A stretch of DNA of 58,538 nucleotides, from the NCBI GenBank assembly GCA_020348925.1, contig CP070758.1:4132948-4191485 (forward strand), read 5' to 3'. Source of the DNA: Gemmatimonadota bacterium (GTDB lineage: Bacteria; JBHIER01; G020348925). Shown in pieces: positions 1 to 58,538 of this stretch. The position numbers and the translations under genes are program-made. The notes beneath the pieces were generated by a model, which saw only the letters and a list, made by a program, of their open reading frames with translations, was not told the DNA's origin and did no database searches. Positions within the stretch are counted from its first letter, which is position 1, and the number at the start of each line of letters is the position of its first letter.

Positions 1-608
1 GATGCTCCGGGCACGTTCTCTACAGGACAGCCGATTTTGCCAACTTCAAAAATCTGGCTCATCATAATCTTGAAATGATCAAGGAGAGCGGGGCCAGGTG
101 CGTCGTCTTCTCCTGCCCGGAGGGGTACGCCACCTTCAAGCATCTCTATCCGAAATTCTTCAGGAAACTGAAATTTGACATCGTCCATATTATCGAACTG
201 GTAGCTAACAGAGTAAAAAGTGATGAAATCACATTGAAAGAGAATCATGGTAAAGTGACGTATCAGGATCCGTGCCGTTTGGGGCGATTCATGGGCATCT
301 ACGATGAGCCCAGGACAATTTTGAAGGGGATCCCGGGTATTGAATTTCAGGAAATGGCCCGCAGCGGTCCTGATGCCCTGTGCTGCGGGTCCAGCGGCTG
401 GATCAACTGCACCCGGGTCAACAAGAAGATTCAGATCGAGCGGCTCAAGGAAGCCCTTGACACCGGCGCTGAGACACTGATCACAGCCTGTCCCAAGTGC
501 AACATCCATCTGAGCTGCGCCATGCGGGACGATCCTGATGTGAACATTGTGATAAAAGATATGACCACACTCTTAGCGGAGTCCTTAGGAGGAAAACGTG
601 CCAAGTGA
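1..608 (+). CDS. HdrB/HdrD-like CCG-domain iron-sulfur protein, 5' partial
   Basis: The reading frame is open from base 3 and the start lies off the window, so only about 200 C-terminal residues are visible. It begins with CSGH and continues with SCPEGY, PCRLGR, ALCCG...GW..C and TACPKC, the cysteine spacing of the CCG domains that bind the non-cubane 4Fe-4S clusters of heterodisulfide reductase HdrB/HdrD. In that family this subunit carries the site for disulfide reduction or an equivalent thiol couple. The stop at 606-608 overlaps the GTG of the next gene (hdrA, 598) by 11 bases, so the two are translationally coupled. The physiological substrate cannot be read from sequence; the organism is probably not a methanogen, so it need not be CoM-S-S-CoB. 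The family is clear, but whether the missing part is HdrB-type or a longer HdrD-type with ferredoxin domains is unknown. Confidence 0.85.
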
Positions 609-1905
609 CGTCTTGGTCATCGGTGGCGGAATCGCCGGCATACAGGCCTCACTCGATCTGGCCGAGATGGGCGTTCAGGTCCACATGGTGGAGCGCAAGC
701 CCAGCATCGGCGGGGTCATGGCCCAGCTCGACAAAACCTTCCCCACCAACGACTGTTCCATATGAATTCTGGCGCCGAAGATGCTGGATGCCGGTCGGCA
801 TCCCAAGATCAACATGCTGGCTTACAGTGAAGTGAAAAAAGTGTCGGGGGTGGCCGGGAACTTCACGGTCAAGGTTCTGAAAAAAGCCCGCTACGTCAAG
901 GAGGATATCTGCAACGCCTGCGGTGATTGCCTGGAAAAATGCCCGGTCAGGAAGATTCCAGACGACTTCGACATGGGGCTCCGCAACAGGCGGGCCATTT
1001 ATCTCTACTTCTCCCAGGGCATCCCCGCCGTCATGACCATTGACCAGGACCACTGCATGTATCTCACCAAGGAGAAATGCGGCGTCTGCCAGAAGGTCTG
1101 CCAGAAGGGCGCCATCGACTACGATCAGAAGGACGAGACCCTGAGCCTCGGTGTGGGTGCCATCGTCCTGGCTACCGGACTGGACATCTTCGATCCGGAA
1201 TCCCTGACCCAATATGGCTACGGAAGGTTGCCCAACGTGATCACCGGGCTGGAATACGAGCGGCTCATCAACGCCACAGGCCCCACAGGTGGTCATCTCA
1301 AGAGAAAATCTGACGACCAACTGGCCAAGCGAGTCGCCTATCTGCAGTGCGTCGGGTCCAGGGATCTGAACAACTGCTCCTGGTGCTCCAGCGTCTGCTG
1401 CATGTACTCCATCAAGGATGCCATGCTGGCCCGGGAGCACGATCCGGATGCGGTCTCCTATATTTTCCATACCGACTTTCGCAACGTGGGCAAGTGGTTC
1501 CAGAAGTACGAGATTCGCGGCAGGGAGGAGTACGGCATCAATTACGTAAGGGGCCGGGTGGCTGAAATTTCCGAGGACAAAGATCACAATCCCATCCTCT
1601 GGTACGAGGATACTGAGACACGGGAGGTGAAAAGCCTGACCGTGGACATGGCTGTACTGGCGACAGCGGCCAAACCCAGCGCAGGATCGGACAAACTGGC
1701 AAAACTTTTGGGTGTGAAACTGAATCCGTCGGGATTCGTGAAGACGAACCTCCCCTATCCCACGGACACCAATATCCCCGGGATTTACGCCTGCGGCTTC
1801 TGCCTCGGCCCGGCCGACATTCCGGAGTCGGTGGCCCAAGCCAGTGCCGCCGCCAACCGCGCTGCGGAGGTCGTCTTCAGAAAAGATTTGAAAAAGAGCG
1901 CGTGA
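598..1905 (+). CDS. hdrA: HdrA-like FAD/iron-sulfur subunit, selenocysteine-containing (UGA at 763-765)
   Basis: A GTG start at 598 follows AGGAGG (587-592) with five bases between. Reading through one in-frame TGA at 763-765 gives 435 residues. N-terminal Rossmann motif GGGIAG is at residues 9-14, followed by [22 protein letters not shown], where U56 replaces the cysteine of the usual HdrA motif DCSMC. Next come two 4Fe-4S motifs, the first [11 protein letters not shown] at 105-115, then the QCVGSRD and [11 protein letters not shown] blocks and a C-terminal FAD-fold closure. HdrA is the flavin-carrying hub of Hdr complexes. It lacks the N-terminal extension and C-terminal ferredoxins of long HdrA, so it resembles short HdrA/QmoA-like proteins. 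A perfect 7-bp hairpin lies 21 bases after the UGA. An in-frame ATG at 781 would mislead an automatic caller into a truncated gene. Homology is very strong on both sides of the UGA; Sec insertion itself is inferred. Confidence 0.9.
763..803 (+). promoter_or_regulatory. Selenocysteine UGA codon plus SECIS-like hairpin in hdrA
   Basis: UGA is at 763-765. Bases 786-792 (GGATGCC) pair perfectly with 797-803 (GGCATCC), leaving the four-base loop GGTC at 793-796. Bacterial SECIS elements sit just 3' of the UGA inside the coding region and present a GGU-type apical loop to SelB, which fits. The hairpin also encodes conserved HdrA residues (DAGRHP), so part of it would exist by protein constraint alone. 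Confidence 0.75.
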
Positions 1906-1947
1906 TAGATGTAAAATAAGAAAATATAAGAAGGATATAATCAGAAT

Positions 1948-2035
1948 TGTCATTCTGAACGGAGTAATGAAAAGTGAAGAATCTCACTTTTAAGATAACA
2001 GATTCTTCGCCCGACAAATCGGACTCAGAATGACA
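1948..2035. repeat. Inverted-repeat element with TGTCATTC ends (copy 1)
   Basis: TGTCATTCTGA (1948-1958) and TCAGAATGACA (2025-2035) are perfect inverted ends of an 88-bp unit, with a second inner inverted pair around GAAGAATC and GATTCTTC. It fills the spacer between two hdrA genes of one operon. Copies with the same TGTCATTC ends occur at 19471-19555 and 31260-31370, so this is a dispersed non-coding repeat, MITE- or REP-like. Confidence 0.7.
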
Positions 2036-2055
2036 GAATCAGGAAGAAAGATAAC

Positions 2056-3732
2056 ATGGAAGAAATTCGCATAGGTGTTTTCGTCTGCAACTGCGGCACC
2101 AATATCGCCGGTTTTCTGGACACGAAGGCCGTGGCCGAGTACTCCAAGAAACTGCCCCACGTGGTTTTCACCAGAGAAAACCTCTACTCCTGTTCCGAGG
2201 CCGGCGTCACGGACATCAAGAACGCCATTATCGAAAATAAGCTCAACCGGGTTGTGGTGGCGGCCTGCACGCCCCGGACCCACGAGCCCCTCTTCCGGGC
2301 TTCCTGCGAGGAAGCGGGCTTGAATCCCTTCCTCTTCGAGTTCGTCAACATCAGGGAGCAGGATTCCTGGGTCCATAAGAACGAATGGGAGAATGCGACT
2401 GACAAGGCCAAAGATCTCATCCGCATGGGTGTAGCCCGGGCGGCCTACCTCGAGCCGAAGAAGGCCATCATCGCTGACGTTGAGGAGAAGGCGCTCGTCA
2501 TGGGCGGTGGCATATCCGGGCTGAGCGCGGCCCTCTCCCTGGCCGATCGTGGGTTCAAGGTCTATCTGGTTGAAAAAGAGAAGGAACTCGGCGGAATTCT
2601 GAGAAACATCTACCGCATATACCCCTCGAACATCGATGCCGCGGACCTGTTGGCACAGAAAATTGGTGCTGTGAAAGAACACCCCAAAATCGACGTGTTC
2701 ACCTCCTCCGAAGTGTCGGAGGTGAAGGGGTACATCGGCAAATATCAAATCACTATCGAACACAAGAGGGGCAAACCGAAGCAGCTCAATGTGGGCGTAA
2801 TCATTGTCGCCACCGGCGCCTCCGTCCTTGTTCCCGAGGATATGTACAATTACGACGGAAAGAATGTGATCACCCAACTCGAACTTGAACAAAGATTGAG
2901 GGATAATAGTTTCGACGCACAGAACGTGGTCATGATCAAATGCGTCGGGGCGCGGGTGCCGGAACGGGTCTACTGCTCCCGCATCTGCTGCATGACGGCC
3001 ATCAAAAACGGGATAATCATCAAAGAAAAAAATCCAAACGCAAAGGTTTTTATCCTCTACCGCGACCTCATGTGCTACGGCGACGACAACGAGGAGTTGC
3101 TGCGCCAGGCCAAGGAGCACGGTATCCGTTTCGTCGGTTACTCGCTGGAGCATCCGCCGGTTGTCGAGAACGGTACGGTGAACGTTCGGAGCAGCCTCCT
3201 GGGCAAGGAATTGTCCCTCGAGAGCGATTGTGTCGTGCTGGCCACGCCCATAATACCCCAGTCAGGTTCCGGGACCGTCTCGAAGATGCTCAAGGTACCT
3301 CTCGATGAGACGAAATTCTTTTTGGAGGCCCACATCAAACTCCGGCCCGTGGATTTCGCCACAGATGGTATCTACATCTGCGGCACGGCCCACTGGCCGG
3401 CGGCCACCAATGAGAGTGTTGCCCAGGCTTTAGGGGCAGCAGCCCGGGCTTCCATTCCGCTGACCAACAAACAGGTGAACGTCGAGCCCATCGTCTCCAT
3501 GCTTTTCGACGAGGATCTGTGCCGGGGCTGCGGCATGTGCGCCTATCTCTGTCCCTACGGGGCCATTGAAATGATCGAGACGGAGAAAGGCACCAAGGCC
3601 AAAATGATCGAGGTCGCCTGCAAGGGCTGCGGTGTATGCGGGGCCACCTGTTACAAGCGGGCTATTAAGATGAGCCATTACACGAACGAACAGATCGAGG
3701 CCCAGATAGAGGCGGCGTTTGAAGAGAGATGA
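2056..3732 (+). CDS. HdrA-like FAD/iron-sulfur protein, long form with C-terminal ferredoxin domains
   Basis: 558 residues, ATG start. Domains in order: an HdrA N-terminal domain with FVCNCGTNIAGFLD (about residues 8-21) and the AACTPRTHEPLF block; a Rossmann FAD site, GGGISGLSAALSLADRG (about 153-169); the IKCVGAR and CSRICCMTAIKNG block; a closing FAD segment; and two 4Fe-4S motifs, CRGCGMCAYLC and CKGCGVCGATC, in the last 70 residues. It is a complete long HdrA that could wire a flavin to ferredoxin-type clusters. Unlike the upstream HdrA it has no cysteine or Sec at the position after the FAD site (NIYRIYPSNIDAADLL), so the two HdrA proteins are not interchangeable. It lies 150 bases after the first hdrA, with the repeat at 1948-2035 between them. 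Confidence 0.9.
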   Translation: MEEIRIGVFVCNCGTNIAGFLDTKAVAEYSKKLPHVVFTRENLYSCSEAGVTDIKNAIIENKLNRVVVAACTPRTHEPLFRASCEEAGLNPFLFEFVNIREQDSWVHKNEWENATDKAKDLIRMGVARAAYLEPKKAIIADVEEKALVMGGGISGLSAALSLADRGFKVYLVEKEKELGGILRNIYRIYPSNIDAADLLAQKIGAVKEHPKIDVFTSSEVSEVKGYIGKYQITIEHKRGKPKQLNVGVIIVATGASVLVPEDMYNYDGKNVITQLELEQRLRDNSFDAQNVVMIKCVGARVPERVYCSRICCMTAIKNGIIIKEKNPNAKVFILYRDLMCYGDDNEELLRQAKEHGIRFVGYSLEHPPVVENGTVNVRSSLLGKELSLESDCVVLATPIIPQSGSGTVSKMLKVPLDETKFFLEAHIKLRPVDFATDGIYICGTAHWPAATNESVAQALGAAARASIPLTNKQVNVEPIVSMLFDEDLCRGCGMCAYLCPYGAIEMIETEKGTKAKMIEVACKGCGVCGATCYKRAIKMSHYTNEQIEAQIEAAFEER

Positions 3733-3733
3733 C

Positions 3734-4237
3734 AGATAATAGATAGTAGATGGTAGATTGCAGATATTAGATTGTAGATGATTGGAGACATGAGGTGAGT
3801 ATTTTGAATGCAGGATATAAAAAATTGAAAATATACCAACTCGCTCATGAACTGGCCCTTCAAGTTCATAAGATGTCTTTGAAGTTGCCGAAATTCGAAA
3901 TGTATGAAGAAGGTAGTCAGGTCAGACGTTCATCAAAATCCGTATCAAGCAATATTGTAGAAGGTTATTCCCTCAGAAGATACAAGGCAGAATACATTCG
4001 TTACCTTTTTAGAGCATACGCTTCATCTCAGGAAACAGTCGAACATCTCACCTATTTACATGAAACGGAGTCCTTGAAGGATACTCGAATTTATAAGAAG
4101 TTTATAACCAAATATTCTGAATTGAATAAGATGCTTTTCTCATTCATTAGATCAGTAGAAGAAATGCATGAAACAGATTTATTCTCATTTGACAAGGAGC
4201 ATTCCATCAAACATCTGATATCTACTATCTGATATCT
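3734..4237. mobile_element. Inverted-repeat-flanked four-helix-bundle element inserted in the Hdr operon
   Basis: Bases 3734-3751 (AGATAATAGATAGTAGAT) and the reverse complement of 4220-4237 (AGATATCAGATAGTAGAT) match at 16 of 18 positions, bracketing the four-helix-bundle gene and including its stop codon. The 5' flank is also rich in TAGAT repeats. Intervening sequences in bacterial 23S rRNA have the same layout: an S23-family ORF between complementary ends that form a stem. Whether this unit is mobile or is just an inserted gene is inference. Confidence 0.5.
3795..4232 (+). CDS. Four-helix-bundle protein (S23/IVS family)
   Basis: 145 residues from a GTG start at 3795, with GGAG at 3784-3787 as ribosome site. 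The pattern KKLKIYQLAHELALQVHKM...LPKFEMYEEGSQVRRSSKSVSSNIVEGYS matches the small four-helix-bundle family found in rRNA intervening sequences and free-standing in many environmental genomes. The molecular role is not known. It has no evident link to electron transfer and interrupts an otherwise functional operon between hdrA and mvhD. Its codons are AT-rich compared with the GC-rich hdr genes on both sides, consistent with later insertion. Family call is firm; function is unknown. Confidence 0.85.
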   Translation: MSILNAGYKKLKIYQLAHELALQVHKMSLKLPKFEMYEEGSQVRRSSKSVSSNIVEGYSLRRYKAEYIRYLFRAYASSQETVEHLTYLHETESLKDTRIYKKFITKYSELNKMLFSFIRSVEEMHETDLFSFDKEHSIKHLISTI

Positions 4238-4284
4238 TAATTGAACTATGCACTACGTTACGTTTAGATTCTTACGGTGAAGAG

Positions 4285-5082
4285 ATGAGTGAAGACTACA
4301 GACCTAAGATCATCGCCTTCTGCTGCAACTGGTGAGCGTACGGAGCAGCTGATCTCGCCGGGGTAGCGAGAACGCAATATCCAACCGATGTCCGGATCAT
4401 CCGGGTCATGTGCTCGGGGCGGGTCGATCCCGCCTTGGTTATAGATGCATACCTCCACGGGGCAGATGGCGTCTTCGTCGGGGCCTGTCTCCGGGGTGAA
4501 TGCCATTACTCCACCGGAAACCTCGAGGCCGAGGGGAAGATGCTCTTGACCCAAAAAATTCTGAAACAGCTGGGCATTAACCCGGATCGGCTCGTCATGC
4601 GTTGGATGTCCAGCGCCGAGGGGGCCAAGTTCGTCCGCTTCACGACGGAGTTCCAGGACAGTATCAAAGAGCTCGGACCCATGGGTTACAGCGAAGGCAT
4701 CGACAGAAAAGAAATCGAGCTCAAACTGACGGCGGCCAAGAGTGTTGTGGAGAGCAAGAAGGTACGCTGGGTTGTTGGCAAACGGACGGAATTTCTAAAC
4801 GACGGCAACCTCTACGGAGAGGTGTTCACCGAGCACGAGATCAACCGTCTCTTCGAGGAGGTCGTGCTCGACGAATGCATCATTCAGGAAATTCTGATGC
4901 GTACCATGAAGAAGCCGCACACGGTGCACAAATTGTCGGAGCGGATGCATCTCCCGAAATTCAAAGTGCTGCGCCACCTGGCCGACATGAGAAGGATGGG
5001 CCTGGTGAGCCACGTCGGCTTTGACAACAACAGTCCACTCTGGCAGGCCGGAGAAGTGAAAACAGCTGCCGTCTTGAAATAA
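4285..5082 (+). CDS. MvhD-like hydrogenase/Hdr iron-sulfur subunit, selenocysteine-containing (UGA at 4333-4335), with C-terminal winged-helix extension
   Basis: An ATG at 4285 and read-through of TGA at 4333-4335 give 265 residues. The N-terminus FCCNW-U-AYGAADLAG matches the MvhD signature (F-C-C-N-W-C-Y-x-G-A-D), with U17 in place of a cluster-ligand cysteine. Methanogen VhuD proteins are known to carry Sec in this subunit. Residues 1 to about 135 are the MvhD fold, including GADGVFVGAC, GECHY and the MRWMSSAEG block, which passes electrons to the HdrA flavin through a 2Fe-2S centre. The remaining 130 residues contain TVHKLSERMHLPKFKVLRHL followed by ADMRRMGLV, an ArsR-like winged-helix pattern not present in a minimal MvhD (about 140 residues). 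A conventional gene call would start at 4408 and lose the Sec region. No ribosome site of strong quality is seen upstream. Confidence 0.88.
4333..4371 (+). promoter_or_regulatory. Selenocysteine UGA codon plus SECIS-like hairpin in the mvhD-like gene
   Basis: UGA is at 4333-4335. TCTCGC (4353-4358) pairs with GCGAGA (4366-4371) around the loop CGGGGTA, starting 17 bases after the UGA. The distance and a loop containing GGGGU agree with bacterial SECIS features. It is weaker than the hdrA hairpin in stem length. Confidence 0.65.
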
Positions 5083-5084
5083 AA

Positions 5085-5310
5085 TAGAGGTTCCCCTTAT
5101 CAAAGGGACTACCCAAAAAATCCCCCTTATTAAAGGGAGATTTAGGGGGTTGTTAAAATGAAAGAAACACACATTAGTCACTTAGTTTTATATGAACAAT
5201 TGAGATAAATACCTCTCTGTGTCTCCCCTTCATAGGGGAGACAATAAGGAAGTCCCCTTATCAAAGCTTATCCTGAGCCAAGTCGAAAGAGGGGATTCAG
5301 GAAATTGTTG
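5085..5310. repeat. Two dispersed CCCTTT...AAAGGG-type repeats in the mvhD-to-hdrA/gltD spacer
   Basis: Bases 5089-5162 contain CCCCTTATCAAAGGG and CCCCCTTATTAAAGGGAG followed by TTTAGGGGG. Bases 5226-5310 repeat the theme (CCCCTTCATAGGGGAG, CCCCTTATCAAAG...AGAGGGG), with a nested CTTATCCTGAGCCAAGTCGAAAG piece of another short repeat. Related units are at 10160-10230, 12416-12495, 16316-16425 and 17500-17583. They form imperfect hairpins and encode nothing evident. The spacer otherwise looks empty. Confidence 0.65.
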
Positions 5311-5326
5311 AAAGAAAAAACACAGT

Positions 5327-7030
5327 ATGAGTGAAGAAAAGAAAAACGGATCGGTTTTAGTCGTCGGTGCAGGCATTGCGGGCATCCAGTCGGCGTTGGA
5401 CCTGGCCGAGCGGGGGATCAAGGTCTACCTGCTGGATAATGCCCCGGCCATCGGGGGTGCCATGTCCCAGCTGGACCGGACCTTTCCCCATGGCAAACCG
5501 GCCCTGTGCCAGATCAGCCACAAGCTTGACGCTGTCTACCGCCATCCCAACATTGATCTGATAACCAACGCCAATTTAGGACGAATGAAGGGTGAGGTCG
5601 GTAACTTCGAAGTCACCATCCAAAAGGACCCCTTTCGGGTCAACGACAAATGCAACAATTGCGGGGTCTGTGTCCAGGTCTGTCCCATCAAACCCTATGA
5701 TACATTTAATGAAGGACTGACGCTTCGGACTGCCATCGACGTTCAGAACCAGTGTCCTGTACCGCCCATATACAACATCGACAAGGAGACGCCCATCTGC
5801 GTGGAGACCTGCCCGGTCCACATCGACATTAGAAAATATGTAGGTCAGGTGGCCAACGGGCAATTCCTGGAAGCTTTGGCCACTGTTCGAGAGCGGAATC
5901 CGCTGCCGGCCATCTGCGGCCGGGTGTGCAACCATCCCTGCGAGGACGCCTGTAACAGAGGCTGGCAGGATGAGCCCATTGCCATCGACGCGTTGAAGCG
6001 GTTCGTGGCCGACTATGAATTGAAGCTCGCCCGAGAGGGAAAACTTCCCAAGCCCAAGCCGCCAAAGAAGGTCTACAAGGAGAAAGTGGTCATCATCGGG
6101 GCCGGCCCCGCCGGGCTCACCGTGGCCCACGACCTCGCCTTGAAAGGCTACGAATCGACCATTTTCGAGGAAGCCCCTGTCCCAGGCGGCATGCTCTGGC
6201 TGGGTATCCCTGAGTACCGTTTACCACGGGACATCATTCAGACCGAAGTCGATTACATCTGCGACATGGGTGTCGAATTGAAATTGAACACACCCATCGG
6301 TCCTGATCTGACCATCGACGATCTGCTCAAACAAGGTTACAAGGCCGTCTTCATCGGCGTCGGCGCCCACAAGGGATTGAAACTCCGCGTTCCCGGCGAG
6401 GACGATTTTGAGGGTTTTCTTGACTGCATCGTCTTTTTGCGGCGGGTTAATCTTGGCGATCACTCAAAGCCCGGTGAGAAAGTGGTCGTCATCGGTGGTG
6501 GCAACTCGGCCATCGACTCGGCCCGCACGGCCCTCCGTCTGGGCAGCGACGAGGTGACGATCCTCTATCGACGCTCGCGCAAGGAGATGCCGGCCAACCC
6601 GTGGGAGATCGATGAGGCCGAGCACGAGGGTGTGAAGATTCACTACCTGGCCGCACCGGTTGAAATTCTTGGCAAGAACGGGAAGGTCGTCGGCATGAAC
6701 TGCACGCGCATGGAGTTGGGCAAGCTCGACGCCAGCGGAAGGCGCCGCCCCATTCCTGTCGAAGGTTCCGAATTTGAGGTTGAGGCCGACGTGGTCGTTC
6801 CTGCTATCAGTCAGGAGCCTGACATCTCTTTCCTGCACGAGGGACACGGACTGGAGATTTCCAAGTGGAACTCCTTCGTCATCGACTCCCGGACCAAGAT
6901 GACCAACCGGCCAGGTTTCTTCTCCGGTGGCGACGCGGATACAGGACCGTCGGTCGTCATCGAGGCTATTGCCGCCGGCCACGCGGCGGCTAACGGCATT
7001 CACAATTACTTGAGAGAACTGGCAAAATAA
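5327..7030 (+). CDS. HdrA N-terminal half fused to GltD/NfnB-type NAD(P)H:FAD oxidoreductase
   Basis: 567 residues, ATG start. Residues 1 to about 150 match HdrA: VVGAGIAGIQSALDLAERG, then GAMSQLDRTFPHGKPALCQ (only one cysteine where HdrA has DCSMC), then one 4Fe-4S motif CNNCGVCVQVC. From about 155 the chain changes to a glutamate-synthase small-subunit fold: CVETCPVHIDIRKYV and CGRVCNHPCEDACNRG (cluster-binding N domain), GAGPAGL (FAD), PGGMLWLGIPEYRLP, and GGGNSAIDSARTALRLG for NAD(P)H. GltD/NfnB modules move electrons between NAD(P)H and flavin/Fe-S centres. The second half of the HdrA starts the next gene, so the GltD module sits inside a split HdrA. This gives the complex a plausible pyridine-nucleotide port. 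The substrate (NADH or NADPH) is not decided by the sequence. Confidence 0.88.
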   Translation: MSEEKKNGSVLVVGAGIAGIQSALDLAERGIKVYLLDNAPAIGGAMSQLDRTFPHGKPALCQISHKLDAVYRHPNIDLITNANLGRMKGEVGNFEVTIQKDPFRVNDKCNNCGVCVQVCPIKPYDTFNEGLTLRTAIDVQNQCPVPPIYNIDKETPICVETCPVHIDIRKYVGQVANGQFLEALATVRERNPLPAICGRVCNHPCEDACNRGWQDEPIAIDALKRFVADYELKLAREGKLPKPKPPKKVYKEKVVIIGAGPAGLTVAHDLALKGYESTIFEEAPVPGGMLWLGIPEYRLPRDIIQTEVDYICDMGVELKLNTPIGPDLTIDDLLKQGYKAVFIGVGAHKGLKLRVPGEDDFEGFLDCIVFLRRVNLGDHSKPGEKVVVIGGGNSAIDSARTALRLGSDEVTILYRRSRKEMPANPWEIDEAEHEGVKIHYLAAPVEILGKNGKVVGMNCTRMELGKLDASGRRRPIPVEGSEFEVEADVVVPAISQEPDISFLHEGHGLEISKWNSFVIDSRTKMTNRPGFFSGGDADTGPSVVIEAIAAGHAAANGIHNYLRELAK

Positions 7031-7043
7031 AGATATATCGATT

Positions 7044-9455
7044 ATGAAGAAGCCAAAGTTTATTCCTGAATTCAAAGACATCCCGACGAAGCGGAGGAAG
7101 ATGGCGGAGCTCTCCCTGGAGGAACGCCACCTCAGTTTTGAGGAGGTGGAGCTGGGCTTCACCGAGAAGGAGGCGGTTGCTGAGGCGAAGCGCTGCCTGA
7201 GCTGCCGTCGCTGCATCGGCTGCGGCCTGTGTCTGGCCGAGTGCGACCCCCAGGCCATCGTCTACGACCAGAAACCGGAAAAGATCACGCTCAATGTCGG
7301 TGCCATCATTCTCGCTCCGGGATTTGCGGAGTTCGATGCCAAGCGCAAGCGGGACCTGGGCTACGGTAACTCGTTCAACGTCATCACCAGCATCGAATTC
7401 GAGCGCATCCTGAGTCCCACCGGTCCTTACGGTGGTGTCGTCATGCGCCCCTTCGACGGCGAGATTCCGAAGCGTATTGCTTTCATCCAGTGTGTCGGCT
7501 CCCGTGAGGAGGGTCTGGGTGCCAATTTCTGCTCAAACGTGTGCTGCATGTACGCCTTGAAAGAGGCCATTGCCGCCCACGAGAGAATTCCGGATCTGAA
7601 CGTAACCTTTTTCCATCGGGACATCCGCCCGCTGACCAAGGGCTCGGAGGACTATTATCTGAAAGCGAAAAACGATCTCTGCTTCACCTTCAACCGGGCG
7701 AATGTAGATACTATCCAGGAGGATGAGACGACTGGAACCGTCACGGTTGAATACTCGGAGAATGGAACCTCTCAAACTGGCGATTTCGATCTCGTCGTTC
7801 TTTCAGTGGGACTACATACACCCACTGCCGCGAGAAAAGTATTACGCTCGACCCGCATCAGACCGAATAAATACGGTTTCTGCCCGGTCAGTGCTTTTAC
7901 TCCCTTAAATACTCCAAACGAAGGAGTGTATGTCGCCGGCGCCTTCAGCGGTCCCAAGGATATTTCCGAGACCATGGCCCAGGCCAGCGGCGCAGCCGCC
8001 AAGGCCGCGGCCGCTATCTCGGCGAACGGCTCGAGACCCGCACCATCGGAAAAGAGAAAGACAACATTCAAGGATGAAAAAGCACGGATCGGCCTCTTCT
8101 TCTGTCAGTACGGAAATAGCACCCAGGGTAATTTCGATCTTGAAGCGCTGAAAAAACACGCTGAAAAATTGCAGGATGTAATCCACGTCGGCGAAAGTCT
8201 TTACTGCTGCCTCCATCAGGGCAGGCAGGAGATACAAGGCGCCGTGCAGGAGAAAGGCGTCAACAGAATCGTGATAACCCCCTGTTATTCGAAATCCCAT
8301 CATCAGCTCTTCGGAGAACTGGCAGGTGAATTCGGACTCAATCCGGAACACGTCGGAATTGTCGACTTCGGTTTTGGTTGTGGGGATATCGAGGAGGCCA
8401 AAAAGAGCATCGCTCAAGCTATCGAGAACGTCCGGGCAGGAACATCTCAGGAGATAGAGCAGTCAGCACCTGTCCCTGCGGCTTTGGTTCTCGGTGGCGG
8501 TCTCACCGGCATGACGGCCGCCCTCGATGTGGCCGAGCAAGGGTTTGAGGTTCATCTCGTCGATAAGGCGGACACATTCGGCGGACACATGCAGAGTCTC
8601 AGGTATCTCCTCGGTGAAGAAGATCCCATGGAGAAAGTGAAATCGATCATTGAGCGGATTGAAGCCCACGAAAAAATTCACGTACACACACACGCACTCC
8701 TGAAGAAACTCGAGGGTGAAGTCGGACACTTCAAGTCCACTCTTTCAGAAAACGGCACAGAAACTGTTCTCGACCACGGCGTTCTCATTGTCACCACTGG
8801 CGCTTCGACCTACAAACCTGATGAGTTTCACTACGGCAAAGATCAAAACGTTCTAACTCAAACCGAACTTGAGCAGAAATTGAAAGATGGTGAATTCAAG
8901 GGCAAGAACGTCGTCATGATTCAATGCGTCGGATCGCGGGACGAGGCTCATTCTTATTGCAGCCGTATCTGCTGCGAAGAGGCCATCAAAAATACTCACA
9001 AGATTAAAGAGGTGAATACCGAGGCTCAGGTAACAATCCTTCACAGGGACATGAGGGTGTATGGATTCAACGAGGATTATCTCACAGAAGCTGAGGAAAA
9101 GGGTGTCCAATTTATCAGAATGGACGGACCTCCCGACGTGAGCAATACGAATGGTCTGACCGTATCCGTTGTCGATCGATATACAAAGAAAGAGACAAAA
9201 CTCAATCCGGATCTTGTCGTTTTGAGCACAGGACTTGTTCCTTCAGAAAATAACATTGAATTAGCTCGGTTATTAGATATAAAATTGGATAAAGATGGAT
9301 TCTTCCAAGAGGCCGACTCCAAGATGAGACCTGTCGACACGGACAGAGAGGGCATTTTTATCTGCGGCCTCGCTCACTCCCCACAATCCGTGTCCGAAAG
9401 CCTCTCCCAGGCCTCCGCCGCCGCCGGCAAGGTAGGACTCATCCTGGGAAATTGA
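7044..9455 (+). CDS. Tandem HdrA-like FAD/iron-sulfur protein (HdrA C-terminal half plus a second HdrA)
   Basis: 803 residues, starting 13 bases after the HdrA/GltD gene. Residues 1-50 resemble the tail that follows GltD modules (MAELSLEERHLSFEEVELG, then EKEAVAEAKRCLSC). CRRCIGCGLCLAEC is the ferredoxin motif missing from the previous gene, and residues 60-330 are the C-terminal HdrA half (FIQCVGSREE, NVCCMYALKE). A second HdrA follows: IGLFFCQYGNSTQGNFD (about 350), ITPCYSKSHHQLF, a Rossmann site LGGGLTGMTAALDVAEQG (about 484), QCVGSRDEAHSYCSRICCEE, and a closing FAD segment. There are no C-terminal ferredoxins. The layout suggests an ancestral HdrA-GltD-HdrA chain broken into two genes. 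The last gene of the operon; no terminator is obvious after it. Confidence 0.88.
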   Translation: MKKPKFIPEFKDIPTKRRKMAELSLEERHLSFEEVELGFTEKEAVAEAKRCLSCRRCIGCGLCLAECDPQAIVYDQKPEKITLNVGAIILAPGFAEFDAKRKRDLGYGNSFNVITSIEFERILSPTGPYGGVVMRPFDGEIPKRIAFIQCVGSREEGLGANFCSNVCCMYALKEAIAAHERIPDLNVTFFHRDIRPLTKGSEDYYLKAKNDLCFTFNRANVDTIQEDETTGTVTVEYSENGTSQTGDFDLVVLSVGLHTPTAARKVLRSTRIRPNKYGFCPVSAFTPLNTPNEGVYVAGAFSGPKDISETMAQASGAAAKAAAAISANGSRPAPSEKRKTTFKDEKARIGLFFCQYGNSTQGNFDLEALKKHAEKLQDVIHVGESLYCCLHQGRQEIQGAVQEKGVNRIVITPCYSKSHHQLFGELAGEFGLNPEHVGIVDFGFGCGDIEEAKKSIAQAIENVRAGTSQEIEQSAPVPAALVLGGGLTGMTAALDVAEQGFEVHLVDKADTFGGHMQSLRYLLGEEDPMEKVKSIIERIEAHEKIHVHTHALLKKLEGEVGHFKSTLSENGTETVLDHGVLIVTTGASTYKPDEFHYGKDQNVLTQTELEQKLKDGEFKGKNVVMIQCVGSRDEAHSYCSRICCEEAIKNTHKIKEVNTEAQVTILHRDMRVYGFNEDYLTEAEEKGVQFIRMDGPPDVSNTNGLTVSVVDRYTKKETKLNPDLVVLSTGLVPSENNIELARLLDIKLDKDGFFQEADSKMRPVDTDREGIFICGLAHSPQSVSESLSQASAAAGKVGLILGN

Positions 9456-9533
9456 TACCCCTCTACATCCCTCTCCCCAACTTCCCTTTCATATCTTACG
9501 GATTAAAAGCAGCCTGTCCCCTTTTTCGATTTC

Positions 9534-9995
9534 CTACTCCTCCTTATGCTCAAAAAAGATCTTGTTGACGATCTTCCAGCCTCCCTCGAATTTATACAGG
9601 GACAGATAATCCGTATATTTCAGTCTCTCCCCTTCAAAAAATTCGATTTTGGCGATGGCCGCATTCCCCGTTATATCAATGAGGGGATATTGAAAGGTGA
9701 CTTTCTCCTCCGGAGGGTACTTGCCCTCTTTCTTCCGCTGTTCAACGGATTCGATCCAGCTGTAGATGGGATACTTCCACAGGCTGTTATTGCTGATACC
9801 CAGAATGGCAAAACCCGGATGGAAACCTTTCTGCACAGCGTTAACATTTCCAATATTGATGAGTCCCTCTTCGTACGCTTCCTGAATGACGTTTTGGACA
9901 GCAGTTCTCTCGGCACCAATATCGATATCGCTCTGACTAAAGAGTCGAATCGAGACCAGTATGAGAACGACCAAGACAACAACAAGCTTCTTCAT
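9534..9995 (-). CDS. Secreted NTF2-like / lumazine-binding-like protein
   Basis: 153 residues. The ATG at 9995 is preferred because GGGGG lies about six bases upstream and the protein then opens with a signal peptide (MKKLVVVLVVLILVSIRLFSQ). The mature part has RTAVQNVIQEAYEEGLIN, followed by FQYPLIDITGNAAIAKIEF and YTDYLSLYKFEGGWKIVNK, the fold pattern of SnoaL/NTF2-type proteins annotated as putative lumazine-binding. Such proteins rarely have a proven reaction. It converges on the hdr operon, with 78 bases between stops. A periplasmic or exported location is predicted; function is unknown. Confidence 0.7.
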   Translation of the reverse strand: MKKLVVVLVVLILVSIRLFSQSDIDIGAERTAVQNVIQEAYEEGLINIGNVNAVQKGFHPGFAILGISNNSLWKYPIYSWIESVEQRKKEGKYPPEEKVTFQYPLIDITGNAAIAKIEFFEGERLKYTDYLSLYKFEGGWKIVNKIFFEHKEE

Positions 9996-10416
9996 TGCGA
10001 TCCCCCTTTCAAAGTTGATATGAGACCTGAATACAATGAACTGCAATGCATTTGACTGATGCTGCCCAATTATTGTTTCGTTTATCAGACTGTGCTTACT
10101 GATGTATTACCACCACAGAAGTTTTTCGAGCTGTTACCTCAACATTAAAAATCAATCCTTCTCTATCTCTCTTTTCAAAAGGAAGAAGTTCATCCCCTCC
10201 TTTTTCAAAAGAGGATTGGGAAGGATTAAAAATGTCTTAAAAATGTTGACGCGTCCCATTTCATTCTACCCCGAATATCTGAAACCTTTTTGACATAAAA
10301 AGTTACTAAACTCTTATAATGGGAGAGCGAGACTCAGCCAGTCGGAATTCTTCGACGAGCTTCATGAGCATTAGACCGTTCGACCCCAATAAAGACTTCA
10401 TTTGACAGGGGGAAAT
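9996..10416. other. Intergenic region: repeat at 10160-10230 and a promoter
   Basis: Divergent spacer between the NTF2-like gene and the Reeler/dockerin gene. It holds one unit of the CCCTTT-type dispersed repeat (10160-10230, with CTCTTTTCAAAAGGAAG and CCTCCTTTTTCAAAAGAGG) and a sigma70-like promoter at 10290-10320. No ORF with recognisable content was seen. Confidence 0.6.
10290..10320 (+). promoter_or_regulatory. Sigma70-like promoter upstream of the Reeler/dockerin/beta-lactamase gene
   Basis: TTGACA at 10290-10295 and TATAAT at 10315-10320 are both perfect hexamers. The 19-base spacer is slightly long. It points to the gene at 10417, giving a leader of about 90 bases. Confidence 0.55.
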
Positions 10417-12258
10417 ATGTCCAAAAAACATCTTATCTTCAGCACTCTTATCCTCCTGGGATTTTCTGCCATCCTTCGGGCCTTTTCAGGCGGGCCGATG
10501 GATAACATGGCCGGCAACCCTCCGGCATTTAATACTTGCACCTTCTGTCATGTTACCTACCCCCTCAATTCGGGAAACGGGTACATGTATGGCGAGGGTT
10601 TACCGTCTGAGTATACTCCCGGAGAAACATACACACTAACAGTAACGCTCTACGATCCCGGACAGAGTCGCTGGGGCTTCGAGTTGACCGCTCTCTACGG
10701 AAACGGCCAGCAGGCGGGAACCTTCATCATCACCGACGATACAAACACCCAGTTGTCGGATAATCCAGGATCAAGCCCGGATTTCGTCAAGCATACCTCC
10801 GCCGGGACTTTCGCCGGCACCCTCGACGGCCCGGTTACCTGGTCCTTTGACTGGGTCGCACCTTCCCCGGCCGTGGGGACAATTACATTCTATGGCTCGG
10901 GTCTCGCCGCCGATAACAATAATTCCCATTCCATGGACTATGTATACAGGGGCAAGGCGTTCTCAGCACCTCCTTCAAGCTGTAACACAGGCGATCCGGA
11001 TGACAATGGCACGGTTAACGTGCTGGATGTAGTGAAAGCAGTCAACCACATCTTAGGACTCGATGTCCTCGAAGGGGATGCCTTCTGTTGGGCCGACTGC
11101 AACGCTGACGGAGTTGTAGACGTTCTCGACGCCCTCGGCATCGTCAACACAATTTTGGGCATCGGCGAATGCGGCTCCGGCGGAATATATAAATACGTCC
11201 AGCCGCCGGAGACAGGTGACGGCTGGCTGACGGCGTCACTGGCCGATGTGGGCATGGATGAGGACGATATCGATGCGGCCGTCGAGGGAATATTAACTGA
11301 AGAATACCAGCGGGTGCACGGTCTGGTCATTATCAAGGACGGGTATCTGGTATTTGAGGAGTATTTCGAGGGCGAAGTCTACAACAACCCGACGAGCATA
11401 GGTCCTATCGTCCAGTTCGACAGGGACAGGATCCACAACCTGGCCTCGACGACCAAGAGCATCACCTCGACCATGGTCGGCATCGCCATCGATCAGGGAT
11501 TCATCTCCAGCGTACAGGAGAGCATCTATCAGATTTTCGATGAATACGATGGTTTGAGTGACGAGTTGAAGGAAAAGATGACTATCGAGCATCTCTTGAC
11601 CATGACGGCCGGCTGGGAGTGGGATGAGAACACACAGATGACCTCCGAAAACGACCTCTACCTCTTCAACACCAGTCCGAATCCTATCCAGTTTCTCCTG
11701 TCCCGACCCATGGAAGCCGAACCGGGCTCGGTGTGGTGTTATAACGGAGCCGGTGTAACCATGCTGGGAAAAATCATCGATCGCGCTTCGGATTTGGACC
11801 TGGAGGATTTTTCCGTCCAGTACCTGTTCGGGCCTCTGGGCATCACCGATTATTGGTGGCCCTATATTCGATCCGATCTGGTCGCCGCCCACGGCGACCT
11901 CAAGCTGCGCCCCCGGGACATGGCCAAGATCGGTCAGCTGTTCCTCGAAGGCGGCGTCTGGAACGGACAGAGGATCGTGTCCGAAGAATGGGTGGAGCAA
12001 TCGACGCAGATCTGGTATGAATTCGATCATACCTGGTGGGGAGGCAGTGACGGTTACGGGTACCTCTGGTGGCATATACCCTTTCATGTAGGAGGCGAAA
12101 CGTACAGGGCCTACACCTCCATGGGCTGGGGTGGCCAGTACATCATGATCTTCGAAGAACTCGATATGGTCGTCGCTGTCACCGGCGGGAACTACTTCAC
12201 TGCGGAACCGGTGTACGAGATCGTGCAGAATCACATCCTCCCGGCGGTAGTAGACTGA
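10417..12258 (+). CDS. Secreted Reeler-like (choice-of-anchor V) / dockerin / class C beta-lactamase-family fusion
   Basis: 613 residues. ATG at 10417 follows AGGGGGAAAT. Signal peptide at 1 to about 24. Residues 25-190 form a Reeler/choice-of-anchor-V-like beta domain containing the haem-type motif CTFCH. Residues about 195-255 hold two dockerin-like calcium repeats, DPDDNGTVNVLDVVKAVNHI and DCNADGVVDVLDALGIVNTI, each followed by LG. From about 270 there is a serine beta-lactamase/esterase domain: S344-TTK347 (S-x-x-K nucleophile), YNGAG at 442, and a late GGQYI segment. The enzyme domain may hydrolyse esters, peptides or amides; no evidence indicates drug resistance. Dockerins outside clostridial cellulosomes often appear in large secreted proteins with unknown partners. 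No cohesin was seen in the window. The gene is isolated, with its own promoter. Confidence 0.85.
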   Translation: MSKKHLIFSTLILLGFSAILRAFSGGPMDNMAGNPPAFNTCTFCHVTYPLNSGNGYMYGEGLPSEYTPGETYTLTVTLYDPGQSRWGFELTALYGNGQQAGTFIITDDTNTQLSDNPGSSPDFVKHTSAGTFAGTLDGPVTWSFDWVAPSPAVGTITFYGSGLAADNNNSHSMDYVYRGKAFSAPPSSCNTGDPDDNGTVNVLDVVKAVNHILGLDVLEGDAFCWADCNADGVVDVLDALGIVNTILGIGECGSGGIYKYVQPPETGDGWLTASLADVGMDEDDIDAAVEGILTEEYQRVHGLVIIKDGYLVFEEYFEGEVYNNPTSIGPIVQFDRDRIHNLASTTKSITSTMVGIAIDQGFISSVQESIYQIFDEYDGLSDELKEKMTIEHLLTMTAGWEWDENTQMTSENDLYLFNTSPNPIQFLLSRPMEAEPGSVWCYNGAGVTMLGKIIDRASDLDLEDFSVQYLFGPLGITDYWWPYIRSDLVAAHGDLKLRPRDMAKIGQLFLEGGVWNGQRIVSEEWVEQSTQIWYEFDHTWWGGSDGYGYLWWHIPFHVGGETYRAYTSMGWGGQYIMIFEELDMVVAVTGGNYFTAEPVYEIVQNHILPAVVD

Positions 12259-12309
12259 CGCAAAAACAAGTCTACTAACAGAGAGGTTGAATGATTTTAA
12301 GTTTTAGAT

Positions 12310-12391
12310 GCCCTTAAGCCTGAGCCTACGAAGGCTTCGGGCTGGATTTCTTTTTGCTCCTTTTTCTTTGACCAGCAAAGAAAAAGGAGGG
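12310..12391 (+). repeat. Double-hairpin repeat, copy 1; may act as terminator
   Basis: The unit starts GCCCTTAAGCCTGAGCC, contains an imperfect GC-rich hairpin around CCTACGAAGG, and ends with a perfect 14-bp stem (12357-12370 with 12376-12389, CTCCTTTTTCTTTG and its complement) around ACCAG. Copy 2 is at 12544-12624. Its position 50 bases after the stop of the dockerin fusion allows a termination role. Confidence 0.65.
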
Positions 12392-12415
12392 ATAATAGCT
12401 ATAAATGCAAAAAGT

Positions 12416-12495
12416 TAAATCCCTCTCAATCTCCCTTTAAAAAAGGGAGAAGCTCATTCCCTCCTTTTTTAAAGGAGGGTTAGGGAGGATCGCTA
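12416..12495. repeat. CCCTTT...AAAGGG dispersed intergenic repeat
   Basis: Contains CTCCCTTTAAAAAAGGGAG and CCTCCTTTTTTAAAGGAGG followed by GTTAGGGAGGAT. Closely similar units at 16316-16425 and 17500-17583, and more diverged ones at 5085-5310 and 10160-10230. Confidence 0.7.
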
Positions 12496-12543
12496 ATATC
12501 CCAGAAATTAAAATTCATGGGAATGGATATGACAATTTAAAGC

Positions 12544-12624
12544 GCCCTTAAGACTGAGCCTACGAAGGCTTCGGGCTGGATTTCTTTGTGTTTCTTTTTC
12601 TTTGGCCAGCAAAGAAAAAGAAGA
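12544..12624 (+). repeat. Double-hairpin repeat, copy 2
   Basis: Nearly identical to 12310-12391 over the first 45 bases (CCTACGAAGGCTTCGGGCTG). The terminal hairpin is CTTTTTCTTTG-GCCAG-CAAAGAAAAAG. Direct orientation relative to copy 1. Confidence 0.65.
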
Positions 12625-12681
12625 AGATAATTATTGAAGAAAAATGAACATTTTTCACCCTTTCACAAAAGGAGGCCATCC

Positions 12682-14658
12682 ATGCTCCGACATGCTCTTT
12701 TACTCGTGGTCGGCGTCTGCCTGCTGTGCTGCTCCCTCCCTGCCCTGGCTGGAGAGATCCACAGGGCCATCGAAGCGGGGGACCTGGCCCGCGTCAAACA
12801 GATCCTGGAAACCGATCCCGGCGCGCTAACCCAGCAGGACGATAACCAGTTCCGCTATCTGCCCATTCATATCGTCGCCGATGTGGGCAACATCGAGATC
12901 GCCCGCCTGCTTCTGGATGCCGGTGCCGATATCGACGCCGGTGACAGCGATAACAGCACCGCCCTGGGTATCGCGGCCATGCGAAGGCACGGAGAATTAG
13001 TTGCCTTTCTCATCGAACGGGGCGCCGATATCAATCACCGCGATCGCAAGGCCGACTGTCCCCTCAGCTTCGCCGCCTACGGCCGGGACGAGGCCATCGT
13101 CCAGCAGCTCCTGGATGCCGGTGCCGATCTCTATTATCGCAGTCCCCAAGGGGAGACGCTCCTGCACGTCGCCAGCGGGCGGGGCCTGCGCGGTTTCGTG
13201 GAGCATCTGCTGGAAAATGGTGCGCAACTCGATGCCCAAACGGGGAACGGCGGCACCCCTCTCGGTTATGCCGCCATGCAGGGACAGGCCGAGATCGTTC
13301 AACTGCTCCTCGATCGGGGTGCCGATCCGAATCCAGCCCAGCCCGGGGAAGTTTCACCCCTGATTTTCACAACCTGGCGGGACCAGACCGAGTGCGCCCG
13401 GATCCTGCTGGAGAAGGGTGCCAACGTCGATCATCTTGCCCATCGAAATTACAACGCTCTGATTTACGCCGCTGAGAACTGCTCGACCGACATGGTCAAA
13501 CTGCTCATCGACTACGGCGCCACCGTGAATCACACCAACGAGGACGGGGAGACGGCCCTGGTCAAGGCCGCTGCCCGAGGACATGCCGAGCTTGTGGAAG
13601 CCCTCTTGACGGCCAACGCCGATCCGAACCTGGGTACTGACGGCGGAGGACGGACAGCCCTGCAGCTGGCCTCAATTGGAGGTCATCTCGAAGCGGTGCG
13701 TCATCTGGCGGCCGGCGGTGCTAACCTGAATGCTGCGACACCGACCGGTGAAACCCCGCTTCATCTCGCCCGGTACTACGGGCACGGCAAGCTCGCCCAG
13801 ATGCTCGCGGAGAAAGGCGCCAAAAGCCGCGGCTCGAAGCATATTAATCGTTGTCTGGAAGCTATAGGTGAGGTGAACAAGGAGGAAGCTGTGGTTTGGT
13901 TCCTGGGCCACAGCGGTTGGGCCGTCAAGACCAAGAACCACCTGTTGATCTTCGATTACTTCTCTGAGGGGGAGAATCCGCTCAAACCGGCCATCTGCAA
14001 CGGGCACATCACTCCCACTGAAATAGCCGACTACAAAGTAGCCGTTTTCGCGTCTCATCATCACGGCGATCATTTCGACGCAGCCATCTTCGACTGGGGC
14101 GATCAGATTGATGACATCACCTACTTCATCGGACTCCAGCCCGAGGACGCACCGCCCTATGTCTTCATGCCAGAGCGGATGGAGAAATCCTTCGGCGATC
14201 TCAAGCTCACCACCATCCACTCCACCGACGCCGGTGTCGGCATGGTGGTCGAGGTCGACGGTCTGACCGTTTTCCATGCCGGCGACCACGCCAACGGCCG
14301 CATCGGTCTCATGGAAGAATTCACAGACGAGATCGATTTTCTGGCAAACCGGGGTCTCAGACCGGACATCTGCTTCATGGGCATCCGTGGCTGCAGTCTT
14401 GGACAGCCGGACGAAGTCAAGGAAGGCATCCACTACACCCTGAAGACCCTCAAACCGAAAGTTTTCATTCCCATGCACGCCCGCGCCCAGGGCCACCTCT
14501 ACCGCGAGTTCATCGACGAATGCCAGCCTTTATTCAAGTCGGTCCAGATGGTAGCCCCTGATAACCGCGGCGATCACTTCGTCTACAAAAAGGGAAAAAT
14601 CGAAGACCCGAAACAGACAGGAATATTCATGGACCGGGCTGATATGGGTGACGAGTAG
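12682..14658 (+). CDS. Exported ankyrin-repeat / metallo-beta-lactamase-fold fusion protein
   Basis: 658 residues. ATG 12682 has AGGAGG six bases upstream. Signal peptide MLRHALLLVVGVCLLCCS ending PALAG (about residue 24); a lipobox-like LLCC is also possible. Residues 25 to about 390 are roughly ten ankyrin repeats (for example ARLLLDAGADIDAGD, TPLGYAAMQGQAEIVQLLL). Residues about 405-658 are an UlaG-like metallo-beta-lactamase hydrolase: FLGHSGWAVKTKNHLLIFDY, HHHGDH (the metal-binding HxHxDH), FHAGDHANG and PMHARAQGH. Ankyrins are protein-binding scaffolds, so the hydrolase may be tethered to a partner in the envelope. The substrate is unknown. A bidirectional terminator follows the gene at 14727-14766. 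Confidence 0.85.
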   Translation: MLRHALLLVVGVCLLCCSLPALAGEIHRAIEAGDLARVKQILETDPGALTQQDDNQFRYLPIHIVADVGNIEIARLLLDAGADIDAGDSDNSTALGIAAMRRHGELVAFLIERGADINHRDRKADCPLSFAAYGRDEAIVQQLLDAGADLYYRSPQGETLLHVASGRGLRGFVEHLLENGAQLDAQTGNGGTPLGYAAMQGQAEIVQLLLDRGADPNPAQPGEVSPLIFTTWRDQTECARILLEKGANVDHLAHRNYNALIYAAENCSTDMVKLLIDYGATVNHTNEDGETALVKAAARGHAELVEALLTANADPNLGTDGGGRTALQLASIGGHLEAVRHLAAGGANLNAATPTGETPLHLARYYGHGKLAQMLAEKGAKSRGSKHINRCLEAIGEVNKEEAVVWFLGHSGWAVKTKNHLLIFDYFSEGENPLKPAICNGHITPTEIADYKVAVFASHHHGDHFDAAIFDWGDQIDDITYFIGLQPEDAPPYVFMPERMEKSFGDLKLTTIHSTDAGVGMVVEVDGLTVFHAGDHANGRIGLMEEFTDEIDFLANRGLRPDICFMGIRGCSLGQPDEVKEGIHYTLKTLKPKVFIPMHARAQGHLYREFIDECQPLFKSVQMVAPDNRGDHFVYKKGKIEDPKQTGIFMDRADMGDE

Positions 14659-14726
14659 TCTTCTTCTACACCTAAGTTAGTGAAATGTTCTAAGCGTTAG
14701 ATCTTGTAAAATATCGCCAGTGATAG

Positions 14727-14766
14727 AAAAACGCCAGCGGTCTCATAAAGATCGCTGGCGTTTTTT
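14727..14766. terminator. Bidirectional rho-independent terminator
   Basis: ACGCCAGCG (14731-14739) pairs with CGCTGGCGT (14753-14761), preceded by an A-run and followed by six T. It lies between the converging ankyrin/MBL gene and the lipoprotein gene and can serve both strands. Confidence 0.85.
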
Positions 14767-14902
14767 CTCCTTGAACTTTGCAACTTATTCTTCTCTTCGA
14801 CTTTCAAATCTTTCGACCTTCAGAAGCAGGAGGACGAGACTCCGGCGAGCAGAACTGTTTTCGAAATTTTCAATCTTTATTTATAGTTCTTACCTCATAT
14901 TT

Positions 14903-15841
14903 TCAAAATCCACTCCCATGCAACACAACAATCTCGTAGACATATTCACCAGACTTCAAATCACTATCCATAAAATACCATGGGTAATGCATTTCTTCAA
15001 TTGCTTCCTTCAATGAGACATAATCAGATCCTACAAGAATAACTCCTTCTTCCGGTATATCCGAGAGCTTCGTCTCAAATGACCATTGAATAGGTTCGTT
15101 CCTATCATGGATGGCTATATAAAAAGTATCCAAATCATCATAGGAAAGACCGTAACCTCCACTTCCATTTAGATTATATATCCACTCTCCCTCATAGTAG
15201 GCAACCTGTTTATTCCACAAAGAATATTCCTTAAAGTGATTGAATATCTCTTCATCAGCCCCCACATTCCCGTATAAATGATCCGAGAGCGTTATCCTGT
15301 CACCAAAGGGCCATTCCTCAAGTATTGTTTTTGAAGCAATTGTTACTTTTCCGGATTGAACATCTTCCTTAAGCATTGTGATGACTTGTTGCAAATAATC
15401 GATAATAGTGTGTAATTCATCAGGCCAGTTCGATTCACCACAATGGTTAGCGCTACAGTGTCCTGATGCCACGATTTCTTTCCGTGCTGTAGATGACTCA
15501 AGTGTAATTGTGTAAACCAAGTCGTCCATAATGACTTTATCCGGTAAATATTGTGAATCTAATCCAAGAAAATTATTAACCATCAAGGTATTATAAATCT
15601 CATTCAGTTTTTCTTCATCCAGAATAGTATGTACTATGTAATTGCGACTGGTATACGAGGCACTGTCACTTTTCGCAACAGTTAACGTGTTATTCCCTCC
15701 ACCAACTCCTCCGGACATATTATATCTGAGAAAATATTCATTAGAAACACTTGAATTGGTGATTGAATTATTATTGCAGGAGATGTTTAGAAATAGACAC
15801 ATAAGTGAAAGAAATGGCAGGAAATAAACTATTCTTTTCAT
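14903..15841 (-). CDS. Putative lipoprotein of unknown function
   Basis: 312 residues. The N-terminus (MKRIVYFLPFLSLMCLFLNISC) is a lipoprotein signal with lipobox LNISC, so Cys22 is the likely lipidation site. The rest has no motif that I recognise. Visible features are a Ser/Asn-rich stretch after the lipobox, a Gly-rich VGGGNN, and a CSANHCGE segment in the middle with two closely spaced cysteines. The gene is AT-rich relative to its neighbours. It is transcribed toward the terminator at 14727-14766. Confidence 0.6.
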   Translation of the reverse strand: MKRIVYFLPFLSLMCLFLNISCNNNSITNSSVSNEYFLRYNMSGGVGGGNNTLTVAKSDSASYTSRNYIVHTILDEEKLNEIYNTLMVNNFLGLDSQYLPDKVIMDDLVYTITLESSTARKEIVASGHCSANHCGESNWPDELHTIIDYLQQVITMLKEDVQSGKVTIASKTILEEWPFGDRITLSDHLYGNVGADEEIFNHFKEYSLWNKQVAYYEGEWIYNLNGSGGYGLSYDDLDTFYIAIHDRNEPIQWSFETKLSDIPEEGVILVGSDYVSLKEAIEEMHYPWYFMDSDLKSGEYVYEIVVLHGSGF

Positions 15842-16517
15842 AATAATCTACTCCTTGGTTTATCTCGTCAAATGTCAGATCATATCATTATTGAACAGCG
15901 ATACCTCACTCACTCTGCGTCACACAGATTATCTTAACTTATTTTTACCTTCGATAAGAAAGACGTCCTTGGGAAAAAAGAGTTTCATCTCGATCTTCTT
16001 TGCTCTCATTTCCTCTTATGTTCTCTACTCCCTTTGATGAAAAATGTATTATCTTACATCTATCATCTGCCAATTTTGACTTTTTTAATTTTTGAACTCT
16101 TTAGCTTCGAAAATCGGTAAGTGAAATGTAATGACACACAGCAATGGGTTAAAAGTCAAGCCCTTTTTCTGATGCCCTTAATACCCATCCCCACTCCTCT
16201 GGATCATCCGGTCGAGCCGGATGATGACACTGGGTGGGGTGGATCATCTGATTAAGCTTGATGAGGACATTGGGTAGGGTTGATCACCCTCTCAAACCTG
16301 ACAATGACCCTTATTTAATCCCTCTCTTTCTCCCTTTACAAAAGGGAGAAGCTCTGATCCCTCCTCCTTCATATGGGAGACTTTGATCCCTCCTTTTTCA
16401 AAGGAAGGTTAGGGAGGACTATTAAAGAATGCATGCCATTCTCAAAGTCTTAACAGCTCGATGGAGTCTCTCTCTCCCTATAATTCAAAAAAATCAAATT
16501 GTACTCCCGCTCCTCAA
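15842..16517. other. Long intergenic region with copy A of a ~300-bp direct repeat
   Basis: Bases 15842-16140 are AT-rich with no recognisable gene. From 16140 to 16425 the sequence is copy A of a long repeat, described separately. Bases 16426-16517 hold nothing I can identify. Confidence 0.6.
16140..16425. repeat. Long direct repeat, copy A (left flank of toxin-antitoxin cassette)
   Basis: Begins GGGTTAAAAGTCAAGCCC and runs through two tandem ~43-bp subunits (GGATGATGACACTGGGTGGG and GATGAGGACATTGGGTAGGG), TGACAATGACCCTTAT, and a CCCTTT-type repeat at 16316-16425. The same order recurs at 17280-17583 in the same orientation. Confidence 0.75.
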
Positions 16518-16733
16518 TTATGCAGGAACTTCGCAATAGGTTGAGTATGTCCGAGGAGGTGGAATAGGCTCACCGTCTTCCTTGAGACCTTCGAGGTGAA
16601 TCTCGATTGCCTCTTTCATGGTTATTTCAACTTCTTCTTTCGTCTTACCTGTTGCCACGCAGCCGGGAAGATCTGGTGAGAACGCCGAATAACCAGTGTT
16701 CGTTTCCTCAATCACTATCAGGTATTTACTCAT
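16518..16733 (-). CDS. hicB: HicB-family antitoxin
   Basis: 71 residues with the HicB core YSAFSPDLPGCVATGKTKEE and KEAIEIHLEGLKEDGEPIP. HicB antitoxins have a partial RNase-H-like fold that caps HicA and usually a DNA-binding tail; this short form ends soon after the core, so any autoregulatory domain is absent or minimal. It follows hicA with a 4-base overlap (16730-16733), the usual hicA-hicB order. Confidence 0.9.
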   Translation of the reverse strand: MSKYLIVIEETNTGYSAFSPDLPGCVATGKTKEEVEITMKEAIEIHLEGLKEDGEPIPPPRTYSTYCEVPA

Positions 16734-16915
16734 CTCAACCCCGCCTGTTTCAAGACACTGTTTAGAGTACCAGGTGCAAGATCGTCGCTCAGCTTGCCAG
16801 CAATCGTGACTCGCGCCCGCTTATGTGGGTGCTTGTATTGACGATGGCCGCTTCGAGCCTTGACCCGATACCACCCATCTACCTCTATTATCTTAATGAT
16901 CTCACGAACTTTCAT
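16730..16915 (-). CDS. hicA: HicA-family mRNA-interferase toxin
   Basis: 61 residues. It has the HicA pattern: KVREIIKIIEVDGWYRVKAR, then SGHRQYKHP with the catalytic histidine of the dsRBD-like fold, then VTIAGKLSDDLAPGTLNSVL. HicA cleaves mRNA when free of HicB. The length is typical. The pair sits between long direct repeats. Confidence 0.9.
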   Translation of the reverse strand: MKVREIIKIIEVDGWYRVKARSGHRQYKHPHKRARVTIAGKLSDDLAPGTLNSVLKQAGLR

Positions 16916-16998
16916 TCGACTATCGTATAATCAATGTTCAACGCGGTCAACTCGAAAAACTATTAATCACATAATCTCCAGACAACACCATACTATTA

Positions 16999-17202
16999 TT
17001 ATTCCCTGAAGGCTTCTTCTAATGGAATTCCATTTAACTTCTCTTCCCTATAAGCCTTTAATCTTTTCTCCGCTTCCTCTACCCATACAGTATCTAATTC
17101 TTGATTTGGTTCATCTAGACTTTTCAGTAAATCCTCCACAACCATAAATCTCTCTTCTGGTTTCAGCCTCAATGCATGCTCAAGGATTTCCTTCGCACCC
17201 AT
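16999..17202 (-). CDS. Addiction-module antitoxin-like protein, apparently without toxin
   Basis: 67 residues: KEILEHALRLKPEERFMVVE, LLKSLDEPN and WVEEAEKRLKAYREEKLNGI match the short putative addiction-module component family, which normally precedes a RelE/ParE-type toxin gene. Only 83 bases separate its stop from hicA, too few for such a toxin, so it is an orphan. GAGAGG lies upstream of the ATG and a promoter is at 17271-17299. It may have lost its toxin or cooperate with HicAB; neither can be shown from sequence. Confidence 0.7.
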   Translation of the reverse strand: MGAKEILEHALRLKPEERFMVVEDLLKSLDEPNQELDTVWVEEAEKRLKAYREEKLNGIPLEEAFRE

Positions 17203-17270
17203 TGAGCCTGCCTCTCACAAGAATTGCTTAAACGTAATGTATCCTCCATGTCTCCCATCAATTGAATGAA

Positions 17271-17299
17271 ATGATATGAAATAACGGATTAAAAGTCAA
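17271..17299 (-). promoter_or_regulatory. Promoter for the orphan antitoxin-like gene
   Basis: On the minus strand, TTGACT (17294-17299) and TATCAT (17271-17276) are separated by 17 bases. The start codon is at 17202, giving a leader of about 60 bases. The -35 region GCTTGACTTTTAA is shared with 22259 and with repeat copy A. Confidence 0.55.
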
Positions 17300-17583
17300 G
17301 CCTTTTTCTGGTGTCCCTAATACCCGCCCCATCCCTTCTGGATCATTTTGTTAAGCCTGTCCTGAGCAGTTTAACTTCGCTCACTATAAACTCCGTCGAA
17401 GGGCCGGATGATGACATTGGATGGAGCGGATCACCCGGTCAAGCTGGATGATGACATTGGGTGGGGTGTATTACCCCCTCAACCAGACAATGATCCTTAT
17501 TTTATCCCTCTCTTTCTCCCTTTAAAAAAGGTAGATTTTTATCCCCTTCTTTTTCAAAGGAGGGTTAGGGAGGATTACAAAAA
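17280..17583. repeat. Long direct repeat, copy B (right flank of toxin-antitoxin cassette)
   Basis: Same order of blocks as 16140-16425: GGATTAAAAGTCAAGCC, TCTGGATCA, tandem GGATGATGACATTGG units, CAGACAATGATCCTTAT and a CCCTTT-type repeat. It carries an extra piece, CCTGTCCTGAGCAGTTTAAC..CCGTCGAAGGG (about 17361-17403), which looks like a third short repeat nested inside. The intergenic region 17203-17637 holds nothing else. Confidence 0.75.
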
Positions 17584-17637
17584 AGGCACGCTATTTTCGT
17601 GCCTGAAGAGCCCTGCGGAATCTCACCTTCAGTACGA

Positions 17638-18111
17638 CTACTGCTTCTTCCAATATTTTTTCAATAACACCAACTGTCCCAAGTGATAAGCATTGTGATC
17701 GGCGATGAGCAATATTTCTCGGAATATTGTATATTTTGGTGCGTGAGGGAGTGGTGCGTATAAGTCTGTCTCCGGATTTTTTACCATCTCCTCCGCCGAT
17801 CGAAGATCGGTAAAAAAGTTTTTGACCGCCCTTTCCCACATCTCCTGAGTTGCTTCAACTTCTTTTGAAGGCCAATACCCCTGAGGCCACTTCGGGGAAA
17901 CATGATCCGGATTTCTTATAAACTCAATAATGTCCCATTGTGCAAGTCTCATGTGCTCCAGTAATTGCCACGGCGTATAGTCGATGTGCGGAACGTGCGT
18001 ATTGATGTGTTCAAGGGGAAACTCAGCCAGTCCTTGTTCAACCGATAGATGGGCATTGTGATCTTTCAGCACAGCCAACAATTCTTTTCGTATCACTTTT
18101 TCTGTATCCAT
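17638..18111 (-). CDS. DinB-family protein
   Basis: 157 residues. Three metal-ligand-like histidine segments of the DinB four-helix fold are visible: LKDHNAHLS near the N-terminus, LLEHMRLAQWDI in the middle and LIADHNAYHLGQL at the C-terminus. DinB/YfiT proteins are small metal-binding thiol-transferase-like enzymes, often of unknown substrate. AGGAGG precedes the ATG, with 12 bases between. Confidence 0.85.
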   Translation of the reverse strand: MDTEKVIRKELLAVLKDHNAHLSVEQGLAEFPLEHINTHVPHIDYTPWQLLEHMRLAQWDIIEFIRNPDHVSPKWPQGYWPSKEVEATQEMWERAVKNFFTDLRSAEEMVKNPETDLYAPLPHAPKYTIFREILLIADHNAYHLGQLVLLKKYWKKQ

Positions 18112-18274
18112 AATGAAATTATTCCTCCTTCATTTTTTAACTCAGTGATAAAATTGGGCCTCATACTACTTCCACAAGGAGTCGTCAGCTGGTTTCCAAT
18201 GTATTAAGTATCGTAGTATGTATCCTCGTCGCACTTCTTTCCACGGTCTTTTTCGGAGAAAGAATATTATCGCT

Positions 18275-19237
18275 CTATACAACGAAATCATTTTTCACTC
18301 TTTTCGCAATTGCTAAAATATGGTGTCCATCCGACCCGCAGCATCCCCCCAAAACTTTTACTCCAAATCGCCTGTGGAGTTCGACCATGAGCTCGGCAAA
18401 CTCTTCGGGCTCCGATGTATCAAGGTATTCGAGATTGTTAAGCTCTTCAGGGGTTTTTGATGAAGTGTTGGCTTGAAGCCCGAGAATTCTCGTTCGTAGT
18501 TTGTCTGAATATTTTTCCTCATGATTCAGAGCCTGTTCAAAAATGGACGGATGAACACAGTTGATCATATAGAAATACGGTGGTGGGTCTGTCTCCGTAT
18601 CGATAGCCTCAATCGCCTGATGAATCGGTGTTCCGTCAAGCAATGTTCCTTGAGGTCGTATCACAAAACTGAGGATATACGGAAGATCATAACTGGACAA
18701 AACCGAACCAATCCCTTGGGCTTCCGACATCGCCGGCAATGTCGCGGCTTTAATAAAGTCCACACCACTCTTCGCTAAGGCCTCAGCCTGTTCCCGATGA
18801 AATAAGGTTGCTTCTTCCTGCGATAGAGCTTCTTCAGGACGATAGGCATCCCCTTTGCACGCCATCATTCCACCAATGAAAACAGATCGGGCATACTCCC
18901 CGTATGTCGCGCGGATATCTTTAAGAAAACCGACACAGTCCCTGTTGACATGTGCATGCGTGGAATACTTCGATTGCCGGAGTCTTTCAGGATTTGCCCG
19001 CCAGCTTGGAGCCAAGGCCATAAAAGGAAGATCAAATTGGCGACCTACACCAATATATTCACCATACATTTGCTTGAGCACCTCCCGTCCTTTCTCCTCG
19101 TAGATCAAGCCGGCGTGGGCGATCCAAGGATCCAATTCAATCGACGGATGCCTCCGAATCCTCTCCACCATACTACCCTCTGTCAAGATCACGGGAGACT
19201 TCCCAAACATCCCTACAAAATTCTTCATCTGCGTCAT
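18275..19237 (-). CDS. Homocysteine S-methyltransferase family protein
   Basis: 320 residues. It contains the TEGSMVERIRR opening, NCVHP and GGCCGSDGHHI, which provide the cysteines that bind the catalytic zinc in the Hcy-binding barrel. Such enzymes methylate homocysteine or related thiols/selenols with S-methylmethionine or another donor. The protein lacks cobalamin domains, so it is not a full MetH. The ATG at 19237 has GAGAG close upstream; the ATG at 19228 is about as likely. SAM-cycle genes metK and ahcY lie elsewhere in the window and are not co-transcribed. Confidence 0.85.
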   Translation of the reverse strand: MTQMKNFVGMFGKSPVILTEGSMVERIRRHPSIELDPWIAHAGLIYEEKGREVLKQMYGEYIGVGRQFDLPFMALAPSWRANPERLRQSKYSTHAHVNRDCVGFLKDIRATYGEYARSVFIGGMMACKGDAYRPEEALSQEEATLFHREQAEALAKSGVDFIKAATLPAMSEAQGIGSVLSSYDLPYILSFVIRPQGTLLDGTPIHQAIEAIDTETDPPPYFYMINCVHPSIFEQALNHEEKYSDKLRTRILGLQANTSSKTPEELNNLEYLDTSEPEEFAELMVELHRRFGVKVLGGCCGSDGHHILAIAKRVKNDFVV

Positions 19238-19654
19238 CTCTCAACAGGTAAAATGGGAGCACACCCATCTGTGGGTTGAAAAGTCAAAAAGTTTAAAGTC
19301 GAAAAGTTTCCCTTAATAGACATCACTTTCCGATTCAGAGAGTCCTTTCTTTTCCAAATCTTTCTCTAACTGCCCTTTCGACAGGCTCAAGACAGGCTTT
19401 ATAAAAGGGAGAAGCTTACAATCCTGCGACCTCTACCTAACCCGAATAGTGCGTAAATAAAAACAAAAGCTGTCATTCCTGCGCATGCAGGAATCTCCTC
19501 GATTTGCACAGCAGATTCTCAATGAAGGAGATTCCGGGATAAACACGGAATGACATAGCACACAATCTTGGACAATGCCGTGGAACATTGTTCAAAATCC
19601 ATATTCTTTTTAACTCTATAAATATGATCATGTTGAGTTACATTTATATTGATT
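19238..19654. other. Intergenic region with an inverted-repeat element
   Basis: Contains a piece of the CCCTTT-type repeat with nested CTTTCGACAGGCTCAAGACAGG near 19370-19420, and the TGTCATTC element at 19471-19555. No gene was recognised. Confidence 0.6.
19471..19555. repeat. Inverted-repeat element with TGTCATTC ends (copy 2)
   Basis: TGTCATTCCTG at the left and CGGAATGACA at the right bound an 85-bp unit with inner GGAATCTCC and GGAGATTCC arms. Belongs with 1948-2035 and 31260-31370. Confidence 0.7.
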
Positions 19655-20395
19655 TTATGAATAATTCAGGCTCAATGCTTTTTTCAACACATAGATAATC
19701 CAGGGTGGAATTCGTGTTTCATTGACCCACTCATACGGCTCATCCTCTCTTGCCAGAGGTTTATACACTTTGACTATCTCCAATCCGGTCCTCTTGTAGA
19801 CTTTTTCATAATCTTCATGGGACCAGACAACATCCTCCACCGGTCTCTGATCCTCTACGTCCGTCATGATTATTTTTACCTTATCCCCGCTTCTTGCACA
19901 TTTATTTTCGGGAAAGTCCTTGGTCGTAAATGACGCCCATTCGTGTGTATAAATTTCAGGTGCAGAGACCAAGTTAACCATTTTCCCATCACTCTTGAGC
20001 AGTCTTGCTATCTCTTTAAAATTTTTCACCTTTTTTTCCATTGTTGGGATATTATCGAATGTAAATACAGACAATACAAGATCGTACGTATTATCTTCGA
20101 ATTTACTGAAATCGCCATCCTCGACAAGACAATAATCCCCTTCGGGATCAGTCTCTCTCGCTTTCCGGATCATATCCTGTGCGATATCAATCCCGGTCGT
20201 TTCAAAGTCCAATTTTCGCAGAAACCGTGCCGAGCGTCCCGTACCACACCCAAAATCGATCGCTTTTTTTCCTCTGACATGTTCATTTATGATATCCGGC
20301 AAATCACGAAAGGCCAGATAATAGGTGCCGGGAAATTCCAGTTTCGCATATGAATCTGCACGTTTTTCATCCTCATACACATTGTAAAAATCCAT
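19655..20395 (-). CDS. Class I SAM-dependent methyltransferase
   Basis: 246 residues. Motif I GKKAIDFGCGTGRSARFLRK, motif II GIDIAQDM, and YDLVLSVFTFDNIP make this a Rossmann-type methyltransferase. Substrate not identifiable. AAGGGGA lies seven bases before the ATG. It faces away from its MFS neighbour's terminus by about 200 bases; no operon is apparent. Confidence 0.85.
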   Translation of the reverse strand: MDFYNVYEDEKRADSYAKLEFPGTYYLAFRDLPDIINEHVRGKKAIDFGCGTGRSARFLRKLDFETTGIDIAQDMIRKARETDPEGDYCLVEDGDFSKFEDNTYDLVLSVFTFDNIPTMEKKVKNFKEIARLLKSDGKMVNLVSAPEIYTHEWASFTTKDFPENKCARSGDKVKIIMTDVEDQRPVEDVVWSHEDYEKVYKRTGLEIVKVYKPLAREDEPYEWVNETRIPPWIIYVLKKALSLNYS

Positions 20396-20597
20396 AATCA
20401 GATCCCCTTTGGTTAGCCGTTGGAGCAGATCCCAATTTCATTCCTCTCAATCGGCCCCTTCGACAGACCCACGACAAACTGTGTGACAGGAAGAAGTATA
20501 AGACCTCAAACTCATTGATTCGATAAAAAAGGGGGGAGATTCAGTAACACGCCTGGAATCGCCCCCACTCAATACAATCAACAATAATACAGAACCT

Positions 20598-22094
20598 CTA
20601 AGACGCCTCAGGTACTCCTTCCTGGCCGGAAGGAAGCTCCAAGCCGTACCCCTGTCTTCTGTCGGTCCTTTTCAACTTATACGCGAGGAAGATGGAAATG
20701 ATACCCAGGAAGACAAGCATAAAGATAGCCCAGGTGTAATTATACGGCGGGATGACGCCCGTCGCCTTCAATTCCTCAATTCTCTGGGGAATCTCATTCA
20801 TACTCACACCATTGGCAATGAGTTGCGCTCTGGTCGTCTGAATCTGTTCTACGATCCTGGGGTTCGTAACGTTCACCATCTTGCCTATGCCCCAGAAAAA
20901 TGCCGAGAGACCGTAATTCTGGATCGTGAACATCGTCGCGTAGGCCGTACCAAGACGGTTCTCTGGGACGATCTTGGCGACTGAAGGCCACATGGCGGCG
21001 GGGACCAGGGAAAAAGCAACACCAAGGGCTAACAATCCCAAATAGCCGATGGCCACGCTATTGATGACAGACAGTGAGAGGTGCGCAAAAATCAGAAGAA
21101 GTGAGCCCACGATCATGACGCTGGCAGCTTTTCCCTTCTTGTCGATCATTCTTCCGAAGATGGGCGTAAAGAGTATCGTTCCCAGGGGAATCAGGCTCGT
21201 CACTTTGGGACCGTTATGAAAGAATGCTGCTACTTTCTGCCAGAAAGACAACCCGGAAAGGTCCGGCAGCGTCAGCGAAAAACCGAATTTGTTCACAAGC
21301 AAATCCGGGGCATACTGAATGAAGGGAAAGACCGCAGCATAGAAAGCGACACACAGGAGTGCGATGTAAATGAACGAAGGGTTCGTAATCAGGTTTGTCA
21401 GATCTTTAAACCTGAATTGATCCTCCTCGGAAGACCCTTCAGCTTCGGCGAGGTCGCTTCGTTGTTTATCGATTTTGACATCAAAGATGAGATAAGCAAG
21501 GAACATGATGAAGGCGAGACCGATCAAGGATGCTGCGAAAACGAGACCGGTGTAAGCATTTCCGCCGGCGATGTCGACGCCAAAAAAGTTTGTGCCCGCC
21601 GATCCCAAACGGCCAAAGCCGACATTGATCGCCATGGCCAGGGCCAGTTCATAGCCCTTGAACCATTTGACAATGGTCCTGGAAACCATGACACAGACCG
21701 TTTCGAGACCCGTTCCGAATAAAATTCTGCCAACGATCATCCAGGTCAGCATGGTGCCTTCGTCCTGCCCGAAAACACCTTTGCTGGCAAAAGCAACGAT
21801 GAATGCCCCGCCGGTCGCGAGAAGACTGAAAATGGTCCCGGTCTTGCGAATGCCCCATCTGTCCAGGGCGATGCCGCCGACAATAATCATCAGAGCCAGG
21901 TTCGCCCAGGTGGTCGAAGCGACGAGCAAGCCGAACTGGCTGCTGTCGAAACCAAGCTGGCTCTCCATCAGACTCTTCAACGGCCCGAGACAATCGTTGA
22001 ACCAGTAGGTGGAAAACAACAATCCGCTGATGAGGACCAGGACGGTCCAGCGCAGCGGCGCCGATGCGTTCAACATCTTTTTCGCGAGCTCCAT
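20598..22094 (-). CDS. MFS transporter
   Basis: 498 residues with about 12 hydrophobic spans and the MFS loop 2-3 pattern GGIALDRWGIRKTG, and a second, DKKGKAASVM, in the second half (GRMIDKKGK). An acidic cytoplasmic loop (LAEAEGSSEEDQF) joins the halves. Substrate unknown; distant similarity to general organic-anion or MFSD1-like carriers is possible. Strong ribosome site AAGGAG and a near-consensus promoter at 22231-22259. Confidence 0.88.
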   Translation of the reverse strand: MELAKKMLNASAPLRWTVLVLISGLLFSTYWFNDCLGPLKSLMESQLGFDSSQFGLLVASTTWANLALMIIVGGIALDRWGIRKTGTIFSLLATGGAFIVAFASKGVFGQDEGTMLTWMIVGRILFGTGLETVCVMVSRTIVKWFKGYELALAMAINVGFGRLGSAGTNFFGVDIAGGNAYTGLVFAASLIGLAFIMFLAYLIFDVKIDKQRSDLAEAEGSSEEDQFRFKDLTNLITNPSFIYIALLCVAFYAAVFPFIQYAPDLLVNKFGFSLTLPDLSGLSFWQKVAAFFHNGPKVTSLIPLGTILFTPIFGRMIDKKGKAASVMIVGSLLLIFAHLSLSVINSVAIGYLGLLALGVAFSLVPAAMWPSVAKIVPENRLGTAYATMFTIQNYGLSAFFWGIGKMVNVTNPRIVEQIQTTRAQLIANGVSMNEIPQRIEELKATGVIPPYNYTWAIFMLVFLGIISIFLAYKLKRTDRRQGYGLELPSGQEGVPEAS

Positions 22095-22403
22095 ACATCA
22101 CTCCTTTCAAGGTTTCCGCCTTATACTGTCGATAAGGTCGGGCCGCAAAAAGTAAAAAAATAGTACTAAACCGAAAAAATTGCTGTGTCTGTGCACTACA
22201 ATTGGAGTCTTCTCAATTATATAAGATAAAATAATATAAAATATTGGGTTAAATGTCAAGTCTTTTTCTCCGCTCTTGTCCTGAACTCACGATCTCTTTT
22301 AAATAATGTTCCACCTTCAATCACAGAGAACTTAGCATCACGGATTCGACGTAATGGTTGGCATGTGCCCAGTAATACGAATGAATCACTTCGACGCGCA
22401 ACG
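22095..22403. other. Intergenic region with promoter
   Basis: The region between the MFS and racemase genes (both minus strand) holds an AT-rich stretch with a promoter (22231-22259). The remainder, 22260-22403, has no recognised feature. Confidence 0.5.
22231..22259 (-). promoter_or_regulatory. Near-consensus sigma70-type promoter of the MFS gene
   Basis: Minus-strand TTGACA (22254-22259), 17-base spacer, TATTAT (22231-22236). The transcript would start near 22224 and carry a leader of about 130 bases before the ATG at 22094. Confidence 0.7.
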
Positions 22404-23126
22404 TTACAGGAACAGACTTTGATTCAGATTATGATCCTGGCCGAGGGATACCTTCAGTGCAGTTCTGGCCAGGAGTCGTGTGGAGTCAAGAACGGGGAGA
22501 GGACAATCCTTGCGGTCAACGAGAAGAGGAATTTCTGTGCAGCCCAGCACCACCGCATCGCAACCACGGTCTTTCATTTTCTGAATGACACCATTAAAAT
22601 AGAGTCTGGACTCCTCCGCGAACACACCGTTGACGAGTTCCGTGAAGATGATAGTGTCAATTCTTTCACGATCATCTTCATCCGGGATCTTGCATTGAAC
22701 ATCGAAACTATTCAAGGCGTTGGGATATACAGGCCCGGTCATCAAGCACTTCGTGCCGGTGATGGCCAAACACGAGAAATTCTGAAACCTGGCTTGCTGT
22801 CCCACAATTTCGGCAATGTGGAGCCATGGGATAGGAGAATCCTTGACGACCTGATCAAAGGCCTCGTGGATAGTATTATCCGGACAGATCGCAAACTCAG
22901 CCCCGATACCGGCCAATTTCCGTGCGGACGAAAGCATGAGTTTCCCAACCTCGGACCAATTCCCTGATCGAATGTGGACCATGTACTCCGCCAAAGGGTG
23001 AGTATGCATGGACACCTCGGGGTGCATATGCTCGCCCATGAGTGCGGGTGCTTCAGTGCAGAGCGTTCGGTAACACAGGGCAGCGCCCTCTGCACTGCAG
23101 GCTACGATTCCGATGTGTTTGGCCAT
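22404..23126 (-). CDS. Aspartate/glutamate racemase family protein
   Basis: 240 residues from the ATG at 23126 (AAAGGAAAC upstream; an earlier in-frame start at 23162 has none). The two racemase cysteines are seen in FAICPDNTIHEAF and VVLGCTEIPLLV. PLP-independent enzymes of this fold interconvert L and D amino acids or act on malate-type acids. Exact substrate unknown. Confidence 0.82.
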   Translation of the reverse strand: MAKHIGIVACSAEGAALCYRTLCTEAPALMGEHMHPEVSMHTHPLAEYMVHIRSGNWSEVGKLMLSSARKLAGIGAEFAICPDNTIHEAFDQVVKDSPIPWLHIAEIVGQQARFQNFSCLAITGTKCLMTGPVYPNALNSFDVQCKIPDEDDRERIDTIIFTELVNGVFAEESRLYFNGVIQKMKDRGCDAVVLGCTEIPLLVDRKDCPLPVLDSTRLLARTALKVSLGQDHNLNQSLFL

Positions 23127-23281
23127 TTTTGTTTCCTTTCTGGAACCTGCTCTTGGTTGCATGCACTCATAGGGTCGTATACTCTTTTTTCGTCGCTGGC
23201 TTTCTCAGGCGGATAGGGAAATTACTACGTCCGGAACAATCAGAACTGGCAATGATATCCATACGGTAATTACCCCTCGGA

Positions 23282-24109
23282 TTATCCACACTCCAACTCT
23301 TCAATGTTTTCCAGATCAATCTGGATTTCATTTCCCGCCGTCTCTTTCAAGTACTTTTTCCATGAAGCCTCAATCTCGTCTATTGTAGAACCCAACGATC
23401 CGGACAGATCCCCACTCCCATTCATCCACAGGTCACGTAAAGCATCCGGGCCGTACCTGTTGCGGACGAATCCTATGACGCTGGCGGCGTAAAAGCCGGC
23501 ACGAATCTCGCCCAGCTCCGCGAAGTTCCGAAAGAGCTCATGAAGCGGCGGAAGCTGATCTTGAGACAGGAGGTAGCTTGCGATCTCGTCAACGCTGTAC
23601 TCCTGACACCACCCGTCGCAAGAGACGGCGACTCCTTCGACCATCCACCTGCTGGTTGGGTCAGGTGTTCCCCACAAACTCATCGAGAGTACGTGAGTGA
23701 TCTCATGTGTATCGAAGGAACGCCATTCGGGATTGAGTACCAGGAAAACACCGCTCCCGGTCCAGTCCGCATAACCGGCAACCGGCCGACCGATAATTCG
23801 GTCCATCTCTTTCCGAGTATCAACGTAAAAAACGTGAAGAATCCTATCGTACCCAGGCTCTCCAAGGAATTTCAACACTTCCTCAACAGATGCTTTCGCG
23901 CTGCGAACAAGCATCACGCGATGTCTTTCGGCAAAAGAATCCGGTTTGTAGAACAGTCTTACATCCTCTGCCTCGAATGACCTCCAATGGAAACTTGAGT
24001 CATCCAGTGCCCTCTTAACCAGACTCACATATTCCTGGGCAGAGAATACTGATGCAAGGGCCAACGCTATGAAAACAAATCCAATTAATGATGCGGTACA
24101 TCTTTTCAT
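23282..24109 (-). CDS. Exported gluzincin-type (peptidase MA-like) metallohydrolase
   Basis: 275 residues with signal peptide MKRCTASLIGFVFIALALAS. HEITHVLSMSL is the zinc HExxH motif, and RWMVEGVAVSCDG supplies the downstream glutamate expected of gluzincins. The C-terminal YLLSQDQLPPLHELF region resembles the conserved tail of peptidase-MA-like proteins. Starts three bases after the stop of the MerB-like gene, so the two are probably one operon. Substrate unknown. Confidence 0.75.
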   Translation of the reverse strand: MKRCTASLIGFVFIALALASVFSAQEYVSLVKRALDDSSFHWRSFEAEDVRLFYKPDSFAERHRVMLVRSAKASVEEVLKFLGEPGYDRILHVFYVDTRKEMDRIIGRPVAGYADWTGSGVFLVLNPEWRSFDTHEITHVLSMSLWGTPDPTSRWMVEGVAVSCDGWCQEYSVDEIASYLLSQDQLPPLHELFRNFAELGEIRAGFYAASVIGFVRNRYGPDALRDLWMNGSGDLSGSLGSTIDEIEASWKKYLKETAGNEIQIDLENIEELECG

Positions 24110-24112
24110 CTA

Positions 24113-24805
24113 TCAATGTAACCTATTTTCAAAAAACAATTTCCCCAGATAAAAAGCCTCGTTCAGTTGCAGGAGATGACCTTTTACTCTCTGATTTTCC
24201 TTTTGCCATTCAGTAAAATGATGCTCGGAGGAGAAAAAATTGATGTTTTTGCACAGCGATGTTGCTGCACAACACGAATACTCCAAATCACACCACACTA
24301 CTGTACTCTCAGGTTTCAAGAAGGTTATCTTCTTGTCCTCGATTTCTATTTCAATGCTCTCACCACAATGGTGACATTTTGAATCAATAGAAACATCGCA
24401 CTGAAACATGAATGGAACTCCCAAGGCATCGATAGCACACATCGTATAGATTTTTCCATATCCTTCTCTTTTCAGAGTAACAGTATGAGATGTTTCGGAG
24501 CCAGAAAAAGGGTATGCGGCAGCTATGGTTTTTTCATTTTCGTCCAGATGGATGACATCATATTGATCCAGTTTCTTCAAAATGGCATCCATCTTCTCAT
24601 CTTGATATTGGGTAAATGCTTTTTTTATCTCATCAATAGATGGTATTCTTCCCAAAACAGGTGACTGGGTCAATATAAATCTTTTAACGTCGTTTTCCTC
24701 AGGTGAGAGCGTTTTCCCGAACTTCGCTTCCATGTTTTCAACACAACATGCTTCTTCAAAAATATTTTTTGTCCTTTCTGTAGCTTCAGGTTTTATTGCA
24801 GACAT
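24113..24805 (-). CDS. Alkylmercury lyase (MerB) family protein
   Basis: 230 residues. C123 and D126 in YTMCAIDALGVPFM and C185 in SLCKNINFFSSEHH match the spacing of MerB catalytic residues C96, D99 and C159, and CHHCG (144-147) lies near MerB C117. MerB breaks carbon-mercury bonds; the N-terminal helical domain is shorter than in classical MerB but present. Unlike mer operons there is no MerA, MerR or MerT in the window. Some MerB-like proteins have no proven mercury function. The catalytic trio is intact, so organometal cleavage is plausible. Confidence 0.75.
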   Translation of the reverse strand: MSAIKPEATERTKNIFEEACCVENMEAKFGKTLSPEENDVKRFILTQSPVLGRIPSIDEIKKAFTQYQDEKMDAILKKLDQYDVIHLDENEKTIAAAYPFSGSETSHTVTLKREGYGKIYTMCAIDALGVPFMFQCDVSIDSKCHHCGESIEIEIEDKKITFLKPESTVVWCDLEYSCCAATSLCKNINFFSSEHHFTEWQKENQRVKGHLLQLNEAFYLGKLFFENRLH

Positions 24806-25001
24806 GGTAGAACCATTCCTCCTTGAAAGATGTTCGTCCTCTGTTCACAGCACTATGGACCAATTCTTAATGCTTAACGAAATTGAAGTATACCTCGTCC
24901 CTCAATGTATCTTTCTTCGCTGTCTCTGAAATCCAAAAAGTATTTAAACTCCCCAAGAAAGATTCTGCAACGGTTTTGGGATCTTTTTCACTGAGAGGAA
25001 A

Positions 25002-25280
25002 TTACTCTCTGTTCTTCATCCTCCCTTGAACTTCCTGAAACTGTGATCGCACCCGACAACCGGCTAAAGACATGACAATAGACTGGACGATCCCAATTTC
25101 ATCATCAGTAATGCCTTCCTTCTTGGCTACACCAAGATAGTGTTCCATTCAAGGATAACAGCCGACTGCCATTGCCGCAGCAAGATGGAACAAGAGTGTC
25201 ATATTGGGATCTAATACATCGTTGTTTCGTGCCGAAGCCTGAAATTCATCAAACGCCCTCTCTTGTTTTCTGGGAAGCAT
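25002..25280 (-). CDS. AhpD-like carboxymuconolactone-decarboxylase-family selenoprotein (UGA at 25149-25151)
   Basis: 92 residues if the TGA at 25149-25151 is read as Sec. ATG at 25280 follows AAGGAGGGGGAT. The first part, LFHLAAAMAVGCYP, ends at the UGA. Beyond it the same frame continues MEHYLGVAKKEGITDDEIG...VMSLAGCRVRSQF to TAA at 25002-25004. The C-x-x-U motif (C41, U44) replaces the C-x-x-C redox site of AhpD-like peroxidase-linked proteins, where Sec substitution is known in some. The reading frame is intact except for this codon, and both halves match one small domain, so a selenoprotein is more likely than a pseudogene. A hairpin lies 12 bases downstream. Confidence 0.82.
25121..25151 (-). 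promoter_or_regulatory. Selenocysteine UGA plus SECIS-like hairpin in the AhpD-like gene
   Basis: After the UGA (25149-25151) there are 11 bases, then TCTTGG (25132-25137) pairing with CCAAGA (25121-25126) around the loop TGTAG, giving GGUGUAGCC at the tip. UGA-to-stem distance is like that of characterised bacterial SECIS elements. Confidence 0.65.
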
Positions 25281-25435
25281 ATCCCCCTCCTTTCTTGACG
25301 TCATTTTATACCTTTTGACCAACTGCTTCTTATGGTGAGTCATTACGAAATATCCTGAAAGAACTGCCAATATATATGGTGTGACACGTTTGTAGAATTG
25401 AGCCGTGCTTTGTTCAAGCTCCTTTCCGTTCTTGT

Positions 25436-25738
25436 CTATTTGTTGACACAAAAAGGTGCTACTTGTGTCCGGTAAATATCAATCTTTTTCCACACATTCC
25501 CGATAATATAGGGCTCTTCTTTCAGCCATTGTTGCTCAAGCTCGTCCCGAGTAGGAAATTCACAAACAATCATCGAGCCGATCATCACCCCATCATCGTT
25601 CAAGATACCGGCCGCATATAACCATTTGCCACTGTCGAACATTTCCTTGGCTGTTTTCAGATGATCCTCACGAACCGCCAATCTTCGCTGCAATGCCCCT
25701 TCATCAGTATCATCATAAGCTATAACGATAAATTGCAT
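25436..25738 (-). CDS. YciI-family protein
   Basis: 100 residues. The ferredoxin-like YciI pattern is visible: MQFIVIAYDDTDEGALQRRL, VREDHLKTAKEMFDSGKWL, FPTRDELEQQWLKEEPYI. YciI-like proteins are often dehalogenase-like or dimeric enzymes with unknown roles. It lies 155 bases upstream of the AhpD-like gene on the same strand. Confidence 0.85.
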   Translation of the reverse strand: MQFIVIAYDDTDEGALQRRLAVREDHLKTAKEMFDSGKWLYAAGILNDDGVMIGSMIVCEFPTRDELEQQWLKEEPYIIGNVWKKIDIYRTQVAPFCVNK

Positions 25739-25923
25739 GTTTAACCTCCCCGGCTAAAAGTTATCGTACAATCAATCTTGGCATAACTTACCCCCACCTA
25801 CTGTCACTTGGTTTCTAAATGAGAGCTTTTCATCTGTCACTTATGGCATAAAACAGAGTTGTACAGCTATCTCACTACAAACGAAATCACAATTGGCTCA
25901 GAGCATCACACATCGTCTCTGCA

Positions 25924-26967
25924 TCACTCAAACTCTCTCATTGCCTCCAATAATGCCTTCTCCACCGGCTTATCACCCATCCAGTGGCCGGCTCTTTCGG
26001 CAATAATGAGCTTTGATTTGGGCAGTTTCTGATGCAATCGATACGCACTAATACAGGGACAGACCATATCGTACCGTCCGTTCACAATTATGGTGGGAAT
26101 ATCTTTAATTTTATTCGTATCACTCAGCAATTGACCTTCTCCGAGAAAACAGTTGTTGGTCATGTAGTAATTTTCCAGAAGTGCAAAGGCATAGATGCTA
26201 TCCATCACAGCTTCGACTCCAAGATACTCATCAATATACTCATCCGTCGTCTCGAGTGCACCAACCTTGAACTCATATCGTGTCCAAAGTTTACTGTATT
26301 GCTCCCTGGTACTTGCATCTTCGCTCTGGATCAACTCCAAAAGGATTTCTGGAAGGGGTCGCTCGTCGTTCCTCCGCAACTCACCGAACAATTCGTCGTA
26401 TACTTCCGGGAAAAAAGGGCGTGTACCACCATGGTAAAAATGATCGATCTCCTCCTGTGTCGCAGTGAAGACGCCTCGCAGAATAAGACCCCCCACGTTG
26501 TCAGGATATGTCTCTGCATATGCCAGACCCAATGTCGTTCCCCAAGAGCCTCCAAAGAGAATTATCTTCTTAAGATTTAGATGTTTCCGAAGCCGTTCTA
26601 TATCTTGCACCAGATGTTGCGTCGTATTCTCGCGAACCTCGGCAAACGGCTTGGATTTTCCAGCGCCGCGCTGATCGTGGAGCACTATAAGAAATTTCTC
26701 GGGATTGAAAAAACGACGATATTTCGGAGAACACCCTGATCCAGGACCACCATGGAGGACGAAGACGGGCTTGCCGTCCGGGTTTCCGCAGAGCTCGTAG
26801 TAGATTTGATGAATATCCGAAACCTTGAGATAGTCAGTAAAGTACGGTTCTATCTTTGGCCAGAGTGCAATCTCTTCGCCTTCTTCGCAGATACTCTTCT
26901 CGGTAAAAACAAAGAGTCCCACGAAAATGAATAAAGTGAATAAAATAAAATATTTAATACGGCTCAT
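25924..26967 (-). CDS. Exported proline iminopeptidase-like alpha/beta hydrolase
   Basis: 347 residues from the ATG at 26967 (GAGAGGAAAG upstream); the protein opens with a signal peptide (MSRIKYFILFTLFIFVGLFV). Motifs: HGGPGSGCSPKYRRFF (oxyanion), DQRGAGKS, GGSWGTTLGLAYAE (nucleophile serine elbow) and AGHWM near the end (catalytic His). Proline iminopeptidases release N-terminal proline in the cytoplasm; the signal peptide here points to an exported homologue. Confidence 0.85.
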   Translation of the reverse strand: MSRIKYFILFTLFIFVGLFVFTEKSICEEGEEIALWPKIEPYFTDYLKVSDIHQIYYELCGNPDGKPVFVLHGGPGSGCSPKYRRFFNPEKFLIVLHDQRGAGKSKPFAEVRENTTQHLVQDIERLRKHLNLKKIILFGGSWGTTLGLAYAETYPDNVGGLILRGVFTATQEEIDHFYHGGTRPFFPEVYDELFGELRRNDERPLPEILLELIQSEDASTREQYSKLWTRYEFKVGALETTDEYIDEYLGVEAVMDSIYAFALLENYYMTNNCFLGEGQLLSDTNKIKDIPTIIVNGRYDMVCPCISAYRLHQKLPKSKLIIAERAGHWMGDKPVEKALLEAMREFE

Positions 26968-27316
26968 CGGTACTTTCCTCTCAATAAGGTTTTTAGAAAG
27001 ATTAGTATTTATACAGCGCAAAACCTCTTAGAATTTTTACTTCTTCATACATTAGACAAATTATCTTAATTTTTGTTACTTATAATTTTCAACCCTCATA
27101 AGATCTTATAAGAAAGGAAAGACTTAAAACCTACCCGGGGTGGTGTCAATAATGTTGTAATCAGGAATGCCAGGGGAGGGGTTGCTTTTAGATTCCCGAC
27201 CTTGCCTCCGCACGAACAAGCTTACGCTTGTACACATCTACTGGAAGTTGATAAATTACGAAAATGGTATGTTACATATAGGAATTAACAAATAACTAAA
27301 CATTTTCCTGCCGTCA
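26968..27316. other. Intergenic region, nothing recognised
   Basis: AT-rich spacer between two minus-strand genes. The central part, 27120-27230, is more GC-rich and includes AAGCTTACGCTTGTACAC-like short palindromic bits, but no promoter, terminator, RNA gene or repeat could be supported. Confidence 0.4.
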
Positions 27317-30300
27317 TTACTCAAGCTCTCCCATCAGTACCTCAACCGCCTTTTCGAGTTGTCGGTCCATACCTTCTGCTACATCACCCGGTTGCACCTC
27401 GACGATGTAGTCCGGTACGGCACCCACCTTCTCCATGTTGGCTATATTACCCTTTACGTACCAGCCCCGAAACGGAATACGGAACCAGGAGCCGTCAATC
27501 AGTGTGGTCCCGCCTGTGCTTATCACTTCCCCCGGAGTCGTCATACCCACCAGTTTCCCGCGCTCCAGAGTTTTGACAGCGTGGGAAAAAATTTCGGCGT
27601 TGCTGTACGAGTACTGGTTACACATGGCCACCATCGGCTTGCTCCAGGCGTAGAGGGGTCGCCGGGATTGAGGATACCCTTCCCTCCCACCACGAGGAAC
27701 AGTAATTGCGTGAGGTTTCGGTGACAATATGGCCAGCAGATAATCGGTCGTCCAGCCACCGCCGTTGTTCCGCACATCGACGACAAGTCCTTCCTTGCCA
27801 TGGGCGACCGAGTAAAGCTCCATCTCAAACCGTTCCAAGCTCGGAACGCCCATGCCGCGAATATGCAGGTACCCGATCTTTCCGTCGCTCTCTTTATCAA
27901 CCCAATCCTGCTTCTCCTTTACCCAGCGATCGTACTCTTTATTCATATATTCGCCATAATTGATGGGACGGACGACTACCCTTCGCTCCTGGCCATCTTT
28001 TCCCTTTACGTCAACCTGAACCTTCTCGCCAACCTTGTCAATGAGCTGTTCGTACAGATTCGTATTCCCCTCAAGCGGTATCCCGTCGACCGCCAGGATA
28101 ACTTCTCCGGGCTCCAGTCTCCTCCCCTCGTGATCGCAGGGCCCACGGGGGAGAACGGTCTCGATCCGTAATCCATTTCCAGTGTACGATTCATCGTAGG
28201 TCAACCCCAACAGGCCTGTTGTGATGGAAACTTCGGGATCAGGACCGTAAATCCCAAGATGAGAAGCGTTCAGCTCACCGATCATGAGTCGAACCACATC
28301 GTAGAAATCCTCTTGAGACTGAACTCGGGCGGCCATCGGACGATACTTCTCCTTGATCGCACCCCAATCAGCTCCATGAAATTTGGGATCGTAAAAGGAG
28401 TCGTTGAGTATTCTCCAGCCCTCGTCGAACATCTGCAGTCGCTCGGCCTGGTGATCGATGACGAGTCGGGCTGCATAGGCGTATCCTTTGCCGTCCTCGC
28501 CATCCTTGGAGATTGAGTGGAAGGTTCCGCCGCTCTTCATGTAATAGATCTTTTTGCCCTCAGCATCCCATTTTATGTACAAGGGATCCACTCCACCGTC
28601 GGTCAATTGTTTTAAATCCTCGCCGTCCCATTCGACCACCCAGAGATCATTCTTTCCCTCATTATTTGAAGAAAAGGCGAACATTTTGCCATCAGTCGAT
28701 ACGGCCAACTGCCCTTCCTCACCGGGCAGGGACGTGATACGCCGCAGACGCTTGTGTATATCTTCGAAGTCGATCCTCACTTCTATTTTTACTTCTTTCT
28801 TCTTCTCCCCATTTTCCTCTTCATCATCCTCTTTTTCATTTTCCTCTTCGTCCTCCCATTCCTCCTTTGTCATCTCGTCATCTTTGCGCTGGAGAAAGAC
28901 GAACCACGCATCCTCAGTATCGCCCAGACGTCGTGAGATGAACCCCAGCTTTCTTCCGTCCTCGGACCAGACCGGCCCGAAATCATTATCCGGGTGCTGC
29001 GTGATATTTACTGGTGCACCGCCGTCAGCAGGCATGATGAACACATCCTGGTTGAACTCTTCATCGTCCCGCGAGAAGGTGATCCATTTACTGTCAGGCG
29101 ACCATGTGAAGGTCGGCTCAGCCCATCCTTCCAGGATACGCTTTTCTCCACTTCCATCGCGATTCATGGTCCACATCTCTCCGTTGCCCCGAATAAAAGC
29201 GATCTTCTTCCCGTCAGGGGAGAACCGAGGCCCGTGGTCCTCTTCCTTCGAGTCGGTTAATTGGACGACATCTCGGTTTAAAGATTTCGAGAGTCGTTTT
29301 TCATCGGGATCAGTTGAATAGGCAAGATAAATATCACGGTTCCCGTTCCGGTCGGAGACAAAAGCAAGGGTGTCCCCGTGAGGTGCCCAGCCGATGTCAT
29401 AATCCCGAGCAGGATTGTCTGTAATTCTCATGGCCTTCGTGCTTTCATCTTCATCCATTTTCGTGACAAAAATCTCACCCCGGATGACGAAAGCGGCCTC
29501 CTTCTCGTCATGTGATACTTCCATTTCCGTGGCTTTACTGGAAAATGTCGTGCGCTCGATTGGATTGGCTTTTTGGTCGCTGGCCGCGAAGATCTCGACT
29601 TTCCTTGGATCATGTTCTCCTGTTTTCAAAGTCCAGATGTCAGCACTCTGTTCATAGGCAATGACGCTGCCGTTTCGAGAAATTGAAGAAAACCGTACTC
29701 CATCCTCTTTGTGATAAGTCATTTGTCTTTTACTCGATCCATCGATGTCCGTTTGCCAGATATTAAAGGTTCCAGTTTCATCAGAAACATAGTAGATGGT
29801 TCGGCTGTCGCTGCCCCACATGGGCCAGTGGTCGTAGCCATTGTGATTTGTGAGCTGTCTGTACCTTTTCGTTTTGAAATTATAGAGCCAGACATCCATT
29901 TGCCCGCTGCCCCGGTAATTTTTGCGCCACCATCGATCCCGACCGCGCACAAAGGCCAACCACTCATTGTCCGGTGAGACCTTGCCCTCGTCCATGTATT
30001 CCGAAACCACTTTTATCGGTGTCCCTCCATCCCGATCGACCTGCCACAGAACGGGGAGCCGGTGATAGACAAAATTTCTCCACGAGGCAAAGATGAGTCC
30101 ACGACCGTCCGGCCACCAGTCGCACACATAATCGCTGTTGGAGAAATGGGTCAGCTGCTCAGGCTGACCGCCCCGGACGTCCATGACGAAGATGTCATCG
30201 TTGCCATTGCGGTTTGATGAAAAGGCGATCTCCTGACCGTCCGGCGACCAGATCGGAAATTTGTCGTAGGCCTCATGAACCGTAATCCGCGTCCCCCACC

Positions 30301-30469
30301 CTCCATCAATGGGCACCGTCCACAGATCCCCGGCATAGGAGAAGGCCAGGGTGTTCCCATCCGGCGAGGGCGCCGGATACCGCCCCATGACAATCGGATC
30401 AGCCCCGAAGCAAGGGATATTTAAAAGGATTGCTGTGATAGAAAAGAATAGAATAAACCGAAAGTTCAT
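27317..30469 (-). CDS. Tricorn protease homologue, S41-family peptidase with beta-propeller domains
   Basis: 1050 residues. ATG at 30469 is spaced correctly from GAGGAGG. Signal peptide at 1-23. Residues about 25-680 contain many WD-like repeats of the type WSPDGQEIAFSSNRNGNDDI (tricorn propellers). Near 545-575 a strongly charged stretch of Glu and Lys interrupts the second propeller. A core helical domain and PDZ domain (LEPGEVILAVDGIPLEG) follow, then the S41 catalytic domain: VDVRNNGGGWTTDYLL and YSNAEIF, with S956 as likely nucleophile. Tricorn trims peptides to short products; bacterial exported homologues process periplasmic peptides. The length is normal for the family. Confidence 0.88.
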   Translation of the reverse strand: MNFRFILFFSITAILLNIPCFGADPIVMGRYPAPSPDGNTLAFSYAGDLWTVPIDGGWGTRITVHEAYDKFPIWSPDGQEIAFSSNRNGNDDIFVMDVRGGQPEQLTHFSNSDYVCDWWPDGRGLIFASWRNFVYHRLPVLWQVDRDGGTPIKVVSEYMDEGKVSPDNEWLAFVRGRDRWWRKNYRGSGQMDVWLYNFKTKRYRQLTNHNGYDHWPMWGSDSRTIYYVSDETGTFNIWQTDIDGSSKRQMTYHKEDGVRFSSISRNGSVIAYEQSADIWTLKTGEHDPRKVEIFAASDQKANPIERTTFSSKATEMEVSHDEKEAAFVIRGEIFVTKMDEDESTKAMRITDNPARDYDIGWAPHGDTLAFVSDRNGNRDIYLAYSTDPDEKRLSKSLNRDVVQLTDSKEEDHGPRFSPDGKKIAFIRGNGEMWTMNRDGSGEKRILEGWAEPTFTWSPDSKWITFSRDDEEFNQDVFIMPADGGAPVNITQHPDNDFGPVWSEDGRKLGFISRRLGDTEDAWFVFLQRKDDEMTKEEWEDEEENEKEDDEEENGEKKKEVKIEVRIDFEDIHKRLRRITSLPGEEGQLAVSTDGKMFAFSSNNEGKNDLWVVEWDGEDLKQLTDGGVDPLYIKWDAEGKKIYYMKSGGTFHSISKDGEDGKGYAYAARLVIDHQAERLQMFDEGWRILNDSFYDPKFHGADWGAIKEKYRPMAARVQSQEDFYDVVRLMIGELNASHLGIYGPDPEVSITTGLLGLTYDESYTGNGLRIETVLPRGPCDHEGRRLEPGEVILAVDGIPLEGNTNLYEQLIDKVGEKVQVDVKGKDGQERRVVVRPINYGEYMNKEYDRWVKEKQDWVDKESDGKIGYLHIRGMGVPSLERFEMELYSVAHGKEGLVVDVRNNGGGWTTDYLLAILSPKPHAITVPRGGREGYPQSRRPLYAWSKPMVAMCNQYSYSNAEIFSHAVKTLERGKLVGMTTPGEVISTGGTTLIDGSWFRIPFRGWYVKGNIANMEKVGAVPDYIVEVQPGDVAEGMDRQLEKAVEVLMGELE

Positions 30470-30702
30470 CACACCCTCCTCTTCAAAATAGTATTATCCA
30501 GAGTTACTGCTTCATCGGATTATCTGACTGCTTGTGCTGATATCATCACGTAAGCGGGCAACTCCAATATTAGGTTTGGATTATATGGCGGGAAAGACGT
30601 TGCACTCCAAACCCTAAGTGCCAAATCATAGATCGGTTTGTAACGGATGGGAGTGCAACTCCCACCAGAGCAATGCACCCCAATATAAACATGGCGTATA
30701 TT

Positions 30703-31113
30703 CTATAATCCTGCAAATATCAAATAAACCCAATTCGCCAAGATCGTTCCAACCAGGAGAATACGGATGACAGGTTTGGCATCGTCGAACTGAACCACCT
30801 GAATCCGTCTGTTTGCTATATGCAATACAAATGCACTCAATGCCCAAACACCAACAGCAAAACTGACAAGGACGAAGAGCGGATTAACGAGAAAAGCGCC
30901 CACAATGTTGAATTGACTTAAGAGAATGCCGCTACGCGTTGTTCCGCAAGTCGGACAGGGAAGCCCGGTGACACGATGAAAGGGACAACGGGGCAAGAGT
31001 GCAGTCAGCTCTGATAAAAACCGGGCACCGACAAAACAGAAGACGCCAATTCCACCGTAGACCAGCCCCAGGTCCAAATCACCTTTTTCTTTCTGAACAA
31101 CTCTGATTTTCAT
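30703..31113 (-). CDS. DUF2752-domain membrane protein
   Basis: 136 residues. The motif GLPCPTCGTTRS between hydrophobic segments identifies the DUF2752 family, small membrane proteins of unknown function. Three hydrophobic spans are visible. It lies next to the zinc-ribbon/YIP1 genes, and the gap 30473-30702 on its other side contains no recognised gene. Confidence 0.8.
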   Translation of the reverse strand: MKIRVVQKEKGDLDLGLVYGGIGVFCFVGARFLSELTALLPRCPFHRVTGLPCPTCGTTRSGILLSQFNIVGAFLVNPLFVLVSFAVGVWALSAFVLHIANRRIQVVQFDDAKPVIRILLVGTILANWVYLIFAGL

Positions 31114-31259
31114 ACAATGAATGAAGAATCTTTTTTAATATCCAGCTTGGTTTATTTATAAAATTGGTCAGAAATAATTTAACATATTTCTTTAATCTGA
31201 CTTATGAAAGCTATTCGCCTTGAATTCCGTTCGTTTATGTTTTCAACAGTAACCCTGCC

Positions 31260-31370
31260 TGTCATTCCGGGTTTATCCCGGAATCTCCTTAGTAGAGAGG
31301 AAATTGAGCCAACCGAGAAGATTCCGGCACGGAGTTTACCCCGTATTCTATTACGGTGGCCGGAATGACA
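31260..31370. repeat. Inverted-repeat element with TGTCATTC ends (copy 3)
   Basis: TGTCATTCCGG and CCGGAATGACA are perfect 11-base inverted ends of a 111-bp unit. An internal GGGTTTATCCCGGAATC segment gives a further short hairpin. It sits in the DUF2752-to-YIP1 spacer. Confidence 0.75.
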
Positions 31371-31405
31371 GCTTGTGATTAAAGCAAAGTAGAGACTCGT
31401 ACCTA

Positions 31406-32152
31406 TTAATAGCCGCCCCGAAAGCTCGACATGAAGACCATGATGCCGAAAAACGTCAATCCGCAACAGAGGATGGCCGGCAGGAATACGGCCAACACAG
31501 CTCGTCCTGTTGTTGTCTCGTGTGCTTCCCTGAGTCCGATGACCTGCAGCACAAGATTCCAGATGCCCCCAACAAATCCACCACAAAAAGGGACGATACC
31601 CCATAACTGGGCACTGGAAGCATAACATACAACCCTGAATGTCGTTTCAAAGCCTCGATTGGCTCCACCAACGATGAGCAGGCAGACGTGCAGGATACCA
31701 CTGGCGATGAATAATCCGGCGACGACAAGCGCCGGTGAGATGAAAAACAGAAACGTCATCCCGGCCATCTGGGTCCCCATATACCCGAAACCACCTCGAT
31801 CCATAAAGGACGGCATAAAGACCGACATGCCTTGCCACATGAGGGCAAAGAGCAAACCGATTTCACACACAATAAAGCCATATAAGAGAGGTCCACCCAA
31901 GCCACCTTCTCTCTGCATGCCGGAGTAAAATTTCACAGGATTGAAGAGCACCTGCATCAAAGTATCTATAAATGCTCTTACAAATCCCAGATTTTCCCTG
32001 TCATCCCACGGTGAATTATACGAGATCACCTCCTCTGCCTGAATGGTCTCATCACCCTCAACAGTGGCCAGACTTGCAGCACAATAGGGACAATAGTGAC
32101 CTTCACCAACATGAGGTACAGTTTTACCACACTCCGGACACCGCACTTCCAT
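31406..32152 (-). CDS. YIP1-family membrane protein with N-terminal zinc ribbon (paralogue 1)
   Basis: 248 residues from the ATG at 32152 (AAGGAGAAGAT upstream). Residues 4-23 carry CPECGK...CPYCAAS, a zinc-ribbon. SPWDDRENLGFVRAFIDT precedes about five membrane spans, with FETTFRVVCYASSAQLWGIV and IGLREAHETTTGRAVLAV as the YIP1-type conserved blocks. Function in bacteria is unknown. One of three tandem paralogues. Confidence 0.8.
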   Translation of the reverse strand: MEVRCPECGKTVPHVGEGHYCPYCAASLATVEGDETIQAEEVISYNSPWDDRENLGFVRAFIDTLMQVLFNPVKFYSGMQREGGLGGPLLYGFIVCEIGLLFALMWQGMSVFMPSFMDRGGFGYMGTQMAGMTFLFFISPALVVAGLFIASGILHVCLLIVGGANRGFETTFRVVCYASSAQLWGIVPFCGGFVGGIWNLVLQVIGLREAHETTTGRAVLAVFLPAILCCGLTFFGIMVFMSSFRGGY

Positions 32153-32198
32153 ATCTTCTCCTTTCACGATGTGTTGCTAAATGTATTTCTCTACTTTT

Positions 32199-32930
32199 CT
32201 AATCGATAACATGCGGCAATGCTATAAGAAGAATGAGAGCGATACATCCACAGCAGAAGATGGCCGGTAGCAGCACCGCTAAGGCTGCTCTTTCAGTTGA
32301 GATTTCGTGTGTCTCTCTGATGCCTATTATAGTCAATACCAGATTCCAGATGAGACCGACACACCAGCCACAGCAGGGAATGATTTCCAAAAGATCAGTG
32401 CTTGAAGCATAGCAAACAACTCGAAACGTTGTCTCGAAGCTTTTCTGTGCCCCCCCAACAATGAACAAACACACATGAAGAATGGCACTGAAAATGAACA
32501 GCACGGCCAATACAATAGCCGGAGAGGCGAAAATGAAAAACGTAATCCCTGCCGCCTCACCCACAAAATCGCCGAAACCATTCTGATCCACAAAGGGAGG
32601 GACAAAGACCGACATCCCTTCCCACATGAGGGAGAAGAGAAATCCGATCTCGCCCAAAATAAAACCGTATAAGAGCGGACCGGCCAGTCCACCTTCTCGA
32701 GGCATCTTTGAAAAAAAATGGACAGGACGAAACATCACCTGTTTCCAGGTTTCAACCAGTGCATTAAAAAATCCCTGTTTTTCTCTATCGTCCCATGGGG
32801 AAGAGTATTCCTTGTTTTGACCGGATGCACTTTCCCTTTTCCCGGAAGGGTTCCCTCCACAATGTGGACACGTATTATCTTCTCCTCCTTCCGAAAAGGA
32901 TCTTCCGCACTGCGGACATTGTTCTTCCAT
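32199..32930 (-). CDS. YIP1-family membrane protein with N-terminal zinc ribbon (paralogue 2)
   Basis: 243 residues. CPQCGRSF...CPHCGG zinc ribbon, then SSPWDDREKQGFFNALVET and the same membrane core (FETTFRVVCYASSTDLLEII, IGIRETHEISTERAALAV). Ribosome site AAGGAGAAAGT. Closest to paralogue 1 by the shared blocks; separated from it by about 45 bases. Confidence 0.8.
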   Translation of the reverse strand: MEEQCPQCGRSFSEGGEDNTCPHCGGNPSGKRESASGQNKEYSSPWDDREKQGFFNALVETWKQVMFRPVHFFSKMPREGGLAGPLLYGFILGEIGFLFSLMWEGMSVFVPPFVDQNGFGDFVGEAAGITFFIFASPAIVLAVLFIFSAILHVCLFIVGGAQKSFETTFRVVCYASSTDLLEIIPCCGWCVGLIWNLVLTIIGIRETHEISTERAALAVLLPAIFCCGCIALILLIALPHVID

Positions 32931-33095
32931 ACTTTCTCCTTAATAGAATTTGCGGCTCTTCACACTTCCGATATGGATATAAAACTCTATACTGCGTTAT
33001 AATAAAACAGAATGTCCAATGAAGCTCTATGATTCTCTCATAGGTTTATACCAAGACTGTCCTTATTAGACACACTCACGATTGATGTGTTTCGA

Positions 33096-33848
33096 TCAGT
33101 TTCCCCAGTATTCAAACCACTCGCTGATGTGAGGAAAAGCTAAGAAAAAGGCTAAAACAAGAAATCCGCAACACGCGACAGCAGGCAGACTGTACGCCAG
33201 TAAAGCTCTTCCAGTCGAAATTTCATGGGCCTCTCTGACGCCAATGATGTTGAGCAATGTGTTCCACAGCCATGCCCCGAGCCACCCGCAAAACGGTATG
33301 ATGTTGAAAAGATTTGCCCCGGCCGCATAGCAGATAACCCGAAACGTTGCTTCGAAATCGCGCCGCGCACCACCGACGATGAAAAGACACAGGTGCAGAA
33401 TTGCGGCAGTTATAAAATAGCCCATGATGATAAACACAGGCGACAGGAGAGCACCAATTACAAGGGCTACCATACCCATACTCAAACCCATCGCCTCCAA
33501 TTGATCGTACCTCTCGCCGAAAGTACCCATCATCATGAATATCCCCTGCCAAAAGAGGCTGAAGAGAACCGCAATCTCCCCTACAATGAAACCGTACAGT
33601 AAAGGTCCTCCGTAACCGCCTTTTAACGGCATGGCGGCAAAGAATTTCGTCGGACGGAAGATCGACTCTACCCACGTCTCGAACAGAGCCCGAAAGAAAC
33701 CTCTATTGGCGCGATCGTCCCATGGAGAATATCCGTGGCTTTCCTCACGGATATCGCCACTTTTGAGGCTCCTTCCGCAGAATGTGCAAAATTGAACGTT
33801 CTCCCAATTCTCAATTGCTTTTCCACAACTCGGACAATTCATATTCAT
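33096..33848 (-). CDS. YIP1-family membrane protein with N-terminal zinc ribbon (paralogue 3)
   Basis: 250 residues. CPSCGKAI...CTFCGRS ribbon, SPWDDRANRGFFRALFETWV, and the core FEATFRVICYAAGANLFNII and IGVREAHEISTGRALLAYSL. AAGGAATCTT precedes the ATG. The most diverged of the three in the central loops. Likely arose by tandem duplication. Confidence 0.8.
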   Translation of the reverse strand: MNMNCPSCGKAIENWENVQFCTFCGRSLKSGDIREESHGYSPWDDRANRGFFRALFETWVESIFRPTKFFAAMPLKGGYGGPLLYGFIVGEIAVLFSLFWQGIFMMMGTFGERYDQLEAMGLSMGMVALVIGALLSPVFIIMGYFITAAILHLCLFIVGGARRDFEATFRVICYAAGANLFNIIPFCGWLGAWLWNTLLNIIGVREAHEISTGRALLAYSLPAVACCGFLVLAFFLAFPHISEWFEYWGN

Positions 33849-33920
33849 AAGATTCCTTTCATCAGGTGTTATCGCGTATCCCTGCGAATTCGCTCAGAAC
33901 GGGAACGACAATGGCACATC

Positions 33921-36614
33921 CTAATGTGCTTCGTACCAATTGTTACCAACCCCAAGATCCACCTTCACAGGAATCGAAAGGGTTATGGCCTCCTCCATCT
34001 CCTTCTTAATAATCTCTGAGGCCACGTCCAATTCAGCCACCGGTACTTCGAAAACAAGTTCATCGTGAACCTGCATGATCATTTTCGTCTTCAGTCTCTT
34101 CTTCGTCACAACATCCGCAATATTTATCATCGCCACCTTGATGAGATCCGCGGCTGTGCCCTGAATAGGAGTATTGATGGCCGTCCGCTCGGCAAATTCG
34201 CGCCTGCGCCGATCCTCCGAATTAATCTCAGGAAGATAGCGGCGACGGTTCAGTAAGGTCGTAACATACCCCAGCCCTTTGGCCTTTTGGACAGTCGTGA
34301 ATGTGTAATCCCGAACGCCGGGATAGCGCTCAAAATAGCCGTCAATGAAAGCCCGTGCCTCCTGCGGATCCATCTCCAACTGCTGGGCCAATCCATAAGG
34401 CCCCATACCGTACATGATGCCGAAATTGACGACCTTGGCCTGACGGCGGTGATCCGGTGTAACTTCCTCGGGATCGATATCGAAAACCAAGGCCGCCGTC
34501 CGCCGATGGACGTCCTCGTCATCCAAAAAGGACCGGCGTAACGTTTGATCTCCGGAAAGATGGGCCATGATGCGGAGTTCGATCTGCGAATAGTCCGCCG
34601 ACAGTATGACGTGCTCGGAGTCGGCAGGGACAAACGCCTTTCGGATCTCCCGGCCGATCTCCGTCCGGACAGGAATGTTTTGGAGATTGGGATCGGAACT
34701 GGAAAGCCTTCCCGTCGCCGTGACCGTTTGGTTGAACGAGGTGTGGATCCGCCCTGTTTCAGGATGAACCAAAAGTGGAAGGGCATCAACGTACGTGGAT
34801 TTCAGTTTCATCAACTGTCGATAGTCCAATATTCTCTTGGGCAGCTCGTGCTCTTTGGCCAGCTCCTCCAGAACACTCACGTCAGTCGAAGGGCCCGTCT
34901 TCGTTCTTCGCACGATGGGGAGATTCAGCTTCTCAAAAAGAATGACGGCCAATTGCTTTGGTGAGTTGATATTGAATTGCCCCTCGGCCAATGAATAAAT
35001 TTCCTCGGCCAATCCCTTCAGATCATGCTCCAGTCTGTCCGACATCGACTCAAGAAATGCGACATCAATAGAAACCCCATTCATCTCTATTTTCGCCAGG
35101 ACGGATACGAGGGGCATCTCAACGGTACGGAACAGGTCATCCAATTCCAGGCTCCTCAGTTTCGGTTCGAAGAGCTTCCGCAACTGGAGGGTAATGTCGG
35201 CGTCCTCACAAGCGTATTCCGCCGCCTTCGAGACAGGGACATCGGCCATACTGATCTGTTTCTTGCCGGTCCCGATGAGATCGCTGATGGGAATCATTTT
35301 ATGATTGAGGTTCTCGAGACTGAGCGTCTCAAGGTTATGTTGCCTGCCCGAAGGGTTCAGCAAGTAGGAGGCCACCATGGTATCGAAGTCGATCCCTCGA
35401 AGATGAATACCGGCTCGAGACAGTACAATCATATCATATTTAATATTCTGCCCACATTTTTGAATGCCTGGATCTTCGAGGAGTGGTCTCAATGCATCCA
35501 ACGTGCGTGCGAGATCCATAGTTCTTCCCGTTGAATGGCCCACGGGAATATAGAAAGCTTCGTGAGGTGAATGGGCCAGGGACAAACCGACGATATCCGC
35601 CAGCATCGGATTCTGACTCGTCGTCTCCAAGTCAATGGTGAACCTTCCTTTTTCTTGAAGTACACCTGCAAGACTATCGAGTTCGGACTGTTCATGAATG
35701 GTATGATACTGTGTTTCCTGCGCGGGAGCCTGCGGAGTTATTTCCTGGAGAAGCTTGGTGAATTCAAGATCCTTGAAAAGCACGGTGAGCTTCTCGATAT
35801 CCCATGCTTTCAAGGAGAGCTCATCAGGGCCAATCTCCAGTGGAACGTCGGTCTCGATGGTCACCAACTGTTTCGACAGGCGGGCTTTATCTTGGTTTTC
35901 AAGAAGACGCTGACGAACGTTTTTTCGAGGTATCTCCTCGGCATGATCCAAAACCCCCTCCAGAGATCCGTATTTTTGAATCAACGCAATGGCTGTCTTT
36001 TCACCGATCCCCGGCACACCGGGCACATTGTCCGATTGATCGCCCATGAGGCCGAGCACATCGACCATCTTCTCCGGCCCCACTCCAAATTTCTCTTTGA
36101 CCACATCCTCGTCGATGATTTCACTTTCCTCACCGCTCCTCTTGGGATTGAGCACTGTGATATCGGCGTCGATCAACTGCATAAAGTCCTTGTCCCCTGT
36201 GACGAGTATCGTTTCCATGCCTTGCTCCTTGGCCATCCTGGCCAGGGTTCCCATCACATCGTCGGCCTCGAATCCCTCCTTCTCAAGTACGGGCAGCCGC
36301 ATGGCCTCAATAACCTCCCGAATTCGCGGCAACTGGTCCCGCATGTCATCCGGCATCTTTTCCCGGGTTGCCTTGTATTCGGCATATTGTTCGTGCCGAA
36401 ACGTGGGGGCGGCCGTGTCGAACACCACGGCCAGGTAATCCGGCTTCTCGTCTTTCAGCAAACGCATGACGGCGTTCGTGAAGCCGAAGACGGCGCTGGT
36501 ATTCTCCCCTTTGGATGAGATGAGCGGATTTCGAATGAAGGCAAAATAGGAGCGGTAGGCCAGGGCCGAACCGTCAATAAGGAAAAGCCTCTTTTTACTC
36601 ACTGTATTATCCAT
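33921..36614 (-). CDS. polA: DNA polymerase I
   Basis: 897 residues from the ATG at 36614. N-terminal 5'-3' exonuclease (FLIDGSALAYRSYFAF, VTGDKDFMQL), middle 3'-5' exonuclease with intact D-E motif (TIDLETTS), NIKYDMIV and YACEDADITL, and the polymerase domain (DYSQIELRIMAHLSGD, RRQAKVVNFGIMYG, QVHDELVFEV). All three activities appear competent, so it should proofread. The role is Okazaki-fragment processing and repair. A promoter just upstream (36652-36680) and a terminator (36720-36754) separate it from ahcY. Confidence 0.95.
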   Translation of the reverse strand: MDNTVSKKRLFLIDGSALAYRSYFAFIRNPLISSKGENTSAVFGFTNAVMRLLKDEKPDYLAVVFDTAAPTFRHEQYAEYKATREKMPDDMRDQLPRIREVIEAMRLPVLEKEGFEADDVMGTLARMAKEQGMETILVTGDKDFMQLIDADITVLNPKRSGEESEIIDEDVVKEKFGVGPEKMVDVLGLMGDQSDNVPGVPGIGEKTAIALIQKYGSLEGVLDHAEEIPRKNVRQRLLENQDKARLSKQLVTIETDVPLEIGPDELSLKAWDIEKLTVLFKDLEFTKLLQEITPQAPAQETQYHTIHEQSELDSLAGVLQEKGRFTIDLETTSQNPMLADIVGLSLAHSPHEAFYIPVGHSTGRTMDLARTLDALRPLLEDPGIQKCGQNIKYDMIVLSRAGIHLRGIDFDTMVASYLLNPSGRQHNLETLSLENLNHKMIPISDLIGTGKKQISMADVPVSKAAEYACEDADITLQLRKLFEPKLRSLELDDLFRTVEMPLVSVLAKIEMNGVSIDVAFLESMSDRLEHDLKGLAEEIYSLAEGQFNINSPKQLAVILFEKLNLPIVRRTKTGPSTDVSVLEELAKEHELPKRILDYRQLMKLKSTYVDALPLLVHPETGRIHTSFNQTVTATGRLSSSDPNLQNIPVRTEIGREIRKAFVPADSEHVILSADYSQIELRIMAHLSGDQTLRRSFLDDEDVHRRTAALVFDIDPEEVTPDHRRQAKVVNFGIMYGMGPYGLAQQLEMDPQEARAFIDGYFERYPGVRDYTFTTVQKAKGLGYVTTLLNRRRYLPEINSEDRRRREFAERTAINTPIQGTAADLIKVAMINIADVVTKKRLKTKMIMQVHDELVFEVPVAELDVASEIIKKEMEEAITLSIPVKVDLGVGNNWYEAH

Positions 36615-36651
36615 GGTTCGAGACAAGAATTCGTATCACTTCTTCGCCGTT

Positions 36652-36680
36652 ATTATAACTTAAAATCTGTTGCCAGGCAA
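36652..36680 (-). promoter_or_regulatory. Promoter for polA
   Basis: Minus-strand TTGCCT (36675-36680), 17 bases, TATAAT (36652-36657), followed by a leader of about 30 bases to the polA ATG. It lies just downstream of the ahcY terminator. Confidence 0.6.
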
Positions 36681-36719
36681 CTCTTTTTCTGAAAAATAAT
36701 GAACGGCGGAGCCAATTTG

Positions 36720-36754
36720 AAAAAAACCGCCGGAGAAAGAACATCCCGGCGGTT
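36720..36754 (-). terminator. Rho-independent terminator after ahcY
   Basis: AACCGCCGG (36746-36754 on the complement) pairs with CCGGCGGTT (36725-36733) and is followed on the minus strand by a T-run. It ends the GHL10-to-ahcY operon before polA. Confidence 0.85.
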
Positions 36755-36800
36755 CTGGAATTTTGACCTTTGAATTTCTGATTTGAAGTTTTGAATTTCC

Positions 36801-38069
<1,269 letters not shown>

Positions 38070-39215
38070 TTATAATCCCTTCTTAAGATCAGCAACCTTA
38101 TCCCGCGCTTCCCAGGTAAAATCCTCTTCCTCGCGGCCGAAATGGCCGTAGACTGCAGTCTTCTTGAAGATCGGCCGCTTCAGTTTGAGATGCTCAATCA
38201 TTCCTCTGGGAGTAAAATCGAAATGTTCCCTGATCAATTTCTCAATCTTCTTATCGGAAATCGTCCCAGTCCCCTGCGAATCGACCATAATCGACACGGG
38301 TTCGGTGACACCGATGCAATAACCAAGCTGAATCTCGCACCTCTCGGCCAAACCCGCCGCAACGACATTCTTGGCCGCATACCGTGCCATGTAGGAACCG
38401 GAGCGATCAACCTTCGTCGGATCCTTTCCGGAGAAGCAGCCCCCGCCGTGACTCCCGACGCCACCGTATGTATCGACGATGATCTTTCGACCCGTTAAAC
38501 CGGTATCAGCCATGGGACCCCCAATAACAAACCTTCCCGTCGCGTTAATATGATAGACCACGTTCTTTCTGTCGACAAGATGCTCGGGAATAATGGGCAG
38601 GATCACCGTTTCTATGATATCGCTTTTCAGTTTCTTGACATCGACATCAGGATCATGGTGCGCACCTATGACCACCGTATCCACACGCACAGGTTTTCCC
38701 TCCCGATATTCTACGGTTACTTGCGTTTTTCCATCGGGTCGCAGATAGGACAGGAGTCCTTCCTTACGCACCTCCGCCAGCCGCTTGGCCAATTTGTGGG
38801 CCAAGAGAATGGGCATGGGCATGAGCTCTTGGGTCTCGTTTGTGGCATATCCAAACATGAGCCCTTGATCACCTGCCCCCTGGCGATCGACCCCCAAAGC
38901 GATGTCCGGAGACTGCTGTTCGATATTTGTCAGAACAGCACAGGTTTGATGATCGAAGCCGTAAGCTGGATCCGTATAACCGATATCATGGATCGTCTGC
39001 CTGACGATACCGGGAATGTCCACGTAGCAATCGGTGGTGATCTGTCCACCGACGAGCGTTAATCCCATGGAAACAAAGGTCTCACAGGCGACACGACCCA
39101 TGGGGTCCTGGGTAAAGATGGCATCGAGTATGGCATCCGATATTTGATCAGCGACCTTGTCGGGATGACCCTCGGTCACCGATTCCGATGTGAACAGACA
39201 ATTCTTATTCCTCAT
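38070..39215 (-). CDS. metK: S-adenosylmethionine synthetase
   Basis: 381 residues. ATG at 39215 preferred over an in-frame TTG at 39221 because GGAGG lies seven bases before it. Conserved [32 protein letters not shown] and [17 protein letters not shown] show a complete enzyme making SAM from methionine and ATP. Confidence 0.95.
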
Positions 39216-39227
39216 GAACAATCCTCC

Positions 39228-40202
39228 CTAAAGTGCTTCCACTTCCGACATATCTCCAATGGTCAATCTGGTAAAAGAACCTTTAATAACTGCATTGTCC
39301 CCAACAATGGATTTGTCCAACATACTATTGGAGACAAAGGCTTTTTCTCCGATAATGGAATCTCGGAGTATTGAATGCTGGACGCGCGCTCCGGCTGCCA
39401 CCGAGACGTGAGGGCCAATAACAGAAGATTTTACCACGGCGGATTCCTCAATGAAGACCGGAGGCTGAACAACGGAGCCACCCAGAGTGAGGTCCTGTCC
39501 CCTCAGCTCCAATAAATGGCGATTTGTAGCCAAAAGGGCTTCCGGCTTTCCACAATCGTACCAGTGCTCAACACCGAAGGTGGTTATTCTGTGACCCTTG
39601 CCTATCATCATCTCGAAAGCATCCGTCAATTGATACTCACCTTTTGTTTTCATGTCTTGTTCGATCATCTCTTCGATGCATTCAATGAGCAGGAGCGGAT
39701 CTTTAATATAATACATTCCGACTAAGGCCAAATTCGTCTCAGGTTCTTCCGGCTTTTCCACGACTCGTTGAACAAAACCTCCCTCCAGGGCCACTATTCC
39801 GAAGCGCCTCGGATCCTCAACCTCTTTAATTCCAAGAGAGGTGTACTGTCCCTTGAAGACCGGCTCAAGATCCGTTTCGAAAATGGTATCGCCTAAAACA
39901 ATGAAAAGCGGTTCGGCCCCCACAAACTTCTTGGCCAAAAAGAGAGCGTGCGCAATACCCAGTCGTTCCGTCTGTTCCACAAAATGGGCTGGAAAATCAT
40001 AACATGATTTGACATATTCTTCAATCTTATCACCCAAATGGCCGACAATGAGTGTCACTTCATCAATGCCATGCTCTTCAAGCTTGTCGAGGATGTGAGC
40101 CAGAATTGGCTTCCCTGCAACATGGAGAAGGGCCTTGGGACGTGCATACGTGTAAGGTCTCATTCTCGTCCCTTCGCCGGCCACCGGAATAATCGCTTTC
40201 AC
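39228..40202 (-). CDS. Sugar-phosphate nucleotidyltransferase with left-handed beta-helix tail
   Basis: 324 residues from GTG (AAGGAG upstream). IIPVAGEGTRMRPYTYARPK is the NTP-binding signature of RmlA/GlmU-like nucleotidyltransferases; VLGDTIFETDL and KPEEPETNLALVGMYY follow. The last 80 residues hold hexapeptide-type repeats (VVKSSVIGPHVSVAAGARVQ). It likely makes NDP-glucose or a related NDP-sugar; the exact sugar is not decided. It sits 27 bases after the isomerase gene. Confidence 0.82.
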   Translation of the reverse strand: MKAIIPVAGEGTRMRPYTYARPKALLHVAGKPILAHILDKLEEHGIDEVTLIVGHLGDKIEEYVKSCYDFPAHFVEQTERLGIAHALFLAKKFVGAEPLFIVLGDTIFETDLEPVFKGQYTSLGIKEVEDPRRFGIVALEGGFVQRVVEKPEEPETNLALVGMYYIKDPLLLIECIEEMIEQDMKTKGEYQLTDAFEMMIGKGHRITTFGVEHWYDCGKPEALLATNRHLLELRGQDLTLGGSVVQPPVFIEESAVVKSSVIGPHVSVAAGARVQHSILRDSIIGEKAFVSNSMLDKSIVGDNAVIKGSFTRLTIGDMSEVEAL

Positions 40203-40229
40203 TTTTCAACTCCTTCTCTCTGTTAATTG

Positions 40230-41312
40230 TTAAACGTCAACCTCGTTCAATCTTGTCTTCAAACATTCTATGCGATCCACCGGGGTCGGATCAACTCCTC
40301 TGAGTAAGGCTGCATAGTAGCTCATAAAATCGCCCAGACAGATGAGAGAGAAAAGACGCGTCAGGAGCCCATCCCCCTCGCTCCACACCTCAGTGTAGGA
40401 GAGCCCATCCGATTCCAGGAACTCCATGGTGACGTCCATACGTCTCTGAACCTCAGGCTGATCTTCCCTGTCCCTGAGAAAAACCGCCGTAAACCTGTCC
40501 CCCATTTTCCGCAATCCCTGCCAGCCCATGATCTCATTATGATTCATTTCGGGGATGACGTTTGAAAGGGCCAGCATTTCGGAATTCTCATCAATTTGTG
40601 TGCTCCACCGTCTGGCAACAGGATAAAATCGCTCCGAAGCATAGACAAGCGGTACGCGGTCGAAGAGTTGTGCTGCCAACGCTTTGGCAGCATTGTGACT
40701 GAAAGGAACGGACCACTGATACTCCATCGTCTTCTCAATCAAAAAAGAGACCGTGTCTCCCATGGCCGAGTCCTTTTCACCGATGAAACCCGCCCTCGAA
40801 AGAACAATCAAAACAGGGAAGAAAAGATACCCGAGAGCGGTCCGGGGCGGATACCCGGGAGGAATGCGAATCAAACTTTTTCCCGTCTCAATGGCACGAT
40901 CCGCCAAAAAACCTCCAGAAGTTATGCAGACAATGGGAATACTTTTTTTGTTTCCGATCTCGAAGATGCGAAGAATTTCTTCGGTGTTTCCTGAATAGCT
41001 CAGCACAAAAAGGAGTGATGAGGAAGAGACATATTGTGGCAGAGAATAACCCCGGTTTACTTCAAGGGGTATCTCCAATTCGTCGAAGAGGTACGAACGG
41101 AGGATGTCACCACCGATGGCCGATCCTCCGAGACCGCAGATCATAAGGTTTGAGACAGCTGCTGGAACTGAAGTCAGACGAGCAGCCGTGCCTATGTCAA
41201 TCGCCTCCTGACATTGCCGGCCAAAGGAAATCAGGGTCGCATGCATATTCGATGCATCTATCCTTCTCATATGTTCAATATCATCCAATATGTTGCAATC
41301 GCTCCTCTTCAT
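40230..41312 (-). CDS. Bifunctional phosphoglucose/phosphomannose isomerase
   Basis: 360 residues. SIS domains: MICGLGGSAIGGDILRSYL, VLSYSGNTEEIL, IPEMNHNEIMGW. This PGI/PMI family interconverts fructose-6-P with glucose-6-P and mannose-6-P. With the adjacent nucleotidyltransferase it can feed sugar-nucleotide synthesis. Confidence 0.88.
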   Translation of the reverse strand: MKRSDCNILDDIEHMRRIDASNMHATLISFGRQCQEAIDIGTAARLTSVPAAVSNLMICGLGGSAIGGDILRSYLFDELEIPLEVNRGYSLPQYVSSSSLLFVLSYSGNTEEILRIFEIGNKKSIPIVCITSGGFLADRAIETGKSLIRIPPGYPPRTALGYLFFPVLIVLSRAGFIGEKDSAMGDTVSFLIEKTMEYQWSVPFSHNAAKALAAQLFDRVPLVYASERFYPVARRWSTQIDENSEMLALSNVIPEMNHNEIMGWQGLRKMGDRFTAVFLRDREDQPEVQRRMDVTMEFLESDGLSYTEVWSEGDGLLTRLFSLICLGDFMSYYAALLRGVDPTPVDRIECLKTRLNEVDV

Positions 41313-41325
41313 ATCGACATCACAT

Positions 41326-42510
41326 TCATTCGGAACGAGCAGTCAGGCGCGGCACGGTGGCTTCCTGCCGGAAACTGCTCTCCTTTAACGACTGAAAATA
41401 CTCCTCATCATCAACGATACTATTATAGGAGAAAAGGGAAACACCGCTGACGTCGAGTGAACGAATCCCCCGAATCTGTTGGATTGTGGCGATAACATCC
41501 TGATTGTACACTCCTACTCCTGCAAGAAGATATCCCCCTTGAACCAATTGACAGGCCATGCCAATCTGCTCAAGAACCAATTCCGTAACGGGTGAGTAAG
41601 CCATGACGACGATGAAATCAAGCAATCCGTCATGCATCCATGCCTGCCAATCCTGTCCGAATTGCTTCACGGCAAGATCATAATCCGGCTTGACGGCAGC
41701 GGAAAGCATCACCTTCGGCTTGAGGGTCTCGATCCGCCTCCTTATTCTCCCAACGGTCTGTGTCACGTTTTGGCAACGCCACTGATACCACAAGCTGTCA
41801 AGAGCCGCAACACCCTCGACACCCAAGTCTTTCTCCAAGGCATCTCTCTCTCGAAACAGTTGAATTGGATCCACAGCGTACCTCTCTTTGAAGAGGATTC
41901 GCGTCGCAGGATTGAAGTCGGTCTCACCGTTGGGATAGCGGACGTAATCCAGATGGATGCCATCGATATCATATCGAGAAACAATCTCCCCAATGACGTT
42001 CGGAATCCACTCTTGAACGTCCGGATGCCCGGGCGAAAGAAACACACCTTCCATACCCAACGGATGGGGCCGTTCATAAGTGAGCAAGGAGCGCCCTTCA
42101 GACGTATAGGCTATCCAGTCGGGGTGTTGGTGAAAAATGTGCTTCTTGCTCTGCGGTTGCTCCGGAGCGGACCAGACAAAGTAGACATTTATCCAGGCGT
42201 GAACTTGCAGACCTCGTCCATGGGCTTGTTCAATCACGCTCTGTAACGGATCGAACTCCTCTCCTAAAAGTGACAACTGTTCTGCTCTGGGAAGAATGTC
42301 GCTTTGATAATACGCATCCCCACGTCCACACACTTGAACAAAAATCATGTTGCAATGTGTTTGAGCGATCCGGTTCACCATTTCCGAGATGCTCTCTTCA
42401 GATATCAATCCATCTCGCACGACCCAAAAAGCTCTCGCCTCATAGGTCTGACTCGTTGAAACGGACGCCGAACACAGGCACAGAATGAAACCGATCAGGA
42501 TTGTCTTCAT
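41326..42510 (-). CDS. Exported GHL10 (family 10-like) glycoside-hydrolase-like protein
   Basis: 394 residues with signal peptide MKTILIGFILCLCSASVS. RAFWVVRDGLISEESI, VHAWINVYFVWSAP and YDIDGIHLDYVRYP are the conserved blocks of the GHL10/DUF187 TIM barrel. Related proteins include enzymes acting on peptidoglycan or polysaccharide. First gene of the operon with the isomerase, nucleotidyltransferase, metK and ahcY; spacing between neighbours is 12-27 bases. Confidence 0.85.
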   Translation of the reverse strand: MKTILIGFILCLCSASVSTSQTYEARAFWVVRDGLISEESISEMVNRIAQTHCNMIFVQVCGRGDAYYQSDILPRAEQLSLLGEEFDPLQSVIEQAHGRGLQVHAWINVYFVWSAPEQPQSKKHIFHQHPDWIAYTSEGRSLLTYERPHPLGMEGVFLSPGHPDVQEWIPNVIGEIVSRYDIDGIHLDYVRYPNGETDFNPATRILFKERYAVDPIQLFRERDALEKDLGVEGVAALDSLWYQWRCQNVTQTVGRIRRRIETLKPKVMLSAAVKPDYDLAVKQFGQDWQAWMHDGLLDFIVVMAYSPVTELVLEQIGMACQLVQGGYLLAGVGVYNQDVIATIQQIRGIRSLDVSGVSLFSYNSIVDDEEYFQSLKESSFRQEATVPRLTARSE

Positions 42511-42529
42511 CGTAACGGATAAAAAATAA

Positions 42530-42566
42530 AAAAGGACAAAAGAAATCTTTGACTCTTTGTCCTTTT
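42530..42566 (-). terminator. Terminator of the ribosomal supercluster after rplQ
   Basis: AAAAGGACAAA (42530-42540) pairs with TTTGTCCTTTT (42556-42566), followed on the minus strand by T-rich TTTTTATTTTTTA. It lies between rplQ and the GHL10 gene. Confidence 0.85.
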
Positions 42567-42594
42567 CCTGCGGGATATTCTATTCTCAGGTATA

Positions 42595-43239
42595 TCAGTC
42601 TTCCTCCTTACCACCCTTTGTCTCCTTTTGAGGAGGAATTGACTCGGAATCGCCCCCCGACTTTTTCTTCACCTCTTCTTTGGAATCATCTTTTTCCGGC
42701 TCTTTCTCCGAAGGCGTCTCCTCTTTGGGCTCCTTCTCAGGCTGTTCAGTCTCAATCCCCTGATCTTTTTCTTCCCGATCCTCCCCCAAAACAAGTTGAT
42801 CTTGAGATGAGGCGCTCTCCTCGATTTTCCCAGCCTCTTTCTTTCGTCTCCTCTTTTTTCTCGTCGCTTCCTCGTGCGTCAGCTCACTGCCAACGAGCTC
42901 TACGATGGATAAGGCCGCTCCATCACCAATACGGTTCCCCACTTTGATGAGACGGGAATACCCACCGTTTCTGTCGCTGTATCGAGGAGCTATCGTGTCA
43001 AAAAGCTTTGCCACGATCTTCTTATCCTTGATCACTTTAAACACTTGTCGCCGCGTATGAAGGGTCCCCAGCTTCGCTTTCGTAATGAGTCTTTCCACAA
43101 GTCTTTGGCTTTCTTTGGCAAGCGAGTCCGTCGTCTGAATTCGCTCCCGTTCGATAAGGGCTGTTGCTAAATTGGCCAGAACCGCTTGGCGATGGCTGAC
43201 GTCCCTCCCGAGTTTTTTCACTCTTTTCCTGTGTCTCAC
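42595..43239 (-). CDS. rplQ: 50S ribosomal protein L17 with long charged C-terminal tail
   Basis: 214 residues. Residues 1 to about 118 match L17 (MRHRKRVKKLGRDVSHRQAV, NGGYSRLIKVGNRIGDGA). The remaining 95 residues are Glu/Lys-rich and low-complexity (KKRRRKKEAGKIEES, EKEPKEETPSEKEPEKD) and probably disordered. A typical L17 ends at about 120. Last gene of the cluster. Confidence 0.95.
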   Translation of the reverse strand: MRHRKRVKKLGRDVSHRQAVLANLATALIERERIQTTDSLAKESQRLVERLITKAKLGTLHTRRQVFKVIKDKKIVAKLFDTIAPRYSDRNGGYSRLIKVGNRIGDGAALSIVELVGSELTHEEATRKKRRRKKEAGKIEESASSQDQLVLGEDREEKDQGIETEQPEKEPKEETPSEKEPEKDDSKEEVKKKSGGDSESIPPQKETKGGKEED

Positions 43240-43275
43240 TGCACTTCTCCGCGTCTCAATCTTTGTTCGATTTAT

Positions 43276-44259
43276 TTATTCCACAGTCTTTTCAAGATAC
43301 CGTTGTACGTTCATCCCGAAAGAGAGGCCATAATTGCTCAAAATCTCGTTAAGCTCCTGCAATGATTTCCGACCGAAATTTCGATATTTCAACATTTCCG
43401 CCTCTGTTTTCTGAACAAGATCTTTCAAGGTCTTGATCTCTGCTGCTTTGAGACAATTACTTGATCGTACCGAAAGCTCAAGCTCATCGACGCTCATTCT
43501 CAACAAATTGCGAATGCGAACGGTCTCCTCATCCACTTCCTCAATCTCAACCTCCTCCGGCTCCTCCTCAAAACTGATAAACAGTTTCAAGTGATCTCTC
43601 AGAATTCGAGCAGCCGTTGCCATAGCGTCGTCAGGAGTGATCGTGCCATCCGTCCAGATCTCCAAAATCAGCTTATCATAATCGATGCGTTGCCCTACCC
43701 GTGTACTTTCAACCGTATAATTCACCTTTGTAATGGGTGTGAAGATCGCATCCAGCGGAATCGTACCGATAGGCTGATCTTGTTTCCTGTTTAACTCAGC
43801 CGGAATATAACCGCGTCCGGAGCCAATCGTCACTTCCATTCTCAGGTCGGCATCGGCGTCAAGCGTCGCAATATGATGATCAGGATTCAGGATCTCTATG
43901 TCGGTATCCGTTTGAAAGACTCCTGCCGTCAATTCACCCTTCCCCTTGTGCTCCACAACCACTTTCTTCGTATGGTTGGTATGTAATTTTATACGAACCT
44001 CTTTCATGTTCAAGACAATTTCGGTCACGTCTTCAACAATACCCGGAATAGTACTCAATTCATGAAGAATGTTATCGATTTTTAACGAGGTAATGGCTGC
44101 ACCCTGTAAAGAAGAGAGGAGAACGCGGCGCAATGCGTTTCCTAAAGTGTGTCCATACCCTCTCTCCAACGGTTCGGCGCTGAATTTACCGTACCGGTCT
44201 GAAAAACTGTTCTCGTCAAGCTCAACACCCTTTGGCATGATTAAACTTTTCCACTTCAT
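43276..44259 (-). CDS. rpoA: RNA polymerase alpha subunit
   Basis: 327 residues. N-terminal assembly domain (FSAEPLERGYGHTLGNALRR, LLSSLQGAAITS) and C-terminal alpha-CTD (LKAAEIKTLKDLVQKTEAEM, NFGRKSLQELNEIL). An acidic linker EEEPEEVEIEEVDEE joins them. The start region is duplicated about 74 bases upstream (see repeat). Confidence 0.97.
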   Translation of the reverse strand: MKWKSLIMPKGVELDENSFSDRYGKFSAEPLERGYGHTLGNALRRVLLSSLQGAAITSLKIDNILHELSTIPGIVEDVTEIVLNMKEVRIKLHTNHTKKVVVEHKGKGELTAGVFQTDTDIEILNPDHHIATLDADADLRMEVTIGSGRGYIPAELNRKQDQPIGTIPLDAIFTPITKVNYTVESTRVGQRIDYDKLILEIWTDGTITPDDAMATAARILRDHLKLFISFEEEPEEVEIEEVDEETVRIRNLLRMSVDELELSVRSSNCLKAAEIKTLKDLVQKTEAEMLKYRNFGRKSLQELNEILSNYGLSFGMNVQRYLEKTVE

Positions 44260-44341
44260 GCTTCTTATATCTCCCCAAAAAGATCGTTTGCTTTTCTTCT
44301 ATGTAACGGCATGATCGAAACTTTTCCACTTCATGCTTCTT
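44234..44341 (-). repeat. Direct duplication of the rpoA start region
   Basis: Bases 44234-44266 (covering the rpoA start and its ribosome site region) are repeated at 44308-44341 with only a one-base insertion and a substitution. The upstream copy could start an 11-codon peptide, MKWKSFDHAVT, followed by TAG. The spacer from rpsD is 191 bases, long for this cluster. Confidence 0.8.
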
Positions 44342-44450
44342 CTGTTTTCAATAAAATCGCTTACTCTTTTTCAATATGTTGGAGAGGCTCGAAACGAAAT
44401 CCTCTTCAACCGAACTCGAAAAACTGGCCTTCCAATCCAAACCCTGTGGA

Positions 44451-45080
44451 TTACTTTGAGTACAATCCCACGATCAAATGCTCTTGAATGGGGGTTGGAA
44501 TTTCATCTCGACTCGGCACCGCCAGGATCTGACCGGTCATCTTGGTCTTATCCACTTGCAGCCATGGAAGTTCGGTTCTCCGATCGATCCGTTTCAAAGC
44601 CGTTTGAATGACAGCAAGTTTTTGGCTTTTGTCCCGAACCCGTACGACATCACCCGATTTCACTTGATATGAGGGGATATCTACAACACGCTCATTGACC
44701 GTAAAATGACGATGGCGAACCAATTGCCGAGCTGTATTACGAGAGGGAGCAAATCCCAATCGGTAGATTACGTTGTCGAGACGCGATTCAAGCAGCATGA
44801 GCAGATTCTCACCCGTAATGCCCGTCTGACGAGCCGCCTTCTCGTAATAATTTCGGAATTGACGCTCCAGAATGCCGTACATTCGACGAGCTTTCTGCTT
44901 CTCTCGTAATTGTAGACCATAATCGGAGATTTTTCTCCTCGAATCGTGTCCATGCTGTCCGGGGGCATAGCCTCTTCTTTCAAAGGCGCATTTATCTGTG
45001 ACACAACGATCGCCTTTCAGAAAGAGTTTTTCTCCTTCCCGTCGACATAACCGACACTGTGCATCACGGTATCGTGCCAT
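44451..45080 (-). CDS. rpsD: 30S ribosomal protein S4
   Basis: 209 residues. C-terminal S4 RNA-binding domain ([20 protein letters not shown]) and the zinc-type N-terminus [12 protein letters not shown]...CVTDKC, i.e. the cysteine-bearing form. Start ATG one base after rpsK stop region. Confidence 0.96.
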
Positions 45081-45467
45081 TTACACTCTTCTCCTTTTTG
45101 GCGGCCGACAGCCATTGTGAGGGATGGGTGTGACATCACGGATGGTCGTCACCTCCAGTCCAGCAGCCTGGAGTGAACGTATGGCAGCCTCCCGACCAGC
45201 TCCTGGACCTCGCACCCAGATTTCGATCCTGCGTAACCCGATATCGAGCGCTTTCTTAGCAGCCGCCTCAGCAGCCAGCTGAGCGGCAAATGGGGTGCTT
45301 TTGCGCGATCCCTTGAATCCAACTCGTCCAGCAGTTCCCCAAGATATGACATCCCCTTTTGAATCAGTGATCGTAATAATTGTATTATTGAATGTAGCTT
45401 TAATATGGGCTACACCTGATGTGTCGGCCAGTTTCTCTCTTTTTTTCTTTCTTTCAGGTTGGGGCAC
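45081..45467 (-). CDS. rpsK: 30S ribosomal protein S11
   Basis: 128 residues; [18 protein letters not shown] and [19 protein letters not shown] are diagnostic. Immediately upstream of rpsD. Confidence 0.97.
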
Positions 45468-45497
45468 TGCACTCCTCCTTCAGCGAAAATACTGTGT

Positions 45498-45869
45498 TTA
45501 CCTTTTCCTTTTAGCACCGACTGTGCGCCGCGGACCTTTCCGAGTTCTGGCATTCGTACTCGTCCGCTGCCCATGAACCGGCAAGCCTCTTCTGTGCCGG
45601 AGTCCCCGATAGGCTCCGATGTCCATGAGTCGCTTGATATTCATGGAAGTCTCCGTTCGAAGGCTTCCCTCTACTTTATAATCCGACTCCAAAGCTGCCC
45701 GAAGTTTCGCGACTTCTTCCTCAGTGAGTTTCTCTACGCGTTTGTTCGGATCAACAGCGGTTTCATCCAAAATCTTCTTGGCTGCCGACCGCCCAATTCC
45801 GTAAATGAATGTGAGAGCGACTTCGATGCGCTTATTCCGGGGCAGATCGACACCCGCAATTCGAGCCAC
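45498..45869 (-). CDS. rpsM: 30S ribosomal protein S13
   Basis: 123 residues; [20 protein letters not shown] and [17 protein letters not shown] are diagnostic. GGAGGA precedes the ATG. Confidence 0.97.
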
Positions 45870-45895
45870 AATACATCCTCCTTTAAGTTAGTGCG

Positions 45896-46009
45896 CTACC
45901 CTTGCCGCTGCTTATGCCTGGGGTTCCTACAAATAACTCGAACCACCCCTTTGCGGCGAACGATTTTGCAATTGTCACATATTTTTCTTACAGATGCTTG
46001 AACTCTCAT
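45896..46009 (-). CDS. rpmJ: 50S ribosomal protein L36
   Basis: 37 residues, too short for many ORF callers. [20 protein letters not shown] and [11 protein letters not shown] carry the zinc ligands (C-x2-C, C, H) of the zinc form. Lies between infA and rpsM as expected. Confidence 0.95.
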
Positions 46010-46015
46010 TTTCCA

Positions 46016-46234
46016 TTATTTGTAGCGATAGATAATTCTACCTCGACTCAAGTCGTAGGGTGATAGTTCAATGGTGACCTTATCTCCCGGTAGTATCTTG
46101 ATGAAATGCATGCGCATTTTGCCTGAAACATGCGCCAAGACTCGATGTCCGTTCTCCAGCTCTACGCGGAAAGTCGCGTTTGGCAGTGACTCGACAACTG
46201 TCCCTTCAACTTGAATTCCTTCTTCTTTTGGCAT
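46016..46234 (-). CDS. infA: Translation initiation factor IF-1
   Basis: 72 residues with an OB-fold core: [39 protein letters not shown]. Six bases before rpmJ. Confidence 0.96.
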
Positions 46235-46271
46235 GTGCTCTTTGTAAAATTCTTTCGTAGTGCTCTTTCTT

Positions 46272-47018
46272 TTAAGAATCGGTCAGGATACGCGGCCCTT
46301 CTCTGGTGATGACTATAGTGTGCTCGAAATGAGCTGAGGCCGAGCCATCCTTCGTCACGACAGTCCAGTTATCATCTTGTGTCTCAACCTCAAAACCACC
46401 GGCATTGACCATTGGCTCAATGGCCAGTGTCATCCCAGCTTTCAAAACAGGTCCGGAACCTGGGCTACCAAAGTTCGGCACTTGCGGCTCTTCGTGCATC
46501 GCCTTTCCAATACCATGGCCCACAAGCGCCCGAACCACCGAATATCCGTGACGTTCAACAAAGCTCTGTATAGACCACGAGATATCGGACAACCTATTTC
46601 CCTCCCTGGCCTGCGAAATTCCCTCGAACAAAGCATCGCGTGTTACTGTTAAGAGTTCACTCTTTTCCTGAGAAACGGGTTCAACACAGAAGGTCTCGGC
46701 GCCATCACCGTAATAGCCTGCCTTTTCGACACCAACGTCGATACTGACTATTTGTCCCTCCTGCAACTTCCGATTTCCCGGAATACCGTGTACGACTTCA
46801 TCATCGATCGATACACAGATACTTGCAGGAAATCCGTGGAATCCTTTAAATGCCGGACGACCGCCGCATTGTATGATAAATTCTTCAGCCATTGTATTGA
46901 GATCTTGTGATGTTACTCCCGGATGTACGTTCTGTTCAATCAATTTCAATGTACGGTAAACAATATGACAGCTTTCATGTATCGACTCAATTTCTTTTTC
47001 AGATTTCAGAACAATCAT
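46272..47018 (-). CDS. map: Methionine aminopeptidase, type I
   Basis: 248 residues from the ATG at 47018, which overlaps the adk stop as ATGA. Metal ligands lie in [39 protein letters not shown] and [11 protein letters not shown]. Removes the initiator methionine. Confidence 0.95.
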
Positions 47019-47668
47019 GCACCTATACAATTGAGATGCGAGGCAATATCCCGAAATACCTTTTCGACGTCTCCGTTCCCATCAATTTCTTGCAGCAATC
47101 CCACTCCTGCATAAAAAGCCTTCAATGGAGCAGTCTCCGCTTCGTAAACTTGCATTCGATTGGTGATCGTCTCCGCTCTGTCATCCTCCCGCTGGTACAA
47201 GACACCCCCACACCACGTACATCGACTTTCCTTCTCAGGGGGATTGCTGAGTAAATTGTAATCCCGATTGCAGTTTCGACACAGGCGACGGTTACTCAGG
47301 CGCTCCACAATCCTCTCCGATTCCACCTCGAGACTGAAGACAATATCCAATTCTCTTTCTTTCTTTTTCAACAAATCTTCAAGTTCTCGGGCTTGGTTCA
47401 CCGTCCGGGGAAATCCGTCCAAGACAAAGCCCCCTCTGCAATTTTCCCCACTCAAACGATTCTCAATAATGGATATCATTGTCTCGTCCGGAACGAGTTC
47501 CCCCGCCTCCATGTATCCTTTGGCTTGACGTCCCAGTTCCGTCTCCTGATCCGCTGCTTCCCGCAACATATCCCCCGTCGATATATGGAGAAACCCACAA
47601 TATTTCGCAATCGCCTGCGCTTGCGTTCCTTTTCCCGAACCCGGAGGACCAAGGAGGACTATGCGCAT
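47015..47668 (-). CDS. adk: Adenylate kinase
   Basis: 217 residues. P-loop GPPGSGKGTQAQAIA, FVLDGFPRTVNQA, and a lid with zinc-type cysteines CRNCNRDYN...CTWCGG. Interconverts ATP, AMP and ADP. Confidence 0.96.
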   Translation of the reverse strand: MRIVLLGPPGSGKGTQAQAIAKYCGFLHISTGDMLREAADQETELGRQAKGYMEAGELVPDETMISIIENRLSGENCRGGFVLDGFPRTVNQARELEDLLKKKERELDIVFSLEVESERIVERLSNRRLCRNCNRDYNLLSNPPEKESRCTWCGGVLYQREDDRAETITNRMQVYEAETAPLKAFYAGVGLLQEIDGNGDVEKVFRDIASHLNCIGA

Positions 47669-47710
47669 CTCATCTTATCCTTTCGGTTCAACCAACAGAG
47701 AACTCCTGTC

Positions 47711-49051
47711 TTACATTCTGCGCCGACCTCGAATCCTCCCTTTCTTCATAAATCCATCATAGTGTCTCATCAACAAATGCGATTCTACTTGCTGAAGAGT
47801 ATCAAGTGCAACTCCCACCACAATGAGTAAACCTGTCCCTCCAAAGAAGTCCGCGTAACTGTAAGTCACGTTCATTGAACGAACGATGAAGTAGGGGAAG
47901 ATAGCCACTGCCGCCAAAAAAACGGCCCCGGGAAAGGTGACCCGCGTTAAAATGTGGTCAATATACTCCGACGTTCTCTTCCCCGGTCGAACACCCGGAA
48001 TAAATCCCCCATACTTCTTCATGTTGTCTGCCAGGTCTATTGGATTAAAAATGATCGCCGTGTAAAAATATGTGAAAAATACAATAGTAATGCCGTAGAA
48101 GAACCAGTATACAGGCGAAGTCAGATCAAAATATCCGGCCAATGATTCCATCATGGCACTGTTTGGGAAGAACATTTTCAAGGTACCGGGCACAAAGAGA
48201 ATTGACTGCGCAAAGATAATGGGGATAACGCCTGCCGTATTCACCCGAAGCGGAATATGAGTGCTTTGCCCCCCGTAAATCTTCCGTCCGACGACCCGCT
48301 TCGCATACTGAACGGGTATTTTACGCTGTCCCTGCGTGATGAGAACCACGAAGGCCACTGTGGCGTACATGAGTGCAAAAAGGAAGAGCTCGGTGAAGAT
48401 GCTCTGTGTCCCTGCGACAACCTGTCGGAACTCCCCTAAAATTGCACTCGGGAACCGAGCCACGATGCCGATAAAAATGATGAGTGAGATTCCGTTGCCG
48501 ATGCCCCTTTCATCAATCTTTTCTCCCAACCACATAATAAAAATGGTTCCGCTCGTCAGAGTGATCATGGTCAACAATCGAAATCCCCACCCTGGCTGTG
48601 GCACCACAACACGCGCTATTTCACCCACGGCCACAGGAGGAATGCTTTCTAAGAAGACGCTAATACCGTAAGATTGAAGGAGCGATATGATGACCGTACC
48701 GTAGCGAGTATACTGAGTAATCTTTTTCCGTCCCTCCTCCCCTTCCTTCTGGAGTTTCTGAAAATAAGGGACTACCGATCCGAGCAACTGAATAATAATG
48801 GATGCGCTGATATAGGGCATAATCCCCAGGGCAAAGATAGTCGCTTTGCGAAATGCTCCCCCGACAAACATATCATAAAATCCAAACAGTGTTCCCCCTG
48901 CCTGATCGAGATATGCTCCCAGCGCGCCTGCATCCGTCCCTGGAGTGGGGACATGACCACCCACACGGTATACGAGAAGAATACCGATCGTAAAGAGAAG
49001 CCGTCGTCTCAATTCCGGAATTTTCAGGGCATTTTGGAGCGTTTTGATCAT
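47711..49051 (-). CDS. secY: Protein translocase subunit SecY
   Basis: 446 residues, ten hydrophobic spans. PGTDAGALGAYLDQAGGTLF, LGIMPYISASIIIQLL and PGVRPGKRTSEYIDHILTRV are SecY motifs. One base separates it from rplO. Confidence 0.96.
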   Translation of the reverse strand: MIKTLQNALKIPELRRRLLFTIGILLVYRVGGHVPTPGTDAGALGAYLDQAGGTLFGFYDMFVGGAFRKATIFALGIMPYISASIIIQLLGSVVPYFQKLQKEGEEGRKKITQYTRYGTVIISLLQSYGISVFLESIPPVAVGEIARVVVPQPGWGFRLLTMITLTSGTIFIMWLGEKIDERGIGNGISLIIFIGIVARFPSAILGEFRQVVAGTQSIFTELFLFALMYATVAFVVLITQGQRKIPVQYAKRVVGRKIYGGQSTHIPLRVNTAGVIPIIFAQSILFVPGTLKMFFPNSAMMESLAGYFDLTSPVYWFFYGITIVFFTYFYTAIIFNPIDLADNMKKYGGFIPGVRPGKRTSEYIDHILTRVTFPGAVFLAAVAIFPYFIVRSMNVTYSYADFFGGTGLLIVVGVALDTLQQVESHLLMRHYDGFMKKGRIRGRRRM

Positions 49052-49052
49052 C

Positions 49053-49493
49053 TCATATCACCTCAACAGATCCTTTGGCCTTTTCAATTTTAGCCTTTGC
49101 GGTCGCACTGAAAGCATGTGCTCTGACCGTCATTCCTTCGGCGACCTCCCCCACCCCTAAAACTTTGACGGGAATTCTCTCCTTCTTGATGATTCCCTTC
49201 TGTCTTAGAACGTGAGGTGTAATGATCTTTTCGTCTCCGCAGCGGGCTAAGTCTTGCACATTTACTATCTGGTATTCTTTCTTAAAAATGTTTGTAAATC
49301 CTTTTTTGGGTAGCCGCCGCTGAATGGGCATTTGACCGCCTTCGAACCAAGCCGGTATTTTGACACCTGATCTGGATTTCTGGCCCTTGTGTCCTCGGCA
49401 GCTCGTCCCCCCATGACCGGACCCTTCGCCTCGACCAACACGTTTCCTCTTCTTCCGAGCCCCCTGTGGTTTTTTCAACTCATTAAGTTTCAT
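49053..49493 (-). CDS. rplO: 50S ribosomal protein L15
   Basis: 146 residues from the ATG at 49493 (the in-frame GTG at 49505 is too close to its ribosome site). GARKKRKRVGRGEGSGHGGT and the GHKGQKSRSG block identify L15. Confidence 0.94.
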   Translation of the reverse strand: MKLNELKKPQGARKKRKRVGRGEGSGHGGTSCRGHKGQKSRSGVKIPAWFEGGQMPIQRRLPKKGFTNIFKKEYQIVNVQDLARCGDEKIITPHVLRQKGIIKKERIPVKVLGVGEVAEGMTVRAHAFSATAKAKIEKAKGSVEVI

Positions 49494-49508
49494 ATCGTAA
49501 AGCACCTC

Positions 49509-49694
49509 TCAAGAGACTTCTTCAACCTCCACTAAATGTTCAACCGTCCTAATCATCCCCCGAATCTGAGGGGTGTCATTCTGAATCACACTCTGATTCA
49601 TTTTTCGAATTCCCAAAGCTTTGAGCGTCAATTTCTGTCTCTTCTGGCGCCCGATTGCACTTCTTCTTTGAGAAATTCTCAGCTTTTTGGCCAT
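49509..49694 (-). CDS. rpmD: 50S ribosomal protein L30
   Basis: 61 residues; [20 protein letters not shown] and [20 protein letters not shown] are diagnostic. Confidence 0.95.
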
Positions 49695-49717
49695 AGCTCA
49701 TACTCCGTTAACGGAAT

Positions 49718-50257
49718 CTAACCCATCAACTCTTCAATCGGAATCCCACGAATCTTCGATACCTTTTGAGCGTCTCGCAATCTCAGCAAACCCTCCATCG
49801 TGGCCTTCGCCACATTGTGAGGATTGGGTGAACCCAAGGATTTTGTAAGCACATCTCGAATCCCTGAACACTCCACAACTGCCCGAACAGCTCCACCGGC
49901 AATAATACCCGTTCCAGGTGATGCCGGCTTGAGAAGAACTCGAGCAGCACCGAAACGACCGGTCACTTGATGGGGAATCGTTCCTCCCAGGAGTGGAATC
50001 TGCGCGAGATTCTTCTTCGCAATCTCAGCGCCCTTCCTGATAGCCTCTGAGACTTCATTCGCCTTGCCCAATCCGATACCCACTTGGCCGTGACCATCTC
50101 CAACGACAGTCAAAGCGTTAAAACTGAACCGACGTCCCCCTTTAACGACTTTTGCAACGCGATTGATATGAAGAACCCGATCAATGTATTCTTGTTCCTT
50201 CGGCTCCTCTTTTGCCAACCTTCCTCTTCTTTCTTCCTTAGGCTTTTCGAAACTCAA
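49718..50257 (-). CDS. rpsE: 30S ribosomal protein S5
   Basis: 179 residues; [20 protein letters not shown] and the [19 protein letters not shown] block identify S5. ATGA overlap with rplR (50254-50257). Confidence 0.96.
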
Positions 50258-50628
50258 AACTCCAATCCTCCTTCCCGAGCACCATCAGCCACAGCCTTTA
50301 CGCGTCCATGATACAGATAACCAGCACGATCGAAAACGATCTTCGTGATCTTTTCTTTTTTTGCCTTTTCCGCCAAGACGCTCCCCACCTCTTTTCCCAC
50401 CGCACATTTCCCCTTCAGTTCGTTTCTCCTCTGACGAAGTTCCGGCGATAAACTTGAGGTTGAGACAAGAGATTTTCCGTGCGTATCGTCGATAAGTTGA
50501 GCATAAATATGTTTTGAGCTGCGAAATACCGTTAAGCGTGGTCTCTCTGAGGTGCCGGAAACTTTTTTCCTTACTCGCCTTCGTCGCTTCTCTCTTCCCT
50601 TCTGTTTTGTTACGTTTCTGTCTTTCAT
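50254..50628 (-). CDS. rplR: 50S ribosomal protein L18
   Basis: 124 residues from the ATG at 50628; the longer reading frame upstream is not conserved. [37 protein letters not shown] and [20 protein letters not shown] mark L18. Confidence 0.94.
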
Positions 50629-50650
50629 TGTTTCATGCTTTGAAAAAAAT

Positions 50651-51187
50651 TTAGATCGCCGCTTTCCCTGCTTTTCGGCGTATGTATTCACCTTCGTACT
50701 TGATTCCTTTTGCCTTGTAAGGATCAGGGGGGCGAAAGGATCGAATCTTGGCCGCAACCTGACCGACCATTTGTTTGTCAATACCAGAAATGCTCAATCG
50801 CGTGCCTTTTTCAATAGTGATCGTAATCCCCTCAGGTGGTCGGAACACGATAGGGTGAGAATATCCCAATTGAAAGACGACTGCGTTATCCTGCTGTTCG
50901 GCTCGATATCCTACACCCGTAATCTCCAGCTGTTTCTGAAATGTCTTCGTAACCCCTTCAACCATATTGGCCAAAAGGGTCCTGGTGAGACCATGGAGTG
51001 ACCTGTGAAGAGGTGTATCCGATGGCCGCGTTACAGCTATGGATCCTTCAGTTACAGTTACAGTCAGGCTTGGGTGAATCTCCTGGGAGAGAGTCCCCTT
51101 CGGTCCCTTTATCTGAATTCTATTCTCCTGAATCTCGATTTCCACTCCCTGAGGAATTTCAATCGGTTCTTTTCCAATGCGCGACAC
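50651..51187 (-). CDS. rplF: 50S ribosomal protein L6
   Basis: 178 residues; [19 protein letters not shown] and [19 protein letters not shown] are diagnostic. Confidence 0.97.
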
Positions 51188-51214
51188 CCTTTACCTCCAC
51201 CGCTTGTAAATTCA

Positions 51215-51610
51215 CTACCATATGTAACAAAGAACTTCTCCCCCGATGCCCAACTCCCTCGTCTGTTTGTCGGTCAATATACCCTTGGATGTTGACATGA
51301 TAGCCACCCCTAATCCGTTAAGAACCTTGGGTACCTTATCTTTCGCCACATACTTTCTCCGTCCAGGAGTACTCACTCGCTGTAAGCCAGAGATGATAGG
51401 CATTTCATTTGCATCATACCTTAAATACAACCGAAGATAGGGATGGCGATCTTTCTCGATATCCGTAAATGAATTAATGAACTTTTGTTCGACCAAAATT
51501 CGAGCAATCTCCCTTTTCAATATTGAGGCAGGCACATCGACTTTTTTGTACTTTGCATGACATGCATTTCTCAGTCTCGTAAGTATGTCAGCAACAGGAT
51601 CGGTCATCAT
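51215..51610 (-). CDS. rpsH: 30S ribosomal protein S8
   Basis: 131 residues; MMTDPVADILTRLRNACHA and GVAIMSTSKGILTDKQTREL identify S8. Confidence 0.97.
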   Translation of the reverse strand: MMTDPVADILTRLRNACHAKYKKVDVPASILKREIARILVEQKFINSFTDIEKDRHPYLRLYLRYDANEMPIISGLQRVSTPGRRKYVAKDKVPKVLNGLGVAIMSTSKGILTDKQTRELGIGGEVLCYIW

Positions 51611-51649
51611 TGCATAACTCCCTTATCACTCAAGTAAACAATTCCAAGC

Positions 51650-51835
51650 TTACCAACTCGATTTGGTAACCCCGGGGATAAGCCCTTGCAAAGCCAGTTC
51701 CCGGAAACAGATCCGACATACACCGAACTGTCGGAGATACGCCCGGGATCGTCCACACCGGTGGCATCGATTGTATCGGCGGACTTTGTACTTTGGTTCG
51801 CGCTTTGCTTTTTCCATCAATGCTTTTTTCGCCAC
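51650..51835 (-). CDS. rpsN: 30S ribosomal protein S14, type Z
   Basis: 61 residues with the zinc motif [20 protein letters not shown]; the short zinc form of S14. Confidence 0.96.
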
Positions 51836-51867
51836 AATATTCTCTCCTAAACAGGTCTGTCAATGAG

Positions 51868-52413
51868 CTACGTGGTACGGAAAGGCACACCAAAAACTTT
51901 TAGGAGCTCGAAGGCCTCCTCGTCTGTATTGGCTGTTGTAACAATAGTGACGTCCATACCATGGATACGCTCAACCTTGTCGTAGTCAATTTCTGGAAAA
52001 ATAATCTGCTCGGTCAAACCCAGTGAATAATTCCCATGCCCATCGAAGGACTTTGTCGAAAGTCCTCGGAAATCACGAATTCGAGGCATAGCGACATTGA
52101 TGAGTCGATCTAAAAACTCATACATCCTGGTTCGCCGGAGGGTTGTTCGGCATCCCACGGCCATGCCAGCCCTCAATTTGAAATTGGAGATCGACAGTTT
52201 TGCCCTGGTAACAACCGGTCGCTGACCGACAATAGTCATCAGATCCTCTATAGCGGAGTCAAGAACTTTCGTATTCTGAATTGCTTCACCAACGCCCATA
52301 TTGACCACGATCTTTTCCAATTTGGGTATTTCCATGCTGTTGTCATACCCAAACTTCTTGGTAAGAGCTGGCATCACCGTCTCAATATATTCACGTTTCA
52401 ATCGCGGCTCCAT
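51868..52413 (-). CDS. rplE: 50S ribosomal protein L5
   Basis: 181 residues; [20 protein letters not shown] and [20 protein letters not shown] mark L5. Confidence 0.97.
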
Positions 52414-52452
52414 GCGTTCCTCTCAATGCGAATAACCGTTTGACTTTCTCTG

Positions 52453-52764
52453 CTAATCAAAAATTTCACCACACTGTTTGCATTGCCGTGTTCTTCGGCC
52501 ACCCTCCAGAATTTTTGAACCAATCTTGGTAGGCTCATTGCATTTCGGACATACCACCATCACGTTCGAGATATGAATGGGCGCTTCCTTCTCCACAATA
52601 CCACCCTTAGGATTACTCTGGGAAGGTCGAGTGTGCCTTTTGATGAAATGGACACCTTCAACCAAAACACGTTGCTTCGCAGGAAACACTCTTAATACTT
52701 TGCCCCTTTTGTCTCTATCATCGCCGGATATCACCAGCACCAAATCATTTTTTGCAACTTTCAT
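52453..52764 (-). CDS. rplX: 50S ribosomal protein L24
   Basis: 103 residues from the ATG at 52764. KOW domain, KNDLVLVISGDDRDKRGKVL; a C-terminal zinc-ribbon-like part with CPKC...CKQC. Confidence 0.94.
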   Translation of the reverse strand: MKVAKNDLVLVISGDDRDKRGKVLRVFPAKQRVLVEGVHFIKRHTRPSQSNPKGGIVEKEAPIHISNVMVVCPKCNEPTKIGSKILEGGRRTRQCKQCGEIFD

Positions 52765-52766
52765 TA

Positions 52767-53135
52767 TCAAATAACCTCAGGCGCTAAAGAGATAATCTTC
52801 ATAAATCCCTTCTCTCTCAACTCTCTTGCAACAGGGCCAAAGACCCGTGTGCCCCTCGGCTCACCCGCCTCAGTTATAAGCACTGCGGCATTCTCATCGA
52901 AACGAATGTACGTACCATCACGCCGAGGTGTTTCCTTCTTCGTTCGAACAATAACAGCTTTGGACATCTGACCTTTTTTCACAGCACCTCCAGGGAGGGC
53001 ATCCTTGATCGAAACGACAACAATATCCCCAACTCCGGCATATCTTCGTCCAGTACCCCCTAATACTCTTATGCATTGGATACGCTTTGCCCCGGTATTA
53101 TCGGCAACATTCATGTTCGTCTCTTGTTGAATCAT
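52767..53135 (-). CDS. rplN: 50S ribosomal protein L14
   Basis: 122 residues, the standard length, from the ATG at 53135: [20 protein letters not shown] and [20 protein letters not shown]. Confidence 0.96.
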
Positions 53136-53157
53136 GCTCAATACTCCTGTCTTTGCA

Positions 53158-53475
53158 CTATGTTTCCGGGGTTCTCTCCATAATTTCAACGAGACGCCAT
53201 CGTTTCATTCTGCTCAGAGGACGTGTTTCCATTATTTTCACCCTATCTCCAACGCGGCATTGGTTGTCCTCGTCGTGCGCCATGAGTTTCGTTGTCTTCT
53301 TCACGATTCGATCGTATCTGGGATGTCGAACAAGGCGTTCGACAACTACGACAATACCCTTATCCATCTTATCGCTTATTACCTTCCCCGTCCGGACTTT
53401 TCGTTTGTTGCGTTCCACCGCCCTCTTCTCTCTCTGCGACGGTTCAGCAACAGAACCTTTTTGCTCAGGATACAT
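53158..53475 (-). CDS. rpsQ: 30S ribosomal protein S17
   Basis: 105 residues from the ATG at 53475, overlapping rpmC by 11 bases; an ATG at 53499 would overlap more. [20 protein letters not shown] and [20 protein letters not shown] identify S17. An N-terminal basic extension of about 20 residues is longer than usual. Confidence 0.92.
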
Positions 53476-53674
53476 TTCTGATGCCCTTCTCGTGTTCATG
53501 AAGGATGGTTTTCAATCTGGCAATATCTCTTCTGACCACCCTGATCCGAAGAGGATTGTCTAACTGACTCGTTACCTTTTGGAAGCGAAGGTTCGTCAAT
53601 TCTTCCTCTAAGTCTTGGAGCTGGGTTTGCATTTCAGAAAGAGACATCTCACGAATTTGCTCGGTTTTCTTCAT
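53465..53674 (-). CDS. rpmC: 50S ribosomal protein L29
   Basis: 69 residues from the ATG at 53674. [20 protein letters not shown] and [16 protein letters not shown] mark L29. Confidence 0.94.
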
Positions 53675-53678
53675 ATAT

Positions 53679-54098
53679 TTACATCTCCAAGGCTTTGCGT
53701 TGCAGAAAGCGCGTTTTGATGGGAAGCTTACCTCCGGCAAGGCGGACTGCTTCCTTCGCCAGTTCTAAAGAAACTCCCTCCAGTTCAAATATGACTCGAC
53801 CCGGTTTCACCACAACAATCCAGTATTCGGGATTTCCTTTCCCCTTTCCCATTCTCGTTTCAGCTGGCTTCACCGTAATGGGTTTGTCGGGAAAAACTCG
53901 AATCCACACCTTCCCTCCCCGCTTAATATGGCGAGTCATAGCAACCCGGGCAGCTTCAAGCTGTCGGCTCGTGATCCAACCCGGTTCAAGAGCCTGCAGA
54001 CCATATTCGCCAAAATCAAGAACCGCACCCCCTTTTGCATCCCCTCGCATCCGTCCCCTCTGCTGTTTTCGAAATTTCACTCGCTTCGGCATTAACAT
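53679..54098 (-). CDS. rplP: 50S ribosomal protein L16
   Basis: 139 residues; [20 protein letters not shown] and [20 protein letters not shown]-like blocks (here [17 protein letters not shown]) identify L16. Confidence 0.96.
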
Positions 54099-54139
54099 AT
54101 TGGGCTTCCCTTTTTATGACATCCTTTCTTTTCTCTCTC

Positions 54140-54793
54140 TCAAGCCTGACTCGATGCCCCCGGAGTGGGACCAATAATATCCCCCTTACAAATCCATACT
54201 TTCACACCGATGCAACCGTAAGTAGTACGAGCAACAACACTGGCATAATCGATATCCGATCGAAAAGTCTGAAGAGGAACACGTCCCTCCCTGTATCCTT
54301 CTTTACGAGACATTTCCGCACCTCCCAACCGGCCCGAACACAGGATTCGAATTCCCTCAGCTCCCATTCTCATGGTTGAACTGATGGCTTTTTTCATCGC
54401 CCTTCGAAAGGAGACCCGTTGCTCCAACTGTGAGGCTATATTCTCAGCAACCAAAAAGGCATCCAACTCCGGCCGCTTTATTTCCTGAATATTGATGTAT
54501 ACTTCTTTTCCAATGAGATGTTGAAGCTCATCGCGCAACTTATCCACTTCGGCTCCTCTTCGACCGATCACGATCCCAGGGCGGGCGGTATGAATATCAA
54601 CGGTTACTGTCTTAGGAGCACGTGCAATTTCAATTTTTGAGATTCCTGCTCGTTGCAAGCGATTACGAACGTACCGCCTCAGCATCAGATCTTCTTTCAG
54701 ACAATGAGCGAAATTCCTCTCATCGTACCACTTTGAATCCCACGTTTTGTTAATACCTAATCTCAGTCCTATTGGATTCGTTTTCTGTCCCAA
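54140..54793 (-). CDS. rpsC: 30S ribosomal protein S3
   Basis: 217 residues; [22 protein letters not shown] domain [20 protein letters not shown], and [20 protein letters not shown]. Confidence 0.97.
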
Positions 54794-54818
54794 TCATCAC
54801 CTCCTGAATGGGGGTTTC

Positions 54819-55169
54819 CTACTTCTGTTCCCGTTGCTCGAGAACGACACTCAAATGACTCGTCCGTTTCAGAATTCTCGTCGCCCGACCCATAGCCCGA
54901 GGCCGAAATCGCTTGAGGCTGGGCCCTCCATCTACCTGAACGTCCTTAATGTAGAGATCTTCTACTTTGAGACGCGTGCTCCCAGCCACATTAATTGCAT
55001 TGGCGGCAGCTGACCGTATGGTTTTCTCCACATGTGTTGAGGCCGCTTTTAAAGTAAAATGGAGTATATTGAGGGCTTCTTCGACATCTTTCCCCCTGAC
55101 CAAGTCAGCAACCTGTCTCATCTTTCTCGGAGATATTCTTACATATCGTGCTTTCGCTTTATACTCCAT
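54819..55169 (-). CDS. rplV: 50S ribosomal protein L22
   Basis: 116 residues; YVRISPRKMRQVADLVRGKD and FRPRAMGRATRILKRTSHLS are diagnostic. Confidence 0.97.
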   Translation of the reverse strand: MEYKAKARYVRISPRKMRQVADLVRGKDVEEALNILHFTLKAASTHVEKTIRSAAANAINVAGSTRLKVEDLYIKDVQVDGGPSLKRFRPRAMGRATRILKRTSHLSVVLEQREQK

Positions 55170-55210
55170 AGATCATACTCACTGTTTAGGCATAACTCCG
55201 TTTATCGATG

Positions 55211-55498
55211 TTATTTCAATGTTGTCGATCGTTCCGTTACTCTGCCACTGTGCCCGCGATACGTCCTGGTCGGTGCAAATTCCCCCAATTTGTGACCGAC
55301 CATATTTTCGGTAATATATACCGGAATAAACTTGTTCCCATTATGAATGGCAATAGTATGACCTACAAATTCCGGAGTGATTGTGGATCGCCTGGACCAC
55401 GTTTTCAAAACCCTCTTCTCCATAGTCTTATTCATCTCTTGAATTCTTTTAAAGAGCTTTGTGTCGACAAACGGTCCTTTTTTTATTGAACGAGCCAC
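55211..55498 (-). CDS. rpsS: 30S ribosomal protein S19
   Basis: 95 residues; [20 protein letters not shown] and [20 protein letters not shown]. Confidence 0.97.
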
Positions 55499-55532
55499 TG
55501 TATTTTCCTCCTATATCGCCGTTCTGCAAACA

Positions 55533-56357
55533 TCATGTTCGCCTCTTCACAATGAGTGCATCCGATCTCTTCTTGGTCTTTCTTGTTTTCAGTCCCTTTG
55601 ACGGTTTTCCCCATGGTGTGCATGGGTGTCTTCCACCGGAACTCTTCCCTTCACCACCTCCCATAGGATGGTCGACAGGATTCATGGCGACACCTCTGAC
55701 AGAAGGTCGCCGCCCCAGCCAGCGGCTTCTCCCGGCCTTTCCCGATGTGATGCTTTCATGATCCAAATTTCCAATTTGTCCTATTGTTGCGAAGCACTCT
55801 AAAGGCACAAGACGAACCTCACCGGACGGAAGACGAATATGACCATAGCGGCCCTCCTTGGCCATAAGCTGAGCCACCGATCCTGCCCCCCGGACCAACT
55901 GCCCCCCCTTTTCCTTTTGAAGTTCAATGTTGTGAATAAGGGTGCCCAAAGGCATTCTCGACAGAGGAAGAGCATTTCCTACTTTAATGGGAGCTTTTTC
56001 ACCGGACATAACGACATCATTTACCCGTAACCCGAAAGGAGCCAAAATGTATCGTTTTTCCCCATCCGCATAAGATAATAATGCTATTCGTGCAGATCGG
56101 TTCGGATCATACTCCACCGACACAACTTTTGCGGGAATTCCCTTTTTGTCTCGCTTAAAATCGATAATCCGGTACAGCCTCTTATGCCCACCACCTCTGT
56201 GTCTTGCCGTAATGTGTCCATGGTTGTTCCGTCCACCCTTCTTCGGCAGCGAGACGAGAAGTGACCTCTCGGGTGTTTGAGTTGTTATTTCATCAAACGT
56301 GGAGACAGTTTTAAATCGCAACGTTGGCGTTATCGGTTTAAACTTTTTTACTGCCAT
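55533..56357 (-). CDS. rplB: 50S ribosomal protein L2
   Basis: 274 residues; [20 protein letters not shown] and [20 protein letters not shown], with the catalytic-centre histidine in that second block. Confidence 0.97.
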
Positions 56358-56419
56358 GATCTTTGCTCTACTTTCGAAAAGTACTTTTTACAATGTTTCA
56401 CCACATGTTCACATCAATT

Positions 56420-56710
56420 TCATGTCGGCTCAAGAAAATCGACCGTTTCTCCTTCCCTCAGGGTAACGATGGCTTTTTTCCAGTCGGGCCTCTTCCCTTC
56501 AAAGCGCCCCATTCGCTTCACCTTTCCGTGCACGTTCATCGTCCTGACGGTTTCAACGTGAACATCGAACATTTTTTGGATCGCTTGTTTGATTTCAATC
56601 TTATTGGCCCTTCTATTCACTTGAAAAACTATTGAATTTTCGGCCTCTTTCATTTTCGAGCTTTTTTCGGTAATGAGAGGTCGAAGAATGATTTTTTTCG
56701 GATCAATCAT
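56420..56710 (-). CDS. rplW: 50S ribosomal protein L23
   Basis: 96 residues; IILRPLITEKSSKMKEAENS and VNRRANKIEIKQAIQKMFDV. Overlaps rplD by 4 bases. Confidence 0.96.
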   Translation of the reverse strand: MIDPKKIILRPLITEKSSKMKEAENSIVFQVNRRANKIEIKQAIQKMFDVHVETVRTMNVHGKVKRMGRFEGKRPDWKKAIVTLREGETVDFLEPT

Positions 56711-57351
56711 GTGCCTAACACCTCCTCAATGTGCGCCAGAGCATGCCTCGTCATAAGAATGACCTCGCAATTGAGGACATCGTAGGCTGGTACATCACGG
56801 GCTGGCTTCACCGTCACATTTGGAATATTACGACAGGATTTGAGAAGATTCGCATCGGCCCCGGCTGTTAGAAATAGTACCTTCTTATCACCAATACCTA
56901 AAAGATTCAACACGGAGACCATTCCCTTTGTTTTGGGTTCGTCGAATGTCAGATCATCTACGATGAGAATCTCATCACCTCTCGCCTTGATCGAGAACGC
57001 CGAGCGGCGAGCCAGTCTCTTCATTTTTTTGGGCAGAGCGTTTCGGTACGACTTAGGTTTTGGGCCAAAGACAACACCACCCCCGATCCAAAGAGGAGAT
57101 CGGCTTGTTCCGGCACGAGCTCTGCCCGTCCCCTTCTGGCGCCACGGCTTTGATCCACCCCCACGCACTTCGGAGCGTCCTTTTGTACAAGCAGTTCCCT
57201 GTCGTTTATTCTCCAAATAGGCTTTTACATCCTCATAGAGGATCTGTTGATTTGGCTCAACATCAAAGATGTCTGGAGCAAGAGGAACAGTATCCACTGT
57301 TTCCCCTTTCCTATTGACTACCGAAACTTCCTTTTTCGAAACTCTTTCCAT
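56707..57351 (-). CDS. rplD: 50S ribosomal protein L4
   Basis: 214 residues; GGGSKPWRQKGTGRARAGTS and GGGVVFGPKPKSY identify L4. In some bacteria L4 also controls its own operon. Confidence 0.97.
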   Translation of the reverse strand: MERVSKKEVSVVNRKGETVDTVPLAPDIFDVEPNQQILYEDVKAYLENKRQGTACTKGRSEVRGGGSKPWRQKGTGRARAGTSRSPLWIGGGVVFGPKPKSYRNALPKKMKRLARRSAFSIKARGDEILIVDDLTFDEPKTKGMVSVLNLLGIGDKKVLFLTAGADANLLKSCRNIPNVTVKPARDVPAYDVLNCEVILMTRHALAHIEEVLGT

Positions 57352-57356
57352 TTTTC

Positions 57357-58007
57357 CTATTGAGCACGTTCCATCGAGCGAATTTTACTCTTCTTCAATA
57401 AAACAATACCACCATTCGGCCCGGGAACCGCCCCCTTTAAGATGATTGTATTTCTTTCCGGAATAACCTGGACCACTTCCAAGTTCAAAATTGTTTTTCG
57501 TTGACCCCCTATCCGCCGCGGAAGTTTTTTCCCTTTGAAGACCCTCGATGGATTTGCCGATTGTCCGATGGAACCCGGAGCACGCTTATAGCTCGATCCC
57601 CCGTGACTCCCCCGGCTGCCACCCCGGAAACCGTACGCTTTCACCACTCCGGTAAAACCTTTTCCCTTCGTCATTGCTGTCACGTCGGCCCTCTCCCCAG
57701 GAGAGAAAAGGTCGACGCTCACTTTTGTCCCAACCGACATGGTCGAGACATCTTTCATTCGAAACTCACTCAGCACTGTTTGAGGAGGAAGGGAAGCCTT
57801 TTGAAAATGACCTCGCAACGGCTTTGGAGTACGCGCTACCTTTTTGTCCACATATCCCAACTGTACTGCCGTGTATCCATCCCTCTCTTGGGTTTTAACT
57901 TGGACGACAGGACACGGACCAGCCTCAATAACGGTTACTGGCAACACATTGCCAACACTATTGAAGATCCGAGTCATTCCAATTTTTCTTCCGATGAGTC
58001 CTACCAT
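57357..58007 (-). CDS. rplC: 50S ribosomal protein L3
   Basis: 216 residues from the ATG at 58007, the standard L3 start MVGLIGRKIGMTRIF; an upstream in-frame GTG at 58037 is less likely. GGSRGSHGGSSYKRAPGSIG is diagnostic. Confidence 0.95.
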   Translation of the reverse strand: MVGLIGRKIGMTRIFNSVGNVLPVTVIEAGPCPVVQVKTQERDGYTAVQLGYVDKKVARTPKPLRGHFQKASLPPQTVLSEFRMKDVSTMSVGTKVSVDLFSPGERADVTAMTKGKGFTGVVKAYGFRGGSRGSHGGSSYKRAPGSIGQSANPSRVFKGKKLPRRIGGQRKTILNLEVVQVIPERNTIILKGAVPGPNGGIVLLKKSKIRSMERAQ

Positions 58008-58046
58008 TTCGATCGAATCTCCTCGTCTGAGGTCCACATATTCAGG

Positions 58047-58355
58047 TTAAATCTTAATTTCAATGTCAACTCCAGCTGGTAGTTCAAGCCGCATGAGCGC
58101 ATCGACGGTCTGTGGATTTGAGTCGTAGATATCAATGAGTCGCTTATGAATCCTCGTCTCAAATTGTTCCCGAGACTTTTTATCGACATGAGGTGATCGA
58201 AGAACCGTATAGATGCTCTTCTTCGTGGGAAGAGGAATCGGTCCGGAAACCTTCGCTCCGGTGCGCTTGGCAGTTCTCACAATTTCACTCGTTGAGCGAT
58301 CAAGCATTGCATGCTCATATGCTTTCAGTCGAATTCTGATCTTCTGTGTTGCCAC
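58047..58355 (-). CDS. rpsJ: 30S ribosomal protein S10
   Basis: 102 residues; [20 protein letters not shown] and [20 protein letters not shown]. First gene after tuf. Confidence 0.97.
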
Positions 58356-58405
58356 GATGAGTATCCCTTAGTCAAAAACTCTTTTTAACACATCATGTTC
58401 GTTAT

Positions 58406-58538
58406 CTATTCCAGGATTTCGGTGACCACACCGGCACCAACCGTCCGACCACCCTCTCGAATCGCAAACCGCAGCTCCTTCTCCATCGCTATCGGCGTGA
58501 TCAACTCCACCTCCATCGTTACATTATCCCCAGGCATC
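58406..58538 (-). CDS. tuf: Elongation factor Tu, partial (C-terminus only)
   Basis: The last 43 residues are present: [20 protein letters not shown], then [20 protein letters not shown] and ILE. The gene continues off the right end. Its position before rpsJ matches the classic str-to-S10 arrangement. Confidence 0.97.

Follow-up and report, generated by a model that had tools for sequence, protein, structure and literature searches.

A putative long-form selenoprotein MvhD encoded beside a selenocysteine-type HdrA in a bacterial gene cluster

Genes of the cluster and the fold of MvhD

The window, by which we mean the whole 58,538-nucleotide stretch of contig CP070758.1 under analysis, opens with a cluster of Hdr-type genes, and the genes of this cluster described here lie on its forward strand. 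Positions 1–608 encode the C-terminal part of a cysteine-rich (CCG) protein of the HdrB/HdrD/GlpC kind (PF02754, E=8.1e-17). A run of 100 N immediately ahead of the window (L013, 17849–17948) removes the 5′ end of this gene and leaves one CCG domain visible, so that HdrB/HdrC function can be seen only in part; the single-contig genome thus has at least one gap or withheld stretch. An hdrA–hdrA pair follows. The product of its first gene (598–1905, 435 codons) matched positions 140–566 of the NF040770 model (E=3.4e-158) and chain 5odc_A (E=8.9e-133); it is devoid of the HdrA N- and C-terminal domains and contains an in-frame TGA at 763–765, read here as a putative Sec56 (NDCSIU); Syntrophobacterales loci that extend over this column likewise have TGA there. 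The paralogue at 2056–3732 (558 aa, Cys only), recognised by NF040770 and FAD-site motifs, consists of an N-terminal Fe-S part, an FAD part and a C-terminal ferredoxin part, and is 58–60% identical to its Syntrophobacterales homologues. Inserted between this paralogue and the MvhD gene is a gene for a four-helix-bundle protein of the 23S_rRNA_IVP family (3795–4232; PF05635, E=6.6e-24), which probably stands outside the Hdr module.

Two further genes lie downstream of the MvhD gene. Positions 5327–7030 encode the N-terminal FAD half of HdrA joined to a GltD-type NAD(P)H:flavin module, an HdrL-like arrangement identified by profile matches and 47–52% identical to homologues at the equivalent place in Syntrophobacterales. 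The gene at 7044–9455 specifies an HdrA-type protein with two HdrA-like parts, recognised by profile matches and FAD-site motifs. Two FAD-site residues to which a central role in bifurcation has been ascribed, Glu and Lys (PMC12054007), are retained in the HdrA of 598–1905, in its paralogue and in both parts of this last protein. The overall order, CCG – HdrA(U) – HdrA – MvhD(U) – HdrA/GltD – HdrA, is conserved in Syntrophobacterales loci, where the CCG gene was checked in L037. Segments resembling CCCCTTATCAAAGGG recur in the intergenic region 5088–5300, between the MvhD and HdrA-GltD genes, and may represent a dispersed repeat.

The MvhD gene itself occupies positions 4285–5082, with 265 codons running from ATG at 4285 to TAA at 5080–5082. 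Its translation contains a sole in-frame stop, TGA at 4333–4335, which forms codon 17 and the last position of a CCNWU motif. The PF02662 (FlpD/MvhD) profile matched residues 9–131 (E=2.9e-50; 169.9 bits against a cut-off of 22.3), delineating an N-terminal MvhD [2Fe-2S] domain, and a winged-helix-like C-terminal extension spans approximately residues 183–255 (HTH_5, E=4.5e-5). The AlphaFold2 model was confident (mean pLDDT 94.3). Foldseek matched the N-terminal domain of this predicted structure to the solved MvhD chains 5odc_D, 5odh_D, 8rvu_F and 7bkb_F with target-normalised TM scores of 0.92–0.96; the tail weakly resembled Z-alpha and ArsR-type winged helices. By both domain and fold, the product belongs to the MvhD/FrhD/VhuD (FlpD) family, within which we describe it as a putative long-form selenoprotein.

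An in-frame TGA at a conserved cysteine column

The original prediction held that TGA at 4333–4335 replaces a Cys of the FCCNWC signature, and both the in-frame position of the codon and its alignment with solved MvhD subunits bear this out. In 5odc_D, 8rvu_F and 9sw2_D, residue 17 aligns with the final Cys of FCCNWC; in 7bkb_F its counterpart is the equivalent Cys. The homologue alignment proposed as a check placed U17 on the Cys/Sec column rather than outside it: of 111 homologues, 109 have Cys or Sec at column 17, and 92 have Cys. Columns 14, 43 and 73 are Cys throughout (111/111) and column 68 is Cys or Sec throughout (111/111); at this conserved set the window protein carries C14, U17, C43, C68 and C73.

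TGA was found at column 17 in 17 proteins, namely the window protein, 15 long-form relatives and one copy in locus L072. The long-form relatives are mostly from Syntrophobacterales, include the isolates Desulfoferrobacter suflitae and Desulforhabdus sp. TSK, and are about 41–46% identical to the window protein, reaching at most 46% over its length. The window protein and the long-form column-17 proteins formed one group (support 95/84) in a tree built from the N-terminal domain; for this group the tree program flags a meeting of long branches. With 16 other homologues having TGA at this column, and 92/111 having Cys, the position of this codon is beyond chance.

A search for Sec machinery, also proposed as a check, ended in favour of the prediction: instead of a genome without such machinery, we found a tRNA-Sec (65.8 bits, above the cut-off) together with selA, selB and selD, all above cut-off and in one neighbourhood. 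The selD gene has an in-frame TGA of its own (AGUASK) and probably encodes a selenoprotein itself. Because TGA terminates 10 of the 29 window genes, core genes among them, it serves as a normal stop in this genome.

The predicted 6-bp hairpin is located exactly where it had been described, 17 bases after the TGA, at 4353–4371; by itself it is weak as evidence. UCUCGC (4353–4358) pairs with GCGAGA (4366–4371) around the loop CGGGGUA, which lies 23 nt from the TGA and has G at its second position. This geometry fits a bacterial SECIS, with an energy of −7.2 kcal/mol. Folding energy carried no information for the downstream region (MFE z = −0.38 for 4333–4385), so hairpins were scored by geometry and compared with those found at Cys homologues, in shuffled sequences and after in-frame codons. 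Dinucleotide shuffling yielded a hairpin as good or better in 147 of 2000 cases, and 7.8% of in-frame codons in neighbouring genes matched or exceeded it; taken alone, the MvhD hairpin is no better than chance and statistically weak. Across column 17, hairpins of −4 kcal/mol or better followed 94% of Sec sites versus 36% of Cys sites, a difference drawn from closely similar, non-independent Sec relatives. The candidate SECIS of the HdrA gene (786–803; GGAUGCC-GGUC-GGCAUCC, 27 nt from TGA to loop) is stronger, with 19 of 2000 shuffles as good, and its stem reappears in compensated form, GGAUGUC-GGUC-GACAUCC, in an HdrA paralogue of this genome.

Two other readings of the codon were considered. 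Were TGA a true stop, arising in a pseudogene or from a sequencing error in a Cys codon, a shorter protein would start at ATG 4408, which is where the longest open reading frame under translation table 11 begins; the chance-level score of the MvhD hairpin would also fit. However, the frame is open both before and after the TGA, the 15 long-form homologues with TGA at this codon stem from numerous assemblies, two or more isolates among them, and a product starting at 4408 would lack the first strand and helix along with the invariant Cys14, so that we regard termination here as very improbable. Reassignment of TGA across the genome, as in genetic codes 4 or 25, would place Trp or Gly at codon 17. 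The open frame agrees with this reading, and nothing further does: TGA ends core genes of the window, the genome holds a complete Sec system, and the column concerned is one for Cys rather than for Trp or Gly. We consider such a recoding practically negligible. Sec insertion at UGA 4333–4335 is, by contrast with both readings, very highly probable from sequence comparison. A practical consequence concerns annotation, in that standard gene callers shorten HdrA and MvhD genes of this type.

Further candidate selenocysteine sites in MvhD and HdrA

The family has a second Sec column, GGUHxGDC at residue 68, where TGA occurred in 38 proteins, including a copy at 1.54 Mb in the genome of the window; L014:9537–9968 and 37 homologues are MvhDs of this kind. 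At column 68, hairpins at the −4 kcal/mol threshold accompanied 97% of Sec sites versus 7% of Cys sites. The two MvhD Sec sites, CxxU (residue 17) and UHxGDC (residue 68), are thus set apart by subfamily and by hairpin, and their separation makes it testable which position of the cluster gains from selenium. One short MvhD, L072:10893–11342, has TGA at both columns (CTWU and GGUHLGEC) and is unrelated to the long-form group.

The genome of the window also encodes an HdrA–MvhD fusion (L015:11216–13200; G000:C1:3208215–3210197) with a pair of TGA codons nine bases apart (DUAIU, within FPTMDUAIUILGP), followed by two perfect tandem SECIS-like hairpins. The same double-Sec fusion with tandem hairpins was present in L138 (G136:C9:7737–9701), from a genome related only at the level of the domain; both hairpins are identical in sequence between L015 and L138, and the proteins are 77% identical. 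In nine single-Sec relatives (L139–L147) the second hairpin is kept and the first is not preserved, which suggests that the double-Sec fusion may use one SECIS per Sec codon.

For the archaeal VhuD Sec column, no TGA was seen among the listed FlpD matches from four archaeal genomes and from 79 genomes of one archaeal phylum. The FrhD/VhuD family motif is given as CxxU (PMC13188914), and it is on this motif that column 17 would correspond to the published VhuD/FrhD Sec column.

Proposed function and relation to known systems

In the mechanism we propose, SelB would deliver Sec-tRNA to UGA 4333–4335, with the hairpin that follows this codon as the probable guide, and Sec17 would stand in for one Cys of the CxxC pair within the [2Fe-2S] domain, where it may ligate the cluster. 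In solved Hdr complexes, MvhD or a homologue with a [2Fe-2S] cluster passes electrons towards the bifurcating HdrA FAD (PMC12350162); the N-terminal domain studied here would likewise carry the MvhD [2Fe-2S] cluster and relay electrons to the FAD of HdrA. Its partners would be the Sec-HdrA, the HdrA paralogue, the CCG (HdrB/GlpC-like) protein and the two HdrA-type proteins, one of them with the GltD module. The prediction that MvhD is a second selenoprotein of the same complex stands at the DNA level as regards a second Sec gene in the cluster, with TGA at 763–765; as for the shared complex, gene neighbourhood and the known HdrA–MvhD complexes make association of MvhD with HdrA probable. We put the joint claim, a selenoprotein MvhD working with Sec-HdrA, at roughly 85% on the sequence evidence. 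A selenium path between the two subunits can be hypothesized.

The likeliest role would be that of a flavin-based complex, soluble and cytoplasmic, that bifurcates or confurcates electrons without a [NiFe] hydrogenase. It would pass them between NAD(P)H, ferredoxin and an acceptor at the CCG protein, which may be a disulfide. The GltD module, proposed to react with NAD(P)H (PMC12054007, and as part of HdrL in PMC2702500), points to a pyridine-nucleotide-linked complex, and we judge NAD(P)H-linked bifurcation to have about even chances. The original prediction had likened the locus to the Vhu/Hdr complexes of methanogens, in which a hydrogenase would feed electrons into Sec-MvhD. The family resemblance and the accompanying Sec-HdrA withstood analysis, and MvhD and HdrA homology, together with the frhG–frhA genes that operons of this type contain in S. 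fumaroxidans (PMC1794560), speak for the comparison. The hydrogenase parallel was not supported: PF00374 (NiFeSe_Hases), the [NiFe]-hydrogenase large subunit, was without a match in the genome, which is 96.3% complete, and the MvhD gene is followed instead by those for HdrA-GltD and HdrA proteins. H2 is an unlikely donor via a [NiFe] enzyme because no large subunit was found, and a hydrogenase-fed mode appears improbable; NAD(P)H is the likelier partner of the HdrA/MvhD cluster.

The cluster might alternatively belong to a class II benzoyl-CoA reductase, an enzyme that likewise makes use of selenoproteins. BamDEF consists of HdrD-, HdrA- and MvhD-like subunits, a core trio similar to the cluster in the window. 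The literature connects BamE and BamF with selenium (PMC5109826, PMC13119186), and six AFOR_C genes are present in the genome. Nevertheless, no AFOR (BamB-type) gene lies in the window, the nearest listed one being about 82 kb beyond its end, and HdrA-GltD proteins stand where the electron-input subunits of Bam would be expected, so this assignment seems slightly less probable still than hydrogenase feeding. Returning to the NAD(P)H-linked complex, we tentatively advance a broader proposition, which we consider somewhat doubtful as a whole: MvhDs of the Sec17 winged-helix type would mark a distinct type of Hdr/HdrL module for bifurcation linked to NAD(P)H, lacking a [NiFe] hydrogenase, with Sec at the MvhD [2Fe-2S] site and in HdrA, shared by horizontal cluster transfer between Syntrophobacterales and an otherwise unsampled bacterial phylum, and functionally separate from the commoner UHxGDC-Sec MvhDs.

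The impression that the host is a bacterium was correct, and the surprise at such an occurrence was not warranted, as bacterial examples are known from Deltaproteobacteria (PMC1794560, PMC2702500, PMC13188914). Bacterial operons with Sec-FrhD/MvhD and Sec-HdrA were described in 2006 from Syntrophobacter fumaroxidans, which has 8 FrhD and 7 HdrA selenoproteins, and from Desulfotalea (PMC1794560); Sec-HdrA and Sec-MvhD of Desulfobacterium autotrophicum followed in 2009 (PMC2702500), and bacterial Sec-HdrA and Sec-FrhD operons have been reviewed (PMC13188914). The glpC-hdrA-frhD-frhG-frhA operons of S. fumaroxidans and Desulfotalea psychrophila (PMC1794560, PMC13188914) share with the window a CCG protein, a doubled hdrA and Sec in both HdrA and MvhD/FrhD, with the genes in the order CCG, hdrA, hdrA, frhD. 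They differ in that the window has no frhG–frhA, with HdrA/GltD proteins following instead and no frhA-like gene found in the genome, and in that the visible part of the window CCG protein has Cys only. In D. autotrophicum HRM2, a Sec-HdrA or a Sec-HdrL (an HdrA/glutamate-synthase fusion) adjoins Sec-MvhD (mvhD1, 2, 3 and 5; PMC2702500), as in the window; the lineage is another one, the HdrA/GltD parts are split differently, and the window HdrA-GltD has no Sec.

The Syntrophobacterales long-form Sec-MvhD clusters (L029–L034, L037, L062, L063, L068, L069, L075–L077 and L091) match the window in Sec column, C-terminal extension, gene order and upstream Sec-HdrA. Their HdrA has an extra stretch, their last gene is shorter, and a short MvhD whose Sec lies at the other column occurs in these loci as well. 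Methanococcales VhuD and HdrA resemble the pair described here as two selenoproteins of one Hdr-linked system (PMC2933860; PMC11097638), a likeness drawn by description, but have the archaeal type of SECIS and a hydrogenase partner (PMC11227280, PMC2933860). The Vhu/Mvh–Hdr complex, like the window cluster, has an HdrA with the FAD-site Glu and Lys. Among the genomes compared, the host lineage has no close relatives and its genome is the sole one of its phylum. Sec-HdrA/Sec-MvhD modules now extend to this bacterial lineage. One MvhD subfamily, with Sec at CxxU and a winged-helix tail, becomes tied to a gene cluster without hydrogenase. Collectively, the window MvhD is a new member of the Sec-MvhD/Sec-HdrA kind known from sulfate-reducing bacteria, set apart from the classical operon by the absence of its hydrogenase genes.

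Follow-up and report, generated by a model that had tools for sequence, protein, structure and literature searches.

It is somewhat probable (about 0.55) that the genes at 5327 and 7044 of the 58,538-nucleotide stretch of DNA analyzed here (the window) encode one functional unit, in which chains A and B would form a two-chain version of the HdrA-GltD fusion (HdrL or type III HdrA) as part of a cytosolic Hdr complex, with the electron path proposed below. The split between the two chains is real and conserved. As judged from the profile matches, the GltD insert is a circular permutation, with the gene cut at the permutation point. Most likely, the proteins make up a cytosolic Hdr complex that includes selenoproteins and whose GltD unit would wire NADPH to an HdrA flavin. 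The one-chain form has already been described; what is new is the conserved two-chain form and its surrounding operon. A broader and more tentative proposal is a conserved soluble complex of uncultured bacteria with nine to eleven parts, comprising an NADH module, an NADPH module, several Hdr flavins, and the HdrD site, in which the two chains of the key flavoprotein would be held by three shared [4Fe-4S] clusters, so that the NADPH electron path would exist only on assembly. If this is true, one enzyme would link NADH, NADPH, ferredoxin, and a disulfide.

Domain organization of chains A and B

The features of the operon are listed in Table 1. In a profile search, residues 7 to 163 of chain A (567 amino acids) matched positions 139 to 297 of HdrA2, and residues 155 to 563 matched positions 47 to 466 of TIGR01318 (GltD, 467 positions). 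The best match to a GltD-type model has an E value of 3.6e-138, which, together with the recurrence of the split in 13 other genomes, excludes a chance similarity. The first inserted-ferredoxin motif is formed by C109, C112, C115, and C119, and the GltD core contributes C158, C162, C201, C205, C209, and K224. The original prediction that the gene at 5327 begins as HdrA up to one 4Fe-4S motif and then turns GltD-like was confirmed in its coordinates and junctions; the unit is not complete, as had been supposed, because the N-terminal GltD arm (RCLxC) is absent from chain A. With phmmer, the GltD core covers residues 44 to 459 of NfnB (4ylf_B, E 1.2e-95), and invariant columns are spread through the core in the alignment. 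The YRR motif is present in 8/8 split rows, and the nucleotide motif of chain A looks like an NADP(H)-type motif.

Table 1. Features of the Hdr operon in the window
Feature	Position	Strand	Remarks
HdrD-like (HdrCB) subunit, C-terminal part only	1..608	+	PF02754 (CCG), E 8.1e-17
HdrA without N-terminal domain	598..1905	+	NF040770, E 9.9e-121; the GTG start at 598 is a guess
HdrA with N-terminal domain, TrxR-like domain, and C-terminal ferredoxin, without inserted ferredoxin	2056..3732	+	NF040770, E 5.5e-157
23S rRNA intervening-sequence-type protein gene	3795..4232	+	PF05635, E 6.6e-24; between HdrA and MvhD
MvhD with C-terminal extension	4285..5082	+	PF02662, E 5.2e-30
Chain A gene	5327..7030	+	HdrA FAD-binding half, first inserted-ferredoxin motif, permuted GltD core
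GltD core within chain A	5789..7015	+	Residues 155-563; FAD motif GAGPAG, nucleotide motif GGGNSA...YRRSR
Chain B gene	7044..9455	+	GltD arm, second inserted-ferredoxin motif, HdrA remainder, second HdrA
Displaced GltD arm in chain B	7116..7205	+	Residues 25-54, ending in RCLSC; C51 and C54
Second inserted-ferredoxin motif, CIGCGLCLAEC	7212..7244	+	C57, C60, C63, C67; HdrA resumes here

The missing arm is found in chain B (803 amino acids), where residues 15 to 57 match positions 6 to 48 of TIGR01318, albeit weakly (E 7.2e-06). The arm was also aligned by phmmer with residues 4 to 48 of NfnB 4ylf_B (E 4.7e-06; residues 4 to 56 are covered when the whole of chain B is compared) and with residues 518 to 568 of the StnC-like protein 9bov_A (E 1.7e-04). 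The gene at 7044 does resume HdrA at the next 4Fe-4S motif, as predicted, whereas the supposed tail of a GltD unit at its start is the N-terminal arm moved to the C-terminal side. The second inserted-ferredoxin motif is kept in 8/8 split and 17/17 single-chain rows. Residues 51 to 326 match positions 284 to 561 of HdrA2, after which a second HdrA starts; this further HdrA, also anticipated, was matched by profile and consists of the N-domain plus a TrxR-like domain, without the C-terminal ferredoxin. The CxC cluster ligand of the N-domain is replaced by CxY in 7/7 split rows, so that this cluster may be altered or lost, and the second HdrA is wholly absent from chain B of L044. In a quick HdrA tree made without bootstrap, the second HdrA of chain B clusters with that of the long single-chain proteins (3 and 7 rows, SH-aLRT 96); the labels "typeI" and "noFd" in this tree are crude, the L041 row is a first HdrA unit carrying a second-unit label, the L087 second unit and L044 are long branches of unsure placement, and the second units of L084 and L088, which fell below the threshold, are left out.

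Cluster ligands and proposed electron path

Fifteen cluster cysteines are invariant wherever they are covered, in 8 split and 17 single-chain rows. Given these conserved cysteines, three of the four [4Fe-4S] clusters are expected to be ligated by residues of both chains, with the pairing within the GltD clusters presumably following that in dihydropyrimidine dehydrogenase structures. The AlphaFold2 models of the single chains, one for each, were of too low quality to be used (mean pLDDT, 55.6 and 60.0). The position of K224 is occupied by lysine in 8/8 split rows and by lysine (14) or arginine (3) in the 17 single-chain rows, and never by glutamate. K224 is aligned with K170 of StnC, which, according to the Stn study (PMC10482914), is a ligand of the FAD-proximal cluster at the non-bifurcating NADPH site, where NfnB has glutamate.

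From these ligands we infer the following order of electron transfer in a complex that would combine chains A and B with MvhD, HdrD, and no fewer than two additional HdrA units, one of them probably a selenoprotein. A hydride from NAD(P)H, most likely NADPH, would be passed to the FAD of GltD, which single electrons would leave through the proximal [4Fe-4S] cluster (A-C162, A-C201, A-C205, and A-K224) and then the distal cluster (B-C51, B-C54, A-C158, and A-C209). The two inserted-ferredoxin clusters would follow, the former bound by B-C57, B-C60, B-C63, and A-C119 and the latter by A-C109, A-C112, A-C115, and B-C67, and the chain would end at the FAD of HdrA, whose site would be rebuilt from both chains. 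Bifurcation or confurcation would occur at this HdrA flavin and not at the GltD flavin, with electrons split between a low-potential carrier (ferredoxin), the side of MvhD and the second HdrA, and a disulfide-like acceptor at HdrD. The residues of the HdrA bifurcation signature, E356 and K409, are present in the window as B-E120 and B-K173, in keeping with a bifurcating HdrA flavin, although across the split rows they are kept in only 7/8 and 6/8, respectively. In some relatives, and probably in this genome too, NADH would enter through a NuoF/NuoG-N module.

Direction of electron flow and role of the GltD flavin

The same set of parts might be used mainly in the confurcating direction, in which reduced ferredoxin and thiols (alternatively, NADH via the Nuo-like module) would yield NADPH at GltD; we regard this reading as less probable. 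The presence of the GltD module and HdrD, the NADH module in some relatives, and the reversibility of Nfn, Stn, and Hdr enzymes are consistent with it; however, nothing in the sequence fixes the direction, and the genome of the window also has a GltD gene in standard order, close to one with PF02906 (L111), that may already supply NADPH.

NfnB-style bifurcation at the GltD unit, which would place two bifurcating flavins in the protein, appears unlikely. A second bifurcation site has also been suggested for HdrA9-11 of ANME-1 (PMC9012536), and both the homology of the GltD core to NfnB 4ylf_B (E 1.2e-95) and the retention in 25/25 rows of A-R298, which corresponds to R201 of NfnB and R239 of StnC, would fit such a role. 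Because the same arginine is kept in StnC, however, R298 does not discriminate between the NfnB and StnC types. At the proximal cluster, lysine (8/8 split rows) or lysine/arginine (17/17 single-chain rows) takes the place of glutamate, and StnC, with lysine there, is described as non-bifurcating (PMC10482914). Furthermore, no NfnA-like protein was found among the seven window proteins scanned. Flavin bifurcation, which the original prediction had raised as a possibility, is therefore disfavored at the GltD site, and the StnC-like character of the permuted GltD argues against a second bifurcation site. The resemblance of the permuted GltD of HdrA fusions to StnC rather than NfnB makes the mechanism of an already published domain insertion open to testing, where lysine/arginine versus glutamate and YRR versus CLE serve as predictions at the residue level.

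It is improbable that the GltD of chain A is a non-catalytic structural leftover in an Hdr complex fed by the Nuo-like module or another donor: although some relatives have a second nicotinamide entry, 8/8 split rows retain intact motifs for FAD, the nucleotide, and the clusters, and the invariant columns extend across the GltD core.

Conservation of the split

In 14 genomes, that of the window and 13 others, chains A and B are encoded by two genes, with the break always at the same point, and in one phylum all 6 of the matching genomes read carry the split form. In the eight genomes measured, the genes are separated by 1 to 18 bases or overlap by up to 4 bases. The frame offsets between A and B among the relatives are 0, 1, and 2, and the stop codons are TAA, TAG, and TGA; this variation between split genomes led us to reject a programmed frameshift. 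An error of sequencing or assembly is a very improbable cause of the split and, for the clade, is excluded, since the split recurs in differing frames and in 6/6 matching genomes read in one phylum, even though the frames in the window are offset by +1 and would merge into one if a base were lost from the AAAA run at 7024-7027, and 100-N gaps lie nearby in the assembly. In a quick GltD tree without bootstrap, in which the labels of L043, L080, L036, and L006 were assigned by hand, 8/9 split rows group together (SH-aLRT 99), with L044 apart.

Single-chain HdrA-GltD-HdrA homologues, the search for which had been proposed with the original prediction, were found at an E value of 1e-140 or better in 18 of 386 genomes, including that of the window, which encodes a single-chain paralogue of 1477 amino acids (L012:9107-13540) with a CLE motif, predicted to prefer NADH; HdrA and GltD are therefore not always separate genes. 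Both the fusion and the split form occur in many uncultured bacteria, whereas the published descriptions considered here concern archaea and sulfate reducers. With the protein naturally divided at the permutation point, its two chains could serve to study how clusters assemble across a subunit interface.

Operon neighbors and selenocysteine

The window starts directly after a 100-N scaffold gap (L011:11849-11948) inside the HdrD-like gene, the N-terminal part of which is lost. The remaining fragment is 42 to 58% identical to HdrD of L084, L041, and L087 (from residue 179/180) and of L088 (from residue 303). The HdrD open reading frame of L088 has an MvhD-like N-terminal part. The gene at 3795..4232 is probably an intruder outside the complex; in L041, L084, L087, and L088, there is no room for a counterpart at the matching place.

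The HdrA at 598..1905 and MvhD are candidate selenoproteins, each with TGA at a conserved cysteine position in a genome with a tRNA-Sec gene. The in-frame TGA of HdrA (763-765, CSI-U-ILAPKM) lies at the position of Cys197 and is shared by 7/7 operons (window, L041, L044, L084, L086, L087, and L088), and that of MvhD (4333-4335, CCNW-U-AY) is found in 6/6 operons compared; the plain open reading frames of both genes look truncated as a result. A tRNA-Sec scored above the gathering score in 8/10 genomes, with 65.8 bits in the genome of the window. Within the window itself, neither Rfam families nor tRNA genes were detected by scanning.

NADH module, hydrogenase, and DsrC

NuoF and NuoG-N-like genes head the operon in three of the five relatives with enough upstream DNA (L084/L112, L087, and L088), and no NuoF was found upstream in L041 and L044. 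The genome of the window carries NuoF/NuoG-N genes of its own, on a short segment bounded by gaps that the assembly, taken at face value, places 2.8 Mb away; this NuoF is 78% identical to that of L084. Given these genes, nicotinamides probably also enter at a site other than GltD, which modifies the original proposal of direct NAD(P)H use through the inserted GltD/NfnB-type module.

A search of the genome of the window for a [NiFe] hydrogenase (MvhA-type, PF00374) gave no matches, in agreement with the reported lack of hydrogenase genes in view, although that absence from the window is partly an edge effect of the scaffold gap. The [FeFe]-hydrogenase domain PF02906 passes the cutoff in 8/10 split genomes, and in 5/10 a PF02906 protein of 423 to 502 amino acids is encoded just downstream of chain B; there is none at this place in the window. 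Where looked at, these downstream genes adjoin DRTGG and HATPase genes. By eye, the five proteins are without the TSC[CS]P motif shown by the 599-amino-acid protein L113, and their H-cluster motifs look degenerate, so that they are tentatively taken to be non-catalytic, although a hydrogenase link may exist in these relatives. DsrC (PF04358), as a disulfide partner, was found in 0/10 split genomes.

Comparison with known systems

The idea of an inserted module is already in print. HdrL of Desulfobacterium autotrophicum was described in 2009 as an HdrA/glutamate synthase fusion that has a site for NADH and lies beside MvhD within a selenocysteine-rich Hdr set (PMC2702500). By these descriptions, the window resembles it in the bacterial HdrA-GltD type, the MvhD neighbor, and the selenocysteine-rich set, whereas HdrL is a fusion protein and A/B is split. 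HdrA9/10/11 of ANME-1, reported in 2022, have an NfnB-like insertion of approximately 500 amino acids in the HdrA ferredoxin domain (PMC9012536); they are archaeal, with the insertion within HdrA and read as NfnB-like. For type III HdrA, defined in 2025 on nine archaeal sequences, GltD lies within the inserted-ferredoxin region and NAD(P)H is the proposed carrier, with NADH preferred on the basis of a GXGXXG motif (PMC12054007), whereas the window has GGGNSA (GxGxxA) with YRR. By description, A/B shares with type III HdrA and HdrL the GltD in the inserted-ferredoxin domain and differs from their single continuous polypeptide; it is therefore a split variant of this group and not a plain member.

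StnC, with a GltD core followed by an RCLxC arm and lysine at the K170 position, is similar to the permuted unit. StnC of the Stn transhydrogenase (structure 8oh5) is paired with a HydBC-type module (PMC10482914) and is fused to NuoG/FdhF-like domains, not to HdrA, with no disulfide reductase. NfnB differs from chain A by its glutamate ligand at the FAD-proximal cluster, where chain A has K224. HdrABC-MvhAGD (HdrA structure 5odc_A) shares the HdrA FAD domain with inserted ferredoxin, and MvhD; in contrast to A/B, it is without GltD and fed by hydrogenase, and its HdrA is a single chain.

Domain organization of chains A and B

The original prediction described the gene for chain A as the start of an HdrA continuing into a GltD-like unit taken as complete, and that for chain B as the tail of such a unit followed by the rest of HdrA and a further HdrA; coordinates and family profile searches bear the gene layout out, with the GltD core on chain A and its arm on chain B. 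The break of HdrA between the two inserted-ferredoxin motifs, with resumption at the second, is likewise confirmed by profile and structure-chain alignment. Because chain A covers the core of the GltD profile and chain B its N-terminal arm, the inserted GltD is, as read from sequence, a circular permutation in which the arm, ending in RCLxC, is placed after the core. In the solved NfnB (4ylf_B), residues 44-459 are covered by chain A and residues 4-56 by chain B. StnC (8oh5_C) and 9bov_A share the permuted order, with the core at approximately 102 to 499 and the arm at 518-568 in 9bov_A and 535-566 in 8oh5_C (the latter match weak, E 0.037). The split between A and B falls between the GltD core and arm.

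Features and their coordinates (window positions unless a locus or contig C1 of the window's own genome is named)
Feature	Position	Details
Chain A	5327-7030	567 aa; TIGR01318 (NCBIfam GltD profile, 467 positions) 47-466
Chain B	7044-9455	803 aa; residues 15-57 on TIGR01318 6-48, weak, E 7.2e-06
Conserved Cys, chain A		109, 112, 115, 119, 158, 162, 201, 205, 209
Conserved Cys, chain B		51, 54, 57, 60, 63, 67
CxC to CxY change	8079-8216	chain B residues 346-391
In-frame TGA in first HdrA gene	763-765	conserved Cys position; same place in 7/7 operons compared
In-frame TGA in MvhD	4333-4335	conserved Cys position; same place in 6/6 operons compared
Own-genome single-chain paralogue	L012:9107-13540	1477 aa
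NuoE-, NuoF-, NuoG-N-like genes and HdrA fragment	C1:1373606-1378090	between two 100-N gaps
100-N scaffold gaps	C1:1373506; C1:1378091; just before window position 1	own genome (G000)

The split across genomes

The frames of A and B in the window differ by +1, and a one-base deletion in the AAAA run (7024-7027) would fuse the two genes into one reading frame; a sequencing error therefore had to be excluded. It is ruled out by separate A and B genes in 14 genomes, the window's and those of L041 (= G278), L042, L043, L044, L046, L084, L086, L087, L088, L116, L117, L118 and L119 (the L046 contig holds the end of A only, and B of L086 runs off its contig). At the eight loci measured, A and B are spaced by -4 to +18 bases, and the frame offset is 0 in four, 1 in two and 2 in two; the stop parting same-frame genes is TAG in L042, L088 and L117, TAA in L043 and L046, and TGA in L084. 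Offsets and stop codons that differ in this way speak against both a programmed frameshift and the recoding of a single stop. Seven of eight genomes from the phylum of G278 match, and all six read carry the split; the seventh match, G394, which has a 563-aa frame, lies outside those six. From these gene sequences we regard the split as real.

Single-chain HdrA-GltD-HdrA homologues, for which the original prediction had proposed a search, were sought in 386 genomes from many families, the window's own genome included. At E 1e-140 or better, 23 genomes matched, the match beginning in the HdrA half in 21 of them; this threshold omits weaker matches, for instance additional single chains in G024 and G040. 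Six of the 21 carry the split form (G000, G204, G278, G107, G140 and G109). The chain is unbroken across the junction in 18 of the 21 (those of G092 and G292 are cut by a contig end beyond it), and G000, G204 and G107 have both forms. Long single chains run on into a chain-B-like second HdrA and then a C-terminal ferredoxin, which chain B lacks. In the HdrA tree, seven second HdrA units taken from long single chains cluster with those of L043, L046 and the window (SH-aLRT 96), and six of the short single chains (about 1130 aa) cluster with ordinary HdrAs; this placement in different groups suggests more than one insertion of GltD into HdrA, as concluded for archaea in PMC12054007. Eight of nine split rows form one set in the GltD tree (SH-aLRT 99), with L044 apart. 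In this divergent relative, part of MvhD is fused ahead of chain A (L044:7425-10557), and chain B (298 aa) ends after the first HdrA unit.

Proposed cluster ligands and nucleotide-binding motif

Fifteen Cys are kept in every aligned row covering them (8 split, 17 single-chain), A109, A112, A115 and A119 in 7/7 split rows that include this part; A197 varies among single-chain rows. In 2[4Fe-4S] ferredoxins, a cluster is usually bound by three Cys of its own motif plus a single Cys of the second motif. Since the two motifs sit on different chains, each inserted-ferredoxin cluster would draw ligands from both and bridge A and B. The clusters of dihydropyrimidine dehydrogenase are bound by Cys79, 82, 87 and 140, and by Cys91, 130, 136 and Gln156; so mapped, the GltD clusters would be held by B51, B54, A158 and A209, and by A162, A201, A205 and K224. 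The structure-chain alignment, with query 158 opposite chain position 87, supports this register. Three of the four clusters would bridge the chains; AlphaFold2 models of A and B were too poor to judge these.

Chain A carries the nucleotide motif GGGNSA...YRRSR, with Arg415 and Arg416 in 8/8 split and 11/17 single-chain rows; the other six, the own-genome paralogue included, have C-L-E. From general knowledge of Rossmann folds, we interpret YRR as the mark of an NADP(H) site and CLE as that of an NAD(H) site. For archaeal type III HdrA, PMC12054007 argues for NADH from a GXGXXG motif. K224 lies opposite StnC K170 (counted on the alignment), which, according to PMC10482914, coordinates the FAD-proximal cluster, is replaced by Glu in NfnB and belongs to a protein with non-bifurcating FAD. 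At this position 8/8 split rows have Lys, as in StnC and unlike NfnB; the 17 single-chain rows divide into 14 with Lys and 3 with Arg. Elsewhere in the own genome, L108:7399-10515 encodes a 1038-aa fusion of NuoF with a permuted GltD, and a NuoG-N-like gene comes next, giving a Stn-like order.

PMC12054007 connects two HdrA residues, E356 and K409, with bifurcation; by alignment register they correspond to B-E120 (kept in 7/8 split rows) and B-K173 (6/8), and both are kept in 17/17 single-chain rows. The Cys197 position (A-C61) is kept in 6/7 split rows covering it; the preceding Cys194 is absent in 7/7. The N-domain CxC of the second HdrA in chain B is CxY in 7/7 split rows and CxC in 9/9 single-chain rows with the domain, a clade-specific change, with possible loss or unusual ligation of the N-domain cluster.

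Operon and partner genes

The window genes run HdrD part, HdrA, HdrA, a 23S rRNA intervening-sequence-type protein gene (PF05635), MvhD, A and B. The PF05635 gene (3795-4232) sits by itself between HdrA and MvhD; in L041, L084, L087 and L088 the space at this point is too small to hold it. Stretches of the MvhD-chain A spacer (5083-5326), perhaps a small mobile repeat, recur at 7 other genome places (25-68 base matches). Both in-frame TGA codons are probable selenocysteine codons; tRNA-Sec scores over the gathering cut-off in 8/10 split genomes, and below it the search gave signals at many other places and in 14/14 controls.

NuoF- and NuoG-N-like genes head the operon in L084/L112, L087 and L088 (Pfam on L087, BLAST on the others) and none were seen upstream in L041 and L044, a count of 3/5 among the split loci with enough upstream sequence. 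The window starts right after the third gap, inside the HdrD gene, and NuoF of the 4.5 kb Nuo/HdrA piece is 78% identical to that of L084. By synteny, this piece and the window operon probably belong to a single operon whose two halves were put in the wrong places during scaffolding. The 100-N gaps around the Hdr operon pieces suggest wrong placement of a 4.5 kb contig in the assembly.

No [NiFe] hydrogenase matched in the own genome, and DsrC was found in 0/10 split genomes. The HdrD-like subunit keeps, by eye, its full C-terminal CCG motif (PF02754). GltD insertion in HdrA is already known, as HdrL (PMC2702500, and in Desulfurivibrio PMC12142623); what is new is the conserved split at the permutation point, together with the StnC-like signature and the operon. 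The available portions of PMC2702500, PMC9012536, PMC12054007, PMC12142623, PMC10553843 and PMC10482914, a scope outside which most subscription literature lies, contain no description of a split HdrA-GltD. Any function of the A/B complex proposed from these genes is hypothetical.

No PF02906-type gene follows B in the window. Downstream of B in L087 lie DRTGG, HATPase and PF02906 genes (Pfam; L087:13551-15614), and PF02906 scores over cut-off just downstream also in L042, L043, L046 and L088 (5/10 split genomes in total). Because these proteins (423-502 aa) show SSFCP, SSYCP or LSVCP where L113 (599 aa) shows TSCSP, we take them, by eye, as probably non-catalytic; together with the DRTGG and HATPase proteins they may perhaps sense H2 or redox state for the operon. 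At window 12634-14658, the translation of an ORF shows, by eye, what look like ankyrin-type repeats and, after them, a part resembling a metallo-beta-lactamase.
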